Source: Halorussus limi
GTDB taxonomy: Archaea > Halobacteriota > Halobacteria > Halobacteriales > Haladaptataceae
DNA: 64,000 bases
Assembly (NCBI RefSeq): GCF_023238205.1
Contig: NZ_CP096661.1
Span: 186,001-250,000, forward strand
Reading direction: 5' to 3'
A program made the translations under genes and the position numbers. Of this stretch, positions 1 to 64,000 are shown one piece after another. The notes below the pieces were generated by a model, which ran no database searches, was not told the origin of the DNA, and was given only the letters and a program-made list of their open reading frames with translations. Each line of letters starts with the position of its first letter. The first letter of the stretch is position 1.

Positions 1-344
1 TCCTCGGAAATCGAGTCAAGTTCGGGGTTGTCCGTAATGCCGACTAGTTGTTTAGGATCGACGGCGCTCACGGTGACGCCGTCGTCGGTCTCATAGACGA
101 TGACATTGCACGGTAGGAGCGCACCGAGTTCGATTTCCTCTGCGAGACCTTCGAAAGCGAGTTGGGGGTTACAGGCACCGAGGATGCGATATTGACGGAA
201 CTCTTCGTCGAGTTTCTCTGCGAACGTCGCTTGCACGTCGATGTCACAGAGGACGCCGAAGCCTTCGTCTTCAAGCGCACTCATTGTCTTCTCGACGACT
301 GAGTCGAAGTCATCGTCAACCTTCTTCTGTATTGTATAGTCCAT
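1..344 (-). CDS. DUF302 family protein (3' end outside window)
   Basis: The reverse strand from the ATG at 342-344 reads without a stop to the window edge, giving 114 residues starting MDYTIQKKVDDDFDSVVEKT. The pattern of an amphipathic start, 'EDEGFGVLCDIDV', 'YRILGACNPQLA', 'LLPCNVIVYE' and 'VSAVDP' is typical of DUF302, a small cytosolic alpha/beta domain often found near redox or sulfur genes; its function is not established. Only the last residues should be missing, since family members are about 125-130 residues long. The Cys in LGACNP and in LPCNV are the usual family cysteines. No partner gene is visible in the window. Confidence 0.85.
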   Translation of the reverse strand, partial: MDYTIQKKVDDDFDSVVEKTMSALEDEGFGVLCDIDVQATFAEKLDEEFRQYRILGACNPQLAFEGLAEEIELGALLPCNVIVYETDDGVTVSAVDPKQLVGITDNPELDSISE

Positions 345-902
345 ATTGTACAAGAACGCTCCCGGAAGTAATTACTGTTGTGGGAGATACGCTATCACGA
401 TAGGAGACAACTGCCTCCTTCGATGATAGCGTTTGGACGCTAACTGGTGAAAACTTCCGTTAAATGGATCTGACTTCCAGTAGTAAATTACTCCTGTCGA
501 TACGCTGGTCGCTCATTTAGACCGTAGTACGTCTCCTCTGTGGAAACACACTGTGAGTGACATTGGAACCGTAAGCGGGACTACTGTTTATGGGCTCAGA
601 ATTTATTGCCGGTGGTGGGCAATGGTCGTGAGTTAGGGTGACTCGAACAGGCAAAGGACGCCGTACTAGTCCGCCCGCATTGGTAACAGATAGTGAAATC
701 CTCGAGGGGTACGTTGTGTTCAGAACTATGGGGCAATGGTAATCTAGTGGGGACACCGGTGGTTGGTATTGTATATATTCTGGTTCTATTGTAGGGATTG
801 ACAGTCTTCGCGCGGTTCCCGATCGTTAAGAGAATCCCGGAGCAAAACCACCAAGTCAGTTACAGGCACTCGACTGAATAAAAACCGTATTACCAACGAC
901 TG
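345..902. other. gene-free A+T-rich gap
   Basis: This 558-base gap separates the DUF302 gene from the channel gene. It is clearly richer in A+T than the flanking genes and has no intact ORF with haloarchaeal codon use. The DUF302 promoter must lie just right of 344. The only protein-like signal is a frameshifted zinc-ribbon remnant on the minus strand (596-756), listed separately. Confidence 0.6.
596..756 (-). pseudogene. possible frameshifted small zinc-ribbon protein
   Basis: From a GTG at 756 the minus strand reads MSPLDYHCP and then loses sense. Moving one frame at the CCCC run (about 733-736) gives HSSEHNVPLEDFTICYQCGR and ends at a TGA (596-598). The joined product would be a small protein with Cys-Pro and CYQCG knuckles, like the many short haloarchaeal zinc-ribbon proteins. 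One missing C in the run would explain the break. This is a reconstruction; the stretch may be non-coding. Confidence 0.25.
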
Positions 903-1994
903 TTACTGTTGTTGCTCTGATGGCCACTGCCATTCTTGTTCTTCGACCACACCGAACAGTTGGCGGCGTTGGTCTGCTCGGTTCGATAGTTTCTCGTCAA
1001 ACTCCTCGTCGGAAACGGTCGAGATTCCTGCGTCTCGAAGCCGGTCGAGGTCCACCGAAGGTGGGGTCCGATCGGCGGGCGGACTCATGGCCGTCCGGAT
1101 ATAGTCCTGTACACCCGACTGTGCAGTCTCAAGAATTAGTTCGTTCGGGCGGTGGTCGGCGTCGATGCCGTCGCGGAGGATCGTCACTGCGTCGTCGAAG
1201 ACGGCAACAGCCACAGGTGCCGCGTGTTGTCGCCGCTCACTCCGGTAATAGTGCAGGACTGGGTACGCCTTGTGCTGGGCTGCGAGAGTACTCAGACTCG
1301 ACGCAAACGACTCGACCGGGAGGTCGTGTTGCTGGAGATCGTCACCATCCCACCCTGTCTGAACGAACGATTCGGCGGTTTCGCCCACCCCCATGACGCT
1401 ACTTGCAAACGATTGCTTGTTGACGACGCCCCGCAAGACAGAGGTGACGTACGACACGCCCAGTGTAATGAGGACCATCCCGCTGGCGTTCGTGAGTGCG
1501 GTGACTGTCTGCCAGAGTGGGCTCGCTGGACTGAAGTCACCGTTTCCCATCGTGAACATGGTGTATGCGACGAAATACCCCCGTCCGACCCAACTGACGG
1601 GTTCTGGTCCGCGTGTATAGTTGAGCGCGTTGGCATCACTCGCGAAGAGCAACGTCCACCCCGCCCAGATTAGTAAAACCCACATTGCGAGTGTGAGCGA
1701 GATTACGATCGGGCCAGCGAGACTGAGTACTCGGGAGTTCGAATCACCTAGTGGTTTGAGTCCACGCCATGTTCCCTTCATTAGTGGCGAGGTAAGTGGT
1801 CCGGCACCGCCGTTCGTCCACAGTATCGTCCAAAGGAGGTCGATTATTCCGACTATGAGAAGACCGACGCCAACGAGCAGGTAGAGGAATTGGACATTCT
1901 CCGTTACTTCTAACGGAACGAATCCAAGATATACGTGGACTCTTTCGACCGACCCAAATGAAATACTGGTATTAACTAACACGTAGATGAACAA
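903..1994 (-). CDS. K+ channel-like pore protein with altered selectivity filter
   Basis: A 363-residue membrane protein. Hydrophobic segments lie at about residues 35-58 and 90-118, followed by a pore helix (140-148), a filter-like motif TMGNGD (148-153) and an inner helix (about 160-188). This matches the Ion_trans_2 two-helix pore module. The soluble C-terminal half (190-363) is acidic and probably cytosolic. The canonical potassium filter is T-x-G-Y/F-G-D; here Asn replaces the aromatic residue, so ion selectivity cannot be assumed. The start is uncertain: the first in-frame start is TTG at 1994 and no good ATG precedes the first membrane helix. No clear operon partner is present. Confidence 0.8.
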   Translation of the reverse strand: MFIYVLVNTSISFGSVERVHVYLGFVPLEVTENVQFLYLLVGVGLLIVGIIDLLWTILWTNGGAGPLTSPLMKGTWRGLKPLGDSNSRVLSLAGPIVISLTLAMWVLLIWAGWTLLFASDANALNYTRGPEPVSWVGRGYFVAYTMFTMGNGDFSPASPLWQTVTALTNASGMVLITLGVSYVTSVLRGVVNKQSFASSVMGVGETAESFVQTGWDGDDLQQHDLPVESFASSLSTLAAQHKAYPVLHYYRSERRQHAAPVAVAVFDDAVTILRDGIDADHRPNELILETAQSGVQDYIRTAMSPPADRTPPSVDLDRLRDAGISTVSDEEFDEKLSNRADQRRQLFGVVEEQEWQWPSEQQQ

Positions 1995-2175
1995 CCACGG
2001 CGGTGATGGTGTTAAGAATACTCGCCCTGAGTTACGTCTCTTTGCTTACCTTGCTAATAATACTAGACATTATATGCCAGAGTGAAGACGCCGGGTCGGT
2101 GAACCTGACCAGTACATCCAAATGGACGACACCACGGTGATGTTCTTCGTCGATGCTAGCTGGCTTGAGAAGAAA
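1995..2175. other. intergenic gap, no gene seen
   Basis: Nothing recognisable is encoded here. The stretch is A+T-rich near 2030-2075 and probably holds the promoter of the channel gene on the minus strand. Confidence 0.5.
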
Positions 2176-2394
2176 TCAAGAGTCAGTTAGTGCCGAGAAT
2201 GCCTCAGAGACGTCGTCTCGGCGGATATAAAGTACGACAATCCCAAGGACGAGCAGGCCGACGCCCTACCAGACCGAATCACCGGGGATGAGCCAGCGAA
2301 TGATACTCACGATGCCAGAGATACGAGAGACCAGCCGATTGTGGTCTGATACGTCATAGCGTTCGTTTGCGTCTCCGTTAGTTATGCATGACAC
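2176..2394 (-). pseudogene. small membrane protein interrupted by an amber codon
   Basis: On the minus strand, a GTG at 2392-2394 opens a frame reading ...NRLVSRISGIVSIIRW, then LIPGDSVW, a TAG (2266-2268), GVGLLVLGIVVLYI and RRDDVSEAFSALTDS before TGA (2176-2178). Both sides of the TAG look like one small two-helix membrane protein, with hydrophobic segments on each side and a charged tail, so a single nonsense mutation probably inactivated it. Haloarchaea are not known to decode UAG as pyrrolysine, so read-through is unlikely. The family is not recognised. Confidence 0.5.
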
Positions 2395-2597
2395 CCCTCT
2401 CCAGCGGTGTTACTCTTTTCGTTCGGCGCACTTGGAGGGTTGCCGTAAGAACCCCAAATTAGCAATAACGCTCCGCTTTTTCATCATCGGCAAACCGGCG
2501 ACTATGAACACCAAGCTATTGAGGGCGAATGCCCGGAAAACACCGCTTATGGCGTGGCTTGCTGTTCTTCTTCGAAGTATGAGGTGAATCCACGTTA

Positions 2598-3128
2598 TCA
2601 GATGAGGGACACGAGGTACTTATGGAGGTCTGTTACTTTGTGTGCGACCCGTCGCTGGCGACGCGATTTGGCATCGACCTCTATGCCGTGACTCTCGAGC
2701 CACCGCCGAGTTTCACTACTACCGGCTTTCCGCTCGATGCCGACCTGCCGGAGGTGTTTAATCGGGTGTCGTAGCCAGTTGTACTCCTCGTGGGCGAACA
2801 CGTCGATATACTCCGGCGAGTGGGCGATGAGGATGACGTGAATCTGTCTGTCGGCCAGCAAGGACTGTCGATACGTCCAGCTACCGTTTGGCTCCGCCCC
2901 AACCGGCGGCTGGTGATACCACGCTAGCGGGTCCCACTCGAACCCGTGTTCCTCAAGTGTCGCTGTGAACTCATCCAGCGACTGGTGGATGGTGCCGACG
3001 TATTCGGTATCGCGAAGGCGGTACTCGGGCTGTCCGAGGGTTCGCGCAATTCTGGTGATAGAGGGACCGAGCCGCTGCCTCACGCGGTAGGGGACTTCTG
3101 GTTGGAGATTCTTGACGATGGTCCGCAT
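2598..3128 (-). CDS. haloarchaeal conserved hypothetical protein
   Basis: A 176-residue protein starting at the ATG 3126-3128 (MRTIVKNLQPEVPYRV). A longer frame upstream is rejected because its first 60 residues have non-haloarchaeal composition. The body is soluble, with 'TEYVGTIHQSLDEFTATLEEHGFEWDPLAWYHQPP' in the middle and a basic C-terminal region rich in Arg and Lys (about 125-176) that could bind nucleic acid. I do not recognise a domain. It faces away from the aldo/keto reductase gene, so the two share the 3129-3246 spacer as a divergent promoter region. Confidence 0.65.
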   Translation of the reverse strand: MRTIVKNLQPEVPYRVRQRLGPSITRIARTLGQPEYRLRDTEYVGTIHQSLDEFTATLEEHGFEWDPLAWYHQPPVGAEPNGSWTYRQSLLADRQIHVILIAHSPEYIDVFAHEEYNWLRHPIKHLRQVGIERKAGSSETRRWLESHGIEVDAKSRRQRRVAHKVTDLHKYLVSLI

Positions 3129-3246
3129 TCGGTGTCCGTTAGGTTTCCAGCGACTCGAACGTGTTGCCGACCCGGCGAAACACAAGTGAAGTAAGCGACA
3201 CCACTCACGGCGGCTGCTGCACCGAGGAAGAATACCCACCCTGACT

Positions 3247-4545
3247 TTGGAACATAGCCAAAACGAACCAGTCACCTCCACGAGTCTACCGACCTGCCAG
3301 AACCCCAAAGTACGTAGTCGCCAAATAGCTCCTGTGCCTCGTGGATGGACTGATACCCGAAAGCAGTACGTACGGATTCAGGGTAGCCGTGACAATCTTC
3401 TGCGGAAGACCATCCCGTTCGCTCTCGCGTTTCTTGGTGGCTTTCTGCTAGCCAAACAGCGCCAAAGCAGTAAGAACGCTGAGGAGGCGGAGTCCGAACC
3501 GGGAGACCTGACCGACGCCCTGACCCAAATACGCCAGCGAATGGCACCCAGCGGAATCGAGAATACAGCGGATGAAGGGATGACCGACCAGCTCAGTTCC
3601 GTGATGAACATCGCGGAACAGGTCGAAGGCCAAGTGAAGAACGTCGGCGAAGAGCGGAACCCCGACGGCACCGGAGCCGACATTGTACCGACGACCGGCA
3701 TTGACGGAGATGTCGCTAACTACTCACCATCCTCGACTCACGGTATGCCGATGCTCGGTGTCGGCACCTTCGATCATGCGGACTACGATACGTGCTACGA
3801 GAACGTCCAACAGGCCCTTGACGTCGGGTACAGGCATATCGACACTACCGAGCAGGTTGAGGCGTACTACAACGAGGAGGCGGTGGGCGATGCTGTCGCC
3901 GCGTCGAGTGTAGATAGGGAAAGTCTGTTTGTGGCCACCAAGGTTCCACCAGCAGACCTCGACCAGTCTGGCGTCCGACGCAGCGCCGAAGAAAGCCTCG
4001 ACCGCCTCGGTATGGAGTACGTGGACCTCCTGTACGTCCACTGGCCTACTGGCAAGTACGACCCGGTTGAGACGTTCGATGCGTTCGCAGCACTCAGAGA
4101 GGAAGGCCTCATCGAGGAAATCGGTGTGAGCAACTTTACGGTCGACTTGCTCAAGGAGGCCATCGACGTCGCCGACGCGCCGATTTTCGCGAATCAAGTC
4201 GAGATGCACCCGCTGCTCCCGCAGGAGGACCTCCGGGAGTTCTGCTCCCGGGACGACGTGGACGTGGAACTCGTGGTCTACTCGCCCATCGCTCGCGGCG
4301 ATGTCGAACACGTGACGGAGTTACAGGAGGTCGCGAGGAAACACGGCGCGACGCCCGAACAGGTCAGCCTTGCGTGGCTTCGGGAGAAGAACGTGACCGC
4401 TATCCCCAGAGCGACGACCGAAGACCACCTTCGAGAGAACTGGCTGAGCCTCGCCCTCGAACTCGACGACGAGGACATGGCAAAACTCGATGCCATCAAG
4501 GAGCGCGAACGTGTGGTCAACCGCGATGATGCGCCGTGGAATTGA
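3247..4545 (+). CDS. aldo/keto reductase with unusual N-terminal membrane extension
   Basis: The C-terminal part (about residue 163 to 432) is an aldo/keto reductase TIM barrel. The catalytic tetrad is visible: Asp in HIDTTE, Tyr in the AYYNEE segment, Lys in VATKVPP and His in LYVHWP. The late motifs GVSNF and AIPRATTEDHL bind NAD(P)H. Such enzymes reduce aldehydes or ketones in the cytosol. The first 160 residues are foreign to the family: one hydrophobic segment (about 55-70, PFALAFLGGFLLA) followed by an acidic linker. Either two genes have fused, or an older gene fragment happens to stay in frame with a shorter reductase. The internal Met at about residue 166 could be an alternative start but would trim the barrel edge. 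Confidence 0.75.
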   Translation: MEHSQNEPVTSTSLPTCQNPKVRSRQIAPVPRGWTDTRKQYVRIQGSRDNLLRKTIPFALAFLGGFLLAKQRQSSKNAEEAESEPGDLTDALTQIRQRMAPSGIENTADEGMTDQLSSVMNIAEQVEGQVKNVGEERNPDGTGADIVPTTGIDGDVANYSPSSTHGMPMLGVGTFDHADYDTCYENVQQALDVGYRHIDTTEQVEAYYNEEAVGDAVAASSVDRESLFVATKVPPADLDQSGVRRSAEESLDRLGMEYVDLLYVHWPTGKYDPVETFDAFAALREEGLIEEIGVSNFTVDLLKEAIDVADAPIFANQVEMHPLLPQEDLREFCSRDDVDVELVVYSPIARGDVEHVTELQEVARKHGATPEQVSLAWLREKNVTAIPRATTEDHLRENWLSLALELDDEDMAKLDAIKERERVVNRDDAPWN

Positions 4546-4566
4546 TGCGGTTCTCCACCGGTTAGA

Positions 4567-5161
4567 TTAATTCCGCCTTGACGCAATCGACTCAACGGAT
4601 TTGCCAATCGCAGTGGCGGTCGTAATCGGGATACTCCGCCTTCCGTTCACAATATTGTACACTTGCCTGCTGCGAATCGCGACGGCGTCGCTGTACACAT
4701 CGATCAGGACGTTCATTCCCCCGATGCACTGTTAGTGGTGTATTTCGAACAGCACGTCGTCGCCAAGATGGTCGAGTGCGAGATGTGGCACGGGCGTACA
4801 GACCGGGGGACGCTCCCAATACGAGAAGAGGACGAGCGTGTCGTCAGTATGTTCGAAGATTTGGGTCGTGGAAGTTGCGCCGCAGTCCTCGGTCACAGAC
4901 AGTCCGCATAGTAATCAGCCGTGAGAAAGGCATCCTCAATGTCAGTAAGGGTGTCGGCCGGGCCGGTGGCACGGTCGACGCGCCACAGACTCTCCCCGGT
5001 CGGGTGGAGTGAGAGTGTGCGAATTCGAGTCGGGGTGGTCGGCGAGCGTGTCCGCCACCGTGTTGCACCGGGATCGTAGTCGAGTGTGAAGACGAGTTCG
5101 CGCTTACGGGTTGGTTGGCTGTGTGTTGTACGCGCGAACGGTCGACGGCGATTTCAATCAT
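4567..5161 (-). pseudogene. decayed bacterio-opsin-activator-like regulator
   Basis: Translating the minus strand in shifting frames recovers a coherent haloarchaeal regulator N-terminus: MIEIAVDRS (start 5161), ELVFTLDYDPG, LSLHPTGESLWRVDR, DTLTDIEDAFLTADYYADCL, then after a one-base shift VTEDCGATSTTQIFEH and LVLFSYWERPPVCTPVPHLAL, a stop near 4728, and a tail ending at TAA 4567-4569. These blocks resemble the sensing half of Bat/HTH-10 family regulators. At least two frameshifts and one stop are present and no HTH-10 helix-turn-helix is recognisable. I am fairly sure the gene is dead and less sure of the exact family. Confidence 0.45.
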
Positions 5162-5585
5162 AGCGTCAGCTTCGTCCTCGGTCGACCATCACCTGTGTTC
5201 ACCGCCTTCAGTACGCTCGATCTGTGTTACTAACGATTACTTGTAAGAGCGTCAACTTAGAGACGGTATGCGATATGGAATAAAGACAGGAGATTCCGGG
5301 GAGATAAGCAGGTATCTCAGTAGTGTTAACGGAGAACCCGGAAAATTGTTAATTATGCCCTCGGCCAGGGTGTTTCCTCATACAAGTCGACCAGAATTAC
5401 TAGACCGTGTTAGTCGAACAATATTTGTACGAGGATATATTCCTACGATTCGATTGCGCTCAACTTAAGGACAATCGATGTCTACCCGATTAAGGCTAGT
5501 ACCATGTGCTGTGGTGACTTAACCAAGTCAGGATTGTAGCGGAGAATCAAAATCATCATGGCCTCTCAGTATCTTGGGGACAGCA
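5162..5585. other. A+T-rich gap upstream of histidine kinase
   Basis: This stretch has no convincing gene. A 66-codon frame at 5268-5468 lacks haloarchaeal composition. It presumably contains the promoter of the kinase gene at 5586. Confidence 0.5.
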
Positions 5586-7037
5586 ATGGGGTACTTGGCA
5601 CGGGGTATTGAACAGGTCGGCGGACGGCGCGTTATCCTCGCCCTTGGAGGATTCTACATCGTCATTGCCGCCAGCTTTCCAGTCACGCCAGCCGTCGGCG
5701 ACAGAACAGTCAATGACGTGGTGATGATTTCGTTACTCGTCGGCGCAAGTGGTCTCGCACTCTCCTACGGTGGCTATCGGCTCTCACAGAAGGACATCCG
5801 TCCTGACCTCTATCACGTTGTCGCCGGGTGGTGTGTCCGTGCTATCGAAGTCATGGTCGGTATCCTCCTATTCATCTCGGTCATCACCGAGCTAAACGAC
5901 CCCCTTGCGAACTTCCTCATCCTCCCTGCACTTGCCAGCGTGGCCGGCCTCGGGATGGGGTATCACGATGGACAGGCCCAAACCCGAGCCGTGGACGCTG
6001 AAGAGTACAGCCAAGAACTCGAACGCTATGAAACCATCGTCGAAACCGTCAACGACGGCATCTTCGTTACCAACGAAGACAACCACTTCATACTGGTCAA
6101 CGACGCCTACACCGAACTTGTGGGGTACGACCGCGAGGAACTCATCGGCTCGCACGCCTCGCTCGTCTTGACCGACGAAGAGAACGCAGCGACACTCCGC
6201 GAGGAGGTAGAGCGCAACCTTACAAAAGAGACTACTGACTCGGAAATGTATGAGACGCGGCTGCAAACTGCGTCTGGCGAGATAATCGAGGTCGAATGGA
6301 CTGCTGCACCCCTTCCAGAGCCAGCGGATACCATCCCCGACGTGGTCGGTGTCGTGCGTGACGTGACCGAGCGCAACGAGCGCGAACGCCAACTCGAACG
6401 TCAGAACGAGCAACTCGACAATTTCGCGAGTCTCCTCGCACACGAACTCCGGAACCCCGTCAACATCGGCCAAATTTATAGTCAACAGCTCCCACATGAG
6501 GAAGAGCCACAAGCAGTAGAGTACGTCACAGAGGCGTTTGACCGCATCGAAGACATGATCGAGGTCCTGTTACTCGTGGCACGGGGTCGAGAAGCAGTCT
6601 CGGAGTGCTCGACCGTTCACCTTGCAAATGCGGTACGGCAGGCGTGGGACGAGGCGGACACGCCCGAGGCGACGCTGGACGTGGCGACCGACCTGACGAT
6701 AGACGTGGACGAGACGTACATCCGCCACCTGTTCCGGAATCTGTTCGAGAACGCCGTCGAGCATGGCGGGGCCAGTGTCACCGTCACGGTCGGCGACCTT
6801 CCGACTGGCTTCTACGTCGCCGACGACGGTCGCGGCATCGAACCGGACGAACAGGAGACTGTGTTCGAGACGGGATACACGTCCTCGAAGAGTGAGGGAG
6901 GGATGGGGTTAGGATTGACGTTTGTCCAAGAAATGGCGGACGTGTACGGGTGGGAGTGTTCGGTGACGGAAAGTGCCGCTGGAGGGGCACGATTTGAGTT
7001 CAGGAACGTCACTAAGACCCAGCGAGCAACTGAATAA
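5586..7037 (+). CDS. membrane-bound PAS sensor histidine kinase
   Basis: A 483-residue kinase from the ATG at 5586; a TTG four codons upstream is also in frame. Four hydrophobic segments occupy about residues 15-125. A PAS domain follows (about 145-265), then a HisKA helix with the phospho-acceptor His in LAHELRNP (about residue 286), and an HATPase_c domain with N-box NLFENAVEHGG (about 385-395), G1 DDGRGI (about 413) and G2 GGMGLGL (about 438). It would autophosphorylate and pass the phosphate to a receiver. No receiver-domain gene lies anywhere in the window, so it is an orphan kinase. Its kinase core is clearly paralogous to that of the next gene; both end in VTES-x(3)-GGARFEFRNV. Confidence 0.88.
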   Translation: MGYLARGIEQVGGRRVILALGGFYIVIAASFPVTPAVGDRTVNDVVMISLLVGASGLALSYGGYRLSQKDIRPDLYHVVAGWCVRAIEVMVGILLFISVITELNDPLANFLILPALASVAGLGMGYHDGQAQTRAVDAEEYSQELERYETIVETVNDGIFVTNEDNHFILVNDAYTELVGYDREELIGSHASLVLTDEENAATLREEVERNLTKETTDSEMYETRLQTASGEIIEVEWTAAPLPEPADTIPDVVGVVRDVTERNERERQLERQNEQLDNFASLLAHELRNPVNIGQIYSQQLPHEEEPQAVEYVTEAFDRIEDMIEVLLLVARGREAVSECSTVHLANAVRQAWDEADTPEATLDVATDLTIDVDETYIRHLFRNLFENAVEHGGASVTVTVGDLPTGFYVADDGRGIEPDEQETVFETGYTSSKSEGGMGLGLTFVQEMADVYGWECSVTESAAGGARFEFRNVTKTQRATE

Positions 7038-7161
7038 TTTGTATCACGAACTTACCACTGGTAGCTCGCCTATGCTAAATTCAGAGCGTGAATATCTCGT
7101 GTTGTTAGGTAGAGATACTCCGTCGTAGCTTATTTTTATCGGAAGCTACTAATCAAACTCG

Positions 7162-8271
7162 ATGGAGTCTGGTGACGAAAACCACCAGCGTACCCCCGAC
7201 GCTGACCGTGTCTCACTCCTCACAGATGTGTTAAACACGTCCGCTGTCGCGACGTTCATCCTTGACGAGACGTTCACTGTCGTCTGGGCGAACGAGGCTG
7301 TTGAGAAGTATTTCGACCTTGACCGCGATACTATCCTCGGCACAGACAAACGCGAACTCGTTACCGAGAAGATACAACACCGCTTCGCACACCCCGACCG
7401 ATTCGCCGAGCGAGTCTTGGCGACCTACGACACTAACTCCTACGTCGAGAACTTTGAGTGCCGTCTCTCTCATTCCAGTCTCACCGACAACCGCTGGCTC
7501 GAACACTGGAGCCAACCCATCAACTCCGGCCCCTACGAAGGTGGACGAATCGAACATTACACGGACATCACCGATCACAAGCAACGTGAACAGGATCTAG
7601 AGCGCCGTCGCCGCGAACTTGAACACCAGACCGAACGCTTGGAAAACTTCGCAAGCGTCCTCAGCCACGACCTTCGCACACCACTATATACCGCTCAAAC
7701 GTATACTGGCGTCCTCCGCGAGAATGGGAATGCCGATGATGAAGTTGTCGCCGAGATAGAGCAGGCACTTGACCGAGCAGACGCCCTTATCGACGATGTC
7801 CTCACCCTCGCTCGTGAGGACACCTCGGTCATAGATGCCACAACAGTTGACCTTGCAGCGGTCGCCGAGAAGGTATGGGAAACCGTCAGGACTCAAACGG
7901 CAACCCTCACCGTTGACGTGGAATGTATGGTGACTGCCGATGAGCGTCAGTTGATACGCTTGTTCGAGAACCTGTTCCAAAATGCAGTGGAACATGGGGG
8001 TGATCGTGTTCTTGTCCGCGTAAGCCAACCCAACGATGACGACGGTTTTTCTGTTGCCGATGATGGGCCGGGCATCCCTGCTGAAGAGCGTGACCGGGTG
8101 TTCGAGTGGACGTACTCGACGCTGGAAGACGGAACAGGATTCGGGTTAGCCATTGTCCGGCAAATTGCAGATTCCCACGGATGGAAAACTACTGTTACCG
8201 AGAGCAAAGACGGAGGAGCGCGATTCGAGTTCCGAAACGTCGATATGGTGGCAGAAAGTCCACCTCCATGA
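7162..8271 (+). CDS. soluble PAS sensor histidine kinase
   Basis: A 369-residue kinase without membrane segments. A PAS domain spans about residues 18-138, followed by a basic coiled linker (140-162). The phospho-acceptor His is about residue 169 in SHDLRTP. The ATP lid carries NLFQNAVEHGG (about 270-280), DDGPGI (300-305) and GTGFGLAI (324-331). The protein probably senses a cytosolic cue. It lies 124 bases after the membrane kinase in the same direction and shares its catalytic domain architecture, so the pair likely arose by duplication with swapped sensors. No response regulator is adjacent. Confidence 0.88.
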   Translation: MESGDENHQRTPDADRVSLLTDVLNTSAVATFILDETFTVVWANEAVEKYFDLDRDTILGTDKRELVTEKIQHRFAHPDRFAERVLATYDTNSYVENFECRLSHSSLTDNRWLEHWSQPINSGPYEGGRIEHYTDITDHKQREQDLERRRRELEHQTERLENFASVLSHDLRTPLYTAQTYTGVLRENGNADDEVVAEIEQALDRADALIDDVLTLAREDTSVIDATTVDLAAVAEKVWETVRTQTATLTVDVECMVTADERQLIRLFENLFQNAVEHGGDRVLVRVSQPNDDDGFSVADDGPGIPAEERDRVFEWTYSTLEDGTGFGLAIVRQIADSHGWKTTVTESKDGGARFEFRNVDMVAESPPP

Positions 8272-8431
8272 GATGGAACTTTTGATTAAACCCGAGATAC
8301 TACTGCAGAACTCCTAATCCACAGATTGACTGACCGGTAGGATAATTTGCACCACGAATTGCTTACGCCGTCTACTGTCAGATCTGAGGGATTTCACCAG
8401 CCAGAACTACGAATTAGGGAAACACGTGCGT

Positions 8432-9358
8432 TTACACCGCGAGTTCGTTCAATGTATCTCGGTGAGTGCGGATGGTTACCGTAGCGACGTTCGCGGCCCG
8501 TGCGACTTCTGATTGGACCATCAAACGGCCTGCATCACATCCCGCTTTGTATAAACATGCGGCGGCGAATCCTGTCGGGTCAACGCCTGAAGCGGCACCT
8601 GCTGATTCTGCCTGTTCTGCTAACTGCCGGGCACGATTCCTGATTCGGTCGGGGATGTTGAGTTCGGAGGCTAACTGGGGAATGAATCCACTCGGCTTCA
8701 CAGGTTGGGTTGGCAGGCCGAGTTCCGTATTCAGCGTCTGATACGCAGTCCTCACTCGGGCCTGCTCGACACGAGCTGGCTCAGTAACGTCATCGAATGT
8801 TCGCGAGAGGCCGTTACATCGACATGCGCCGTGGACGCTTGCCGCCGCCATCGCCTCGATTGACTGGCCCCGAAGCAGGTCTTCATTCTGGGCACTCCGG
8901 AAGAGTTGGCACGCTTGGTCACGAATGGTTTTAGCGAGCTCGAGCGTGCTACTGATTCGGCGGACTTCACCGAGGCCGTGTGCGAGGTTGCGCTCGGCTT
9001 TCGACTGGAAGCGCCCGCGGGACTGTTCACGGCGAAGCCGACCAAGTTGTCGGCGCTTTCTCCCCGCAAGTTTATTCCCGTTCGCGTCGGTCCCACGTCC
9101 GATTTCGGTCGAGAGGCCGCGGTCATGACGGGCGGCCGTCAACGGCGCACCGGTGCGTTCCCGCTCGTCGGCCTCGAACGACCGCCACTCCGGCCCGTGG
9201 TCGATGCGTTGCTCGTTGATAACGAGGCCACAGTCCTCACAGATTGTTTCGACCGCGTTGGTAGTGACCTGACCGTCGCACTCGGGGCATTGGTTCGATT
9301 CAGCTCCGGTCTGTACGTCTTCGTCGAACGCTCGTTCGTAGATGGCCCTACTCGACAT
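8432..9358 (-). CDS. tfb: transcription initiation factor TFB (first copy)
   Basis: A 308-residue archaeal TFIIB. The start is the ATG at 9356-9358; the longer upstream frame is non-coding. The N-terminal zinc ribbon has Cys 24, 27, 40 and 43 (CPEC...CEDC). The linker 'GPEWRSF' and 'GAPLTAARHDRGLSTEIG' is the conserved B-finger region, and two cyclin-like repeats follow, the second ending VTIRTHRDTLNEL. TFB recruits RNA polymerase to TBP-bound promoters. The repeats carry unusual residues for the family (HGACRCNGL instead of the usual YxACR), suggesting a diverged accessory TFB. It is divergent from a second TFB gene; haloarchaea often encode several TFBs with different promoter sets. Confidence 0.9.
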   Translation of the reverse strand: MSSRAIYERAFDEDVQTGAESNQCPECDGQVTTNAVETICEDCGLVINEQRIDHGPEWRSFEADERERTGAPLTAARHDRGLSTEIGRGTDANGNKLAGRKRRQLGRLRREQSRGRFQSKAERNLAHGLGEVRRISSTLELAKTIRDQACQLFRSAQNEDLLRGQSIEAMAAASVHGACRCNGLSRTFDDVTEPARVEQARVRTAYQTLNTELGLPTQPVKPSGFIPQLASELNIPDRIRNRARQLAEQAESAGAASGVDPTGFAAACLYKAGCDAGRLMVQSEVARAANVATVTIRTHRDTLNELAV

Positions 9359-9542
9359 TGATATCACGTTCCTCGAGGACCTCGCTAACTTGACGATGCC
9401 CTCATCCCCTATGGGGCAAATAAACCGGTCTGCGGTCGCTAACGGCGACTTCCGACGAGATGAGGATCGAAGACTAGTGAGTATTGGAGTCTGACCAGAA
9501 CCATACTTATTAGACGGGCAGACCGTTACTTGTCCGAGTCTA
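9359..9542. promoter_or_regulatory. shared divergent promoter region of two TFB genes
   Basis: The 184-base spacer must drive both TFB genes. Toward the right gene, CTTATTAG at about 9506-9513 sits about 30 bases before the ATG at 9543, as expected for a TATA box with a very short leader. Toward the left gene, a TTTATTTG on the minus strand lies near 9417-9424, about 60 bases from its ATG. The palindrome CCCCTATGGGG (9406-9416) lies where the left transcript should begin and could be an operator. These assignments are by eye. Confidence 0.4.
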
Positions 9543-10484
9543 ATGGCCCGGCCAAATCGCCAGCGTGAGCGGACGCGCAAATCCACGTCGAACGAAGAAA
9601 CTACCGAGAAGGAGGGGGAAGGTCAGCAATGTCCTGAATGCAGTTCTGAAAATCTAGTTACGAACGGGGACAGTAACGAGGTCGTTTGTGAGGAGTGCGG
9701 GCTCATTATCGAAGAACAGAATATCGACCGCGGGCCGGAATGGCGTGCGTTCAATCATAGTGAACGCGAGAGTAAGAGTCGAGTCGGTGCCCCGACGACC
9801 CAAACAATGCACGATAAGGGACTGACGACCCAGATCGACTGGAAGGACAAGGACGCCTACGGGCGGTCGCTGTCCTCTGAGAAGCGTAGTCAGATGAATC
9901 GTTTGCGCAAGTGGCAGGAACGAATCCGCACGAAGGACGCGGGTGAGCGTAACCTCCAGTTCGCCCTGTCAGAAATCGACCGGATGGCCTCCGCACTTGG
10001 CGTTCCCCGGTCGGTTCGAGAAGTCTCATCGGTCATCTATCGGCGGGCACTCAAAGAAGATCTCATTCGCGGGCGGTCTATCGAGGGGGTTGCGACCAGC
10101 TGTCTCTACGCCGGGTGTCGCCAAGAGGGCATCCCACGGAGTCTTGACGAAGTCGCGGAGGTTTCTCGCGTCGAAAAGAAGGAAATCGGCCGCACGTATC
10201 GGTATATCGCGCAAGAACTCGGTCTCGAGATGAAGCCCGTCGACCCCAAAGAGTACGTGCCACGTTTCAGTTCCGACCTCGGAGTAGGTGAGGAAGTGAA
10301 AATGAAGGCGAACGAGATTATCGACGAGTCTGCCGAGCAGGGCCTGCTTTCTGGAAAGTCGCCGACGGGGTTCGCGGCCGCGGCCATCTATGCGGCGTCA
10401 CTACTCTGTAACGAGAAGAAGACCCAGCGCGAGGTTGCCGAGGTCGCGCAGGTCACCGAAGTCACGATTCGGAATCGCTACTAG
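9543..10484 (+). CDS. tfb: transcription initiation factor TFB (second copy), truncated at the C-terminus
   Basis: A 313-residue TFB close to the mainstream haloarchaeal type: zinc-ribbon Cys 30, 33, 49 and 52, B-finger GPEWRAF, and cyclin repeats containing [20 protein letters not shown] and ACLYAG-like motifs. The frame stops at TAG (10482-10484) right after VTIRNRY. Directly behind it the same frame reads EQIEAMGLH and ends at TAA (10512-10514), which is the normal C-terminus of the family. A single CAG-to-TAG change thus removes the last ten residues, the end of the final cyclin helix. The protein is probably made but slightly shortened; it may be impaired. Confidence 0.88.
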
Positions 10485-10617
10485 GAACAAATCGAGGCGA
10501 TGGGCCTCCACTAAGCTACTCCGATTAGCGGTTCATATCGGAAATCTTCGCCAGCTCTCGTCGCCGTCATGATGGGAATGCGGACATTCATGAGGATACG
10601 ACGCCTTTCGAAGAGTA

Positions 10618-10848
10618 ATGGAGCGGTCCTCAACATCTCGGCCACTACCGACATACGCAGAGGAGGTCCTCGATAGTTTAAAATCGAAAATTGGGCCGAC
10701 AGTAGATGCACTTCCACGAGACGAAGTTGAGGCATACTTACACACAGAAGGATTTGAGGACTCGACAATCGATGTGGCGCTTGATGAACTCTTGAATCGC
10801 GGCTATATCTACGTCGTGAACGACCAAATTCGGCTCACAGACAGTTGA
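10618..10848 (+). CDS. small winged-helix protein
   Basis: A 76-residue acidic protein. After a polar start it reads 'EEVLDSLKSKIGPTVDALPRDEVEAYLHTEGFEDSTIDVALDELLNRGYIYVVNDQIRLTDS', an alpha-helix pattern followed by a short hairpin wing (GYIYVVNDQIRL). This is the shape of a compact winged helix, as in many haloarchaeal DNA-binding or protein-binding adaptors. It lies 103 bases after the TFB gene in the same direction, so it could be co-transcribed, but no direct functional link is proven. Confidence 0.65.
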   Translation: MERSSTSRPLPTYAEEVLDSLKSKIGPTVDALPRDEVEAYLHTEGFEDSTIDVALDELLNRGYIYVVNDQIRLTDS

Positions 10849-11059
10849 TTTAGAAACCTGTAGATTCCGTTGCTCAGACTCAGGTAGTTCAAACTACCAG
10901 AGTTGTGAGTATGCCATCTCGGTAGATGACTGACGTAGTCGTGCTGTGGCGAAAGCCCGGCCGCGAACGGCCCGTGGGTCGTAAGCGGCCCGGACCGTGG
11001 AGGTGGTGGGAGGTGGCGGTGACCGCACCACACCAGCAAAAAAAGGGGGCGTGCTCGGG

Positions 11060-11956
11060 CTATTCCCACCAGCGACCGCGCTCAGGGAAGAACATGGTCG
11101 TCCACCCGGTCACGGCGAGGGAAACCCGTCCTTCGTACCAGTTTCGGGCCGCTCCGCGAATGGTCACCTGCTCGCCTTCCTCCATCCACGGCGCCCGCGA
11201 GTTCTTCCAAACCGTCACTCGGATTCGCCCGCTTTCGTCTTCGATGAGTCCGACTTGCGCGATGCTTGGATGCGATGGCTCCCACAATGTGTCGACACGA
11301 CCTTTGATGCTCACCTCCTTGCGATTCACGTCTTCGAGTTTGCCGATTGGAATCACGTGTCCCGGCGCTGTCTGCAATTCTTCGTGAACGCCGACGACTG
11401 CACTCATCAGGCTCGCTCCTTCGACCACGCGTTCGGCCAATCGCCGACTAATCGCCGCTCTTGTCCACCCATCCAACTTCTCGCTCAACCGCCGCGTCTG
11501 CTCGTTCACGCTCGATAGCTCGTCCTGGGATAGCTCCTCACGTGGGTCCGGACGCTCTGGGTCCGCCATTGGGGTCACGCTTGCCGCCCGCTTCTGGAAC
11601 TCCCGACGTCGCTCCGCACTCCGCTTTGCTGCGATGTCCCGCGCTCGCTTTGCCCGACCATCCTGCTTACTGACTTTGGCTCTGACGCTGATGCGCTCTA
11701 GTTCTGCTTCCCGCGCCTGAATGCGCTCTTCCTGTTCGAGGGTCGCACCCTGAATCCGTTCTTTGCTCGTCTCCTTGATTCCGTCCGGATGGTTTGCATC
11801 CACCTTCGCCTGTGTTTCCTGCTCGACCGTCGCTCTGAGTTCGGGCGTCTCCTCGACAACCTCGAAGCCATCCGCATCGACTGCTCGCTCGTCCGCCTGT
11901 TCGAGTGCCTGTTCATCGACCGAAACGACCTTGCCGCTTGCGTTGTTACTAGACAT
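11060..11956 (-). CDS. OB-fold nucleic-acid-binding protein (RPA/SSB-like)
   Basis: A 298-residue protein. The first half (about 1-150) is a charged, coiled-coil-like region rich in Glu, Arg and Ala with no recognisable domain. The second half has an OB fold of the replication protein A type (about 195-290): 'VSIKGRVDTLWEPSHPSIAQVGLIEDESGRIRVTVWKNS' and 'EGEQVTIRGAARNWYEGRVSLAVTGWTTM'. Such proteins bind single-stranded DNA in the cytosol. Homologues are common on haloarchaeal plasmids and islands, usually without RPA-operon partners, as here. The upstream leader is GC-rich and full of hairpins (see 11957-12103 and 12253-12278), which suggests post-transcriptional or autogenous control. Confidence 0.8.
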   Translation of the reverse strand: MSSNNASGKVVSVDEQALEQADERAVDADGFEVVEETPELRATVEQETQAKVDANHPDGIKETSKERIQGATLEQEERIQAREAELERISVRAKVSKQDGRAKRARDIAAKRSAERRREFQKRAASVTPMADPERPDPREELSQDELSSVNEQTRRLSEKLDGWTRAAISRRLAERVVEGASLMSAVVGVHEELQTAPGHVIPIGKLEDVNRKEVSIKGRVDTLWEPSHPSIAQVGLIEDESGRIRVTVWKNSRAPWMEEGEQVTIRGAARNWYEGRVSLAVTGWTTMFFPERGRWWE

Positions 11957-12103
11957 TGGAGTCCTGACTCCTGAAGGCGCTCACGCGCCCGACACCGCGA
12001 TGTTCCAGCATCGCGGATTTCCTCGACAACCACAACCAACAGACCCATCTGCGCTCTCGCTCGCGCCTTCGCTCGCGTCCCCTGTGGGCGCGAGCGAGAG
12101 CGC
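11957..12103 (-). promoter_or_regulatory. hairpin-dense leader of the OB-fold gene
   Basis: Reading away from the ATG at 11956 there are four perfect inverted repeats in 147 bases: GGAGTC/GACTCC (11958-11971, touching the start codon), GGCGC/GCGCC (11976-11989), CCGCGATG/CATCGCGG (11995-12016) and a 17-base stem with arms 12051-12067 and 12087-12103. A fifth, GGGCGCTC/GAGCGCCC, lies at 12253-12278. A TATA-like AGTATATGG on the minus strand near 12387-12395 could start a leader of about 400 bases. The pattern suggests a folded 5' leader; its function is unknown. Confidence 0.45.
12051..12103. repeat. 17-bp perfect inverted repeat
   Basis: The left arm GCGCTCTCGCTCGCGCC (12051-12067) is exactly complementary to the right arm GGCGCGAGCGAGAGCGC (12087-12103), with a 19-base loop. 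It is the strongest hairpin I found in the window. It is not followed by a T run, so it does not look like an intrinsic terminator. Confidence 0.85.
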
Positions 12104-12738
12104 ACTTAGAGAGAGGATGCATCCAGCACCGCGCGCCGTCTCGGCCGCCGCGAGCGTCCAGCGGAGTATGCGTCGCGGGGTGAGCATCCACGGCGCGCAA
12201 CCCCCGGCGGATACCCGCTGGCGTCGAGACCAGATTCACTTTAGCCCGGACCGGGCGCTCGCGGTGCGGAGAGCGCCCGCACGCCCGGAATGGTCGGTCG
12301 CGAGCGACGCGGCGGCCGGCACGCGGCGAGCGGGGCGGGCCGTCGAAAAACACCGTTCAACCAGGACCGACGCTCAGTGACATACCCATATACTGGCGGG
12401 CTCAGAAAGGACGAGGCTGTCTCGGTCATCCCCCGACCCTACAAGCACTATAGGTACGAGGAGCGCAGTCGTGGTCGCGGGATGCCGAAGGGCTTTCAAG
12501 GAAGAATCTTGTCGGTCCTCGCTGTGTTATATTCTCGACAGAGCCGTCCTCCGGCCGTCCGAATTCTAGTCTTCCGGCGAAGAGGACGGACGAAGCCACC
12601 CAGCGTTCAAGTAGTGGCCGTTGCTCTCTCCTCATCGACTCTCGTTAGAGAGAATTTGACGGTCGGAGGTAGGCGCTCGCCGGAGCTATTTCCAGCTCAA
12701 TCTAACTCCTGTTATTTGACCAGGAGGGATTCTGTGGT
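12104..12738. other. gene-free region left of the IS element
   Basis: No supported gene. The part to about 12380 is extremely G+C-rich and encodes only arginine-rich nonsense in all frames. From about 12390 composition becomes normal; a 69-codon minus frame at 12426-12635 is possible but has no recognisable content. CTCCTG/CAGGAG flanks a 9-base loop at about 12705-12726. Confidence 0.4.
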
Positions 12739-12746
12739 GGTGGGTT
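12739..12746. repeat. 8-bp target-site duplication, left copy
   Basis: GGTGGGTT directly precedes the left inverted repeat of the IS and is repeated exactly at 13793-13800. Confidence 0.9.
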
Positions 12747-13792
12747 CGCTCTTATGTAGAACTACGGAAAGACCCTGTAGTTACACTGAGCCAGCCATAA
12801 TCTGGGAGTATGTCTTCTGCTCAGCCGGCGTTCGGCGCGATGTTTCGAGAGCTGATCGAGTTGGGCATCGTCGAGATCGACACCGAGCCGCTCGATGCGG
12901 CCATCGAGCGGCGACTCAAGGAATTCTGGGAGAATACGTCCTGTCCACGGTGCGGGCACAGCTCCGTTCAAACGTGGTCGCATCTCGACCGCGTGTGGTG
13001 CCGTGACTGCAACTTCAAGCCGGTCTACACCTACGGAACGCCATTTCATGAGAAGCACCTCACCTGCGGCGAGGTACTTCTCGCATTCACGCTCTACGCC
13101 GATACATTGCTCAGTATCAACCAGATCGCGCCCTTCCTCGGGCGAGCCTACAAAACCGTTCACACGGCGATTCGGGAGGCGGAAGCCGCGATCCATCGCG
13201 GCTTCCCCGTCGTCTGGGGCCTCCTCGACCAGACCATCGCTGGACCGACGCAAGTCGACGAATCTGGCACAGTCTGCTCGGGCTACAAGGGACAAGAGCC
13301 GCCGCGAAGCAGTCGTTCTCGCGGCGGTTCGTCCCAAACTGGCCGCTCACGCTGGCGGGGCCGCCACGGTGATCAGCTGACGCTCGTCGCGGCGTGCCGC
13401 GACTCGCTTCGCGTGATCCGCGGCCAGCTCGGCATCGACTTCAGCGGTGATCTGGAACCAGTGATTCAGGAGGCTGAAGACCTCTCCCAGCCACTAGGAG
13501 AGGTTTGGACAGACGGACTCCAAGCCTACAGAGAGATGGAGCGTGACCACCGAACAGTCGTACACAAAGAGAGATACGTATCCCCCGACGGCGTCCACAT
13601 TAACCAGGCTGAGTGCCTCTTTTCGCTTGTTCAACCGTGGCTGCGGAAGTTCCGCGGCCTGTCCAAGCAGGGCTTGGAACAGGCCGCTCACACGTTCGGC
13701 CTTATTCGGTCGCTAAACCTTGCCGGCGCATCCGTCGATATCATCATCGACTGCCTTGTTATGGGGGCGTTCCGCAGTTCTACATAAGAGCG
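12747..13792 (+). mobile_element. complete IS1595-family insertion sequence
   Basis: The 1046-base element is bounded by 23-base terminal inverted repeats. The left end CGCTCTTATGTAGAACTACGG (12747 onward) matches the reverse complement of the right end (13770-13792) with one mismatch. It is flanked on both sides by the same 8 bases, GGTGGGTT (12739-12746 and 13793-13800), a perfect target duplication of the length known for IS1595-family transposition. It carries one intact transposase gene, so it is a recent and probably active insertion. Confidence 0.93.
12810..13787 (+). CDS. IS1595-family transposase (ISH4-like)
   Basis: A 325-residue transposase. An N-terminal zinc ribbon (CPRCGH at about 45-50 and CRDC at about 68-71) is followed by a helix-turn-helix-like 'TLLSINQIAPFLGRAYKTVHTAIREAE'. 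The DDE-type catalytic core shows Asp in QVDESG, Asp in VWTDGLQAYR and the HINQAECLFSLVQPWLRKFRGL block that carries the third catalytic residue and the family's Asn. A low-complexity Ser/Arg/Gly insert lies at about 165-185 between the first two catalytic strands. The frame is intact and ends inside the right terminal repeat. Confidence 0.92.
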   Translation: MSSAQPAFGAMFRELIELGIVEIDTEPLDAAIERRLKEFWENTSCPRCGHSSVQTWSHLDRVWCRDCNFKPVYTYGTPFHEKHLTCGEVLLAFTLYADTLLSINQIAPFLGRAYKTVHTAIREAEAAIHRGFPVVWGLLDQTIAGPTQVDESGTVCSGYKGQEPPRSSRSRGGSSQTGRSRWRGRHGDQLTLVAACRDSLRVIRGQLGIDFSGDLEPVIQEAEDLSQPLGEVWTDGLQAYREMERDHRTVVHKERYVSPDGVHINQAECLFSLVQPWLRKFRGLSKQGLEQAAHTFGLIRSLNLAGASVDIIIDCLVMGAFRSST

Positions 13793-13800
13793 GGTGGGTT
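13793..13800. repeat. 8-bp target-site duplication, right copy
   Basis: GGTGGGTT directly follows the right inverted repeat of the IS and matches 12739-12746 without mismatch. Confidence 0.9.
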
Positions 13801-13840
13801 TAACCAACAGAACGAGATTCACCTCTTTATCTGTTGGTTA
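13801..13840. repeat. 10-bp perfect inverted repeat beside the IS target
   Basis: TAACCAACAG (13801-13810) and CTGTTGGTTA (13831-13840) are exact complements with a 20-base spacer. The structure directly abuts the right target duplication, so the IS landed at the foot of this hairpin. It might be a terminator, a replicon element or the remnant end of another transposon; no gene identifies it. Confidence 0.6.
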
Positions 13841-13956
13841 ACAGTAGATGATAGCACGGTTTCTTTAATCAGAATTTCCCTGTAACCGTCGCGCAATACA
13901 GAGCGTATATTGATTACGCTCACCAAGAACCCATTCGAGGACTGTCAGAATTCGCG

Positions 13957-13967
13957 TGCTGAATACA
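13957..13967. repeat. dispersed repeat TGCTGAATACA, copy 1
   Basis: This 11-mer recurs at 15241 and 24124. Here only the left arm is present; the sequence after it does not form the matching right arm. Confidence 0.45.
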
Positions 13968-14066
13968 GGGCGCATATCGTTCACCCGAGATGCTGACGGC
14001 GCACCAGTTTGACGAGGCAACGGCATCTAAAAACTTATTCCCAAGCCAGAATTTGTCCCTGTTATT

Positions 14067-15095
14067 ATGCCCTCCAACAGTCGCCGCCACTTTCTCGCCG
14101 TCGCAAGTACCACTGGTCTTGCCGGACTTGCTGGGTGTGCCGCGTTCGGGGGCAGTCGGCCGGACGTGAACCCCGCGACGGGCCTGGCTCGGGACACCAG
14201 CCAGGCACTTGATGACGAGGCAGTGTACGTCGCTGGCGACGATAACTACCTTCCGAACCCACCGACAACGACAGAGTCCATCGAAGATGCGGACGCCGTG
14301 CTGGCAACTGAGACCGCAGACCGGACGAAACTCGCAAACGCGTTTCGCGCCGGGAAGCCGGTCGCAGTCGCGGGTGGCGGCGCAACTGGAATCGTTCAGA
14401 CGCTCCTCGACAGCGTCCAAGAGGATTACTCGTTTGGCGTGGAGATAGTGCGGGCGCGCCCCGTCAAGGTCGTTGTCGCAGACCCCCGCGGCGAAACCGT
14501 GGAGACGTACACGTTTGTCGCCGAGGGCGGGTGGGACGAGCCAATTCTCGATCCGTTCGGATGGGTGCTTGTTGGTCGCGTCCCCGAATGCGACACCTTC
14601 GTTCCGGAATCGTCGATGGATGATATGTTCGAGTATGCCGGTGCCGCGCATATCGCCGGCCGCTTTCCGACTGGAGAGACCTATGTCTCGCGTTCGGAGG
14701 CGTCAGTCAATCGACAGGATGCTGGTCTCTTCATCCGCCTCCGGACGAAACTGCACGCCGCAGCGAACGACGGATACGCCGTCGAGAAAGCCGTTCGGGA
14801 AGCGGACTTCGCCGACGACAAACGCCTCACGGAGGTCTATCCGAACGCACACACGCAAAACGGCGTGCAGGTCGCAAATGTGTCGGATACGACACGGAGT
14901 ACATTCGTAATTGAGATCACACCTGCAAATTCGCGGGCCCGTAGTACACTTACTGGCTGCGGGGGGCTTCAAACAGGGAGTGGACTCGCCTACGACCATC
15001 GCACGAGTTTCCAGTGGAAGCGCGACAGACTCCTCGGCACCGACCGGCGCTACGGCAGCGCGACAGGCCGCGGCGAGTGGGCATTCAACGCCTAA
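14067..15095 (+). CDS. Tat-exported lipoprotein of unknown function
   Basis: A 342-residue protein starting MPSNSRRHFLAVASTTGLAG. The twin-arginine motif RRHFL and the lipobox LAGC (Cys at about residue 24) indicate folded export and lipid anchoring on the outer face, typical of haloarchaea. The mature part is soluble; it includes 'VAGDDNYLPNPPTTTESIEDADAVLATETADRTKLANAF' and a long alpha/beta region without a recognised domain. It stands alone, 260 bases right of the IS and 520 bases left of the hydrolase. Confidence 0.75.
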   Translation: MPSNSRRHFLAVASTTGLAGLAGCAAFGGSRPDVNPATGLARDTSQALDDEAVYVAGDDNYLPNPPTTTESIEDADAVLATETADRTKLANAFRAGKPVAVAGGGATGIVQTLLDSVQEDYSFGVEIVRARPVKVVVADPRGETVETYTFVAEGGWDEPILDPFGWVLVGRVPECDTFVPESSMDDMFEYAGAAHIAGRFPTGETYVSRSEASVNRQDAGLFIRLRTKLHAAANDGYAVEKAVREADFADDKRLTEVYPNAHTQNGVQVANVSDTTRSTFVIEITPANSRARSTLTGCGGLQTGSGLAYDHRTSFQWKRDRLLGTDRRYGSATGRGEWAFNA

Positions 15096-15240
15096 CCGCG
15101 GGATGTGTCCCGACTTCTCAATAACCTGGTATGTAAGGCAAAGTCATCGACGACGAGCCACTACTCTCAGATACTCCAGCCTCGACAGACTCACCGTAAT
15201 GTCGAGCTCCGACTCGTTTTCCTCCTCGTACTGACGGTTA

Positions 15241-15267
15241 TGCTGAATACACCCTCTGTATTCAGCA
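15241..15267. repeat. dispersed hairpin repeat TGCTGAATACA/TGTATTCAGCA, copy 2
   Basis: TGCTGAATACA (15241-15251) and TGTATTCAGCA (15257-15267) are perfect complements with a 5-base loop. This is the best-formed of three copies in the window. The compact palindrome resembles an excised or miniature transposon end. Confidence 0.65.
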
Positions 15268-15316
15268 CGGGTGCAAACGACTGCCCAGCAATTGTCAGAA
15301 ATGTCGTGCTGTATAG

Positions 15317-15436
15317 CGACGCCGTCATTCCGGCGGGACCGCCGAGGACGCTGGTGTCGTGATGGTGGACGAGAACGACGGCCACCCCAGTATTCGGTCG
15401 CTCGTCGACGACGATTACGAGATTATCCCGTTCTAA
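15317..15436 (+). pseudogene. C-terminal gene remnant
   Basis: After a TAG at 15314-15316 the plus strand reads 39 codons with good haloarchaeal codon use, ending GVVMVDENDGHPSIRSLVDD and DYEIIPF before TAA (15434-15436). The acidic composition suggests the tail of a real protein whose front is lost. Family unknown. The rest of 15096-15616 shows no gene. Confidence 0.3.
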
Positions 15437-15616
15437 CGGGCACGCGGTTCAGACGTAGAGAATACCGATTCCCATTCCGTTTGGTTTGATTCTCGGATTT
15501 CACTCACGGGCGGCACGTAGACGAGCGAGACGCCGACGGCGAGGGTTGATCGGGAGGGGTCAAATTACAGCGTCAGTCGACAGAACTCCTACAACACTGG
15601 AGTTCCATCGTAGTGT

Positions 15617-16402
15617 ATGAAAATGAACCACATACGTCGAGGAACGGGAATGCCGTTAGTCCTCGTTCATGGGTTGGGCGGAAGTTGGCGTACGTGGACC
15701 CCCGTCCTCGACAAACTGGCCGCCGAGCGTGAGGTGATTGCGGTGGATCTCCCCGGTCACGGTGAAACGCCGGCGCTATCAGGTGAAGTGTCCATCGACA
15801 CCCTCGCCGATGCTGTTACGTCGTTTCTCGACGCGAACGACCTCAGCGGCGTTGATGTGGTCGGTAACTCGATGGGGGGACGACTCGTACTCGAACTCGC
15901 GCGCCGGGGGACGGTCGGCACCACTGTCGCGCTTGACCCCGGTGGGTTCTGGAAGGGGTGGGAGCGGTACTTCTTTTACGTGACGCTCGCTCCCTCGATC
16001 CGTCTCGTTCGCCTCCTCCAACCCGTGATGCGCCAGCTTACGGGTAGCGCCATCGGTCGGACGCTACTTCTAGCTCAACTCTCGGCACGGCCCTGGGATC
16101 TGTCCGCCGACGTCGCACGGGAAGAGATGCGGACCTTCGCCGACTCGCCGTCGTTCGATGAACTACTGCGTCGGTTAGCCTTCGGCCCCAGCCAACCGGG
16201 GACGGACTCCACACCGGGCTCAGTCGTGATCGGATGGGGTCGCAAGGATCGAGTTACCCTGCCCCGGCAGGCAAAACGCGCGCTGGACCGATTCCCCAGC
16301 GCTCACTTGTACTGGTTCGAGGATAGCGGGCATTATCCTCACTGGGACGCTCCCGACGAGGCGACCGAACTAATCCTCGCGAGCACTGCGAACGACGAGT
16401 GA
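15617..16402 (+). CDS. alpha/beta-hydrolase
   Basis: A 261-residue alpha/beta-fold hydrolase. The oxyanion motif LVLVHGLGGSW (about 14-24) and the nucleophile elbow GNSMGG (Ser about residue 87) are intact. The acid is probably Asp in GWGRKDRV (about 213-220) and the catalytic His is in EDSGHYPHWD (about 236-245). A lid region lies at about 118-185. It probably hydrolyses an ester or related bond in the cytosol; substrate unknown. It stands alone, and its last codons overlap the edge of a decayed HTH fragment. Confidence 0.85.
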   Translation: MKMNHIRRGTGMPLVLVHGLGGSWRTWTPVLDKLAAEREVIAVDLPGHGETPALSGEVSIDTLADAVTSFLDANDLSGVDVVGNSMGGRLVLELARRGTVGTTVALDPGGFWKGWERYFFYVTLAPSIRLVRLLQPVMRQLTGSAIGRTLLLAQLSARPWDLSADVAREEMRTFADSPSFDELLRRLAFGPSQPGTDSTPGSVVIGWGRKDRVTLPRQAKRALDRFPSAHLYWFEDSGHYPHWDAPDEATELILASTANDE

Positions 16403-16530
16403 CACAATCTGGCTTGTAACTCCGCTCCTCGGCCGTCTCGACGACCTCCAACTCGCCTTGTTCGACCATCCGCTTAAGATACGTCACGGCAGTATCGTGT
16501 GAGACGTCTGCCTCCCTAGCAATCTCGAAT
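16398..16530 (-). pseudogene. HTH regulator fragment
   Basis: The minus strand reads QFEIAREADVSHDTAVTYLK, RMVEQGELEVVETAEERSYK and PDCVT, a clear winged helix-turn-helix of the ArsR-like type found in many haloarchaeal regulators. Both ends are lost: on the left it runs into the hydrolase stop, and on the right it fuses into the antisense of a nucleotidyltransferase tail. No start codon belongs to it. It is a gene fragment joined by rearrangement. Confidence 0.55.
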
Positions 16531-16657
16531 TGCTTCCTGCCGTCCCGAACTATACCGATGAACTCCGAGATATACTGAGTGACGGACTCGTGGTTCACGA
16601 CAAGAGAAATTCAAGTCGGTCCGGAAGATGGTGTTCCACGGTGATCTCGATGAGTAG
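16527..16657 (+). pseudogene. duplicated tail of the HTH-nucleotidyltransferase gene
   Basis: The sequence aligns almost base for base with the last 130 bases of the nucleotidyltransferase gene (18292-18423): both contain CCGTCCCGAACTATAC, ACTCCGAGA and GGAAGATGGTGTTCCA and both end CTCGATGAGTAG. The copy translates as PAVPNYTDELRDILSDGLVVHD and then breaks at a one-base deletion. Similarity stops abruptly after the TAG, eight bases before the vapC stop codon. It marks an old duplication or recombination of this toxin-antitoxin locus. Confidence 0.8.
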
Positions 16658-16664
16658 GAGGAGA

Positions 16665-17066
16665 TTATTCGTCGCGATACGTTTCTAGTGGGAGGCGGTC
16701 AAGACCGGCAGTATCGTAGTCTTGCTCGCTTGAGAGTACTCTCCCATCGCCTGTTGTGGCCATCCCGGCGTGGAGTGCATCAAATGGTGTCATCTGGTGT
16801 TCCTCCAAGAACGTGGCAGCAGCGAGAACAGCGTCCTCGTGGTGTTCTGGCCGAATCGGCACTAACTCGAGGAGATTGGTGATTGCTCGTGGCGCATCGA
16901 TCTCGTACTCGGCCTGTTCACGGTCGTAGAACAGAACGAGTACCTCAGCGTATGCCAGAATCGATGTATGAATGTCATCTTGTTCCTCAAGCGCTTGAAG
17001 TGCGGGCTCACGGAGCCAATCGCTGTCTTTGACGAGGGCTATGAGGAAGTCGGTTTCGACGTACAC
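16665..17066 (-). CDS. vapC: VapC-type PIN-domain toxin
   Basis: A 133-residue PIN-domain ribonuclease. The start is a GTG (17064-17066) three bases after the antitoxin stop, so the two are translated from one mRNA. Conserved acidic residues are visible: Asp in VETDFLIAL (about residue 5), Glu in AYAEVLVL (about 40), Asp in TPFDALHAG (about 95) and the SSEQDYD end motif (about 112-118). In the family these coordinate Mg2+/Mn2+ and cut tRNA or rRNA to halt growth. It lies immediately beside the decayed nucleotidyltransferase tail. Confidence 0.9.
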   Translation of the reverse strand: MYVETDFLIALVKDSDWLREPALQALEEQDDIHTSILAYAEVLVLFYDREQAEYEIDAPRAITNLLELVPIRPEHHEDAVLAAATFLEEHQMTPFDALHAGMATTGDGRVLSSEQDYDTAGLDRLPLETYRDE

Positions 17067-17069
17067 GAG

Positions 17070-17336
17070 TCAGTCCTCGTGGTCCTCCGAGCGACTCTCG
17101 ACTTCTGCTTGCACGTCTTCAGTAATTCGCTTGCGGGCATCGGCTTTCAACTGGTCGGTATTGTCACCCTCAAAAGCGTCACCAACCGCCTCACGCAGTC
17201 CCTCTAATGGGTCCTCGTCAACGGGAAATAGCGCAACATGGCTCGGGAGTTCGACGATACGATACTGGTCTCCGAACCGCTCACGAACGTCCTTCGGCAA
17301 GTAGATGCGTCCGCGTTCGTCCGTAGATTTCGACAT
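17070..17336 (-). CDS. vapB: VapB-type antitoxin (AbrB/SpoVT fold)
   Basis: An 88-residue protein from the ATG at 17334-17336. Residues about 1-45 (STDERGRIYLPKDVRERF, QYRIVELPSHVALFPV) form the swapped-hairpin AbrB-like DNA-binding domain; the acidic C-terminal half (EGLREAVGDAFEGDNTDQL onward) should bind and block the PIN toxin. It precedes vapC with a 3-base gap. A TATA box on its strand (17361-17369) and a phased direct repeat behind it (17369-17399) point to autoregulation. Confidence 0.88.
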   Translation of the reverse strand: MSKSTDERGRIYLPKDVRERFGDQYRIVELPSHVALFPVDEDPLEGLREAVGDAFEGDNTDQLKADARKRITEDVQAEVESRSEDHED

Positions 17337-17360
17337 CCTATACACTACTACCACAGGATG

Positions 17361-17399
17361 ATTATAAAGTCTTCCCGTAAAATCGCTTGTTTTCCCGTA
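17361..17399 (-). promoter_or_regulatory. vapBC promoter with phased direct repeat
   Basis: On the minus strand CTTTATAAT (17361-17369) lies 25-33 bases before the vapB ATG, as expected for a leaderless haloarchaeal promoter. Directly upstream, the 11-mer TACGGGAARAC occurs twice (plus-strand coordinates 17369-17379 and 17389-17399), exactly 20 bases apart, i.e. about two helical turns. It overlaps the BRE position. This is a plausible operator for the VapB(C) complex. Confidence 0.55.
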
Positions 17400-17730
17400 C
17401 AGGCTGAATGTGTCAGAGACACGTTCGCGTCAACAAGAACAGTCGGCGCATCCGACAAGGAAGTATCCTGACCCATTCCCCATATGAATCGTGGTCATGT
17501 GTAGATATTGAATGAGGATTGCTACTGTCTAATAGAGGCGTGGTGGAAGACCAACAATTGTCCCCGAATACTCGCCCAGAACTGAACGATAAGTCCCGCC
17601 ATATCAAGGAAATATGTAATCAGTATCCTACTCACTATACTTGAGTACGTGTCTGGGTAACGGACATATATAAATCCGACCGCCATTTTACATATAAACT
17701 TTAAGTAGAAGGGGGAAGAGATACCTTTGT
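17400..17730. other. A+T-rich spacer between two toxin-antitoxin loci
   Basis: No gene is visible in this 331-base divergent spacer. Near its right end, ATATATAAAT (about 17667) and ACATATAAAC (about 17690-17700) could serve as TATA boxes for the nucleotidyltransferase gene, and AAGGGGGAAG lies shortly before the ATG at 17731. Confidence 0.45.
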
Positions 17731-18423
17731 ATGAAAGAGAATGCGAATATGGATTCGGGTGGCGGATCGACAATCCGCCTCGATATACCGGCTCAGGACA
17801 CGAATCTCTTCAAGAGCCAGGCAGTCCACGAGATACTTTCATTTTTAGCTCGGTATCACACCGACGAGTTCTCTATCACAGAATTAGGTGACGCCGTGGA
17901 CTACTCACAACCAACGATCTCGAAGGCTGTCGATATACTGGCCGCCAACGACCTCGTCGTCACCCGACGTGAAGGGAATACTAAGAACGTACACATCAAC
18001 CGTGGTCGATTATCACGCTCGGACGATCCCTTCCTCCAAATCCCGCAACCTGAATTCCACAAGCCGGTCCGCACAGCAGTCACGGAGATACTCGAGAATC
18101 TCGACGGTCTCGTCGGTATCGTCCTGTACGGTAGTGTCGCACGAGGAGACGCTGACCGTCGGAGTGATATCGACTTGTGGGCACTCATTGAAGAAGACCG
18201 GATGGCGAACCAGCGAACCGCGAACCGCGTCCGCCAAGACCTCGAAGACCACGAATTCGAAACCGGCCGATACACATACGATATCGATGTCGAATCGCTT
18301 CCCGCCGTCCCGAACTATACTGATGAACTCCGAGACGTGCTGAGTGACGGACTCGTCGTTCATGACACAGAGAAATTCGAGACAGTCCGGAAGATGGTGT
18401 TCCATGGTGACCTCGATGAGTAG
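17731..18423 (+). CDS. HTH-nucleotidyltransferase antitoxin (MntA-like)
   Basis: A 230-residue fusion. Residues about 27-95 are a winged HTH ('FSITELGDAVDYSQPTISKAVDILAANDLVVTRREG'). Residues about 108-215 are a minimal nucleotidyltransferase with the signature GS-x(10)-DID in YGSVARGDADRRSDIDLW and a later Asp in DIDVESLP as third metal ligand. In MNT/HEPN systems this enzyme AMPylates and silences the HEPN toxin. The added HTH would let it repress its own promoter. The stop overlaps the toxin start by 8 bases (ATGAGTAG), so the two are translationally coupled. A second, broken copy of its tail lies at 16527-16657. Confidence 0.85.
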   Translation: MKENANMDSGGGSTIRLDIPAQDTNLFKSQAVHEILSFLARYHTDEFSITELGDAVDYSQPTISKAVDILAANDLVVTRREGNTKNVHINRGRLSRSDDPFLQIPQPEFHKPVRTAVTEILENLDGLVGIVLYGSVARGDADRRSDIDLWALIEEDRMANQRTANRVRQDLEDHEFETGRYTYDIDVESLPAVPNYTDELRDVLSDGLVVHDTEKFETVRKMVFHGDLDE

Positions 18424-18931
18424 AGAGACAGACCCACAGGCTATCACGGACGCGCTCGACGCAGCGATTGACGCATTCAACGAAGAAGGCTACGGTGTCC
18501 TCACACGAGAAGACGCAATCGATCCGGACGTCGACTGGAAAACACATCTAACGAAGGCCTGCCGACTGCTAGCCGCTGTCGAAACCATCGCCGACCAAGG
18601 CTTCTATACTGCGACTATCGAGTTGTGCTTCGGCGCAACCGAACGGTCCGTCGAAGCGTATGCGTTAGCCGAAGGTGGCGACGACCTCAATGACTTCCAC
18701 GACCACACGTCCTGCTACGACCGCGCAACCGACCTCGGCCTCCTCTCAGGCACAACAACCCGTGAACTCCGACAACTGTACGACACCAATCGCACAGACA
18801 GTTACTACGGTGGACGACGCCCGACAGAACGCCAAGCAGACACCATGCAACAACTAGCTCAAAACGTCCATAAACACGTCACGAATCAGGTTCGGGAAGG
18901 CGGCGTCTGCGTCTGCGACTCACCAAACTAA
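18416..18931 (+). CDS. HEPN-family toxin partner (HepT-like)
   Basis: A 171-residue mostly helical protein starting at the ATG inside the end of the nucleotidyltransferase gene; the longer upstream frame overlaps that gene and is rejected. Its size, helical pattern ('KACRLLAAVETIADQGFYTATIELCFGATERSVEAYAL') and coupling to an MNT gene indicate HEPN. The usual ribonuclease motif R-x(4-6)-H is not obvious: at the expected place it has NRTDSYYGG, with Tyr-Tyr where His would be. In studied systems a Tyr near this motif is the AMPylation target. It may be a diverged nuclease or a non-catalytic member. Confidence 0.7.
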   Translation: MSRETDPQAITDALDAAIDAFNEEGYGVLTREDAIDPDVDWKTHLTKACRLLAAVETIADQGFYTATIELCFGATERSVEAYALAEGGDDLNDFHDHTSCYDRATDLGLLSGTTTRELRQLYDTNRTDSYYGGRRPTERQADTMQQLAQNVHKHVTNQVREGGVCVCDSPN

Positions 18932-18959
18932 CGACCTCGACGCAGTCGGGCCAGACCGG

Positions 18960-19025
18960 CTACTCCGCCAACCACGCGTTGAGGTCGTTGATTCCGTCGG
19001 GGTGGAGGAAGACGGAGATTAAAAA
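18960..19025 (-). pseudogene. C-terminal gene remnant
   Basis: The minus strand reads FLISVFLHPDGINDLNAWLA E and stops at TAG (18960-18962). The sentence-like composition suggests the tail of a lost gene, but 21 residues are too few to name a family. The surrounding 18932-19181 gap holds nothing else that I can support. Confidence 0.25.
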
Positions 19026-19181
19026 GCAAGAACGCTTTCAGGCCTGCAATAGCAGGATACTGAACGTCGATAGTTCCGATTGCAACGCGAATTTTCCCAG
19101 CGCCGATTCGGTTCGGAACTGTGGGTACTTCGTCGAGGAGGTCTCGGGTGACGGAGATGTCTTGCTGTGAAACGAGTGAGA

Positions 19182-21473
19182 CTACTTTCTCAAGTACTCT
19201 ATCAGCCCCTCACGAACACTTCGTGTCGTTTCCTTCGGCCCACGAATCATCGCAACGGTGGCGTCTACCTCCTCGCCGATCGTCTCCGGAATCGACCCGA
19301 ACAACGCCTGTGAAACCGATCCCGAGCGCGTAGCGCCGACACAGACCGTGTCGTACTCACTGACGGCGGCGAGCAACGTCTCCTCGATGTCCTCGCCGAC
19401 GACGACCTCGGTGTCGTAATCCATGTACTCGATTCCGGCCTGCTCGGCGACCCCGGCAATTATCTCCTCACCTCGTTCGCGAGGATCGTCCTCGTCGTCG
19501 GGACGTTGCGCGTTGAGGAGGGTGAGCGCTCCCTCTTCGCGCGTCGTCGCGACGAGTTCCGCGGCCCGACCAGCGGCGATCGGGGCGTGGGGTCCTTCGC
19601 CGACGAGTGCGACGACGTCTTTGAGTTCGTCGACGCGTTCCGTCGTTGCAAGCTTGACTAGTGACACCTCACAGGGGGCGTGGGTGACGACTTGATCGAT
19701 GTTCGACCCAAGGATGTGCTCGCGGGCGCTCCGCGACCCCTTCCAGCCCATCAGCACGTGGTCGGCCCGTTCGTCCTCCACCACGTCCAGCACGACATCG
19801 CCGACATCACGCCCGACGATAGCCCGCGTTCGGATGCCGATGTCGAGATCCTCGGCGATATCGCGGGCCGCGTCGAGGAGTTCCTGTTGCCGTGCGACTC
19901 GCTCCTCCTCGAACTCGACGTCTTGGGAAAGTGAGGTCTGCTGTGGTACTTCGATGACGTTGACTGCGATGATTTCGGCGTCCTCGTCCTCGTGGGCGTG
20001 AGCGTTCGCGGCAGCGAGTCGGAGCAGGTCGCGTTCTGTATCGGGGTTGGCCACCGGGACGACGACCCGGTAGTTGCCCTTTCCGTCCGTAGCGGTCGTC
20101 GGGCGTGGCGCGATGGCCTCCCCGACCAGTCCGTCCGTGGTCGCGCGGTGGCGGGCGTAGCCGAAGTACCAGACGATGCCGACGGCGACGATGGCGACCC
20201 CAATGGCCTGTACGATCCAGCTCATCTGGAGCAGGACGGCGATGCAGGCGAGGAATCCGACTACCGGGACGACCGGATAGAGGATGCTCGGCACTCGGAA
20301 GGAGGGGTCGTAGTCGTCGGGGTCGGCCCGACGCATCACCACGACGGCGACGTGAACCAGCGCGTAGGTGATGAGATACGAGAACGACGCAACCTCCGCA
20401 AGCGTGCCGATCTCGACGCCACTGGCAATCAACACGAGGATGACCACACCCGTTGCGACAATAGCGCGATAGGGCGTTCGGAATCGGTCATGGACTTGGT
20501 TGAGCCAGTTCGTGAGAATCTTGTCTCGGCCCATAGCGAAGTTGACGCGCGCCGCCGACAGGATGGAGGCGTTCGCGCTCGACACTGTGGCCAGCATCGC
20601 GCCGACCACCATGGCGAACCCGCCGGCCTCGGCCCACGAAATCGAAATCGGTCCGAGTTCGAGCCTGCCGAACGAACTCATCACCGTCTCGGCGACGTCG
20701 GCGACCGGAATGTTCGAGGTTGCGAGCGCGTCGATGGAGAGGGTGCCAGTACTGACGAACATCACGAACACGTACATCAGCGTCGGAGTGACGACGGCCG
20801 CAATCATCGACAGCGGGAGATTCCGACTCGGATTCTTGATTTCTTCGGCGCTGGTCGCGATGACCTCGAACCCGATGAACGACACGTAGATTGTTCCCGC
20901 CGTCGCGGCGACCGCAGGCCACCCGTTCGGATTGAACGGGGAGAGCGTCTCCATGTCCACGTTCAGCACCCCGAACGCGATGAACACGATGATGAGACCA
21001 ACCAGCGCGAGTACGATGACGTTCTGGAGCGCTCCGGTCTCCTTGACGCCATAGTAGTTGACGCCCGTCAGGATGGCCGCCATCACGAGTGCGGTGACGG
21101 CGACGCCGGTCGAGCCCATCGGGACGAAGTACGTGAGGTACTGGCCGAACCCGAGCATGTAGAACGCGGAGGCGAACATCAGGCCCGCCCACATGCCCCA
21201 GCCGACGATGCTCCCGAAGAAGCTGCCGAGCGATCGGTTCACGTAGTAGTAGCTGCCGCCGGCCTTTGGCATTCCGGTGGCGAGTTCCGACAGCGACAGG
21301 GCGGCGAGCAGCGAGACGAGGCCGCCGATTGCGAACGAGATCATGCTCGCCGGGCCGGCGGCTTCGGCGGCGATGCTCGGCAGGACGAAGATACCCGCCC
21401 CGATCATCGTCCCGAGGCCGATGGTGTACGCTTCGAGGAAGCCGAGGTCGCGGGCGAGTTCCTGGTCGGTCAT
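19182..21473 (-). CDS. APC-family amino-acid permease fused to two universal-stress domains
   Basis: A 763-residue protein. Residues about 10-430 form an APC-superfamily transporter with roughly twelve hydrophobic helices; the first, 'LGFLEAYTIGLGTMIGAGIFVLPS', carries the GxG substrate-binding break. The C-terminal 300 residues contain two UspA-like domains (about 455-595 and 610-750); the first ends in the 'GWKGSR...ILGSNIDQVV' nucleotide-binding pattern. Haloarchaeal permeases of this architecture probably couple uptake to adenine nucleotide status. The ATG overlaps the stop of a short universal-stress fragment (TGATG), so translation is coupled to it. Confidence 0.88.
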   Translation of the reverse strand: MTDQELARDLGFLEAYTIGLGTMIGAGIFVLPSIAAEAAGPASMISFAIGGLVSLLAALSLSELATGMPKAGGSYYYVNRSLGSFFGSIVGWGMWAGLMFASAFYMLGFGQYLTYFVPMGSTGVAVTALVMAAILTGVNYYGVKETGALQNVIVLALVGLIIVFIAFGVLNVDMETLSPFNPNGWPAVAATAGTIYVSFIGFEVIATSAEEIKNPSRNLPLSMIAAVVTPTLMYVFVMFVSTGTLSIDALATSNIPVADVAETVMSSFGRLELGPISISWAEAGGFAMVVGAMLATVSSANASILSAARVNFAMGRDKILTNWLNQVHDRFRTPYRAIVATGVVILVLIASGVEIGTLAEVASFSYLITYALVHVAVVVMRRADPDDYDPSFRVPSILYPVVPVVGFLACIAVLLQMSWIVQAIGVAIVAVGIVWYFGYARHRATTDGLVGEAIAPRPTTATDGKGNYRVVVPVANPDTERDLLRLAAANAHAHEDEDAEIIAVNVIEVPQQTSLSQDVEFEEERVARQQELLDAARDIAEDLDIGIRTRAIVGRDVGDVVLDVVEDERADHVLMGWKGSRSAREHILGSNIDQVVTHAPCEVSLVKLATTERVDELKDVVALVGEGPHAPIAAGRAAELVATTREEGALTLLNAQRPDDEDDPRERGEEIIAGVAEQAGIEYMDYDTEVVVGEDIEETLLAAVSEYDTVCVGATRSGSVSQALFGSIPETIGEEVDATVAMIRGPKETTRSVREGLIEYLRK

Positions 21474-21643
21474 CAGCCTCCGCCCTCCTTGTCGGGCGCT
21501 CCGCCGGTCTTCTCGATGGCGTGGACTGCCGAGACGTTACCGCCACCGTCCCGACCCCGAGAACGTACCCGTTCGCAGGTCGCTTTCGCGCCCTCCACGG
21601 ACGCGACGGGAGTGACAACCTCTTGAAGTAGTTGGTCTGTCAT
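21473..21643 (-). CDS. truncated universal-stress protein coupled to the permease
   Basis: A 56-residue frame from the ATG at 21641-21643 (MTDQLLQEVVTPVASVEGAK). This is the first strand and helix of a UspA domain, through the NVSAVHAIEKTGGAPDK segment, but the remaining 90 or so residues of the family are absent. Its TGA overlaps the permease ATG and the last codons (AAGGAGGGCGGAGG) form a strong ribosome-binding site for the permease. It may survive as a translation leader rather than as a folded protein. Confidence 0.5.
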   Translation of the reverse strand: MTDQLLQEVVTPVASVEGAKATCERVRSRGRDGGGNVSAVHAIEKTGGAPDKEGGG

Positions 21644-21709
21644 AGGTGTTACTCTCTTTTCGTGACCCACGGGTTAGCGCCAACCGTAAATATAGTTTTG
21701 AATTCATAG

Positions 21710-22258
21710 AGTACCGAGACGCATCTCCACCCGCGGCACCCCGAATCTGACTGCCCCCGCCCCAACGATGGTACCGGAATCTCCTGGAGCGATAACAAGT
21801 GGGAGTTCGACTCCAGCTCGCAGAACATCAGCGAGTACTGTGAGAACTTCGACCCGAACCACGAGGGAACTATCGCCGAAAGGGACTACCGTACCGCATA
21901 CGGAGGGAATGGCGATACGAAAGGCCATCCCGTCGTCGGTCTCGAAAAACAGGAAAGCGGCGCTCGCCCCGTCTACGGTTACTACCCTACAGTTACACGA
22001 ACCTCTGTGGTGCCTCCGGCATCTCGTTCGGAATCGCATCCGGCGCAGTTTCCGTCTCGGCATCGTCAGGTATCGGTCTGGACAGTTGGAATACAAGCCA
22101 CGAACGTTAAAAATCTAAGACCGGCTACAGAGCTGCCCCTTTCCCCCGTTATCAGTATTGCAATACGGTTTCTTGATTCAGTCTGCGGCGTGGTTTTCGC
22201 ACCGATTCCACGGTTCGCACGAGTTGTCCCACCCGGTGAGCTTCGCCTTTTCGTTTGA
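21710..22258 (+). pseudogene. remnant of a gene of unknown function
   Basis: A plus frame stays open for 183 codons after a TAG at 21707-21709 but has no start codon before its protein-like part. The first 90 codons have sensible composition and haloarchaeal third positions: GTGISWSDNKWEFDSSSQNI, EYCENFDPNHEGTIAERDYR, GGNGDTKGHPVVGLEKQESG and ARPVYGYYP. After about 22000 it loses this character. It looks like a front-truncated fragment of a larger, possibly secreted protein. I cannot name the family. Confidence 0.4.
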
Positions 22259-22423
22259 TACCTGATACCAGTTCGACCGGGGTTCGACGAAGAGTGGTTC
22301 TCTCAAGTTGGGCGTTGACAGAATGACCACGAACGTCGGCGGGGGAGAAGTTCGGTAGTGAACCAGGTTTGCGGCTCGTTGCGCTTCTTGGTTCGAGCAG
22401 AGGGCTTTTCCCCGCGGTGACGG
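22259..22423. other. short gene-free gap
   Basis: Nothing recognisable. It separates the remnant above from the end of the aldehyde dehydrogenase gene. Confidence 0.4.
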
Positions 22424-24007
22424 CTATTCGACGCGGGTCCTGCTCTGCTCACGCATGAACTGCTGGAGGTACCAGTAGCCGCCGGCGAACTTGCCGGTCG
22501 TCCCCGAGAACTTCCAGCCGCCGAAGGGCTGGGCCTGCACGAGCGCCCCCGTAGTTGCGCTCTGGGTTCGGTTGGCGTAGCACATTCCGGGCTCGACCTC
22601 GTCGAACCAGCGCTCGACCTCCTCGTCGTCCTCCGAAAAGATGCCCGCACAGAGGCCGTAATCGCTGTCGTTGGACTTCTCGATCCCCTCCCGTAAGCCA
22701 GACACAGGGTGAACGGTCACGAACGGGAGGAAGTGCTCCTCTCGAGCGAGGTCGTGTTCGTGGGGGATGTCGGTAACGACGGTGGGTTCGACGTATCGCC
22801 CCTCAGGCAGATCGTCGTCGTCGATGACGGACCCGCCCGTCCGGACCGTCCCGTCGGTCCGTGCCTGCTCGGTGATTCGCCGATATCGTTCGAGCGCACT
22901 GTCGTCGATAACGGGATTGACGACGGTCTCGAGTTTCTCGCCGCGACCGATCCCCAACTGCTCGGTCGAGTCCACTAGTCGGTCGGTGAACTCGTCGAAG
23001 ACATCCTCGTAGACGTACACGCGGGAGGTTGCCGAACACTTCTGGCCGCTGAATGAGAACGCGCCCTTCGCGACCCCTTCGACTGCACCGTCGAGGTCGG
23101 CCTCGTCACTGACGATAACCGGATTCTTCCCCCCGAGTTCGGCGATGACGGGCCCGCGCTTGCCCTGCTCTCGAAACGTCCGCTCGATACCGAGGCCGAC
23201 TTCGCGCGACCCCGTGAACGCCACACCCGCGACGTCCTCGTGTTCGGTGAGGGGTCGGCCGACCTCGCTACCGCCTCCGGTGACCAAGTTGCACACCCCG
23301 TCGGGAATCCCCGCGTCGGCGAGAACGTCGACGAACGTGTGAGCGATTAAGGGCGTCGCGCTCGCGGGTTTGGCGACGACAGTGTTTCCGGTGACCATCG
23401 CGCCGGTAGTCATACCGGCGAGGATGGCCAACGGGAAGTTGAACGGGGCGACGACCGCAAAGACGCCGTACGGGCGTAGCAGATTCGTGGTGTGCTGACG
23501 CGGCGTCGGTTGGCCAGTATCGAACCGATAGCCGTCGGAGCGCTCCAGTTCCCGACTGTAGAACCGGAGGAAGTCGATGGCCTCGTCGACGTCGGCCATC
23601 GCTTCGGTCCGGTTTTTCCCGTTTTCGAGAGACAGCGTCGCCGCCAACTCGAACTTACGGTCCCGCATGCGGTCGGCGGCGGTCCGGAAGACCTCGGTGC
23701 GCGCGTCGACATCGCGACGCTCCCACTCCGGGAACGCCGCCTCGGCGGCGCTCACCGCGGCATCGACCTCCGATTCGCCGCCCGAGGCGAACTCGCCAAT
23801 TTCGAGGTCCAAGTCTCCTGGACTCGTCACTTGGAATCGGTCGTCGGTATCGACGCGATTGCCGTCGATGCGTAGCCCGTGGTACTCTCCCAATTCGGCC
23901 TTCACGGACTCAATCGCTTCCTCGTAGGCCTCGTGAAACTCGTCCTCGTTTCCGTTCTGTTGATAGGTGAGAAGCGTCAGTTCGTTCTCGAACTCTTCAG
24001 GGTGCAC
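22424..24007 (-). CDS. aldehyde dehydrogenase, probably 1-pyrroline-5-carboxylate / semialdehyde type
   Basis: A 527-residue NAD(P)-dependent aldehyde dehydrogenase starting at a GTG (24005-24007). The catalytic Cys is about residue 324 (GQKCSA) and the general base Glu about 290 (IAELGGKN); the cofactor loop AFTGSREVG lies at about 263-271 and PFNFPLA at about 188-194. The length, the N-terminal 'LTLLTYQQNGNEDEFHEAYEEA' arm and the ending QPFGGWKFSGTTGKFAGG are closest to glutamate-gamma-semialdehyde (P5C) dehydrogenases, the second step of proline and arginine breakdown. The substrate is inferred. A dyad upstream (24046-24080) may control it. No proline dehydrogenase is adjacent. Confidence 0.85.
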   Translation of the reverse strand: MHPEEFENELTLLTYQQNGNEDEFHEAYEEAIESVKAELGEYHGLRIDGNRVDTDDRFQVTSPGDLDLEIGEFASGGESEVDAAVSAAEAAFPEWERRDVDARTEVFRTAADRMRDRKFELAATLSLENGKNRTEAMADVDEAIDFLRFYSRELERSDGYRFDTGQPTPRQHTTNLLRPYGVFAVVAPFNFPLAILAGMTTGAMVTGNTVVAKPASATPLIAHTFVDVLADAGIPDGVCNLVTGGGSEVGRPLTEHEDVAGVAFTGSREVGLGIERTFREQGKRGPVIAELGGKNPVIVSDEADLDGAVEGVAKGAFSFSGQKCSATSRVYVYEDVFDEFTDRLVDSTEQLGIGRGEKLETVVNPVIDDSALERYRRITEQARTDGTVRTGGSVIDDDDLPEGRYVEPTVVTDIPHEHDLAREEHFLPFVTVHPVSGLREGIEKSNDSDYGLCAGIFSEDDEEVERWFDEVEPGMCYANRTQSATTGALVQAQPFGGWKFSGTTGKFAGGYWYLQQFMREQSRTRVE

Positions 24008-24045
24008 GGGCCTATAAGGTCCTTGGCGTGCTTATATGTTCGTCT

Positions 24046-24080
24046 CACTATAGTGGTGGATTTTCACCCACCATACAGTG
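24046..24080. promoter_or_regulatory. dyad operator candidate upstream of aldehyde dehydrogenase
   Basis: CACTATAGTGGTGG (24046-24059) and CCACCATACAGTG (24068-24080) form an imperfect dyad. On the minus strand CATATAAG (24031-24038) is a TATA box about 25-30 bases before the GTG start, so the dyad sits over the BRE, a typical site for a haloarchaeal repressor. Confidence 0.4.
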
Positions 24081-24123
24081 AAGAGTGCAGGGCGACACGT
24101 TCGTAGTGATAGCGATGAATATT

Positions 24124-24150
24124 TGCTGAATACAGCCTCTCTATGCAGCA
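24124..24150. repeat. dispersed hairpin repeat TGCTGAATACA, copy 3
   Basis: TGCTGAATACA (24124-24134) is followed by an imperfect right arm TATGCAGCA (24142-24150). It resembles the copy at 15241-15267 and lies 110 bases left of the IS6 element. Confidence 0.5.
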
Positions 24151-24260
24151 CGCTTTCGATACTACCTTTCACGGTCGATAGGTCGCTTGCTGAACAATTC
24201 GCATCAAAAATTGAGCAAAATCACCGAATCAGTCGTAGGTCACAGACTGAATAAAGAAAC

Positions 24261-24992
24261 GGCACTGTCTAGTTTACCTCCTCAACCGGCATGCGTTCAT
24301 CGAGTGCTTGGTGCGGTCGCTGGAAATTATAGTAATGGTCGAACAACGCAAGACACTGGCGGACGCTCCGCCGACTGCCCACCCACGACGAATGGAAGCG
24401 GTCGATTCGCATTTTGAGGGTATGAAACCACTGTTCAATATGGTTTCGGTCGACACACTCAAGTTGACCGCTCAATCCTAATCGAAAGGGGGCAGTCAGA
24501 TAGACTGCATCATCGACCAGGAACACGGTTTCTGAACACTCGTGTTTCTGGATGAGGCCGTGGAGGAACGCGGCCGCCGGATCGGTGCCACGCCGACCAA
24601 ATACGGCGACATCAAGAAGCACCTTCGTTTCAAGTTCAATTGCAGCGTACACCCAAGACCACTCACCGTTAATCCGGACAGCGGTCTCGTCGACCGCGAC
24701 CCGCGTCGGCGTCGCCGACGGCGGGTCAGGTACGATGTCAGACAGATTATACACCCAACTCCAGACCGCTCCATGCGACCGTTCAACGCCGAGGGGCCCA
24801 AGAATCGCTGCTGTTTCTCTGAGCGAGCAACCGGCAGCGTGGAGCCGGACGGCGAACGTCCTGACGGGCGTCTCCGTCCGCTCGCGCTGCCAACATTCAA
24901 GATTCGCGGTGTCTAACGTCTCTCTGAGCAGGTCTGAGAGTAGCATGAATCACTAGCTCTTCGGCCTGCTCACTCCTTAACTAGACAGTGCC
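24261..24992 (-). mobile_element. complete IS6-family insertion sequence
   Basis: The 732-base element has perfect 14-base terminal repeats: GGCACTGTCTAGTT at 24261-24274 and its complement AACTAGACAGTGCC at 24979-24992. It contains one intact transposase. The flanking octamers (AAAGAAAC left, TCGTGTCC right) do not match, so the usual 8-base duplication is missing. That points to a cointegrate resolution or an IS-mediated deletion next to it. It lies exactly at the change from the accessory half to the catabolic half. Confidence 0.9.
24269..24946 (-). CDS. IS6-family transposase
   Basis: A 225-residue DDE transposase. A short N-terminal helix-turn-helix (AVRLHAAGCSLRETAAILG) precedes the catalytic residues: Asp in RVAVDETAV, Asp in VFLVDDAVYL and Glu in RNHIEQWFHTLKMRIDRFHSSW. 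The C-terminal FDHYYNFQRPHQALDERMP is the family signature. The length is normal for haloarchaeal IS6 members and the frame is intact. Confidence 0.93.
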   Translation of the reverse strand: MLLSDLLRETLDTANLECWQRERTETPVRTFAVRLHAAGCSLRETAAILGPLGVERSHGAVWSWVYNLSDIVPDPPSATPTRVAVDETAVRINGEWSWVYAAIELETKVLLDVAVFGRRGTDPAAAFLHGLIQKHECSETVFLVDDAVYLTAPFRLGLSGQLECVDRNHIEQWFHTLKMRIDRFHSSWVGSRRSVRQCLALFDHYYNFQRPHQALDERMPVEEVN

Positions 24993-25006
24993 TCGTGTCC
25001 CGACTG

Positions 25007-26233
25007 TCACTCCTTCGGGAGTTCGGGGAGGAAGGCGAAGATTATAGCAACGACGGCGAGCAGACCACCGAGTATCAGGACGGCGCTGTCGAAGTATCCC
25101 TCGTCGGCGAGGACGCCGACGAAGACCGACCCCGTCGATGCTATTAGGAAGTATCCGGTCCGTAGCAATCCCCAGGCTCCGTTCCGTTCAGCGGGAGGGA
25201 GTGCGTTGATGATGTAGGTGTTCGTAACTGGCGCGATGCCGAGTTGGACGCCCGCGAGGACGATGACGACGGTGATGGGCACGAGGCCGGAGAGGAACGG
25301 GAGCGCGAGCAGAGGTAACACGCTGACGGCGGCCAGAGCCACCAGTACCAGTCGGTTCCCGTAACGGGTAACGGCGCGTCCGCCGCTGATCTGTGCGGCG
25401 GCACCACTCACGAAGAGCGTGGCGAAGAGGACGCTAGCAGTCACTTCGTCAAAACCCTTGACGGTAATGAGATACGTCGGGAGGAACGCGGTGAGGCCCT
25501 GAAAGACGAACACTCGTATCGTCTTTCCGCCTACCCCGAGGATGACGCGCCGCCGACTGATCGCAGACAGGAGGCCGCGGAGACGACGACCGGTGGACGC
25601 CTCGGTGGTGGCGGGGATAGCGGTGGGCGGAACGACTCGCCACGCCAGAACCGTCGTAGCGAGCAGCAGCGGGACTGCGCCCGCAATCGTCGTGCGCCAT
25701 CCGAGTCGAGTCACGGCCGCCCCGGCGAGGATGGGGAGCGCCGCGGCACCGAGACTCCCGACCGCGAGCGTGAACCCGATCGCCGCGCTGTCGTTGTCGG
25801 GGTAGATGGACGAAAGGAGCGTCCCCCGCGTGGGGCCGTAGAGTCCGTTTCCGACGCCGACGAGCGCCGCCGTGACGAGGAAGACGCCGAAGAGGGGTGC
25901 CGCCGCAAGCGCCGCGATACTCAGCGTCATGACCGCGAGACTGGCGAGGAGTACATTCCGGTCGCCGACGCGGTTGCTCAGGAGACCGGCCGGGAACTGT
26001 GACAGGCCGTACACCGCCCAGATGACTGTGATGGTGAATCCGGCGGTCGCGTTGTCGATGTCGAACGTCGCTTTGATTCCGGGCAGCAACACCGGAATCG
26101 TGATGCGTGTCCCGAGAATCAACAGCCACCCGACCGCGATGGCAACTAGCGCCCAACCGCGGCCGTCGCCGCGGAGTGGCGCGATCACGTGTTCGATTCG
26201 CTCCTTCAACCTGACGGCGATGGTCACCAGCAT
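25007..26233 (-). CDS. MFS transporter
   Basis: A 408-residue major-facilitator carrier with about twelve membrane helices. The loop 2-3 motif appears as GLLSNRVGDRNVLLAS. It is a clear paralogue of the carrier at 57935: both share the LRGDGRG start, the LLPxxK segment and IDNATAGF/L. The carrier probably moves an organic anion with protons, given the neighbouring enzymes, but the substrate is unknown. Its stop lies 15 bases from the IS6 end, so the IS may have removed former downstream sequence. Confidence 0.85.
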   Translation of the reverse strand: MLVTIAVRLKERIEHVIAPLRGDGRGWALVAIAVGWLLILGTRITIPVLLPGIKATFDIDNATAGFTITVIWAVYGLSQFPAGLLSNRVGDRNVLLASLAVMTLSIAALAAAPLFGVFLVTAALVGVGNGLYGPTRGTLLSSIYPDNDSAAIGFTLAVGSLGAAALPILAGAAVTRLGWRTTIAGAVPLLLATTVLAWRVVPPTAIPATTEASTGRRLRGLLSAISRRRVILGVGGKTIRVFVFQGLTAFLPTYLITVKGFDEVTASVLFATLFVSGAAAQISGGRAVTRYGNRLVLVALAAVSVLPLLALPFLSGLVPITVVIVLAGVQLGIAPVTNTYIINALPPAERNGAWGLLRTGYFLIASTGSVFVGVLADEGYFDSAVLILGGLLAVVAIIFAFLPELPKE

Positions 26234-26469
26234 TCGACTATCGAGTGGAATACTATAGTCCCGACAGTTCTCTTATATCTTCCGGCCTCGGCAACCGCGA
26301 CTCGCTGTCCCGACGAAGACTTCTCGAACTCCGGTTACGACTCCCGAACTCCATTTCGACTTCCAGACCTCCGTTCGACCGCTCGAACTGGCCCGCACCG
26401 GACCGTCCACCGAGAAGACCTAACCGTCTCAAACACGTGGTTCTGAAGTACGTGGGAGCGCCCGAACAG
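26234..26469. other. divergent intergenic region
   Basis: This 236-base spacer serves as promoter region for the MFS gene (left) and the small zinc-finger gene (right). A frame running upstream from that gene is rejected for its composition. Confidence 0.4.
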
Positions 26470-26664
26470 ATGTCAGACCACCTCGGGACGATATATCTGA
26501 CAATCATGTTTCTCAACTTCCTGTACTTGGTAGTCCTGCTGTACGGCGGTATCTGGTACACGAACCAGCAGACCGTCCAGTGTCCCCGATGCGGGGTCAA
26601 GTACCCGAAGTATCACGTGGGGAACCACGAGTGCCATCCCTCTCTCGTCGGCGACGACGATTGA
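26470..26664 (+). CDS. small membrane-anchored zinc-finger protein
   Basis: A 64-residue protein from the ATG at 26470. One membrane helix (about residues 6-26, LTIMFLNFLYLVVLLYGGIW) is followed by a zinc knuckle CPRCGVKYP and HVGNHEC (about 34-50), giving a Cys2-His/Cys site on the inner face. Such small proteins are common in haloarchaea but mostly unstudied. It is 73 bases before the glycerate kinase gene in the same direction. Confidence 0.7.
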   Translation: MSDHLGTIYLTIMFLNFLYLVVLLYGGIWYTNQQTVQCPRCGVKYPKYHVGNHECHPSLVGDDD

Positions 26665-26737
26665 CGCCGTTCGACGGACTGCGGTCGCACGTACTGACCA
26701 CCGTTAGTGTTTTGCCACCGTGTCACACCTTCGAAGT

Positions 26738-28084
26738 ATGAGCGTGTATCAGGACTCGCTGGCCGAGACGGCCGCGCACGAAGTCGCGTTGAACTGCCTC
26801 GAAGCGGGAATCGAGGGTGCGCACCCGACCCGCGTCGTCGGCGAGAACGTCACCCTCGACGGGGACCAGTTGACCGTCTGCGGCGCCACGTACGACCTCT
26901 CGGAGTACGAGGAAGTCCTCGTCGTGGGTGGCGGGAACGCGGCGGGCACGGTGGCCGCAGGTCTCGAAGACGAAGTGGGCGACCGAATCGACGGGGGAGT
27001 CGTCGTCACCGACGTCCTCCCGGAGACGACCGAGGTCGAACTCGTCGAGGGTGACCACCCCGTCCCGAGCGATCGCGGCGCGGCGGGGGCCGCGCAGGTC
27101 CGCGAACTCGCCGAGTCGGCGACGGCGGAGACGTTCGTCCTCGGCGTCGTCACCGGCGGTGGCAGCGCGCTGTTGCCCGCTCCGGCGGGCGACCTCTCGC
27201 TCGCGGACCTCCAGCGAGTCACCGACGAACTGCTAGTTTCCGGGGCCGAGATAGACGAGATAAACGCCGTTCGGAAGCACCTCTCGGCAATCAAGGGCGG
27301 CCGTCTCGCAGAGGCCGCCGCACCCGCGACGGTGGCCGGACTCGTCTTCAGCGACGTCGTCGGCAACGACCTCGACGTGGTGGCCAGCGGACCGCTCACG
27401 CCCGACCGCTCGACGTACGCGGAGGCGTTGGACGTCCTCGACCGGTACGCCCTCGACGTCCCGGAGTCGGTACGGGAGCGCCTCCGACGAGGTGTCGCTG
27501 GCGACCTTCCCGAGACGCCCGGTCCCGACGACTCGGCGTTCGAGGGAGTCGAGACGCACGTGCTCGCGGACGGGTTCACGGCGCTCGACGCCGCCCGAGA
27601 CGAAGCGGTTGAGCGAGGGTACGACGCGCACGTCCTCAGCTCTCGAATACGGGGCGAGGCGCGCGAGGCCGCCAAGAGTCACGTCGGAATCGCCGAGGAG
27701 ATGCGTGCGACCGGCAACCCGTTCGAACCGCCCGCGGTCGTCCTCTCCGGGGGCGAAACGACGGTAACGCTTCGCGGTGACGGGGACGGCGGCCCGAATC
27801 AGGAGTTCGCATTGAGCGCCGCGCTCGAACTGGACGAAGAGGACGTCGTGATAGCGAGCGTGGACACCGACGGCATCGACGGCGCGTCCGAGGCGGCCGG
27901 CGCAATCGTCGACACCGAGACTGTCGGCGACGCCAAGGGCGAGGCCCGCACTGCGCTCGAAGAGAACGACGCATTCCCGTTTCTGGCCGCGAGAGACGCG
28001 CTCGTCGTGACCGGGCCGACCGGGACGAACGTCAACGACCTGCGGGTGATGGTCGTGGAGGCCGACGCGACGTCGCCTCGGTAG
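26738..28084 (+). CDS. gckA: glycerate 2-kinase (MOFRL/GckA type)
   Basis: A 448-residue enzyme from the ATG at 26738. The DUF4147/GK-II N-terminal domain shows VLVVGGGNAAGT (about 60-71) and VVTGGGSALLPAP (about 137-150), and the MOFRL C-terminal domain shows VLSGGETTVTLRG, GPNQEFALSAAL, DTDGIDGASEAAGAIVD and the GPTGTNVNDLRV end signature. It phosphorylates D-glycerate to 2-phosphoglycerate. In tartrate operons a member of this family (TtuD) accompanies tartrate dehydrogenase, and in glyoxylate metabolism it drains glycerate. It is convergent with malate synthase. Confidence 0.88.
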   Translation: MSVYQDSLAETAAHEVALNCLEAGIEGAHPTRVVGENVTLDGDQLTVCGATYDLSEYEEVLVVGGGNAAGTVAAGLEDEVGDRIDGGVVVTDVLPETTEVELVEGDHPVPSDRGAAGAAQVRELAESATAETFVLGVVTGGGSALLPAPAGDLSLADLQRVTDELLVSGAEIDEINAVRKHLSAIKGGRLAEAAAPATVAGLVFSDVVGNDLDVVASGPLTPDRSTYAEALDVLDRYALDVPESVRERLRRGVAGDLPETPGPDDSAFEGVETHVLADGFTALDAARDEAVERGYDAHVLSSRIRGEAREAAKSHVGIAEEMRATGNPFEPPAVVLSGGETTVTLRGDGDGGPNQEFALSAALELDEEDVVIASVDTDGIDGASEAAGAIVDTETVGDAKGEARTALEENDAFPFLAARDALVVTGPTGTNVNDLRVMVVEADATSPR

Positions 28085-28123
28085 AACCGATTCGGCCTCG
28101 GTAGGTGATCCGCGAAAGCGACG

Positions 28124-29425
28124 TTATCCGACCTCCGTGGCGCGGTCCACGACATCCTCGCCGTACGTGTCCCTGAGTTCGTCTCGCTGGTCCGGGCGGG
28201 CCTCGTACACCTCCTGAAACAGTGTTATCGGCGTTTGTGCCGCCTGATACGTGGCCTCGTCCCACATCCGGTCCCGCGTAACTTCGACCTCGACGCCGTC
28301 GATGATGAGCGTCGCCGTTCGCTCCATCGAGATGGCACCTCTTCCCGCCGCCTTGGCCTCCTCGAACTCCGCCATCGAATCGACGTAGTCATCCATCGCC
28401 ACGACGTACTGCGTCCGGTCTCGCAGCGCGTCGGCGAGTCCGTCCTCGTCGAGTTCGCGCGTATCCCGCCCCACTCGAAGTCGATATCGGCCCTCGTCCA
28501 GCGCTTGGAGTTCGACGTCGTCGCCCTCGTACGCGTGCGCGCCGCCGTCGGTCCGTTCGAGTTCGACGGTTTTCCCCTCGACTTCGAGCAGGTACGTTCC
28601 CTCCTTCGGCGGAAGGGGTCCGGTGTTGGCTTCTACCACCTGGCCGGGCGTCAGCGACCAGATGCCGAGCATCCCCTTCGCCCGATTGTCGGCCATCCGC
28701 TCGTGGTATCCCTCGACGTCCCTGATGTCGTCGTAGGGTCCGTCGACCGCGATTAGCCCGTTCGCGCTCGCCGCGCGCGAGGTGTTGTGTCGCAGTTCCG
28801 GCCACGAGGGGAGTTCCCCCGTCGGGGTCGTGGCGCGCATGTCCTTGGTGTAGTCTACTTCACCGTCGACGAGGAGGAACAGTCGCTCCAGATTGTTCGA
28901 GCGCTTGCCGATCTCCCGGTCGATTCGGGCGAGTGCGAGTTCGGCTTCCCCGCTCTCGACGATCGGGGACATGGACAACGACCCCTCCTCGAGGCCGTTT
29001 TCGGCCTCGACGACGGTGATGAACTCGTCGGCCTTCTTCCAGTCGTCGATGGACCCGACTTCGGGGACGACGAACCCGTCGATGTGTTCGATAGCGCCCT
29101 CGTCGGGGTCGGCGATGCGCATCATGTGTTCGAACCCCTGCCGCCTCGTTTCGGGGTCGTCTCTGTGCCAGACGATTCGGGGGTGAATCTCGCCCGGGAA
29201 CTCCTCGCCGTGCTCCGAGACTACGTCGAGGATGTTCTCGACCCCCTCGTCGCGCAGGTTGGGCGCCGTCGCGTCCTCGTTGTCGGGTACCCAGACGTCG
29301 GGGGCCTGCATCCCCCGCAGTTGTGAGGCCTTCCGGAGCATCTCGGCGGTGTCGTCTCCCTCGACGGCGGTCGGTGACGTGAAGAACGAGCGTACGAACC
29401 CTCGTTCGTTTCCGTGTGTCGCCAT
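28124..29425 (-). CDS. aceB: malate synthase, haloarchaeal type
   Basis: A 433-residue protein beginning MATHGNERGFVRSFFTSPTA. Its length and sequence style ('DVWVPDNEDATAPNLRDEG', 'IHPRIVWHRDDPETRRQGFEHMMRIADPDEGAIEHIDGFVVPEVGS') match the short haloarchaeal malate synthase, which belongs to the CitE-like/HpcH superfamily rather than to bacterial isoforms A or G. It condenses glyoxylate with acetyl-CoA to malate in the cytosol. In this cluster it would consume glyoxylate made by neighbouring oxidases or lyases. Highly similar haloarchaeal enzymes were characterised in Haloferax volcanii; this is assigned from memory of that family. Confidence 0.88.
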   Translation of the reverse strand: MATHGNERGFVRSFFTSPTAVEGDDTAEMLRKASQLRGMQAPDVWVPDNEDATAPNLRDEGVENILDVVSEHGEEFPGEIHPRIVWHRDDPETRRQGFEHMMRIADPDEGAIEHIDGFVVPEVGSIDDWKKADEFITVVEAENGLEEGSLSMSPIVESGEAELALARIDREIGKRSNNLERLFLLVDGEVDYTKDMRATTPTGELPSWPELRHNTSRAASANGLIAVDGPYDDIRDVEGYHERMADNRAKGMLGIWSLTPGQVVEANTGPLPPKEGTYLLEVEGKTVELERTDGGAHAYEGDDVELQALDEGRYRLRVGRDTRELDEDGLADALRDRTQYVVAMDDYVDSMAEFEEAKAAGRGAISMERTATLIIDGVEVEVTRDRMWDEATYQAAQTPITLFQEVYEARPDQRDELRDTYGEDVVDRATEVG

Positions 29426-29492
29426 GTGCGGCCGTACCGTTGGCGGCCTGATTGTTAAAATCTAGCACGGGAGGGGAACCGGTCGAACGCCG

Positions 29493-32400
29493 TCACCCGA
29501 GCGCGCTCGCCAGTTTCTCGACGGGATGGGGAACCTCCGCGTCGTACTCGTCGCCGAGTTGGGTACGACAGGAGGCGCCCGGCGCGGTCACGACGTCGCC
29601 GTCGCTGTCGTCGATTTGGTCGAAGAGGATGCGACCGATGGCCTGCGACATAGAGTAGTGTTCGGCCTCGTAGCCGAACGTTCCGGCCATCCCGCAACAC
29701 CCAGAATCGAGCGGTTCGACTTCGTAGCCCGCCCGACGCAGGACGCCCACGGCGTGGTGGTCCTTCTTGACCGACTTCTGGTGGCAGTGACCGTGGTAGG
29801 TGAGCGACTCCGCGGGCGCGTTCCACGTCACGCTCTCGCCGAGGCGGAACGTGTCGAGATACTCGCAGACGCCGTAGGTGTTGCGTGCGAGGGCCTCCAC
29901 GTCGTCTCCCGCGACTCGCTGGCGCTGTCGGCTCGTCGATTCCGGGCCGCCCTGCGTCCCGCCGAGCAGGTCGAGGTAGTCCGACTGGAACATCACCGCG
30001 TCGGAGGGTTCGACCACGACGACGTCTCGGCCCTCAGCGACGTATTCCGATAGCGTATCGACGTTTTGACTCGCGATGTCACGGGCCTTCTCGACGAACC
30101 CCTTCGAGTGTGGCGGCCGTCCGCTCCCCGTCACGTCCGGTACCGTGACGTGGACCCCGGCGGCTTCGAGGACTCTCACGGCGGCCTTCCCCGTCTCGGG
30201 CTTGTTGTAGTTGGTGTAGGTGTCGGGGAAGAGGACGGCCCGCCGCTCGGCCTCGGCTTCGGAGACGCGTGCGCCGCCGCGCTCTTGGAACCAGTCGCGG
30301 AACGTCTCGCTCTCGAACTCCGGCAGCGAGCGCTCACGGGCGATACCTACCGTCTTTTCGAGCAGCGTGCGGGCACCGGGGAGGTTCTGGCCCCAGTTGG
30401 CGACGGGTGCGAGCGCGCTTCCGACCTTCGAGAGCGCGTCGATGTTGGCGAACGCGTGGTCGCGGAGGCTCGCGCCGTGGCGCTCCTTGTACTCGCGTTC
30501 GACCTCGACTTTGAGTTTCGCCATGTCGACCTCGCTCGGGCAGTCCACGGAACAGCCCTTGCATCCGATGCACAGGTCCATCACCTCGTGCATGAACTCC
30601 ACGTCGAACTGCTCGTCGTCTCCCGCTGCTGGAGCGGCCGACCCCGAGTCCGTCCCCGCCGGGGTCGCGACGTCGAGGTCGCCCGACATGGCCGACCGGA
30701 GGAGGTTCGCTCGGCCGCGCGTGGACTGAATCTCCTCCTCGGAGGCGCGGTAGGTCGGACACATCACGCCGCCGGAGGTGGACTGTCCGCCGCGACAGCC
30801 GCCACAGCCGTGACAGAGTTCCGCCATCCCCTGGAAGCCGTTGTCGTTCTCCCAGTTCAGTTGCGGTTCGAACCCGGCGTCGAACTCGTAGTCGGTGTCG
30901 AACCGGAGGTTCTCGGTCATGTCGTGGTCGCCGCAGACGTTGCCCGGGTTCAGGAGCCAGTCGGGGTCTACCGCCGTCTTGAGGTCCCGAAACAGGTTCC
31001 AGACGTCCTCGCCGTAGAGTTTCTTGTTCCACTGGGTCCGGGCGCGGCCGTCGCCGTGTTCGCCCGAGACGCTCCCGCCGTACTTCACCGCGAGGTCGGT
31101 GGCGGCGTCGGCGATGGACTCCATCCGCTCGATGCCCTCCGCGTTCTTGGTGTTTATCAGCGGCCGGACGTGGATGCACCCCGGTCCGGCGTGGGCGTAG
31201 AAGCTCCCGAACGTGTCGTGTTCGTCGAAGACGCCCTGAAAGTCCGAGATGTACTCGGGAAGGTGTTCGGGCGGGACCGCGATGTCCTCGATGAAGGCGA
31301 TGTGCTTCTCGTCGGTGGTGCGCGAGAGCAGAATCGGTGTCGAGGCCTTTCGCATCTTCCAGAACTTCTCCTGCTCCTCGTCGGAGAACGCCGTCAGTCC
31401 GTCGAACGCGATGTCGTCCACTCGGTCGTCGAGCAAATCGCGGACCTTCCGCTCGGCCGCCTCGTCGTCCTCGGCGTAGAACTCCACGAGCAGGAAGGAG
31501 TCGGTCCGCTCGGGGAGGATGCTCACCACGTCCTTGAACTCCTCGAGGTCGCGGGCGAGGTCCACGAGGACGCCGTCTAGCACTTCGACTGCGGCGGGGT
31601 CGTGTTCGAGAATCGGCTCGACGTCCTCCATCGCCTCGACGAGGCTATCGTAGGTGAGCAGGCCGATAGCGGTCGTGTTCGGCACCGGTTCCAGCGAGAG
31701 GGTCGCCTCGGTAACGATACAGAGGGTCCCCTCGCTGCCGACCATCAGACGGGCGAGGTTGACGGCCCCCTCTTCGGACTCCTTGACCAGCGCGTCGAGA
31801 CTGTAACCCGAGACGTTCCGCTTGAGACTGGGATACGCCCCTTCGACGGTGTCTGACTCCTCGTCGATTATTCGTAGCGCCTCGGCGTAGAGACGTTCCT
31901 CGAGAGTCCCGTCCGGGTCGGCACCCGCCCGTAGTTCGTCGAGCGAGACCTCTCCGAGCGTCGTCACGGTGCCGTCGGCCAGCACGACCTCCAACTCCTC
32001 GACGTAGGCGTCGGTCTTGCCGTACTTCAGCGAGTGTGCGCCCGTGGTGTTGTTGCCGATGGCCCCGCCGATGGCGCTCCGGTTCGCCGTCGAGGGGTCG
32101 GGCGCGAACTTCAGGTCGTAGGGCGCGAGTCGCTCGTTCACCTCCGCGAGGACGGCCCCGGGTTCGACGCGCACCTCGCGGTCCTCGGGGCGGACGTCCA
32201 GCACGTCGCCCATCTCCCGAGTGAAGTCGAGGACGACGGCCTCGTTTACGGTCTGCCCGGCGAGACTGGTGCCGCCGCCGCGGGGAAGTACCGGAATCCC
32301 CCGGTCGGCGCAGTATTCGACCACTGCGCTCACGTCCGCGGTCGAGGTGGGGAAGACGACGCCGATGGGCGTCACTTCGTAGGCGCTGGCGTCGGTCGCG

Positions 32401-32561
32401 TACAACTCGCGGGTGTAGGTGTCGAACCGGACCTCGCCGTCGACGAGCGATTCGAGGTCGTCAACGAGGCCGGGCCGCTCGACCGGGCCTTCACGGTAGT
32501 CGTAGTTGGCTCGCTGGTCGCCGGCAGGGTTGGGCTCCCCGGACAGGTCGCGCTTGGCCAT
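29493..32561 (-). CDS. FAD/Fe-S 2-hydroxyacid dehydrogenase (D-lactate/glycolate oxidase type)
   Basis: A 1022-residue fusion. Residues about 40-265 are a PCMH-type FAD domain (PRGGGTSLAGQTV, 'DPSTANRSAIGGAIGNNTTGAHSLKYG'), and about 280-545 the FAD-oxidase C-terminal domain ending SGEHGDGRARTQW. An iron-sulfur part follows: GCGGCRGG and MCPTYRA (about 590-620), CIGCKGCSVDCPSE (about 665), then two CCG-like domains with 'TYHGHCHQKS' and 'DSGCCGMAGTFGYE' (about 930-960). It oxidises a 2-hydroxyacid such as D-lactate, glycolate or D-2-hydroxyglutarate and passes electrons to the respiratory chain. GlcD and GlcF functions are thus joined in one chain. Confidence 0.86.
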   Translation of the reverse strand: MAKRDLSGEPNPAGDQRANYDYREGPVERPGLVDDLESLVDGEVRFDTYTRELYATDASAYEVTPIGVVFPTSTADVSAVVEYCADRGIPVLPRGGGTSLAGQTVNEAVVLDFTREMGDVLDVRPEDREVRVEPGAVLAEVNERLAPYDLKFAPDPSTANRSAIGGAIGNNTTGAHSLKYGKTDAYVEELEVVLADGTVTTLGEVSLDELRAGADPDGTLEERLYAEALRIIDEESDTVEGAYPSLKRNVSGYSLDALVKESEEGAVNLARLMVGSEGTLCIVTEATLSLEPVPNTTAIGLLTYDSLVEAMEDVEPILEHDPAAVEVLDGVLVDLARDLEEFKDVVSILPERTDSFLLVEFYAEDDEAAERKVRDLLDDRVDDIAFDGLTAFSDEEQEKFWKMRKASTPILLSRTTDEKHIAFIEDIAVPPEHLPEYISDFQGVFDEHDTFGSFYAHAGPGCIHVRPLINTKNAEGIERMESIADAATDLAVKYGGSVSGEHGDGRARTQWNKKLYGEDVWNLFRDLKTAVDPDWLLNPGNVCGDHDMTENLRFDTDYEFDAGFEPQLNWENDNGFQGMAELCHGCGGCRGGQSTSGGVMCPTYRASEEEIQSTRGRANLLRSAMSGDLDVATPAGTDSGSAAPAAGDDEQFDVEFMHEVMDLCIGCKGCSVDCPSEVDMAKLKVEVEREYKERHGASLRDHAFANIDALSKVGSALAPVANWGQNLPGARTLLEKTVGIARERSLPEFESETFRDWFQERGGARVSEAEAERRAVLFPDTYTNYNKPETGKAAVRVLEAAGVHVTVPDVTGSGRPPHSKGFVEKARDIASQNVDTLSEYVAEGRDVVVVEPSDAVMFQSDYLDLLGGTQGGPESTSRQRQRVAGDDVEALARNTYGVCEYLDTFRLGESVTWNAPAESLTYHGHCHQKSVKKDHHAVGVLRRAGYEVEPLDSGCCGMAGTFGYEAEHYSMSQAIGRILFDQIDDSDGDVVTAPGASCRTQLGDEYDAEVPHPVEKLASALG

Positions 32562-32904
32562 AGATTTACGTTATCACGTACCAATCGGCGGGGACCGTGT
32601 AAACCCTTCGCCGAGACACCTCCGCGGTTCTCGACCGGGCGGAGCGCCGGCGACCGTTCTGAGCGCGCCGGTGAGACGGACCGCTACCGAACAGAGCTAA
32701 CTCTACAATTCTATAAACAAGCTATACAATCTTTTCAAGCGTATCTTCATTGGTGCGAGCGACGAAGGTCCGTCAAGACGAGTCGCCGGGAGCTATCCGC
32801 GAAGGAGTCCCACCAGCGGGGCGTAACTGGCACCCATGTGGCGGAAGTACCAGCGACCACGAGAACGTATCACCGAATGCGACTCCCCGCCAGTGCGAAC
32901 GCGG
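32562..32904. other. gene-free gap with A+T-rich promoter island
   Basis: The 343-base spacer has no supported gene. An A+T-rich stretch at about 32700-32745 (CTACAATTCTATAAACAAGC) stands out in this G+C-rich half and could be a promoter of the large dehydrogenase on the minus strand. Confidence 0.4.
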
Positions 32905-33852
<948 letters not shown>

Positions 33853-33982
33853 TCATGCGGAACTGATTTGAGGTTTTTGCCGTTCACACCCCTGCAGCCG
33901 ACCCTATTAATAACGTAAAAACATGATAATTAACTTTACAACACTCCGGCACGCCACTCGTTGGCATGGACGTGGCAGAGAC

Positions 33983-35590
33983 ATGAACGTGACAGAAGCG
34001 ATTGCAGATATCCTCGTCGAGGAAGGCGTCGATTACCTCTTCGGATTCCCGTCGAATCCCCTGTTCGACACCGGTGCGGTCGAGGAGGCCGGCATCGAGA
34101 CGATAATCGTCAGACAGGAGCGGACCGGCGTTCACATGGCCGACGCCGTGAGCAGAGTCACGTCGGGCGACGAAGTGGGCGTGTTCGCCTGCCAGCACGG
34201 CCCCGGTACGGAGAACTCCTTCGGGGGCGTCGCGCAGTCGTACGCGGAGTCGGTCCCGCTGATCGCGTTTCCGCGGGGATACGACCGGTCGAAGACCGAC
34301 GTGGACCCGAAGTTCAACTCCTTCCTCAACTACCAGCACGTCACCAAGTCCTGCGAGCAACTGACCGACCCCGAGGCGGTCGCCGACACCGTCCGCCGGG
34401 CGTTCAGCGCGGCGCGAAACGGTCGGCCGCGACCGGCGCTCGTCGAGATTCCCATGGACGTCTGGGACGAGGACGTCGGGACCATCGAGTACGAGTCGAC
34501 CGAATCCCGGAAGACGGGTCCCGACCCGAGCGACGTACCCCCGGCAGTGGACATGTTGCTCGACGCCGAGCGGCCCGTCATCTACGCCGGACAGGGCGTC
34601 CACTACGCGAAGGGGTGGGAACCGCTCCGCGAACTCGCCGAACTCGTCGAGGCTCCGGTCGCCACCAGCCTCAACGGGAAGAGCGCTTTCCCCGAGGACC
34701 ACCCGCTGTCGCTCGGTGCGGGGTCCAAGAGCGAACCCGGCCAACTCGCGCACTTCCTCGACGAGTGCGACCTGCTGTTCGGCGTCGGCACCAGTTTCTC
34801 GACCACCTCTTACGGTATCACCGTGCCCGAGAACAACGACATCATCCACTCGACGCTCGACCCCACGGACGTCGACAAGGAGGTAGAGAGCGACCACGCA
34901 ATCGTCGGTGACGCGAAACTGACGCTCGAAGCGATGGTGGCGGAAACCGAGGACCGCCTCGACGGGCCGCGGGGCCGCCGCGAGGACGTTGTCGCGGAGA
35001 TTCGGGACGTCGAGGAGGAGTGGCTCGCCGACTGGCGGCCCAAGCTGGAGTCCGACGAGACGCCCATCAACCCGTATCGCGTCATCGACGAACTCACCGA
35101 GGTCGTGGACGCCGAAGACGCCATCGTCACCCACGACGCCGGGAACGCCCGCGACTTCCTCGCGCCGTTCTGGGAGTCGCCGGAACCGCTCGGCTACATC
35201 GGCTGGGGGAAGACGACCCAACTCGGCTACGGACTCGGCCTCGCGATGGGTGCGAAACTGGCCCACCCAGACAAGCTCTGCATCAACGTCTGGGGCGACG
35301 GGGCCATCGGCATGACCGGCCTCGACATCGAGACGGCGGCCCGCTACGACATCCCGATTCTCTCGGTCCTCCTGAACAACGACGAGATGGCGAGCTACGA
35401 CACGCCGTTCGGTGGGGACTTCGCCAAAGTCGCGGAAGGACTCGGTGCGTACGGCGAACGAGTCGAGGACCCCGACGAGATTTCGGCCGCCATCGAGCGC
35501 GGTATCGAGAAGACCGAGGAGGGGACGCCCGTCCTGCTGGAGTTCGTGACCGCGAAGGAGACCGAACTGTCGCGTCCCGACCTCGACTGA
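33983..35590 (+). CDS. thiamine-diphosphate enzyme (acetolactate-synthase-like)
   Basis: A 535-residue TPP enzyme from the ATG at 33983. The Pyr domain has the catalytic Glu in VRQERTGVHMAD (about residue 48), the central domain follows, and the PP domain binds Mg-TPP through GDGAIGMTGLDIETA...LLNN (about 438-466). Family members decarboxylate or ligate 2-oxoacids. The Glu excludes glyoxylate carboligase, which has Val there. The large acetolactate synthase partner signature and regulatory subunit are absent, so a catabolic 2-oxoacid decarboxylase or ligase is more likely. A PPC-domain gene follows 91 bases later on the same strand. Confidence 0.82.
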   Translation: MNVTEAIADILVEEGVDYLFGFPSNPLFDTGAVEEAGIETIIVRQERTGVHMADAVSRVTSGDEVGVFACQHGPGTENSFGGVAQSYAESVPLIAFPRGYDRSKTDVDPKFNSFLNYQHVTKSCEQLTDPEAVADTVRRAFSAARNGRPRPALVEIPMDVWDEDVGTIEYESTESRKTGPDPSDVPPAVDMLLDAERPVIYAGQGVHYAKGWEPLRELAELVEAPVATSLNGKSAFPEDHPLSLGAGSKSEPGQLAHFLDECDLLFGVGTSFSTTSYGITVPENNDIIHSTLDPTDVDKEVESDHAIVGDAKLTLEAMVAETEDRLDGPRGRREDVVAEIRDVEEEWLADWRPKLESDETPINPYRVIDELTEVVDAEDAIVTHDAGNARDFLAPFWESPEPLGYIGWGKTTQLGYGLGLAMGAKLAHPDKLCINVWGDGAIGMTGLDIETAARYDIPILSVLLNNDEMASYDTPFGGDFAKVAEGLGAYGERVEDPDEISAAIERGIEKTEEGTPVLLEFVTAKETELSRPDLD

Positions 35591-35681
35591 GTCCGGACGC
35601 CCCGCTATTCTCGGAAAACCGGCAGGAAGTCACGCAAACGGTACTACGAAGTGAGCGGTAACCGTCGTAGCGAATGCACAC

Positions 35682-36089
35682 ATGGACCACGTACGCGAAG
35701 GCGACCGAATCGTCGTTCGACTCGACCCCGGCGAGGAAGCCCTCGACTCGCTCGGCGAACTGCGCGACGAGTACGACATCGAGAACGGGTTCCTGACCGG
35801 CATCGGCGCGGTGGACCGGGTGACGCTCGGCCACTACGACACCGAGGCCCAGGAGTACAGCGAGGAGGAGTTCACCGGCCAGTTCGAGGTGACCAGCTTC
35901 CTCGGCAACGTCGGCCCGGACAAGATACACACCCACATCCAGGTGGCCGACGACTCCTTCCAGTCGCTGGGCGGCCACTGCTCGGGCGCGCGGGTCTCTG
36001 GGACCTTCGAGGTCATCGTGACTCTCGGCGAGACGCCGCTCACGCACCACCTCGACGACCGGACCGGCCTCGACGTGTTCGACATCTAG
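35682..36089 (+). CDS. PPC (DUF296) domain protein
   Basis: A 135-residue single-domain protein. It matches the PPC/DUF296 fold: 'GFLTGIGAVDRVTLGHYD', 'EFTGQFEVTSFLGNV', 'HTHIQVADDSFQSLGGHCSGARVSGTFEVIV'. The conserved HTHIQV and GGH histidines usually bind a metal. In plants and bacteria the fold is linked to AT-hook proteins or of unknown role; no AT-hook is seen here. Its position after the TPP enzyme suggests a shared transcript. Confidence 0.85.
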   Translation: MDHVREGDRIVVRLDPGEEALDSLGELRDEYDIENGFLTGIGAVDRVTLGHYDTEAQEYSEEEFTGQFEVTSFLGNVGPDKIHTHIQVADDSFQSLGGHCSGARVSGTFEVIVTLGETPLTHHLDDRTGLDVFDI

Positions 36090-36156
36090 TCGGCGGTCGA
36101 GTATTCAGTATTCCAGCGAGTCACCTTCTGAACGAGTCCGCGAGGGGCGGCGCTCC

Positions 36157-37413
36157 TCAGCTCTCCGACGGGCCGCGCGACTCCGGAGCGAACCAGGAGA
36201 CGAGGAGTCCGAGTCCCGTCAGCGCGGCCGCGTAGGCGAACGCCAACAGGTACGTCTCGGTGATTTCGATGAGCGCCCCCGCGACCAGTGGTGCCGTGAA
36301 CGCGCCCGAGATTCCCGCCGTCGTCAGAAACGACAGCGCCGTCCCCGTAATCTGGGGCTCGACGACCTCTTGGACGTAGCTGTACACCACGCCGAACGTG
36401 AGCTGAACGACGAACCCGGCGACGACCAGCGCCGCGACGATTACCGCGAGTACGTCCGTCAGAGCGATGAGAACGACCAGCGGAAGCGAGACGAGGAACG
36501 CGACCCGGAGGACCGGCAGTCGCCGCCGGTTCAGCAGTCGGTCCGAGATAGCGCCGCCGCCCGCCCGCGAGAGGACGCCCATCGCCGGGAACACCGCGGT
36601 CAGCAGACCGCTCAACGCGGCCGAGAGGGCGAACTCCCGGGCGAGGTACGACGGCAACCAGCTGTTCAGGAAGAGGTAACAGGAGTAGGCGGCGAACGCC
36701 ATCGCGCAGCCGTACCACACCACCGGGCGTCTCAGGATGGCGGCGAAGTTCGCGCGCATCGATGCGGTGTTCGTCGTCGGTTCGACCGTGAGACCGCGCA
36801 CCCCCGCCGTGAGGAGTGCGAACGCGACGACCGGGCCGAGTATCATCGCGAGGAAGTTCGCGTGCCAGCCGAACCGCGCCGCGACGAGCGGTCCGGAGAG
36901 TTGTCCCATCGCGAACCCCGCGGGGGCGCTCGTGATGAAGACGCCGATGGCCGTGCCGCGGTTCGCGTCCGAGACGGCACCGCCGACCAGATTCGTAGAC
37001 GCCGTCCAGATAACGCCCACGGCGACGCCCGCGACGAGACGCGCGGTCAACAGCGACCAGAATGCGCCCTCGTGACCGGCCCACCAGCTCCAGCCGCCAG
37101 CGATGACGACGATGCCGGTCCCGATGGCTATCATCGTGTAATCGCCGAGTCTGTCTATCCAGACGCCGAGCGCAAAGTTCGTGACTGCCCACGAAGCGGG
37201 GACCGCACTCACCAGCCAGACCGCCCTCGCCGGAGTGACTCGGAGGTCGGTCGCGACGGTCGAGAGGACGCTCGCAGGCGCGATGATGTAGTAGTGAGTC
37301 GCCGCGGTCAACAGCCACGTTCCGACCAGACACGCGACGAACGCGCGTTCGTCGCGGACCCCTCGATGGACCGCTCTCAGACGTGTCGTCATTGCGTCGA
37401 GACGTGCTCTCAT
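36157..37413 (-). CDS. MFS transporter
   Basis: A 418-residue major-facilitator carrier with about twelve hydrophobic helices. The first loop motif is GVWIDRLGDYTMIAIG. It is convergent with the PPC gene and 112 bases left of the phosphonoacetate hydrolase-like gene on the same strand, so it may carry that enzyme's substrate. Family composition suggests an anion:proton symporter; substrate not determined. Confidence 0.84.
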   Translation of the reverse strand: MRARLDAMTTRLRAVHRGVRDERAFVACLVGTWLLTAATHYYIIAPASVLSTVATDLRVTPARAVWLVSAVPASWAVTNFALGVWIDRLGDYTMIAIGTGIVVIAGGWSWWAGHEGAFWSLLTARLVAGVAVGVIWTASTNLVGGAVSDANRGTAIGVFITSAPAGFAMGQLSGPLVAARFGWHANFLAMILGPVVAFALLTAGVRGLTVEPTTNTASMRANFAAILRRPVVWYGCAMAFAAYSCYLFLNSWLPSYLAREFALSAALSGLLTAVFPAMGVLSRAGGGAISDRLLNRRRLPVLRVAFLVSLPLVVLIALTDVLAVIVAALVVAGFVVQLTFGVVYSYVQEVVEPQITGTALSFLTTAGISGAFTAPLVAGALIEITETYLLAFAYAAALTGLGLLVSWFAPESRGPSES

Positions 37414-37525
37414 ACTGCCGACGCACCTCCACTGCTCACAACGGTCTTCGCCGAGCGGTCCGGGACACGTCCGTCTCGTCGCTCGGCGGACTGCGGTCGT
37501 TCGCTCATCGTTCGGACCTCACGGA

Positions 37526-38587
37526 TTATTCGAGTCCGCGAAACGCCTCGATGTTGTAGTCGAGGGTCGCGCCGGTGCTGGCGACGTACGGGACACGGCG
37601 CTCGTGGTGGGAACCGTGCGAGCGTAACTCGACCGATCCTCGAACCCCTTCCTCGACTGGGCCGAAGACCGACGACTCGGTGCCGAGAACGAGCGCATCG
37701 CCGATGGCGTCGGTCGGCAGTCGGAACCGCTCGGCTGCTTCCGTGGCCGGGAGGACCTCCTCCACGCCGTCGATGTCCGCCAGCGGCGCGAGGGCGTCGG
37801 CCGACCCGTCTTCGAGGTAGACGTACGCGGCCCCGCCGAGGTTCTGATGGTGGTAGGTGTGTTCGTCGGTGATGAGTCGGACCACCTCGGCGTCCAACTC
37901 TTCACGGTCGAGGGCCGCTTCGATGTCCACGCAGACGGACTTGCGGTTCATGCCGTGGTCGGCGGTGGCCACGAGCGCGTCGCTCCGCTCGGCGAGCGCG
38001 GCCACTCCGGCGTCGAGTTCCCGGACCCACTCCTCGGCCGCGGTTTCCTCGGGGCCGTGCTTGTGCGGAATCACGTCCGTCGTCGAGACGTACAGCACGT
38101 CGGGGTCGCGTTCGTCGAGGACGTGGACCGCAGCGTCCATCAGCCACGCGCTCGCCCCGCCCGAGTAGATGCCCGGCGGTTCGCCCACGGCGTCTGCCAG
38201 CCAGTCGGGCGGGTCCTCCGCGCTCGCCGCGAGGTCGCAGTCCTGCCCGACCATCCCGACGAGTTTGTCCTTCGCCACGAGGGCGGCGACAGTCTCGCCG
38301 CGGTCGGCCCGGCGCTGGAGTTCGGTCCGACGCCGGAGGAGCGACGCGTCGTTCATGTAGGCCTGTTCGTCGCGCTCGGGGTCGTAGTAGGTGTTGCCCG
38401 TCACGCCGTTCTCCGCGGGGAAACTGGCCGTGACTATACCCACGTTGTTGACGTTGGTGAGGCTCGGAACGAGCCCTTCGCAGGTGCCCGCGTCCCCGCG
38501 GGCGGCGATTCGGTCCCAGCCCGGCGTCTCTACGGCGGCGAGGTACTCGGGGTCGAGGCCGTCGAGACAGGCGACGACATGAGTCAT
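37526..38587 (-). CDS. phosphonoacetate hydrolase-like alkaline-phosphatase-superfamily enzyme
   Basis: A 353-residue protein from the ATG at 38585-38587; the longer frame upstream is not coding. The metal-site order of the superfamily is present: Asp in ACLDGLDP (about 9), the nucleophile Thr in PSLTNVNN (about 44), Asp and His in TTDVIPHKHGP (about 172-180), Asp-His in ATADHGMN (about 211-212) and His in RSHGSHHERRVPYV (about 330). The 'VPSLTNVNNVGIVTASFPAENGVTGNTYYD' block is close to phosphonoacetate hydrolases, which split the C-P bond to acetate and phosphate. Other phosphodiesterase activities remain possible. It sits between two MFS carriers. Confidence 0.75.
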   Translation of the reverse strand: MTHVVACLDGLDPEYLAAVETPGWDRIAARGDAGTCEGLVPSLTNVNNVGIVTASFPAENGVTGNTYYDPERDEQAYMNDASLLRRRTELQRRADRGETVAALVAKDKLVGMVGQDCDLAASAEDPPDWLADAVGEPPGIYSGGASAWLMDAAVHVLDERDPDVLYVSTTDVIPHKHGPEETAAEEWVRELDAGVAALAERSDALVATADHGMNRKSVCVDIEAALDREELDAEVVRLITDEHTYHHQNLGGAAYVYLEDGSADALAPLADIDGVEEVLPATEAAERFRLPTDAIGDALVLGTESSVFGPVEEGVRGSVELRSHGSHHERRVPYVASTGATLDYNIEAFRGLE

Positions 38588-38637
38588 GTGGTAACGCGTG
38601 TACCTGCCGCATCCAGACACATATACGTTCGCCACCG

Positions 38638-39855
38638 TCACTCACCGGCCACCGCGGGTTCATCCGGACCGGGCGCGGACCGTCGGAGCCGTCGCGACAG
38701 CAACTGCAGCGAGACGAGACCGAACACTGCCCCGAGCGCGAGCGTCGGGAACGCCCACGCGTACCCGGCGGCGTCCACGACCGCGCCGAAGACGACCGGC
38801 GAGACCACCGTCGCGCTGAACCCGGTGAGCGTCTGGACCGAGAGCGCGGCCCCCACGTGTTCGTCGTCCACAACCTCGGTGACGGTGGTCGAGGTCGGCG
38901 AACTGTCGGCGGTCAGGAGCGTGCCGTAGACGAGCAGGACCGCGGTCAGGGCGGGCAGCGACAGCAGGTCGCCCACGCTGCCGAGGACCGCGCTGATGCA
39001 CGCGCTCCCGCCCAACACGAAGAAGACGGTCGGAATCCGGCCGACGGAGTCGCTCGCCCACCCGCCGAGCAGGTTGCCGACGCCGCCGAGCGACATCATC
39101 GCGCCGGTCAGCAGGCCGGCCAGCACCGCCAGATTCGACGCCCCCGAGAGCGCCGGAGTGAGGACCAGAAAGGCGGGGAGCCAGTTGCGAACCCCGAACA
39201 GTTCCCACGTGTGACCGGCGTAGACGCCGACCGCGTAGAGGTACGCCCGATTGGAGAGGAAACTCCGGTCGAACTGCAGGTCGCTCGCGGCCGCGTCCGG
39301 GTGGTCGCGGGCGAACGCCAGCATCACCGGCCCGGCGACCACCGCGCCGACGCTGGTCGCGCCGATGCCGACCCGCCAATTGACTGCCGCGGCGACCGAC
39401 GACGAGAGCAGGAACGAGAGGCCGGTACTCAGCGAGAACGCGCCGGTGTAGACGCCGAGCGCCCGTCCGCGGACCGACTCGGGGTACCACTCGCTCAGGA
39501 ATCGCATGCCGGGCACGTACACCGCGGCCATGAACGCCCCGGCCACCAGTCGGAGCGCCACGCCGACGAGGAAGCCGTCGGCGAACGCCGCGAACGCGAG
39601 ACTCGCCAGTCCCGTGCCCGTCGCCCCGACGGAGACCACCCGCCGCGTCGAGTACGTATCGGCGACCATCCCGGCGGGGAGGATGGCGGCGACGTATCCG
39701 GCCTGAAACGCCGCGAACAGCGCGCCTGCTTGAAGCCCGGATAGCGACCACGCCTCGACTATCCGTGGCAACAGCGCCGAGTAGTTGAACCACACGAGTA
39801 CCGACAGCAACAGGACGGTGCTGGCGACGGCGAGCGCCCGAGTTCGGTCTTGCAT
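38638..39855 (-). CDS. MFS transporter
   Basis: A 405-residue carrier starting at the ATG 39853-39855; a GTG six codons upstream is possible. About twelve membrane helices, with motif GMVADTYSTRRVVSVG after helix 2. It ends 50 bases before the phosphonoacetate hydrolase-like gene in the same direction, forming a likely three-gene unit carrier-hydrolase-carrier with 36157-37413. Confidence 0.84.
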   Translation of the reverse strand: MQDRTRALAVASTVLLLSVLVWFNYSALLPRIVEAWSLSGLQAGALFAAFQAGYVAAILPAGMVADTYSTRRVVSVGATGTGLASLAFAAFADGFLVGVALRLVAGAFMAAVYVPGMRFLSEWYPESVRGRALGVYTGAFSLSTGLSFLLSSSVAAAVNWRVGIGATSVGAVVAGPVMLAFARDHPDAAASDLQFDRSFLSNRAYLYAVGVYAGHTWELFGVRNWLPAFLVLTPALSGASNLAVLAGLLTGAMMSLGGVGNLLGGWASDSVGRIPTVFFVLGGSACISAVLGSVGDLLSLPALTAVLLVYGTLLTADSSPTSTTVTEVVDDEHVGAALSVQTLTGFSATVVSPVVFGAVVDAAGYAWAFPTLALGAVFGLVSLQLLSRRLRRSAPGPDEPAVAGE

Positions 39856-39954
39856 CGTCGGTGGATCCTCCACGGCGTCGCCTCGCAGCGGATTCGGACT
39901 GAAGGTCCCGGCGAGCGCACTTAACGTTATGGTATGCGGTTACGAACCACGGAT

Positions 39955-40833
39955 ATGGCGAAAGCGACAGCCGAGTTCCGCGAATCGGTCGAGAGCGACG
40001 GAATCGTCGTCGCGCCCGGCGCGTACGACGCCGCGAGCGCGAAACTCGTCGAACGGGCGGGCGCGGAAGTGGTGTACATGTCGGGGTCGAGCGTCTCGAC
40101 GTCCGTCCACGGCTACCCGGATGTCGGCGTGACGACGCTCACGGAGATGACCGACCGCGCCCGACAGATGGCGAACGCGGTGGACGTTCCCGTATTCGCC
40201 GACGCGGACACTGGGTACGGCAACCCCATCAACGTACGCCGGACAGTCGAGGAGTTCGAGGCTGCGGGCGTCGCGGGCGTCCACCTCGAAGACCAGACGT
40301 TCCCGAAGCAGTGCGGTCACTTCGAAGGCAAGGACGTGGTAGCGACTGACGAGATGACGGCGAAGTTGCGCGCCGCGGCCGACGCCCGCGAGGACGACGA
40401 GTTCGTCCTCATCGCCCGGACCGACGCGCGGGCGGTCGAGGGGTTCGAGGCGGCCGTCGAGCGCTCTCGGTCGTACTTGGAGGCGGGCGCGGATGTCATC
40501 TTCTTCGAGGCCCCCGAGTCGGTCGCCGAACTCGAAGAAGCGGCCGAGCGAATCGACGCACCCATGCTGGCGAACATGACCGAGGGCGGAAAGACGCCGA
40601 TGCTGTCGGCCGACGAACTCGACGCGCTGGGCTACGACATCGCACTGTTCCCCGCGACCGGGTTCAAGGCGGTCCTGAACACCCTGCAGGACGTGTACGC
40701 CGAAATCGTCGAGACGGGGAGCCAACAAGCGGTTATGGACGAACTCGTCACCTGGGAGGGCCGCAACGAGATTACGGGACTCGACCGGATACGCGACCTC
40801 GAAGACCGGTACGCCACCGACGGGGACCGGTGA
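39955..40833 (+). CDS. isocitrate lyase / PEP-mutase family C-C lyase
   Basis: A 292-residue TIM-barrel protein from the ATG at 39955. It shows the metal-binding 'FADADTGYGN' (about 80-89), 'GVHLEDQTFPKQCGHFEGK' with the KxCGH lyase signature (about 107-125) and 'LIARTDA' (about 154-160). The Cys in KxCGH marks the lyase branch (2-methylisocitrate lyase PrpB, dimethylmalate lyase), not the phosphonate-forming mutases. It probably cleaves a 2-hydroxy di- or tricarboxylate to pyruvate, oxaloacetate or glyoxylate plus another acid. PrpD-family dehydratases nearby (43654, 56534) would make such substrates. Confidence 0.85.
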   Translation: MAKATAEFRESVESDGIVVAPGAYDAASAKLVERAGAEVVYMSGSSVSTSVHGYPDVGVTTLTEMTDRARQMANAVDVPVFADADTGYGNPINVRRTVEEFEAAGVAGVHLEDQTFPKQCGHFEGKDVVATDEMTAKLRAAADAREDDEFVLIARTDARAVEGFEAAVERSRSYLEAGADVIFFEAPESVAELEEAAERIDAPMLANMTEGGKTPMLSADELDALGYDIALFPATGFKAVLNTLQDVYAEIVETGSQQAVMDELVTWEGRNEITGLDRIRDLEDRYATDGDR

Positions 40834-40982
40834 CCGCGCGAGCGGTCGGCCCCGGCGGCAGTCGGCCGACGTGAGGGTTACAGACCCACTCTAGACACAG
40901 AATATTATTTCTCAAGAGTGGGCGAATCTGTGCTATCTCGTCGGGGTCCGGTTTTACGGTCCCGGCGGTCGTCACGAGGGGT

Positions 40983-42167
40983 ATGGACCACCGCGACCCC
41001 GTCGGAGCGAGAAGAATAGCGTTCGCGACGCCGGAGACCGAGTTCGGCGAGGGAGTCGCCGACCGCCTCCCGGAGACGCTCGACAGATTGGGCGTGGATG
41101 CCCCGCTCGTGGTCACGGACCGGGGCGTCGAATCTGCGGGCGTCCTCGACGCCGCGCTCGACGGTCTCGAACTCGACCCGACCGTCTACTACGCGACGAC
41201 CGAACCGAGCGTCGAGGACTTCGAGAACCTACCGGACGCCGAGGTGGATGGCGTGGTGGCCGTCGGCGGCGGGTCGTGCCTCGACACGGCGAAGGTGGTC
41301 GCCGCGCTGCTCGCTCACCGCGGGACTGCCAGTGACTACCTCGGCGTCGGCCGGGTCCCCGGTCCGGTCGCGCCGACCGTCGCGATTCCGACCACGAGCG
41401 GAACCGGGTCGCAGGCGACCCAGACCGCGGTGGTCTCCTACGACGGCGTGAAACGGGGGATGAGCGACGAACTGCTTCGCCCGGACGTCGCGCTCGTGGA
41501 CCCGGCGCTCACCCGCGACCTGCCGCGCGACGTGACCGCGCGGTCGGGGTTCGACGCGTTCGTCCACGCGCTGGAGTCGCTGACCGCCCGCGACCACACC
41601 CGGGTCGAACCCCGACCCATCAACTATCAGGGGGCGAATCCGATAACCCGGCCGATATCGCGCCGCGCGCTCGAACTGGTCCACGGGTCGTACGAGCGCG
41701 CGGTCGCCGACGGGGACGACCGCGAGGCCCGACGAGCGATGAGCCTCGGGTCCCACCTCGCGGGAACTGCGTTCTCGAACGCGGGACTCGGCGCGGTCCA
41801 CGCGCTGGCGAGCAGCGTCGGCGGGATGACGGGGCGGCCCCACGGCGAGTGTCTCGCCGCCTCGCTGACCGCCGGTCTACGCTACAACCTTCCCTCGCGA
41901 CGCGAGCAGTACGCCGCCGTCGCGCGGACGCTCGGCGTGGCGGCGGCCGACGACGACACCGACGAAGCGGCCGAGGCGCTCCTCGCGGAGTGCGAGCGGA
42001 TTCGCGACGCCGTCGGCCTCCCGGAGTCGCTCGCCGACCTCGGACTGGGACCCGACGACGCCGACGTAATCGTCGAGAACACGCTGATTCAGGAGCGCCG
42101 CATCAAGACGAACCCGCGCGACGTGGGCGAGGACCTCCGTGAGGAAGTGGTGCGGGCGCTGGAGTGA
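40983..42167 (+). CDS. iron-containing alcohol dehydrogenase (transhydrogenase-like)
   Basis: A 394-residue group III alcohol dehydrogenase. The nucleotide motif GVVAVGGGSCLDTAKV (about 88-103) and 'IPTTSGTGSQAT' (about 137-148) are followed by metal ligands Asp and His in GFDAFVHALES, His in GAVHALAS and His in RPHGEC. The stretch 'NYQGANPITRPISRRAL' resembles hydroxyacid-oxoacid transhydrogenases (ADHFE1 type), which move hydride between 4-hydroxybutyrate and 2-oxoglutarate. Simple 4-carbon semialdehyde reduction is also possible. It lies 149 bases after the lyase gene in the same direction. Confidence 0.82.
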   Translation: MDHRDPVGARRIAFATPETEFGEGVADRLPETLDRLGVDAPLVVTDRGVESAGVLDAALDGLELDPTVYYATTEPSVEDFENLPDAEVDGVVAVGGGSCLDTAKVVAALLAHRGTASDYLGVGRVPGPVAPTVAIPTTSGTGSQATQTAVVSYDGVKRGMSDELLRPDVALVDPALTRDLPRDVTARSGFDAFVHALESLTARDHTRVEPRPINYQGANPITRPISRRALELVHGSYERAVADGDDREARRAMSLGSHLAGTAFSNAGLGAVHALASSVGGMTGRPHGECLAASLTAGLRYNLPSRREQYAAVARTLGVAAADDDTDEAAEALLAECERIRDAVGLPESLADLGLGPDDADVIVENTLIQERRIKTNPRDVGEDLREEVVRALE

Positions 42168-42189
42168 GTCGGCAGGAGGGGACGGAGAA

Positions 42190-43440
42190 TTAGCGAACGA
42201 GCAGGTAGAGGCTGAGCAGACCGGCGAGCGCCACGAGGGCCGCGAGAGCGACGAACAGCGCGCCCGACCCGGCGTAGGTGAGGACGGTCCCCGCCAGCGC
42301 GGCCCCGAGCGCCCCGACGCCGAACATGGCGAGGTAGGTGAACCCGTACGAGAGACCGTGGCTGTCGGCGGTGACGTAGTCGGCGATGGTGGCCTGATAC
42401 ACCGGCGCGGCCACGTAGACGAAGAAGCCCAGCAGCACGCAGACGCCGAGTAGCGGCACGACGCCCGCGTTCGACGCGGGGACGAACAGCAGCGCCGCGA
42501 CGACCAGCGCCGCGAACGTCGCGACGAGCGCGTACTCGGTCTCTATCATGTCGGTCACCTTGCCGCCCGCGTACTGGCCCGCGACGCCGACCGACAGCAG
42601 CCCCGCGTACACGTACCTGCTGGGCGAGAACGTCCGCTCGAAGACGGTGACCGGTTCGAACATCGAGAGGCCGCCGAGGATTTCGGGCAGGAACGTCAGC
42701 ACGCCCCGGTAGTAGAGGCCGTAGAGCATGATGATGGCGAACAGGACCACGAACCCCCTGGTGAACAGCAGTCTAGAGTCTCGGACCAACTCGCGGAGCG
42801 AACCGAGACCGCCGTCGGTCTCGGCGGTCCGCCCGGGGTCGCCGTCGGCGGCGACTTCGGCCTCCGCCTCGTCGGCGGCCGCCCGCTCGTCGAACGAGAG
42901 GCGGAACGCGATAGCGCCGGCGACGGCGGCGGGAATCACGAACAGTCCGGCGACGATTCGCCAGTCGAGGACCGCCAGCAGCACCGCCGCCGCCAGCGGG
43001 CCGACCACGGTTCCGACGTTACCCGCCGCGCCGTGGTAGGCGAAGGCGGTGCCGCGGTTATCGTCTTCGGTACCACGGCTCAGGAGCGAGAGGCCCGCGG
43101 GATGGTAGAGGCTCGCGCCCGCGCCCCACAGCACCAGCGCCGCGCCCAGCACCCAGACGTTCGGGGCGACACTGACGAGCAGGAACCCGCCGCCCATCCC
43201 GGCGGCGGAGCCGAGAACGAGTCGCTTCGAACCGTACGCGTCGGCGAGGATGCCGCTCGGGAGCGCGCCCAGTCCGATGAGGGCGTAGCCCGCGCCGACG
43301 ACGAGACCCAGCGTGGCCTCCGTCGCCGTGAAGGCGTCGAGCCACACCGTCACGAAGATGGGGATGGCCAGTTCGTAGGTGTGGAACATCGCGTGGGCGA
43401 GCATCGTGAACCCGACGATGGCCCGGTCGTTGGATTTCAT
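42190..43440 (-). CDS. MFS transporter
   Basis: A 416-residue carrier with about twelve helices and the motif GILADAYGSKRLVLGS. A charged loop at about residues 193-225 separates the two halves. It is divergent from the MmgE/PrpD-cupin-TcuA cassette, in the position that the MFS carrier TcuC takes in bacterial tricarballylate loci, but the sequence does not prove that substrate. Confidence 0.84.
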   Translation of the reverse strand: MKSNDRAIVGFTMLAHAMFHTYELAIPIFVTVWLDAFTATEATLGLVVGAGYALIGLGALPSGILADAYGSKRLVLGSAAGMGGGFLLVSVAPNVWVLGAALVLWGAGASLYHPAGLSLLSRGTEDDNRGTAFAYHGAAGNVGTVVGPLAAAVLLAVLDWRIVAGLFVIPAAVAGAIAFRLSFDERAAADEAEAEVAADGDPGRTAETDGGLGSLRELVRDSRLLFTRGFVVLFAIIMLYGLYYRGVLTFLPEILGGLSMFEPVTVFERTFSPSRYVYAGLLSVGVAGQYAGGKVTDMIETEYALVATFAALVVAALLFVPASNAGVVPLLGVCVLLGFFVYVAAPVYQATIADYVTADSHGLSYGFTYLAMFGVGALGAALAGTVLTYAGSGALFVALAALVALAGLLSLYLLVR

Positions 43441-43653
43441 CGTTCGTGGTCACCGCGGAATCGGGTAAATCGAGTGGACCGATGATTCGGAGTCGTATAA
43501 AATTTTGGTAAGGAACGGGATGACCGAGCGACGAGAGTCCGAGGCAGAGTCGCTGCGTCGAACCGGACCCGACAGGGGTCCGAGTCGGCGTCAAGGACCG
43601 GGTGTCGGAATCGGGAGTACGATTATAATCACGGCGTTACGATAACAACTCGC

Positions 43654-45021
43654 ATGGGAGAGACGCACACGTTAGCCGAGTTCGCAGCGAACGCCGCGTT
43701 CGAGGACGTTCCGGACGAGATAGTGACGGAGGCGAAACGGGCGATTAAGGACTACGTCGGCGTCGCGCTGTACGGGTCCCAGCACGGCGTCGGCGAGCGC
43801 ATCTCGACGTACGTAGACCGATGCATGGCGGGCGATGAGACGGCGGTGCTCGGTCGCGGCGCGGCGAGTCCGCCCGGCGCGGCGCTCGCGAACGGCGCGT
43901 TCGGACACGCCATCGACTACGACGACACCTTCGAGTCGATAGTCATCCACCCGACGTCGCCCGTGTTCCCCGCCGCCCTCGCCGGGGTAGAGGTGGCCGA
44001 CGGCACCGGGCGCGACGCGCTGACGGCGTACATCGTCGGCGTTGAGGCCGCCTTCCGAACCGGCCACGCCACCTACCCCAGCCACTACGACAACGGGTGG
44101 CACAGCACCGGCACGGTCGGGACGTTCGGCGCGACGGCGGCCGCGGGGTCGGCGCTCGGACTGAGCGCCGAGGAGATAGCCCACGCGTACGGCATCGCGG
44201 CCTCGTCCTCGTCGTCGCTGAAGAAGAACTTCGGGACCATGACGAAACCCCTCCACGCGGGTCACGCCGCTCAGATGGGCGTGCGCGCCGCGCTGCTCGC
44301 CGAGTCCGGCTTCACCGCCGACGACGCGGTGTTCGAGGGCGATATCGGCTACGGCGAGGTGATGACCCCCGGCGGCGAGTACGACCCGACCGAGATAACC
44401 GAGGGACTGGGCGAGGAGTGGGCTGTCGAGGACATCGGCTTCAAACCGTACCCCTCGGGCGTGATAACCCACGCGGCGATGGACGCCCTGCGAGCTGTGG
44501 TCGAGCGCGAGGGCCTCGACCCGGCCGACGTGGAGACGGTCCAAGTCGCGCTCGACGAGGCCGCCTCCGAGATGCTCATCCACGCCGACCCCGACGACGC
44601 CCTGCAGGCGAAGTTCTCCATCGAGTTCTGTCTCGCCGCGATACTCCGTGAGGGGGACGCGGGCGTCCGGGAGTTCTCCGACGAGTACGTCGCCGACGCG
44701 CGCACGCGTGAGGTAATGGCGAAGGTCGAGCGCGACTTCGAGACGAACCTCTTCGGCGGGAGTTTCGCCGGGTACGGTGCCCGCGTGACGGTTACGACGA
44801 AGGACGGCGAGGAGTACGTCGAAGTCGAAAAGCACGCGCCGGGGAGTCCCAACAACCCCGTCTCCGACGAGCGCCTCGACGCCAAGTTCTTCGAGTGCGC
44901 CGAACCGACGGTGGGCACCGAGCGCGCCGACGCCGTCGCGTCCGCCGTCGCCGCGCTCGATGCCGAGGGTTCGCTCGACCGCTTACTGGAGAACGCCACC
45001 GCCGCGAGTGAAGACGAATGA
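43654..45021 (+). CDS. MmgE/PrpD family dehydratase or decarboxylase
   Basis: A 455-residue MmgE/PrpD protein. N-terminal helical-domain motifs are FGHAIDYDDTFESIVIHPTS (about 89-108) and 'YDNGWHSTGTVGTFGATAAAG' (about 145-165); the KPLHAGHAAQMG (about 199-210) and IGFKPYPSGVITHAAMDAL (about 265-283) segments are typical. The family includes 2-methylcitrate dehydratase (PrpD) and cis-aconitate decarboxylase. The stop overlaps the cupin start (ATGA). Within the cassette it would act before or after the TcuA-like flavoprotein on a tricarboxylate. It is a distant paralogue of 56534. Confidence 0.85.
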   Translation: MGETHTLAEFAANAAFEDVPDEIVTEAKRAIKDYVGVALYGSQHGVGERISTYVDRCMAGDETAVLGRGAASPPGAALANGAFGHAIDYDDTFESIVIHPTSPVFPAALAGVEVADGTGRDALTAYIVGVEAAFRTGHATYPSHYDNGWHSTGTVGTFGATAAAGSALGLSAEEIAHAYGIAASSSSSLKKNFGTMTKPLHAGHAAQMGVRAALLAESGFTADDAVFEGDIGYGEVMTPGGEYDPTEITEGLGEEWAVEDIGFKPYPSGVITHAAMDALRAVVEREGLDPADVETVQVALDEAASEMLIHADPDDALQAKFSIEFCLAAILREGDAGVREFSDEYVADARTREVMAKVERDFETNLFGGSFAGYGARVTVTTKDGEEYVEVEKHAPGSPNNPVSDERLDAKFFECAEPTVGTERADAVASAVAALDAEGSLDRLLENATAASEDE

Positions 45022-45500
45022 GCGACGACTACGAACACCTGTCGCTCGACGACCTGGAGACGAATCCGGAGAAACCCGGCCGTCGGTGGGAGCTATCCCC
45101 GAAACTCGGCATCGACGACTACAACGTCAACGTCGCCGTCATCGAACCGGGCGAGCGACTGTCCCAGAACGCCTACCACTACCACCCGAATCAGGCTGAG
45201 TTCTACTACGTCGCCGACGGTCGATGCCGCGTCGAGGTCGATGACGGGTCGTTCGACGCCGAGACCGACGACGCCCTCCGGTTCGCGGAAGGCGTCCCGC
45301 ACATGCTCCACAACCCGTTCGACGACCGGTGCAAAATCGTGGCCGTCGGGAGTCCGCCCGAGGGAAGGCGGCCGGTTCACCAGGTCCAGAGCTACGAGGA
45401 ACTGCTGGCCGAGCGATACGGCGGGGACGAGACTGTGCAAGGCAGCGAGGACGAGGCCGTGCGAGACGACGCCGAAGATGCGGACGACTCTCCGTCGTAG
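45018..45500 (+). CDS. cupin-domain protein
   Basis: A 160-residue single cupin barrel. Metal-ligand motifs are YHYHPNQAEFYYV (His and Glu, about 52-64) and a second-half FAEGVPHMLHNPF (His, about 91-103). The acidic C-terminal 35 residues look disordered. The ATG overlaps the MmgE/PrpD stop by 4 bases, so they are coupled. It may be an isomerase, a small dioxygenase or a binding protein for the same substrate; the sequence does not decide. Confidence 0.82.
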   Translation: MSDDYEHLSLDDLETNPEKPGRRWELSPKLGIDDYNVNVAVIEPGERLSQNAYHYHPNQAEFYYVADGRCRVEVDDGSFDAETDDALRFAEGVPHMLHNPFDDRCKIVAVGSPPEGRRPVHQVQSYEELLAERYGGDETVQGSEDEAVRDDAEDADDSPS

Positions 45501-45569
45501 CCGTCGCCGTTCGCTCCGGCGGCGGCATCGGCGGTAGTTTGATTGTGATTGTCGAGCATATTACGGGCG

Positions 45570-47006
45570 ATGGCAGTGAAAGATGGCAGCGAGCGGAACG
45601 CTCCGGAGCGACGCGAGGAGTACGACGTCGTCGTAATTGGATGCGGGATGGCCGGGTTGGCCGCCGGGAATCGGGCGGCGCGACTCGGACTCGACGTGGC
45701 GCTGTTGGAGAAGTCCCCGGAAGAGCGACGGGGCGGCCACACTCGGTTCACTGAGTCCTTCCGCGTCCCGTCAGCCGACACCGACCTCACCGAGTACGGC
45801 TACGAGTTCGACATCCCCGACTACACCGTCTCGGAGTTCTACGACGACATCATGACCCAGACGAACGGTCGGGCCGACGAGGACCTCGCGCAGACGCTGG
45901 TCGAGAACGCGGGCGAGACGGTAGAGTGGCTGACCGAACTCGGCGTCGAGTGGGACATGACCCCGCTCAACTCCGGGTACACCGTCGGTCGGACGTGGTT
46001 CGACGGCGAGGAGTTGGTCGAGACGCTCGTCGAGGCGGCGACCGACGCGGGCGCGGACGTCTACTACGACGCCGAGGCCAGAGAACTCCGGCAGTCGAGC
46101 GACCGGCAGATAACGGCAGTCGACGCGGTCACCGACGAGGGGTTCGTCCGGTTCGACTGCGACGCCGCGATACTCGCCGCCGGGGGCTACGAGTCGAGTC
46201 CGGAGAAGCGCACGCGCTACTACGGCCCGGACTACGATGCGATGACCGTCCGCGGGAGTCGGTACAACACCGGGGAAGCGATAGACATGGTGCTCGACGC
46301 CGGGGCCAAGGCGGTGGGACAGTGGGGCGGGGCGCACATGGCGCTCATCGACGCCGCCGCCCCGGACGTGGAGGGCGGAACCAACCGCATCGACGGCTAC
46401 CAGTACGGACTGCTGGTGAACCACGACGGCGAGCGGTTCGTGGACGAGGGCGAGGACTCCCGCGCCCACACCTACGCCAAGTTCGGGCAGAAGATATTCG
46501 AACAGCCGAACCGCGAGGCGTTCATCCTCGTGGACGACCAGACCATCGACGAGGTGGACGCGACCGGCCCGTCCGACCCCGTGGTGGGCGACGACCTGCG
46601 CGACGTCCTCGAACGAGTGGGATGCGAGAGCCCCGACGCCGCAGTCGCCACCGTCGAGGAGTACAACGCCGCCTGCGACCCGGACTCGTTCGACCCGCAG
46701 GTGCTCGACGGCAACGAAGCGACCGGCGTGACTCCCCGGAAATCGAACTGGGCGCTCCCCCTCGACGACCCGCCGTTCTACGCCTACGCGGTGACGGGCG
46801 GCATCACGTTCGCCTTCGGCGGAGTGGCGACCACCGCCGACGCGGAGGTACTCGACACCCGCGACCGCGTGATACCGGGGCTGTACGCCGCCGGTAACAG
46901 CGTCGGTGACCTATTCTACGACAACTACCCCGGCGGGACCGGACTGACGAACGCGGCGGTGTTCGGTCGAATCGCCGGCGAAAAAAGCGCGGAATACGTG
47001 GACTGA
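45570..47006 (+). CDS. tcuA: FAD-dependent tricarballylate dehydrogenase-like protein
   Basis: A 478-residue flavoprotein of the succinate dehydrogenase/fumarate reductase FAD superfamily from the ATG at 45570. FAD motifs are VVIGCGMAGLAAGNRAARLG (about 20-39), GGHTRFTESFRVP (about 56-68), AAILAAGGYESS (about 198) and the end block GGITFAFGGVATT, GLYAAGNSVGD, YPGGTGLTNAAVFG. The GGHTRFTE patch is characteristic of TcuA rather than of SdhA/FrdA. TcuA oxidises tricarballylate to cis-aconitate. Its usual electron-transfer partner TcuB is missing from the window. Confidence 0.78.
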   Translation: MAVKDGSERNAPERREEYDVVVIGCGMAGLAAGNRAARLGLDVALLEKSPEERRGGHTRFTESFRVPSADTDLTEYGYEFDIPDYTVSEFYDDIMTQTNGRADEDLAQTLVENAGETVEWLTELGVEWDMTPLNSGYTVGRTWFDGEELVETLVEAATDAGADVYYDAEARELRQSSDRQITAVDAVTDEGFVRFDCDAAILAAGGYESSPEKRTRYYGPDYDAMTVRGSRYNTGEAIDMVLDAGAKAVGQWGGAHMALIDAAAPDVEGGTNRIDGYQYGLLVNHDGERFVDEGEDSRAHTYAKFGQKIFEQPNREAFILVDDQTIDEVDATGPSDPVVGDDLRDVLERVGCESPDAAVATVEEYNAACDPDSFDPQVLDGNEATGVTPRKSNWALPLDDPPFYAYAVTGGITFAFGGVATTADAEVLDTRDRVIPGLYAAGNSVGDLFYDNYPGGTGLTNAAVFGRIAGEKSAEYVD

Positions 47007-47048
47007 CAGCCTGCTTCCGGTTGCGCAACCGAGTCGGTCGAACGCGGT

Positions 47049-48545
47049 TCAGGAGTTCTCTTGGAGGAGCTGATTGATCTCCTTTGCGGCCTGCGAGGTG
47101 GCCTTCTTGACGCTCATGCCCTGCTGCATGATGCGCTGGTGCATCTTGCGCGGAACCTCGTAGGTGATGGCGTTCGCGCCGGGCACCGCCGGGATGACCG
47201 CCGGTTCGAAGTTCTGGAGCGTCTTCAGCGCCGCACCCCGCCAGAACTCCTTGTGCAACTCCGTCTGCGCGAAGAAGTCTTCCTTCTTGATCTGGTCGGG
47301 CGCGACCGGGACGAACCCGAGGTTCTTGGCGTTCTGGACCGCGCGGTCGCTGTCGCCGACCCACCACTCGATGAACTTGACCGCGGCGTCCTTCTCCTGC
47401 TGGTTGTTGAACCCGTCGCCGATGAATCCGAGCGATGGGAGCCACGCGAGCGCCGACTTGGTTCCGGCGTTCATCGGCAGGCCGAAGGTGTAGTCGCCGT
47501 TCTTCATGGCCTTAGGCTGTTCTTCGAGGTAGTCGCCCCAGAGGTCCGTCGAGTCCTGCAGGTGGTTGACCGCCTGCTTGCCCGCCCAGTGGCGAGTCGT
47601 GGACTCCTCGTCGCCGGTGTTGATGGAGTTCTGGTGGAAGTAGCCCTTATCGACGTAGTCCTTCTGCATCTTGATGGCCTTGCGGGCCTCCGGCGTGTCG
47701 ATGGCGGCCTTGTCGCCCGTGAGGTTGACGACGCCGGACTTCGACCCGCCGTGCTGGGGGATGTACAGCGACATGTACTCCTCGTCGCTCTGCTTCATCC
47801 CGGTCGAGTCGGGGTAGAAGCCTTTCTTCTGGCCCATCTTGCTCTGCTTCAGTTTGTCGTAGATGCCCGGGATGTCGTCGTACCAGTGGAGGCTCCCGGC
47901 CTTGTGATTGACTTCGCTCGGATCGATACCCGCCGAGTCGAGCCAGTCGGTCCGCCACGCCGTGAAGTACGGGCGGAACCCGAGCGGGAACGTCACGAGG
48001 TTCCCTTGCTTGCCGGTGGACTGGGACCCCCAGACCTTGTGACCGGCCATGACCTTGTCGGAGGTCTTGTCGGCGAGCGAGGAACTCTGCCAGAGGTCGT
48101 TGACGACCATGCCCGCGCCGCCCGCGAGGATGCCCGGCCGCGTCATCACTTCCACCATGTGCGGGACGTTGCCCGCCGCGCGCGCCGACCGGAATTTCGT
48201 CACCACGTCCGTGTACGGCACGCCCGTGATGTTGATCTGAATTCCGGTCTTGTTCTGGAACTGTTTGACGAGTTTATCGGTGTATTTCTTCTTGGTTTCG
48301 CCCTCTGTGTAGTACGAGAGCCAGATTTCGAGCGTCGGTTTGTCGGTGCTTCCGACGGTCGTACCCTGGTCCTGTCCGCCGCTGGACTCGGTCGTCGTGG
48401 TAGCGTTACCTTCACCGCCGCCGCCGCCACCACTACAACCGGCGAGACTGGTCGCCGCTGCGCCAGCACCCGCCACTTTCAGGAACCGACGGCGATTGAC
48501 GGAACTATGCCCCGAGTTCGAGTCTGTCGACTGTTTCCTTGCCAC
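47049..48545 (-). CDS. ABC solute-binding lipoprotein (copy 1)
   Basis: A 498-residue extracellular solute-binding protein of the sugar (CUT1) type, starting at a GTG. A Tat motif RRRFLK (about 18-23) and a lipobox SLAGC (Cys about 39) followed by a Gly-rich linker show export and lipid anchoring. The mature start 'LEIWLSYYTEGETKKKYTDK' begins lobe 1. It is close to identical in long blocks to the next gene upstream, a tandem duplicate. It would deliver substrate to the permeases at 51173-53025. Confidence 0.88.
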   Translation of the reverse strand: MARKQSTDSNSGHSSVNRRRFLKVAGAGAAATSLAGCSGGGGGGEGNATTTTESSGGQDQGTTVGSTDKPTLEIWLSYYTEGETKKKYTDKLVKQFQNKTGIQINITGVPYTDVVTKFRSARAAGNVPHMVEVMTRPGILAGGAGMVVNDLWQSSSLADKTSDKVMAGHKVWGSQSTGKQGNLVTFPLGFRPYFTAWRTDWLDSAGIDPSEVNHKAGSLHWYDDIPGIYDKLKQSKMGQKKGFYPDSTGMKQSDEEYMSLYIPQHGGSKSGVVNLTGDKAAIDTPEARKAIKMQKDYVDKGYFHQNSINTGDEESTTRHWAGKQAVNHLQDSTDLWGDYLEEQPKAMKNGDYTFGLPMNAGTKSALAWLPSLGFIGDGFNNQQEKDAAVKFIEWWVGDSDRAVQNAKNLGFVPVAPDQIKKEDFFAQTELHKEFWRGAALKTLQNFEPAVIPAVPGANAITYEVPRKMHQRIMQQGMSVKKATSQAAKEINQLLQENS

Positions 48546-48749
48546 AGTTTAACAACTCACTACCCTCTTTAATAGTGAAGGTCTTAAATCTTACCCAGAT
48601 ATACACGTCCTATACCGGAGTTTAATCGCTCATTGGTAAATGGTAACGCTCCACACTGTAACGGACGCCTCTCGGGAGCGTCCCGACGGACGATGGTCTA
48701 TCGACTAATTACCGAGTCGGACTGAAGAAAAACGAGAACGGAAGAGTCG

Positions 48750-50192
48750 CTACTGACTCTGCTGCAGTCGCTGGTTGATCTCCTTCGCGGCCTGCGACGT
48801 CGCCTGATTCACGGCCTTATCCAGTCCCGTTCCCCGCCCGAGCATCTGCGAGATGCGCTGGTGCATACTGCGCGGGATGTCGTAGGTGATGGCGTTCGCG
48901 CCGGCCACCGCCGGGATGACCGACGGTTCGAACTGGTTAAGCGTCTTCAGCGCCGCACCCCGCCAGAACTCCTTGTGCATCTCCGTCTGCGCGAAGAAGT
49001 CTTCCTTCTTGATCTGGTCGGGCGCGACCGGGACGAACCCGAGGTTCTTGGCGTTCTTGACCGCACGGTCGCTGTCGCCGACCCACCACTCGATGAACTT
49101 GACCGCGGCGTCCTGTTGCTGCTGGTTGTCGAACCCGTCCGCGATGAACCCGAGCGCCGGCAGCCACGCCAGCGCCGACTTGGTACCGGCGTTCATCGGC
49201 AGGCCCCACGTGTAAGCGCCGTTCTTCATGGCCTTGGGCTGCTCTTCGAGGTAGTCGCCCCAGAGGTCCGTCGAGTCCTGGATGTGATTGACCGCGGTCT
49301 GCCCCGACCAGTGGAGCGTCGTGGACTCCTCGTCGCCGTGGTTGATGGAGTTCTCGTGGAAGTACCCCTGGTCGATGTAGTCGAACTGCATCTTGATGGC
49401 CTTGCGGGCCTCCGGCGTGTCGATAGTGGCCTTGTCCCCCTTGAGGTTGACGACGCCGGACTTCGACCCGCCGTGCTGGGGGATGTACAGCGACATGTAC
49501 TCCTCGTCGCTCTGCTTCATCCCGGTCGTGTCTGGGAACGCCCCCTTTTTCTGCCCCAGTTTGGTCTGTTTCAGCTTGTCGTAGATGCCCGGCATGTCGT
49601 CGTACCAGTGGAGACTGCCGGCCTTGTGATTGACCTCACTCGGGTCGATGCCCGCCTGTTCGAGCCAGTCGGTCCGCCACGCAGACAGGTACGGACGGAA
49701 CCCGAGCGGGAACGTCACGAGGTTGCCCTCTTCACCCGTAGACTGGGACCCCCAGACCCTGTGACCGGCCATGACCTTGTCGGAGGCCTTGTCGGCGAGC
49801 GAGGAACTCTGCCAGAGGTCGTTGACGACCATGCCCGCGCCGCCCGCGAGGATGCCCGGCCGCGTCATCACCTCCACGAGGTGCGGGACGTTACCGGCGG
49901 CCCGCGCCGATCGGAACTTCGTCACCACGTCCGTGTACGGCACGCCCGTGATGTTGATCTGCGTGCCGGTCTCGTTCTGGTACTGCTTGACGAGTTCGTC
50001 GGTGTACTTCTTCTTGGTCTCCCCTTCCGTGTAGTACGAGAGCCAGACTTCCAGCGTCACGTTGCCCTGGAACCCCACGTAACCCGGGAGGGCCGTCGCC
50101 GTCGCGCCCGCTCCGGCGGCTTTGAGGAAACTTCGTCTATCGACTGTGCTATTATCAGTTGCCTTATCGGCAACGTCTTGCTTCTGTGCCAT
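48750..50192 (-). CDS. ABC solute-binding protein (copy 2, lipobox lost)
   Basis: A 480-residue paralogue of the preceding gene product; start is the ATG at 50190-50192. The Tat motif DRRSFLK (about 18-24) is kept, but where copy 1 has SLAGC the sequence here is ALPGY, and the Gly-rich linker is missing. The mature protein should therefore be released or held otherwise rather than lipid-anchored. The binding lobes match copy 1 over their whole length ('NITGVPYTDVVTKFRSARAAGNVPH', 'RTDWLEQAGIDPSEVNHKAGSLHWYDD'). It could be a free scavenger or a decaying duplicate. Confidence 0.88.
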   Translation of the reverse strand: MAQKQDVADKATDNSTVDRRSFLKAAGAGATATALPGYVGFQGNVTLEVWLSYYTEGETKKKYTDELVKQYQNETGTQINITGVPYTDVVTKFRSARAAGNVPHLVEVMTRPGILAGGAGMVVNDLWQSSSLADKASDKVMAGHRVWGSQSTGEEGNLVTFPLGFRPYLSAWRTDWLEQAGIDPSEVNHKAGSLHWYDDMPGIYDKLKQTKLGQKKGAFPDTTGMKQSDEEYMSLYIPQHGGSKSGVVNLKGDKATIDTPEARKAIKMQFDYIDQGYFHENSINHGDEESTTLHWSGQTAVNHIQDSTDLWGDYLEEQPKAMKNGAYTWGLPMNAGTKSALAWLPALGFIADGFDNQQQQDAAVKFIEWWVGDSDRAVKNAKNLGFVPVAPDQIKKEDFFAQTEMHKEFWRGAALKTLNQFEPSVIPAVAGANAITYDIPRSMHQRISQMLGRGTGLDKAVNQATSQAAKEINQRLQQSQ

Positions 50193-50350
50193 TTGGTAAC
50201 TCCCCACCACACTGTTGGTCGGTAGCATCTATCATAAAGTTTTGCAGTATTTTTCCCGGCTATCGCTACATCTTCCTATGATTCGAGGCCTGTACCCGGC
50301 GGACGTTAGACGGCGGAACGTTTATGGGCCGTTTGCGTGTATGTCACCCT

Positions 50351-50674
50351 ATGTCAGGGCAGACCGTACGGTCAGGTGTCGGCACTCGGGACAAGGCGGA
50401 CTACCTCACGCTGGCCGCCAACGTCGTGTACGCGCTCGCGGGGATCATGTTCCTCGCCGGACTGTACTTCGATTGGCGCCACTCGGGCCAGATTCTCATC
50501 GAGCAGTTCGCGCTTGCGGACGAACCGAACGCCAACAGTGGCCTGTTCATCCTCGCAATCATCGTCCTCGCGCTGGGGTACCTGCTGTCGGTGCTGGGCA
50601 ACAAACTCGAAGAGTGGCAGACCGAGAAGGTGGACCAGACCCAGGAGTGGACCGTGGACGTGGGCGAGGACTGA
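50351..50674 (+). CDS. two-helix membrane protein of unknown function
   Basis: A 107-residue protein from the ATG at 50351. Hydrophobic helices lie at about residues 22-42 (AANVVYALAGIMFLAGLYFDW) and 65-85 (GLFILAIIVLALGYLLSVLG), with an acidic C-terminus. It is the only plus-strand gene inside the ABC transporter locus. No family recognised. Confidence 0.6.
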   Translation: MSGQTVRSGVGTRDKADYLTLAANVVYALAGIMFLAGLYFDWRHSGQILIEQFALADEPNANSGLFILAIIVLALGYLLSVLGNKLEEWQTEKVDQTQEWTVDVGED

Positions 50675-51172
50675 ACGTCGCTCATTTTTCGAGGCTTCGA
50701 ATCGGGGACCGACGACCGCTAGACGCGTCGAGTCTCGACGCCGGTTCCGGAGTACTGCCGGTGTAGCCGGGCGATTGGTCCCTACCACCACGAGCGAACC
50801 GAGAGTCACCCGTAGTCGCGTTCTGCATCCAGCCGGGGCAGTGGGGGTAAGCGGCCGCCGCGTTCGACGAGCCGCAGACGGGCGCGTCACTCGGGGGTTC
50901 AGAGAACGGAAGCAGTCCGCTCGGCGGTGAGTCCGCGCGGACAGGGGCCGCGAGATGGTCCGGCCGACGTGAGTCAGGGGACGACTGACCCCCGGTACGA
51001 CTCTGGGACGGCTGACAGTCGATACAAAACGGACACGGCCAACAACGTACTGGCCTACGCACGCGTCCGACGGGATTCGACCGATTCCGCGTTCGCCGCC
51101 ACGAGAACGAGACGGTCGGCTACTGAGTCGTAGACGGACAGCGGAAACGAAGCCGCCGAAGTCGGGGTGGCG
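50675..51172. other. gene-free gap inside the ABC locus
   Basis: The 498-base gap has high G+C content but no frame with protein-like content on either strand. It separates the two permease genes from the two binding-protein genes, so these are probably transcribed separately. Confidence 0.45.
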
Positions 51173-52081
51173 TTAGCCCTTGACGCCGCCGCCCGACGAG
51201 AGGCCTTCGACCAGGTACTTCTGCAGGTACATGTACATCGTGATGGGGACGATCATCGAGAGGAACGTCCCGGCCATGATGTAGTGGAAGTTCCGGACGA
51301 AGAACGTCCCCTTGAGTTCGAGCAGCGCGGGGGCGAGCGTGGTGTGGAGCGGGTCCTGCCCGATGATGAACGCCATCAGGTAGTTGTGCCACGCCAGCAG
51401 GAACGCGAGCAGGAACACCGAGGCCAGCGCCGGGCGCGACAGCGGGAGGATGACCCTGAAGAACGCGCCGATCTGGGTACACCCGTCCACGCGGGCCGAC
51501 TCCTCCAAGTTGTCCGGGAGTTCCTCGAAGAACCCCCGCAACAGCCAGATGTTGTACGGCAGCGTGAACGCGGTGAACGCCAGTATCATGCCGACGTAGG
51601 TGTTGAGCAGTCCGAGCTGCTGCATCAGGACGAAGATCGGGATCGCCAGCAGCACGATGGGGAACATGAACCCGGCGACGCTCAGCACGAACAGCGAGTT
51701 CTTGAACGGGTAGTCGAGTCGCGCGAACGAGTAGGCGGCGAACACCGCGGCGACCGTCGCCAGGCCGGCGGTGCCGACGCTGACGATGAACGTCGCCAGC
51801 GTGTACTCGACGAACGGGAACGCATCCCACATCGTCCGCCACGCGTTCCGGCCGCTGAACGCCACCGGGTCGAAGGTGACGAACGGGATGCCCAGCGGCT
51901 GAGTGAAGATCATCTCCGGCGTCTTCAGCGAGTTCGCGAAGGTGTAGTACACCGGTAGCAGCATCCACACCATCAGGACAGCCAGCGAGATGTACTTCAG
52001 CACCGGCTTGTAGTGCGTCTCCCAGCTCCACCCTGATTGGTCCGTCTCGAACTCGAATCGTCTATCGGTATCTGTACTCAT
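51173..52081 (-). CDS. ABC permease, MalG type
   Basis: A 302-residue inner-membrane permease with six helices. The EAA loop that docks the ATPase reads EESARVDGCTQIGAFFRVILPLSRPAL (about 195-221). The ATG shares its A with the TAA of the upstream permease gene (TAATG), so the pair is translationally coupled. It belongs to the CUT1 importer formed with 52081 and 53029. Confidence 0.9.
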   Translation of the reverse strand: MSTDTDRRFEFETDQSGWSWETHYKPVLKYISLAVLMVWMLLPVYYTFANSLKTPEMIFTQPLGIPFVTFDPVAFSGRNAWRTMWDAFPFVEYTLATFIVSVGTAGLATVAAVFAAYSFARLDYPFKNSLFVLSVAGFMFPIVLLAIPIFVLMQQLGLLNTYVGMILAFTAFTLPYNIWLLRGFFEELPDNLEESARVDGCTQIGAFFRVILPLSRPALASVFLLAFLLAWHNYLMAFIIGQDPLHTTLAPALLELKGTFFVRNFHYIMAGTFLSMIVPITMYMYLQKYLVEGLSSGGGVKG

Positions 52082-53025
52082 TAGTAGTCCTCCGTTTCGG
52101 TGCGCACCCAGATGAGGATGAGCGGGATGATTCCGACCGCGAACACCATGCCCAGCGCCGCGGCCTGACCCATGCTCCAGTTGAGGAACGCCGACTTGAA
52201 GATGGCGACCCCGAGGAACGTCGTGTAGTTGACGGGGCCACCCTTCGTGACCGCCCACGGGATGGCCACCTTACCGACCGTGAAGACTGTCCGAATCATC
52301 ACGACGGTGACGATGACGGTCCGCAGGTGGGGCAGCGTGATGTACCGGAATCGCTGGACCGGACCGGCGCCGTCCACCTTCGCTATCTCGTACAACTCCT
52401 TCGGTATCGACTGGACGCCGGCCAAGAATACGACGTACATGAACCCGAAGTCGCGCCACACCTTGGCGATGACGACGCCCCAGAACGCCCAGGGGGTGTT
52501 CGAGGTGATGCCTCCGGACGCCGGGATGTCGAAGAAGATGTTGAGCGTGTTGTAGACGAGGCCGTAGGTGGCCGCCTGCTCCATCGTCCCCCACACCAGT
52601 CCGGCGGCGATCGCGGGGCTAGCGTACCCCGCGAGCATCAGGCCGCGCCAGAACGGGCGGGCCGGGAGGCTCTCGTTCATGACCAGCGCGGCCCCGAGCG
52701 CGACCACGAGGTCGAACGGAACCACGACCAGTTCGTACAGCAGCGTCATCTTGAGGCTGAACAGGAACAGGCTCTGTCCCTGACCGAACAGCCAGTACTC
52801 GTAGTTCTCCAGACCGACCCAGGGGTCCACCGCGTCCGGGTTGAGCGTGAACTGCTTGAAGCTCAACAGGAACCCGTTGACGACCATCGGGTAGAAGACG
52901 ATGCCAGTGAGCAGCACGAGGGTCGGCAGCAGGAACAGGATGCCCTGCAGTCCCCCGTACTCCTCGAGGACCCGGTCCCTGAACGAGCGGTCACGTTGCG
53001 CGATATCTTCGGAGACCGTCGACAT
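52081..53025 (-). CDS. ABC permease, MalF type
   Basis: A 314-residue permease with six membrane helices and the EAA loop YEIAKVDGAGPVQRFRYITLPHLRTV (about 212-237). It starts three bases after the ATPase stop and overlaps the second permease. The N-terminal helix starts at about residue 30 (ILFLLPTLVLLTGIVFYPMVV). Confidence 0.9.
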   Translation of the reverse strand: MSTVSEDIAQRDRSFRDRVLEEYGGLQGILFLLPTLVLLTGIVFYPMVVNGFLLSFKQFTLNPDAVDPWVGLENYEYWLFGQGQSLFLFSLKMTLLYELVVVPFDLVVALGAALVMNESLPARPFWRGLMLAGYASPAIAAGLVWGTMEQAATYGLVYNTLNIFFDIPASGGITSNTPWAFWGVVIAKVWRDFGFMYVVFLAGVQSIPKELYEIAKVDGAGPVQRFRYITLPHLRTVIVTVVMIRTVFTVGKVAIPWAVTKGGPVNYTTFLGVAIFKSAFLNWSMGQAAALGMVFAVGIIPLILIWVRTETEDY

Positions 53026-53028
53026 CGC

Positions 53029-54213
53029 TCAGTTCCCCTCCTCGCGTGCGCCCGACGGCGACCCGTCCGCCCGGACCTCGTCGTCGGGTTGGCCGGGGAC
53101 GCCGGGCACGGTTCCTTCGGTGGCGTGCATCCACTTGACGACCTTGGGACCGTCCGGGCGGAAGAAGTGGACGTTCGGCCACTCGATTTCGAGTCCAATC
53201 GTGTCGCCCTCTTGGACTCGCTCGGTGGACTGCACGACTGCGTTCACCCGTTGGCCGTCCAGGTCGAAGTAGAGTATCTTCGTGTCACCCATCGGTTCCA
53301 CGACCTCGACCTCGATGTCGACGAGACCCGTCCCGGCGTCGGTGACGTTGATGTTTCCGGGCCGAATACCGACGACGACGTCCTCGCCGGGGAGACCGTC
53401 ACGGAGTTCTTCGGCAACGGCTTCCGGCAGGTCCACGCCGAACTCGTCGCCGGTGATCGACGACCCGTCGAACGTCATCTCGAAGAAGTTGATGGACGGG
53501 CTTCCGATGAAGTCGGCCACGAACAGGCTGTTGGGGTCGTGGTAAATCTCCTCGGGCGGTGCGATCTGCTCGATGCGACCGGCGTTCATCACCGCGATGC
53601 GGTCGCCCATGCTCATCGCCTCCTCCTGGTCGTGGGTGACGAACACCGACGCGACGTCGAGTTCCTGCTGGAGTTCCTGTATCTCGGTCCGCATCACCGC
53701 GCGGAGTTTCGCGTCGAGGTTACTGAGCGGTTCGTCGAGCAGGAACAGCGCGGGGTCCCGGACGATGGCCCGCCCCAGCGCGACCCGCTGTTGCTGTCCG
53801 CCGGACAGCTGGTTCGGGTACCGGTCGAGTAGGTCGCTGATCTCCATGATGTCGGCGGCCCAGCGGACCTGTTCGTCGATCTTCTCCTTGTCCGCGCCCC
53901 GCATCTTCAGTCCGAAGGCCATGTTCTCGTACACCGTCATCGACGGGTAGAGCGCGTAGTTCTGGAACACCATCGAAATGGCGCGGTCCTTCGGCGGCAG
54001 TTCGGTCACGTCGTGGCCGCCGAACGTGATGGTTCCCGAGTCCGGTACCTCCAGGCCGGCGATGCAGCGAAGCGTCGTCGATTTGCCGCACCCGGAGGGG
54101 CCGACCAGGACGAGGAACTCCCCCTCCTCTATGTGCAAGTCGATGTCGTCGACGGCGACGACCTGCCCGTCGTTGAACGTCTTTCGGACGTTTTCGAGTT
54201 TTGCGTCAGCCAT
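53029..54213 (-). CDS. ABC transporter ATPase, MalK/UgpC type
   Basis: A 394-residue ATPase. Walker A GPSGCGKST (about 38-46), Q-loop MVFQNYALYP, signature LSGGQQQRVALGRA (about 135-148), Walker B LFLLDEPLSNLD (about 155-166) and switch His in THDQEEA are all intact. Residues about 240-380 form the OB/TOBE domain usual in CUT1 ATPases, e.g. VVGIRPGNINV. It energises the permease pair that follows. Its upstream neighbour is a small membrane protein on the same strand. Confidence 0.93.
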   Translation of the reverse strand: MADAKLENVRKTFNDGQVVAVDDIDLHIEEGEFLVLVGPSGCGKSTTLRCIAGLEVPDSGTITFGGHDVTELPPKDRAISMVFQNYALYPSMTVYENMAFGLKMRGADKEKIDEQVRWAADIMEISDLLDRYPNQLSGGQQQRVALGRAIVRDPALFLLDEPLSNLDAKLRAVMRTEIQELQQELDVASVFVTHDQEEAMSMGDRIAVMNAGRIEQIAPPEEIYHDPNSLFVADFIGSPSINFFEMTFDGSSITGDEFGVDLPEAVAEELRDGLPGEDVVVGIRPGNINVTDAGTGLVDIEVEVVEPMGDTKILYFDLDGQRVNAVVQSTERVQEGDTIGLEIEWPNVHFFRPDGPKVVKWMHATEGTVPGVPGQPDDEVRADGSPSGAREEGN

Positions 54214-54286
54214 GGTTGAACAGTTCGTTTTCGGTAATCGTCGTAGTGCGGTTCGGTTTGCGTAGTCCGTACATCGTTTTGAAATC

Positions 54287-54553
54287 CTATTTTACGCCGG
54301 TGTGAACTCTGCTCGCGCCGAACGTGTTGACGAGCACCGATTTGATGATAGGCACGAACAGGATACTTCCGAGGACGAGCCCCGCAACGACCAGCGAGGC
54401 ATCAACCGTTCCGGCAATTCCGACTGGCCCTTCCAGCCAGATGTACACAGGGATGCTCAGTACGGCGTACACGATGAGCGCCGCCGCCAGCGAGTGTTCC
54501 GTGATCCACTCGGAACCACCGTCGCGGTCGTGGGCCTGGTTAGTTTGCCCCAT
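54287..54553 (-). CDS. small two-helix membrane protein at the head of the ABC operon
   Basis: An 88-residue protein from the ATG at 54551-54553. Helices lie at about 17-37 (TEHSLAAALIVYAVLSIPVYIWL) and 45-70 (DASLVVAGLVLGSILFVPIIKSVLVN). A longer upstream frame runs through the promoter and is rejected. Small membrane proteins at this position occur in other haloarchaeal sugar-type ABC operons, with unknown role. Confidence 0.65.
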   Translation of the reverse strand: MGQTNQAHDRDGGSEWITEHSLAAALIVYAVLSIPVYIWLEGPVGIAGTVDASLVVAGLVLGSILFVPIIKSVLVNTFGASRVHTGVK

Positions 54554-54671
54554 ACAAGCTAACTCATAGCATATAGTTATATAAACTCTTGCATGGTAAA
54601 TCATCATCCTTCTTATATAACCGGCCCATTCGATGCAAAATCTTATCTGAGCGGTCGGTCTTTCGTCATCC
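54554..54671. promoter_or_regulatory. divergent promoter between ABC operon and CoA-transferase
   Basis: The 118-base spacer is strikingly A+T-rich. On the minus strand GTTTATATAAC (about 54575-54586) lies about 25-30 bases before the ABC-operon ATG. On the plus strand CTTATATAAC (54612-54621) lies about 50 bases and a second A+T-rich block about 25 bases before the CoA-transferase ATG. One regulator binding here could switch both units. Confidence 0.5.
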
Positions 54672-55943
54672 ATGTCAAAGTCAACCGATGACACGACGAG
54701 CGGAGAGTCGGGGATACTCGACGGCGTGCGCGTCCTCGACCTCTCGACGTTCGTCACCGGCGGGTTCGCCTCGCTGATGCTCGCGAATCAGGGGGCGGAA
54801 GTAATCAAGATCGAACGCCCGGAGGCCGGTGACGACAACCGCCACTCCGGACCGCCCTTCGTGGACGTGGACGGGTACGACGGACCGGGGAAGACGGCCG
54901 CGGAGCGCGGTGAATCGCCCTACTTCTGGACGGTCAATTACGACAAGAAGAGCGTCGAACTGAATCTGAAGACCGACGAGGGGTTGGAGGTGCTCTACGA
55001 CTTGGTCACGGAGGCCGACGTGTTCATCGAGAACTACCGACCGGGCACCGCCGAGCGACTCGGCGTCGGCTACGAAGACTTGCGCGCACGCAACGACCGA
55101 CTCGTCTACTGCTCCATCTCCGCGTTCGGCGACTCCGGGCCGTGGAGCGACCGGCCCGGGTACGACCTGCTCGTACAGGGGATGAGCGGCATCATGGACG
55201 TGACGGGACCCGAGGGCGGCGACCCGGTGAAGGTCGGACTCCCCCAGACCGACCTCATCACCGGGATGTGGGCCGCGTTCGGAATCATGGGAGCGCTGTA
55301 CCGCCGGGAATCGACCGGAGAGGGCGAGCGCGTCGAACTCGGGATGCTGGACGCCGCGCTCCCGTGGTTGACCAAGCAGGCCGGGAAGACGTTCGCGGGC
55401 GAGAAACCCGAGCGCATGGGGACTAAGGACCCTGTACTCGCGCCGTATCAGGTGTACCCCACGGCCGACGGCCACCTCAGCGTCGCGTCGGCGAACCAGA
55501 AGCTCTGGACCGAACTGTGCGAGGCCATCGACCGGCCCGACCTGCTCGAGGACTCTCGGTTCGCGTCCAACGCCGACAGGGTCGAGAACATGGACGAACT
55601 GGAGGTCGAACTCTCCGAGACCTTCCGACAGCGGCCGACCGACGAGTGGGTCGAACTGCTCGCGGACGAGCGGGGACTCCCCGTGGGACCGGTCTACAAC
55701 GTGGACGAGGCGCTCCACAACGAGCAGGTGGAGGCCCGGAACGTCCTCTCGACGGCGGACCACCCCGCGGCCGGGGAGATTCCGGTTGTCGAACACCCGC
55801 TGAACTTCGAGAACGCGGAGTCCGGGTTCGAGGAGGCACCGCCGCTGCTGGGCGAGGACACCGAACCGCTCCTTCGAGAGTTGGGGTACACCGACGAGGA
55901 CATCGAGACGCTCAGGAGCGTCGGAGCGATTCCGGGCGAATGA
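54672..55943 (+). CDS. family III CoA-transferase (CaiB/BaiF type)
   Basis: A 423-residue CoA-transferase. The N-terminal 'GVRVLDLSTFVTGGFASLMLANQGAEVIKIERPEAGDD' and the catalytic Asp at about residue 194 (LPQTDLITG) are diagnostic; NYDKKSVELNLKT and IENYRPGT (about 119-126) bind CoA. Members move CoA between carboxylic acids, such as succinyl-CoA to itaconate, citramalate, mesaconate, formate/oxalate. It opens the unit CoA-transferase / membrane protein / MmgE-PrpD / MFS, with short spacers. It is a paralogue of the partial gene at 63024. Confidence 0.9.
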   Translation: MSKSTDDTTSGESGILDGVRVLDLSTFVTGGFASLMLANQGAEVIKIERPEAGDDNRHSGPPFVDVDGYDGPGKTAAERGESPYFWTVNYDKKSVELNLKTDEGLEVLYDLVTEADVFIENYRPGTAERLGVGYEDLRARNDRLVYCSISAFGDSGPWSDRPGYDLLVQGMSGIMDVTGPEGGDPVKVGLPQTDLITGMWAAFGIMGALYRRESTGEGERVELGMLDAALPWLTKQAGKTFAGEKPERMGTKDPVLAPYQVYPTADGHLSVASANQKLWTELCEAIDRPDLLEDSRFASNADRVENMDELEVELSETFRQRPTDEWVELLADERGLPVGPVYNVDEALHNEQVEARNVLSTADHPAAGEIPVVEHPLNFENAESGFEEAPPLLGEDTEPLLRELGYTDEDIETLRSVGAIPGE

Positions 55944-55956
55944 GAGGGTCCACGAC

Positions 55957-56490
55957 ATGACCGACGAGAACACCACGCCGGAGCGATTCAGGGACGGGAC
56001 CGCCGCCGAGGAGGCCGCGACAGACGGAACCGCCCAAGAGGCAGACACCGACCAAACCGCGACCGACCAGGAGGCAGTCGAGGACCCCTCCGACCAACAC
56101 GTCGCGGAGGAGGACAACCGGCTCCTCGCTCGGGTTCCAGAGTGGGTCGTCACGCTCGGTGCGGGGTCGCTGTTCACCGCGACGCTCATCACGTTCGTCG
56201 GGACGGTGTTCCTGTGGTACTCCGTCTCGCAGGGACGGTTCTACGGCTTCGAACCGTACAAAGTCGTGCTGCTCGCCGTGCAGTTCACCGGCGTGACGCT
56301 GTTCCAGGCGCTCGGCGTCCGCTGGGGTCGCAGGCGAATTCGGTGGATGTGGGTGATGCTGTCGGCCATCGCGGGGGCGCTGACGTTCGTCGCGCTCCCG
56401 TTCAGCGCCATCGCGCTCGCCGGTGTCGGTCTGGGCAAGTACCACTTCACCTTCGACACGCCGTCGAGCGTCATCCGAGGCGAAAGGTAA
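55957..56490 (+). CDS. membrane protein of unknown function
   Basis: A 177-residue protein 13 bases after the CoA-transferase. The first 50 residues are acidic and polar, then three or four hydrophobic helices follow (about 64-86, 96-116, 128-148 and a short one near 150-165). No recognised domain. Its place inside the unit suggests a transport or anchoring role, but this is context only. Confidence 0.65.
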   Translation: MTDENTTPERFRDGTAAEEAATDGTAQEADTDQTATDQEAVEDPSDQHVAEEDNRLLARVPEWVVTLGAGSLFTATLITFVGTVFLWYSVSQGRFYGFEPYKVVLLAVQFTGVTLFQALGVRWGRRRIRWMWVMLSAIAGALTFVALPFSAIALAGVGLGKYHFTFDTPSSVIRGER

Positions 56491-56533
56491 CGCGACCCCC
56501 ACGTTTATTCCTCCCAATCGCATCGGATTCGGT

Positions 56534-57928
56534 ATGCCATCGACTGACGCGACCGCCAGGGTAGCGGCGCACTGCGCCGAGACGAGTTTCGCGGGCCTCC
56601 CCGCAGACGTCCGAGAGAAACTCAAGCGACACTTGCTCGACTACCTCGGGGTCACGCTCGGCGCGCGCGAACACGCCGAGTCCACGTCCTCGATTCTCGC
56701 CGGACTCGGCGGCGGCGAAGGCGGCGAGGCGACTGCCATCGGGACGGGCGAGCGACGGGCGCCCGACCGGGCCGCCGCGGTCAACGGCGCGCTCGCCCAC
56801 AGCCTCGACTTCGACGACACCCACCGCGAGTCGTCGCTCCACCCGGGCGCGCCGGTGATTCCGGCCGCGCTCGCGGTCGCCGAGCGCGAGGGGGCGACCA
56901 CCGAACGAGTTCTCGCAGGCGTCTCGGCCGGGTTCGACGTGGCCTGCGTCCTCGGCCGGGCGGTCAACCCCGACGCCCACTACGACCGCGGGTTCCACGG
57001 CACGGCGACCTGCGGGACGTTCGGCGCTATCGCCGCCGCTGGCGTGGTGGCCGGTCTCTCGGCGGACGAGTTCGAGTCGGCCTTCGGCGTCGGCGGGAGT
57101 CAGGCCGCCGGGTCGCTCCAGTTCCTCTCGAACGGCGCGTGGAACAAGCGCCTCCACCCCGGACTCGCCGCCAGACGAGGCGTCACCGCCGCCTCGCTCG
57201 CCGCGGCCGGGTTCCGCGGCGCGGACGAGGCCATCGAGGGCGAGTACGGCTTCCTCAACGGATACACCGGCGACCCGAATCCCGACGCGTTCGACCGACT
57301 CGGCGACGAGTACGCCGTGATGGAGACGGCGCTGAAGCCGTACCCGTGCTGTCGATACATGCACGCGGCTATCGACGCTCTCACCGAAATCGGAGAGCAG
57401 ATCCCTCCGAGCGCGGTGAATTCGGTAGTCGTGGACCTCCCCGAACCGGGCGTGCGACTGACCGGCGACCCCATCGAGCGCAAGCGCCGACCGTCGAACT
57501 TCGTGGACTGCCAGTTCAGCATGCCCTTCGCGTCGGCGCTCGCGCTATCGACCGGCGAGGCGGGATTGGAGGCGTTCCTCGACGCCCAGACCCGACTCGA
57601 CGACCCGGACCTCCGCGGACTGATGGACGCGACCGACGTGGTGTCCACCGAGACGGTCCAGTCGCTGTTCCCCGACCAATGGGCCGCGCGGGTCGTCGTC
57701 GAAACCGACGGCGGGACCCACGAGCGGTTCGTGGAGACCGCCCTCGGCGAACCCGAGAAACCGCTCGGGTGGGACGGCGTGACCGAGAAGTTCGAGTCGC
57801 TGGCGCGGTCGTCGGGCGTCGGTGAGGACGCGCGACGGGAACTCGTCGGCGTCGTGCGCGAGTTCGAGGACCGCAGCGTCGCCGACCTGACCGACGCCGT
57901 CCGTCGGGCCGCGGTCGCGGCCCCGTAA
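56534..57928 (+). CDS. MmgE/PrpD family protein (second copy)
   Basis: A 464-residue MmgE/PrpD protein from the ATG at 56534; the frame upstream overlaps the previous gene and is rejected. Typical motifs: NGALAHSLDFDDTHRESSLHPGAP (about 87-110), 'YDRGFHGTATCGTFGAIAAAG' (about 150-170), NKRLHPGLAARRG (about 203-215) and LKPYPCCRYMHAAIDAL (about 268-284). It is clearly diverged from 43654, so the two probably act on different acids. With the CoA-transferase and the MFS gene it forms a compact unit; the MFS start lies 6 bases behind its stop. Confidence 0.85.
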   Translation: MPSTDATARVAAHCAETSFAGLPADVREKLKRHLLDYLGVTLGAREHAESTSSILAGLGGGEGGEATAIGTGERRAPDRAAAVNGALAHSLDFDDTHRESSLHPGAPVIPAALAVAEREGATTERVLAGVSAGFDVACVLGRAVNPDAHYDRGFHGTATCGTFGAIAAAGVVAGLSADEFESAFGVGGSQAAGSLQFLSNGAWNKRLHPGLAARRGVTAASLAAAGFRGADEAIEGEYGFLNGYTGDPNPDAFDRLGDEYAVMETALKPYPCCRYMHAAIDALTEIGEQIPPSAVNSVVVDLPEPGVRLTGDPIERKRRPSNFVDCQFSMPFASALALSTGEAGLEAFLDAQTRLDDPDLRGLMDATDVVSTETVQSLFPDQWAARVVVETDGGTHERFVETALGEPEKPLGWDGVTEKFESLARSSGVGEDARRELVGVVREFEDRSVADLTDAVRRAAVAAP

Positions 57929-57934
57929 CCCACG

Positions 57935-59272
57935 ATGGTGCGCGACGTCGTCGGCCGAGCCGTCACGAGATTCTGGAGCGGCGTCGACACACTCCGCGGA
58001 GACGGCCGCGGGCGCATCCTAACGGTCGTTGCGGTCGGTTGGTTGCTGGTACTGGGTACCCGCGTCGTCCTCCCGGCGCTCCTCCCGCAGGTCAAGACCG
58101 CGTTCGGCATCGACAACGCGACCGCGGGTCTGCTCGTGTCGGTCATGTGGGCCGCCTACGCGGTGACCCAGTTCCCAGCGGGCATGATGGTGGACCGAAT
58201 CGGCGAGCGGACGACGCTGGCCGCGAGCGCGGTGGTCACCGCCGCCGGGGCCGCCGCGCTGACGTTCGCCCCCTCGTTCGCGGTGTTCGTCCTCGGCAGC
58301 GTGCTGTTCGGTCTCGGGTCGGGCCTGTACGCGCCGCCGCGGGTCACGGTGCTGTCGCGCATCTACCCCGACCGCGACGGGACCGCGCTCGGGGTCACCT
58401 TCGCGGTCGGCAACCTCGGGGCGGCGGCGCTTCCGCTGGTCGCGGGGGCGCTGGCGGTGTGGGTCCACTGGCGTCTCGGCTTCGGGTTCGTCGTGATTCC
58501 GCTCGCGCTGGTCGCGGTCGGCCTCTGGCTCTACGTCCCGCCGCGCCCGAGCGGGCAGGCCCGCGCGGCCGAGCGGTTCACCCGGCGGACCGCCGTGCGA
58601 CTGCTCCGCGGCGTGACCGACCGCGACGTGGCGCTGGCGTGGGTGGCGATGACGCTGATACTGTTCGCCTATCAGGGTATCACTGCGTTCCTGCCGACGT
58701 ACCTCATCGACGTCAAGGGACTGAATCAGGGGACCGCGTCGGCGCTGTACGGCCTGTTCTACGCGAGCGGGGCCGCCTCCCAGTGGGTCGCCGGAAACGC
58801 TGCCGACCGGTACGGCGAGCGCACCGTGCTGGCGGCGGTCGCCGGGTTCGGCGTGTTCACGCTCGCCGCGCTCCCCTTCGTCGGCGGGACGGCGGCGCTC
58901 GCGGTCCTATCCGCGCTGCTCGGGACGCGACTCGGTATCGGCCCGGTCGGCAACGGCTTCGTCGCGGCGCTGCTCCCCGAGGAGATTCAGGGCGCGGGCT
59001 ACGGCCTGTTTCGGACGTTCTACCTCGCGGTCGGCGCGTCGGGGTCGCTGTTCGTCGGCGTCCTGGCCGAGTGGGGATGGTTCGACGAGGCGTTCCTCGC
59101 CCTCGCGGGGGTCACGGCGGTCGCGTCGGTTCTCTACCTGTTCCTCCCCGCCACCCCGGACGAACACACCCACAGTTTCGATACGGGCCGCGACGGGACC
59201 GGCGGCGGCCTGTCCAGCGCCGCGGAACCCGGAAGCGACGCGGACGGCGAGAACGACCGGACGACCGACTGA
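57935..59272 (+). CDS. MFS transporter, paralogue of 25007
   Basis: A 445-residue carrier with about twelve helices and the motif MMVDRIGERTTLAAS after helix 2. The N-terminal LRGDGRG, 'AVGWLLVLGTRVVLPALLPQVKTAF' and IDNATAGLLVSVMWAAY match the carrier at 25007-26233 nearly position by position. The last 35 residues are an acidic disordered tail not present in the paralogue. It ends the CoA-transferase unit and is convergent with the Ldh2 gene. Confidence 0.86.
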   Translation: MVRDVVGRAVTRFWSGVDTLRGDGRGRILTVVAVGWLLVLGTRVVLPALLPQVKTAFGIDNATAGLLVSVMWAAYAVTQFPAGMMVDRIGERTTLAASAVVTAAGAAALTFAPSFAVFVLGSVLFGLGSGLYAPPRVTVLSRIYPDRDGTALGVTFAVGNLGAAALPLVAGALAVWVHWRLGFGFVVIPLALVAVGLWLYVPPRPSGQARAAERFTRRTAVRLLRGVTDRDVALAWVAMTLILFAYQGITAFLPTYLIDVKGLNQGTASALYGLFYASGAASQWVAGNAADRYGERTVLAAVAGFGVFTLAALPFVGGTAALAVLSALLGTRLGIGPVGNGFVAALLPEEIQGAGYGLFRTFYLAVGASGSLFVGVLAEWGWFDEAFLALAGVTAVASVLYLFLPATPDEHTHSFDTGRDGTGGGLSSAAEPGSDADGENDRTTD

Positions 59273-59305
59273 ACTGCGCGTCCGCCGACGCGCGTCGCGT
59301 CCGCG

Positions 59306-60406
59306 TCACTTTGCGAACGCGTCGGGGACGCGGTCCCCGAGGCCCCGCGAGACGGCGAGTTCGCGAAGCGAGTCGGCGACTCTGTCCGGGAGCGGAATCC
59401 CCGCCTCGCGGCGCTCGACCGCGGTCCGATACTCGGCCTCCCCGGGCAGGAGGGCGTCGTCTCCCTCGCCGGCAGCGCCCGTCGGAACCGACGGCGAGTA
59501 GTCGGCCGACCGGAGGTGGTCGGCCAGCGCCGTCACTCGGTCGCGGACGCCCGCTTCGCTCGTGAACCGCGTCGGGTCGAAGGCGACGAACAGCGCCGCG
59601 TTGTCGGCCCACTCGTGGCTCCGCTGACCGGCCACCGCCGCGTCGCCCGCGATACCGGCGAACAGTTCGGCGACGACGGCGAGTCCGAACCCCTTGTACC
59701 CCGCCGACCTGCCGCCGAGTGGGAGCAGCGCCCCCTCACCGTCCTCGAACGCCCGCGCGTCGGTCTCGGGGGCGCCCGACGCCGTGACCGTCCAGTCGTC
59801 GGGGAGCGGTTCGTCGGCGTGGGCCAGTTCGCGTATCTTGCCGTGGGCGACCTGACTGGTAGCAATGTCGAGGACGAGCGGGAAGTCGAGCGCGCCGAAC
59901 GTCGGCACGCCGAAGGCGACGGGGTTGGTCGCGAGTTTACGGTCGGCGCTCCCGGGCGGCGCGACGGTCTGGGACCCGCCCTGAACGTTGACGAAGGCGG
60001 CGAACGCCGTCCCCGCCTCGGCGGCGCGCTCGGCCCACTCGCCGATTCGGCCCAAGTGGGTGGCGTCCCGGACCCCGACGGCGGCGACGCCGCTGTCGAG
60101 CGACTTCGCGGTCGCGAGCGCCGTCGCCTCGGGACCGACGACCTGCCCGAAGGCGTCCCGGCCGTCCACGGTCGCGGTCGTCTCGTCCTCGCGCTCGACT
60201 GCCGGAGCCGCCGTCGGGTCGAGTCGGTCGGCCTCGACCATCTCCGCGTACAGCGGGAGTCTGAGTACGCCGTGGGAAGTGTGCCCGCGGAGGTCTGCCG
60301 CCACCAGCGATTCGGCGACCCGCTCCGCGGTCGGCTCTGGTGCCCCGAGTTCGGCGACGATATCGCGGGCGAATCGTTCGAGGACGCGATGCTTGACTCG
60401 GACCAT
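59306..60406 (-). CDS. Ldh2/malate-dehydrogenase family oxidoreductase
   Basis: A 366-residue NAD(P)-dependent dehydrogenase of the type II malate/L-lactate (YlbC/ComC) family, unrelated to Rossmann malate dehydrogenases. Signature segments: LRGHTSHGVLRLPLY (about 39-53), VGVRDATHLGRIGEWAE (about 109-125), 'ATNPVAFGVP' (about 158-167) and 'SAGYKGFGLAVVAELFAGI' (about 233-251). It oxidises a 2-hydroxyacid such as malate, sulfolactate or ureidoglycolate. Its ATG directly follows the tartrate dehydrogenase stop (TAGATG), so the two are expressed together. Confidence 0.87.
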   Translation of the reverse strand: MVRVKHRVLERFARDIVAELGAPEPTAERVAESLVAADLRGHTSHGVLRLPLYAEMVEADRLDPTAAPAVEREDETTATVDGRDAFGQVVGPEATALATAKSLDSGVAAVGVRDATHLGRIGEWAERAAEAGTAFAAFVNVQGGSQTVAPPGSADRKLATNPVAFGVPTFGALDFPLVLDIATSQVAHGKIRELAHADEPLPDDWTVTASGAPETDARAFEDGEGALLPLGGRSAGYKGFGLAVVAELFAGIAGDAAVAGQRSHEWADNAALFVAFDPTRFTSEAGVRDRVTALADHLRSADYSPSVPTGAAGEGDDALLPGEAEYRTAVERREAGIPLPDRVADSLRELAVSRGLGDRVPDAFAK

Positions 60407-61468
60407 CTACACCGACAGTCTGTCTCGGAGGTCGGCGACCACGTCCTCGGTCGCGGCCTCCCCGCCGAGGTCGGGGGTCCGCGGCGCGTCGGGGTCGGCC
60501 ACTTGGTCGGTGACCGCGTCCCAGAGGGCGTCGGCCGCGGCCTGCTCGCCGAGGTGTTCGAAGAGCATCGACCCCGAGAGAACGGTCGCGAGCGGGTTGG
60601 CGACGCCCTTCCCGACGATGTCGGGGGCGCTCCCGTGGACCGGTTCGAACATCGAGGGGTACTCGCCGTCCGGGTTGACGTTCGCGGAGGGCGCGAGTCC
60701 CATGCTCCCGGTGACGATGGCCCCGATGTCGGTCAGGATGTCGCCGAAGAGGTTCGAGGCCACCACTACGTCGAACTCCTCGGGTCGGCGGATGAAGTCC
60801 ATGCTCGCGGCGTCGACCAGCAGACGCTCGACCTCGATATCAGGGTACTCCTCGCCGATTTCCTCGACGATGTCGTCCCAGAACACCATGCTGTGGGCCT
60901 GCGCGTTCGACTTCGTGATGCTGGTCACCTTCCCCTCACGCTCGGCCGCGGCGTCGAACGCGGCCCGGACGATGCGCTCGGTCGCGTCGCGGGTGAACAC
61001 GCCGCTCTGGACCGCCACGTCGTTGTCGAACCCGAGGTGTTCGCGGCCGCCGACGTCCGCGTACTCGCCCTCGGTGTTCTCGCGGTACACCACGAAATCG
61101 ATGTCGCCGCCCTCGTAGCCCCGGAGCGGACTCTCGATGCCGTCGAACAGCACCGAGGGGCGCTTGCAGATGCCCTGGTCGAATCCTTTCCGGATGGGCA
61201 GTAGTAGTCCGTGGAGCGTGACGTGGTCCGGCACCTCGGGGTGGCCGACTGCCCCGAGTAGAATCGAGTCGTACGACTCCAGTCGGTCGAGGCCGTCGTC
61301 CGGCATCATCGCTCCCTCTTCGACGTAGCGTTCGCTTCCCCAGTCGAAGCGGTCCGTCTCGAAGGAGAATCCCGCCGCGTCGGCGGCGTCCTCGAACAGC
61401 GGGAGTGCCGCGTCGACGACTTCCGGACCGATACCGTCACCGGGAATGGTGGCTATCTCGTATGCCAT
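60407..61468 (-). CDS. tartrate / D-malate dehydrogenase-like
   Basis: A 353-residue isocitrate/isopropylmalate-dehydrogenase superfamily enzyme from the ATG at 61466-61468. The start IPGDGIGPEVV binds NAD; 'GAVGHPEVPDHVTLHGLLLPIRKGFDQGICKRPSVL' (about 72-107) and YRENTEGEYADVG (about 127-139) are the substrate site, with metal Asps in FGDILTDIGA (about 243-252). The VPDHVTLHGL block is typical of tartrate dehydrogenase/decarboxylase and D-malate dehydrogenase (TtuC/DmlA) rather than leucine biosynthesis. TtuC-type enzymes turn meso-tartrate into D-glycerate, which fits the glycerate kinase at 26738. Confidence 0.85.
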   Translation of the reverse strand: MAYEIATIPGDGIGPEVVDAALPLFEDAADAAGFSFETDRFDWGSERYVEEGAMMPDDGLDRLESYDSILLGAVGHPEVPDHVTLHGLLLPIRKGFDQGICKRPSVLFDGIESPLRGYEGGDIDFVVYRENTEGEYADVGGREHLGFDNDVAVQSGVFTRDATERIVRAAFDAAAEREGKVTSITKSNAQAHSMVFWDDIVEEIGEEYPDIEVERLLVDAASMDFIRRPEEFDVVVASNLFGDILTDIGAIVTGSMGLAPSANVNPDGEYPSMFEPVHGSAPDIVGKGVANPLATVLSGSMLFEHLGEQAAADALWDAVTDQVADPDAPRTPDLGGEAATEDVVADLRDRLSV

Positions 61469-61778
61469 ACTCCACCAATCGGAGAAATATCGTAAAAAAC
61501 CTCGGTCGGTGCGGGGCCGCGGACGACCGGCCCATCGGTCGGTGGGCGGGCGTGTAAGAACGATGGCTTTGGGTTTCTGGGTGTGAGAAAATTGACTTAT
61601 ACCGTGCGAAGAAGAGAAAGGTAGATAGTTGCTTAAGAACCAAAATTGTTGTTCGGAGAAATTTATATGTTTGTCAACGGCACCGACGCGCGGCGACTCC
61701 GGCCATGGGACGGCCGGCAGGGAACGTGTGGAACGGCCGGACGCCGAACGGACCTCGGACCGCGGACGCCGATAGCCG
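61469..61778. other. gene-free gap with A+T-rich core
   Basis: The 310-base spacer has no gene. A strongly A+T-rich island at about 61560-61675 (AAATTTATATG near 61660) contrasts with its surroundings. It presumably contains the promoter of the tartrate-dehydrogenase unit on the minus strand and the end of the dehydratase transcript. Confidence 0.45.
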
Positions 61779-62918
61779 CTACGCGTCGGCCCGGAACTCC
61801 GCCAGCACGTCCCGATCGATTTCGATTCCGAGGCCGGGCGAGTCCGGAATCGGCACCGAGTTCCCCTCGTTCGTGATGGGTTCGACCGCGAGGTCCTCGC
61901 GGATGGGGTTCGGCGTGCGGTCGAACTCCAGCATCGGGTCGCCGGGAATCGTCGCCAACATCTGTAGGCTGGCCGCGAGCGCGACGGCGCTGCCGAACAC
62001 GTGGGGATGACACTGGACGTTCGCCGCGTCGGCCATCGTCGCCACGCGCCGCGTCGAGGTGATGCCGCCCGCGCTGGTGACGTCGGGTTGGACGTACCCC
62101 ACGGCACCGGCGTCGAGGACTCGGTCGAACTCGTGCTGGAAGGCCCAGCACTCGCCGCCCGCGAGCGGGACCTCCACCTCCTCGTTTATCGCGGCGTAGT
62201 TCTCGATGTTGCGCGGGGGGACGGGTTCCTCGAAGAAGTGGACGTCGAGTTCCGCCAGTCCCTCGGCGACGCGCCGGGCGTCGGCCACGTCGTAGGCGTG
62301 GTTGGCGTCGGTCATCAGGCGCACGTCGTCGCCGACCGCCTCGCGGATGGCCCGGACGAGTTCGACGTCCTTCTCCGGCCCCCATCCGAAGATGCGCGAG
62401 AGGCCGATCTTGTTTTTGAGCGCGTCGAACCCCGCCGCGACGTGGCCCTCCGCCTCCTCGACGACGTCGGCCCGGAGGGTCTCGAAGTCCTCGACGTCGC
62501 CCCAGAAGTGGCCGGTCGCGTACGCCCGCACCTGGTCTCGTCGCCGACCGCCCACGAGCGCGGAGACGGGTTGGCCGACCGCCTTTCCGTAGAGATCCCA
62601 CAGCGCGATGTCCACGCCGCTGACTACGCTGGCGGGGACGTAGGAGTGGTACGACGACCGGAGTTTGTAGACGAGGTCGTCGTGAATCTGCTCGACGTTT
62701 CGGGGGTCTCGACCCCGGAGCCACGGCGAGACGTACTCCTCGACGAGTTCGCGGTTGCCCGCGGTCGGTCCCCAGCACTCGCCCCACCCGACCGTGCCGT
62801 CGTCGGCCTCGACTCGGACGAGGCAGTACTCGCGGCTGTCTATCCACTTCTGGGCGTTGGCGAACCGTTCACCGAGGTCTCTGCGTAGCGGAATCGCTTC
62901 GACGCTTGCGACTTCCAT
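61779..62918 (-). CDS. enolase-superfamily (mandelate racemase/muconate lactonising) dehydratase
   Basis: A 379-residue protein from the ATG at 62916-62918. The capping domain (1-115) precedes a barrel with the acid-base Lys pair in FDALKNKIG (about 158-166), metal ligands in TDANHAY (Asp, about 199), HFFEEPV (Glu, about 226) and AGGEC (Glu, about 251), and the His/Glu pair in CHPHVFG (about 300) and MLEFD (about 327). The K-x-K plus His pattern fits sugar-acid or tartrate-type dehydratases of the MR group. The substrate cannot be read off. It lies upstream of the tartrate dehydrogenase unit on the same strand. Confidence 0.86.
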   Translation of the reverse strand: MEVASVEAIPLRRDLGERFANAQKWIDSREYCLVRVEADDGTVGWGECWGPTAGNRELVEEYVSPWLRGRDPRNVEQIHDDLVYKLRSSYHSYVPASVVSGVDIALWDLYGKAVGQPVSALVGGRRRDQVRAYATGHFWGDVEDFETLRADVVEEAEGHVAAGFDALKNKIGLSRIFGWGPEKDVELVRAIREAVGDDVRLMTDANHAYDVADARRVAEGLAELDVHFFEEPVPPRNIENYAAINEEVEVPLAGGECWAFQHEFDRVLDAGAVGYVQPDVTSAGGITSTRRVATMADAANVQCHPHVFGSAVALAASLQMLATIPGDPMLEFDRTPNPIREDLAVEPITNEGNSVPIPDSPGLGIEIDRDVLAEFRADA

Positions 62919-63023
62919 GCTCCCCACGTCGGAGGCCACCGTACTGAAACTTTCCCAAGGTAGCAAACCCCACACCCACGCGGACCGTCCTCGCTCGCGC
63001 CGACAGGGGCGCGCCGCGGACCG

Positions 63024-64000
63024 TCACCCCCCGTCGCGTTCGACCGCGTCGAGCGCGTCGTCGTCGAGGACCTCACGGGTGTGTTCGCCGAGTCGCGGCG
63101 GCACTCGGTTTGTCCCGGTGCTGAGACCGGAGAATCGAGCGGGGAACTGGACTAGCGGCATGTCGGTACCACCGAGCGAGAGGTCGGTGGTCACGTCGCT
63201 CTCGCGGAGTTGGGGGTCCTCGAACACCTCGACGGTGTCCCGGACCGGCGCGCCGGGGACGCCGTGCTCGCAGAACAGGTCGAACCACGCCTCGGCCGAC
63301 TGCCCGGCGAACAGCGGTTCGAGTTCCGCGGTCAGTTCCTCGCGGTGTTCGACCCGGTCGGCGTTGGTCTCGAACCGGGGGTCGTCTGCGAGGTCCGGCC
63401 GGTCGATGGCGTCGCAGAACGACGCCCACGTCCCCTCGCTCCCCACGGCGACGGCGAACCACCCGTCGGCCGTCTCGAACGCGCGGTACGGCGCGAGCGA
63501 CGGGTGGGCGGTCCCCATCCGCGGGTAGGGGTCGCCGGTGGCCAGCGTCCGACCGGCGCGCTCGGTCAGCCACGAGACGAGTCCCTCGAACATCGGAACC
63601 TCGACGTGCTGACCGCCGTGTTGGTCGCGCACCGAGAGCGCGGTGACGACCGAGAGCGCGGCGTACATGCCCGCGCAGATGTCGCCGATCGGAATCCCCG
63701 GACGCGCCGGCGAGCCGTCGGCCTGCCCCGTCACGCTCATGCTCCCGCTCAGTGCCTGCACGACCATGTCGAACGCCGCGAGATCGCGGTTGGGGCCCTC
63801 TAGGAAGCCCGATATCGAGCAGTAGACGAGGTCGTCGTTGCCCTCCCGGAGGTCGTCGTAGCCGAGCCCCCACTCCGCCATCGTCCCGGGGCGGTAGTTC
63901 TCGACGACCACGTCGGCGTCGGCGGCGAGGCGCTCGAAGGCCGCCGCCCCCGCCGGTGTCGAGAGGTCGAGTTCGACGCTGCGCTTGCCGCGGTTGAGCG
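63024..64000 (-). CDS. family III CoA-transferase, N-terminus outside window
   Basis: The last 325 or so residues of a CaiB/BaiF CoA-transferase; the frame continues open past 64000 (LNRGKRSVELDLSTPAGAAA before VVVENYRPGTMAEWGLG). The catalytic Asp is in PGIPIGDICAG. 'HPSLAPYRAFETADGWFAVAV' and 'DRPDLADDPRF' are family hallmarks also seen in 54672. It is 105 bases before the enolase-superfamily gene on the same strand, so the two may share a transcript; it would activate an acid for further breakdown. Confidence 0.88.
   Translation of the reverse strand, partial: LNRGKRSVELDLSTPAGAAAFERLAADADVVVENYRPGTMAEWGLGYDDLREGNDDLVYCSISGFLEGPNRDLAAFDMVVQALSGSMSVTGQADGSPARPGIPIGDICAGMYAALSVVTALSVRDQHGGQHVEVPMFEGLVSWLTERAGRTLATGDPYPRMGTAHPSLAPYRAFETADGWFAVAVGSEGTWASFCDAIDRPDLADDPRFETNADRVEHREELTAELEPLFAGQSAEAWFDLFCEHGVPGAPVRDTVEVFEDPQLRESDVTTDLSLGGTDMPLVQFPARFSGLSTGTNRVPPRLGEHTREVLDDDALDAVERDGG

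Follow-up and report, generated by a model that had tools for sequence, protein, structure and literature searches.

The operator of T4 gene 32 is about 70 nt long and consists of a 28-nt pseudoknot and a less structured region in which UUAAA is repeated (PMC535899), while Frpo elements are non-coding, hairpin-forming plasmid sequences that immediately precede SSB genes and carry their -10 and -35 sequences in a stem (PMC11541004). The element analysed here, in a window of 64,000 nucleotides of Halorussus limi DNA, resembles the gene 32 operators of T4 and RB69 in being a structured leader at the Shine-Dalgarno (SD) sequence and start codon of a gene for a single-strand-binding protein, and by analogy autogenous control is plausible here (PMC535899); it differs in being GC-rich, about 540-750 nt long and shared with genes for TFIIB-like (TFB) proteins, and binding of a protein to it is hypothetical. 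With the Frpo/ssi elements of F-like plasmids it has in common that it is non-coding, forms hairpins and is found on plasmids immediately in front of SSB genes (PMC11541004), but it has no archaeal promoter word in its hairpins and carries an SD-like loop at the start codon. Riboswitches and ribosomal-protein leaders, such as the leader candidates of PMC7247131, are likewise conserved cis structures that end at the translation start and may have alternative pairings, whereas the haloarchaeal leader is much longer, has no Rfam match and is followed by plasmid SSB- and TFB-like genes rather than by metabolic or ribosomal ones.

The whole conserved leader lies at 12497..11957 on the minus strand, as do the parts of the leader described below, and runs for 541 nt from GAAAGCCC to the base before the ATG of the OB-fold gene, 1 nt ahead of that start codon. 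We set its extent by reading about 110 leaders. The 5' boundary is sharp at GAAAGCCC across 61 distinct upstream contexts, and the sequences further upstream are unrelated. Complete leaders mostly measure 534-764 nt (one is 911 nt), because hairpin cassettes have been inserted or swapped. The original prediction had assumed a leader of about 400 nt with a TATA-like site near 12390; that string is not conserved and is internal to the leader, which starts at 12497 and is about 540 nt long. Other parts of the prediction stood: all five inverted repeats upstream of the OB-fold gene are present where it had placed them, the stretch is richer in G+C (67-71%) than its surroundings (about 52-62%), and the hairpins are more than chance. 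The segment 11942-12395 (minus strand) folds at -236.3 kcal/mol, whereas its dinucleotide shuffles fold at -214.3 ± 5.7 (z -3.9, reached by 0/100); for the full 541-nt leader z is -4.5. The stretch encodes no protein, as had been proposed; a coding leader was ruled out, since the distances from block to block across relatives fall in all three residues modulo 3. No match to the Rfam 15 covariance models was found in the window, and the best relaxed matches in the leader were far below threshold. No description of the element was found in the literature searched, which included few subscription journals. We conclude that this is a real and widespread structured element, absent from Rfam and from the literature searched. 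No CRISPR-like or tandem repeats were found upstream of the leader; an IS1595-type insertion sequence lies 250 bp upstream (12747-13792), with a transposase ORF at 12810-13787 (PF12762) and 29-nt terminal inverted repeats that are 90% complementary.

We assessed six helices by comparing each leader's own arms with arms exchanged between leaders, using duplex energy or stem length as the measure. Pairing was kept while the sequences changed in blocks, and in none of the six did any swap reach the observed value. As a null, 84 random segment pairs gave z 0.18 ± 1.08 with a minimum of -1.9, so the effect is not a product of shared ancestry alone. The 5' domain P1 (12405..12497) opens with GAAAG and is closed by CCTTTC; its own arms pair at -18.8 kcal/mol versus -15.9 ± 0.4 when swapped, the best of 500 swaps reaching -17.0. 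It is followed by a block, GACCGACCATTCCGGGC (12283..12299), that is near-invariant in alignments, and by P5 (12253..12278), a swappable hairpin between two CCGGGC blocks which corresponds to the predicted 8-bp repeat GGGCGCTC/GAGCGCCC. Across leaders this site holds 45 distinct inserts, mostly hairpins, with own arms at -16.1 versus -11.1 ± 0.45 kcal/mol for swapped ones. A second block conserved in the alignments, CCGGGCTAAAGTGAATCTG (12231..12249), precedes P-central (12151..12226), in which CGACGCCAGC-GGGTA pairs with TAC-T-CCGCTGG around a one-base bulge. Here the variants are unrelated blocks (GGGTAT, ATTAAGC, ACCAAGC, GCTTC and others), every one matched by a complement and usually with the one-base bulge; the columns of this helix rank first in the covariation list, and own arms pair at -18.0 versus -12.1 ± 0.5 kcal/mol (z -9.3). 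A third conserved block, GGCGCGCGG (12129..12137), was predicted by folding to form an outer helix with the 5' block, but the swap test did not back this pairing.

The 3' part of the leader begins with P-long (12050..12104), the longest of the predicted repeats, which is a perfect hairpin of 18 bp rather than the 17 bp first given. Its own arms pair at -37.4 versus -34.9 ± 0.34 kcal/mol (z -6.9), and in L083, L124, L141 and L148 the arms are replaced by CCGCGCCGCGCC/GGCGCGGCGCGG while the near-invariant GAAGGCGC (12063-12070), which spans loop and 3' arm, is kept. P2 (11995..12016), the expected 8-bp repeat with the form CCGCGATG-CTGGAA-CATCGCGG, is replaced in relatives by CCCCGTG/CACGGGG, CCACG/CGTGG and ACTC/GAGT forms (own -10.8 versus swapped -8.5 ± 0.33 kcal/mol; z -6.4). 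P3 (11973..11989), GGCGC-GTGA-GCGCC, contains the 5-bp repeat predicted at 11976-11989 and runs into GCGCCTTC (11973-11980), which is complementary to GAAGGCGC of P-long. Finally, the start-codon hairpin (11957..11971), GGAGT-CAGG-ACTCC-A, has an SD-like loop and ends 1 nt before the ATG. The 6-bp repeat GGAGTC/GACTCC that had been proposed at 11958-11971 is present, although its sixth pair leaves a loop of 2 nt and the stem is realistically 5 bp. Own arms of this hairpin pair at -7.2 versus -3.8 ± 0.2 kcal/mol, and its mean stem is 4.73 bp versus 3.31 ± 0.13 over 1000 arm swaps.

A structured non-coding leader in front of the SSB/RPA-like OB gene is conserved among relatives: when homologues without conserved stems were sought, essentially all of about 110 leaders kept the hairpin architecture, with strong covariation. 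As in cis-regulatory structured 5' leaders, the conserved covarying structure directly precedes orthologous ORFs and shares their strand. The leaders are mosaic, with hairpin cassettes exchanged in blocks. Many of them (L014, L018, L063, L102 and others) carry an inserted two-hairpin cassette of the CCGGTGAGCAAGCTCACCGACGTCTCGTTCGCTTCGCTCACGAGACC type, always at the same site, which points to modular swapping among paralogues. In one locus (L188:701-955) a tandem partial second copy of the leader 3' domain lies directly upstream of the complete copy. Short leader fragments on plasmid-sized contigs (L210-L216, L218 and L219) gave no match with the 3'-domain model and are probably decayed leader copies. 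The view that the element is a palindrome-rich recombining repeat that travels with genes, its hairpins arising by template switching without a regulatory role, would account for this block exchange and for the strict Watson-Crick pairing, but we consider it very improbable given the non-palindromic blocks conserved across genera, the long-distance helix P-central with its compensatory blocks, the SD-like loops and the strict association with two gene families.

Those two families are unrelated: most copies precede a gene for the OB protein, and others one for a divergent TFIIB-like protein. The product of the OB gene of the window (11060..11956, minus strand, 298 aa) has an SSB/RPA-like OB fold at the C-terminus, with Pfam matches just above the curated cut-offs (PF21473, 31 vs 27 bits; PF01336, 24.5 vs 24 bits). 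It shares this C-terminal fold with the haloarchaeal RPA/SSB proteins (replication factor A, PRK07217) but forms a separate family with a long N-terminal part of unknown fold; the NCBIfam PRK07217 region scores 58 bits against a cut-off of 353. The nearest solved chain is 2kbn, and the AlphaFold model (mean pLDDT 55) was too poor for use. The TFIIB-like protein matches the TFIIB cyclin repeat (PF00382) at 38.3 bits (cut-off 23.6), while its Zn ribbon scores 22.6 bits, below the cut-off of 29. Fourteen of the 15 TFB homologues examined have the leader directly upstream, the model match ending at the start codon in clear cases. Among 33 model matches inspected singly, 25 lie before OB genes and 7 before TFB-like genes, and one has no recognised gene; no third downstream family was seen. 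In the window itself, a TFIIB gene (9543-10484) has its frame interrupted by TAG at 10482-10484, beyond which nine more in-frame codons (EQIEAMGLH) precede the next stop, and a 76-aa ORF without a Pfam match (10618-10848) is convergent with the OB gene.

The leader is found throughout much of the class. In the Halorussus limi genome its DNA matches six places, on the chromosome and four plasmid-sized contigs; four precede OB paralogues (70-100% identity) and two precede TFIIB-like genes, the first codons of which are similar to those of the OB gene. DNA matches also occur in 22 of 28 genomes of the family and in 155 plasmid records. We retrieved 80 named leader loci from many haloarchaeal genera, and a covariance model built on the 3' domain (the 3' third) matched 112 of 194 Halobacteria genomes and 50 of 65 genera, often with several copies per genome; Halobacterium salinarum and Haloferax species are among the carriers. 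In the set of genomes common to the model and OB searches, all 20 with a strong OB homologue had a model match, and 12 of the 13 OB-negative genomes had none, the exception (G044) having a TFB copy. Copies lie on haloarchaeal plasmids, many of them large and several typed MPF_T or carrying the leader near conjugal transfer or primase genes, and also on some chromosomes. A viral origin was considered and dropped, with no match in phage records or viral contigs.

The terminal hairpin is hypervariable: its 70 distinct forms comprise 22 different stems and 63 different loops. The loops sit 6-8 nt before the ATG and match the anti-SD sequence better than shuffled loops (3.81 vs 3.40 ± 0.09, 0/1000), while 3.4% of permuted words did as well or better (p 0.034); support for SD-like loops from this match is moderate. 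The loops of P2, analysed in the same way, had no anti-SD enrichment. Immediately 5' of this hairpin lies GCGCCTTC, which like its complement GAAGGCGC is almost invariant, and 33 of 121 leaders have no local GGCG partner for GCGCC yet keep both sequences. This suggests a long-range GAAGGCGC:GCGCCTTC pairing that would compete with the top of P-long, i.e. a switch.

The flush fit to the ATG, the SD-like loops and the occurrence of both gene families on the same strand speak for an mRNA leader, and we give a probability of about 0.6 to the reading that the element is a cis-acting structured leader of about 540-750 nt which would control translation of plasmid-borne SSB-like and TFB-like genes. 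The leader would be transcribed together with the downstream gene from an upstream promoter, and the terminal hairpin would hold the SD sequence and the approach to the start codon. In P-long, GAAGGCGC (strand B) would pair with GCGCC of the 5' arm (strand A); alternatively, its partner would be GCGCCUUC, which lies just 5' of the SD hairpin (strand C). The exchange between A:B and B:C, for which the evidence is near-invariance and not covariation, would tie ribosome access to the folded domain. The trigger, the least certain step, would probably be binding of the leader by the encoded nucleic-acid-binding protein, as for T4 gene 32 (PMC535899), acting autogenously and across paralogues that share the leader. 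In most copies the gene behind the leader is that of the SSB-like protein, but TFB-like genes carry the same leader. The autogenous RNA switch originally envisaged is thus borne out as to its conserved structured leader and not in a purely OB-autogenous form, which would leave the TFB copies unexplained; cross-regulation among leader-sharing genes would be the simplest extension.

The evidence for transcription is indirect. Inside the leader TATA-like words are depleted, occurring in 3 of 66 leaders against an expected 17%, and they have no conserved position, so that transcription probably starts upstream and includes the leader; no conserved promoter was found directly upstream of GAAAGCCC, and none is conserved on either strand. 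At one TFB-linked leader, three same-strand ORFs end before the leader (L016:1687-2946), one without a clear family, one weakly DUF5783-like and one ribbon-helix-helix. Similar ORF ends precede other copies, and at such loci the leader may be intercistronic. The strand statistics are equivocal. On the gene strand, leader helices contain 31 internal G.U and 56 A.C against 3033 Watson-Crick pairs, so no G.U tolerance was seen on the strand that would be transcribed, whereas RNase P from the same clade showed the bias expected on the true strand (57 G.U vs 27 A.C, 1344 Watson-Crick pairs). A G.U bias for the gene strand in raw duplex counts disappeared with a stricter count and the RNase P calibration. 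In 33 of 40 leaders the opposite strand had the greater folding gain over shuffles; applied to RNase P, the procedure called the correct strand in 26 of 30 cases, and the GT-rich linkers in the leader may confound it.

Near-pure Watson-Crick helices and strand tests that lean to the other strand lend some weight to a DNA-level role. The element could act as single-stranded DNA, its template-strand hairpins serving for priming or for the start of transcription on a transferred conjugative plasmid in the manner of Frpo/ssi, with early SSB/TFB expression on entry. The products fit, being an SSB-like protein and a transcription factor, as do the many copies on large plasmids, several of them with conjugation-related features, and the known position of Frpo immediately upstream of SSB genes (PMC11541004). 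We nevertheless regard this as unlikely: TATA-like words are depleted, with none at a conserved place in the hairpins, the SD-like loops and flush fit point to translation, and chromosomal copies exist. Quite improbable, in our estimation, is a free-standing structured non-coding RNA from either strand, processed off the gene and forming an RNP with the OB or TFB protein. Its size, many conserved blocks and sharp 5' boundary would suit such an RNA, and two calibrated tests favour the opposite strand, but conservation continues flush into the start codon, no antisense promoter was found in the coding start (TATA-like words in 1.4%), and no free copies with intact structure were found, fragments only. 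The leader reading is therefore preferred, and the element likely acts at the RNA level.

Haloarchaeal mRNAs are mostly taken to be leaderless, and to our knowledge few large structured leaders are known from these archaea. There is a small chance that the element is an archaeal counterpart of the bacterial ssDNA start elements, a hairpin array through which SSB/TFB genes of haloarchaeal conjugative plasmids would be the first expressed after entry, or that it defines an RNA-level trans-acting regulon in which a single leader fold would link SSB-like and TFB-like expression across some 50 genera. A long leader that has no Rfam family, occurs in most of the sampled haloarchaeal genera and is placed before two nucleic-acid-binding gene families on plasmids would provide a directly testable model for archaeal translational control, or for single-strand-DNA start sites.
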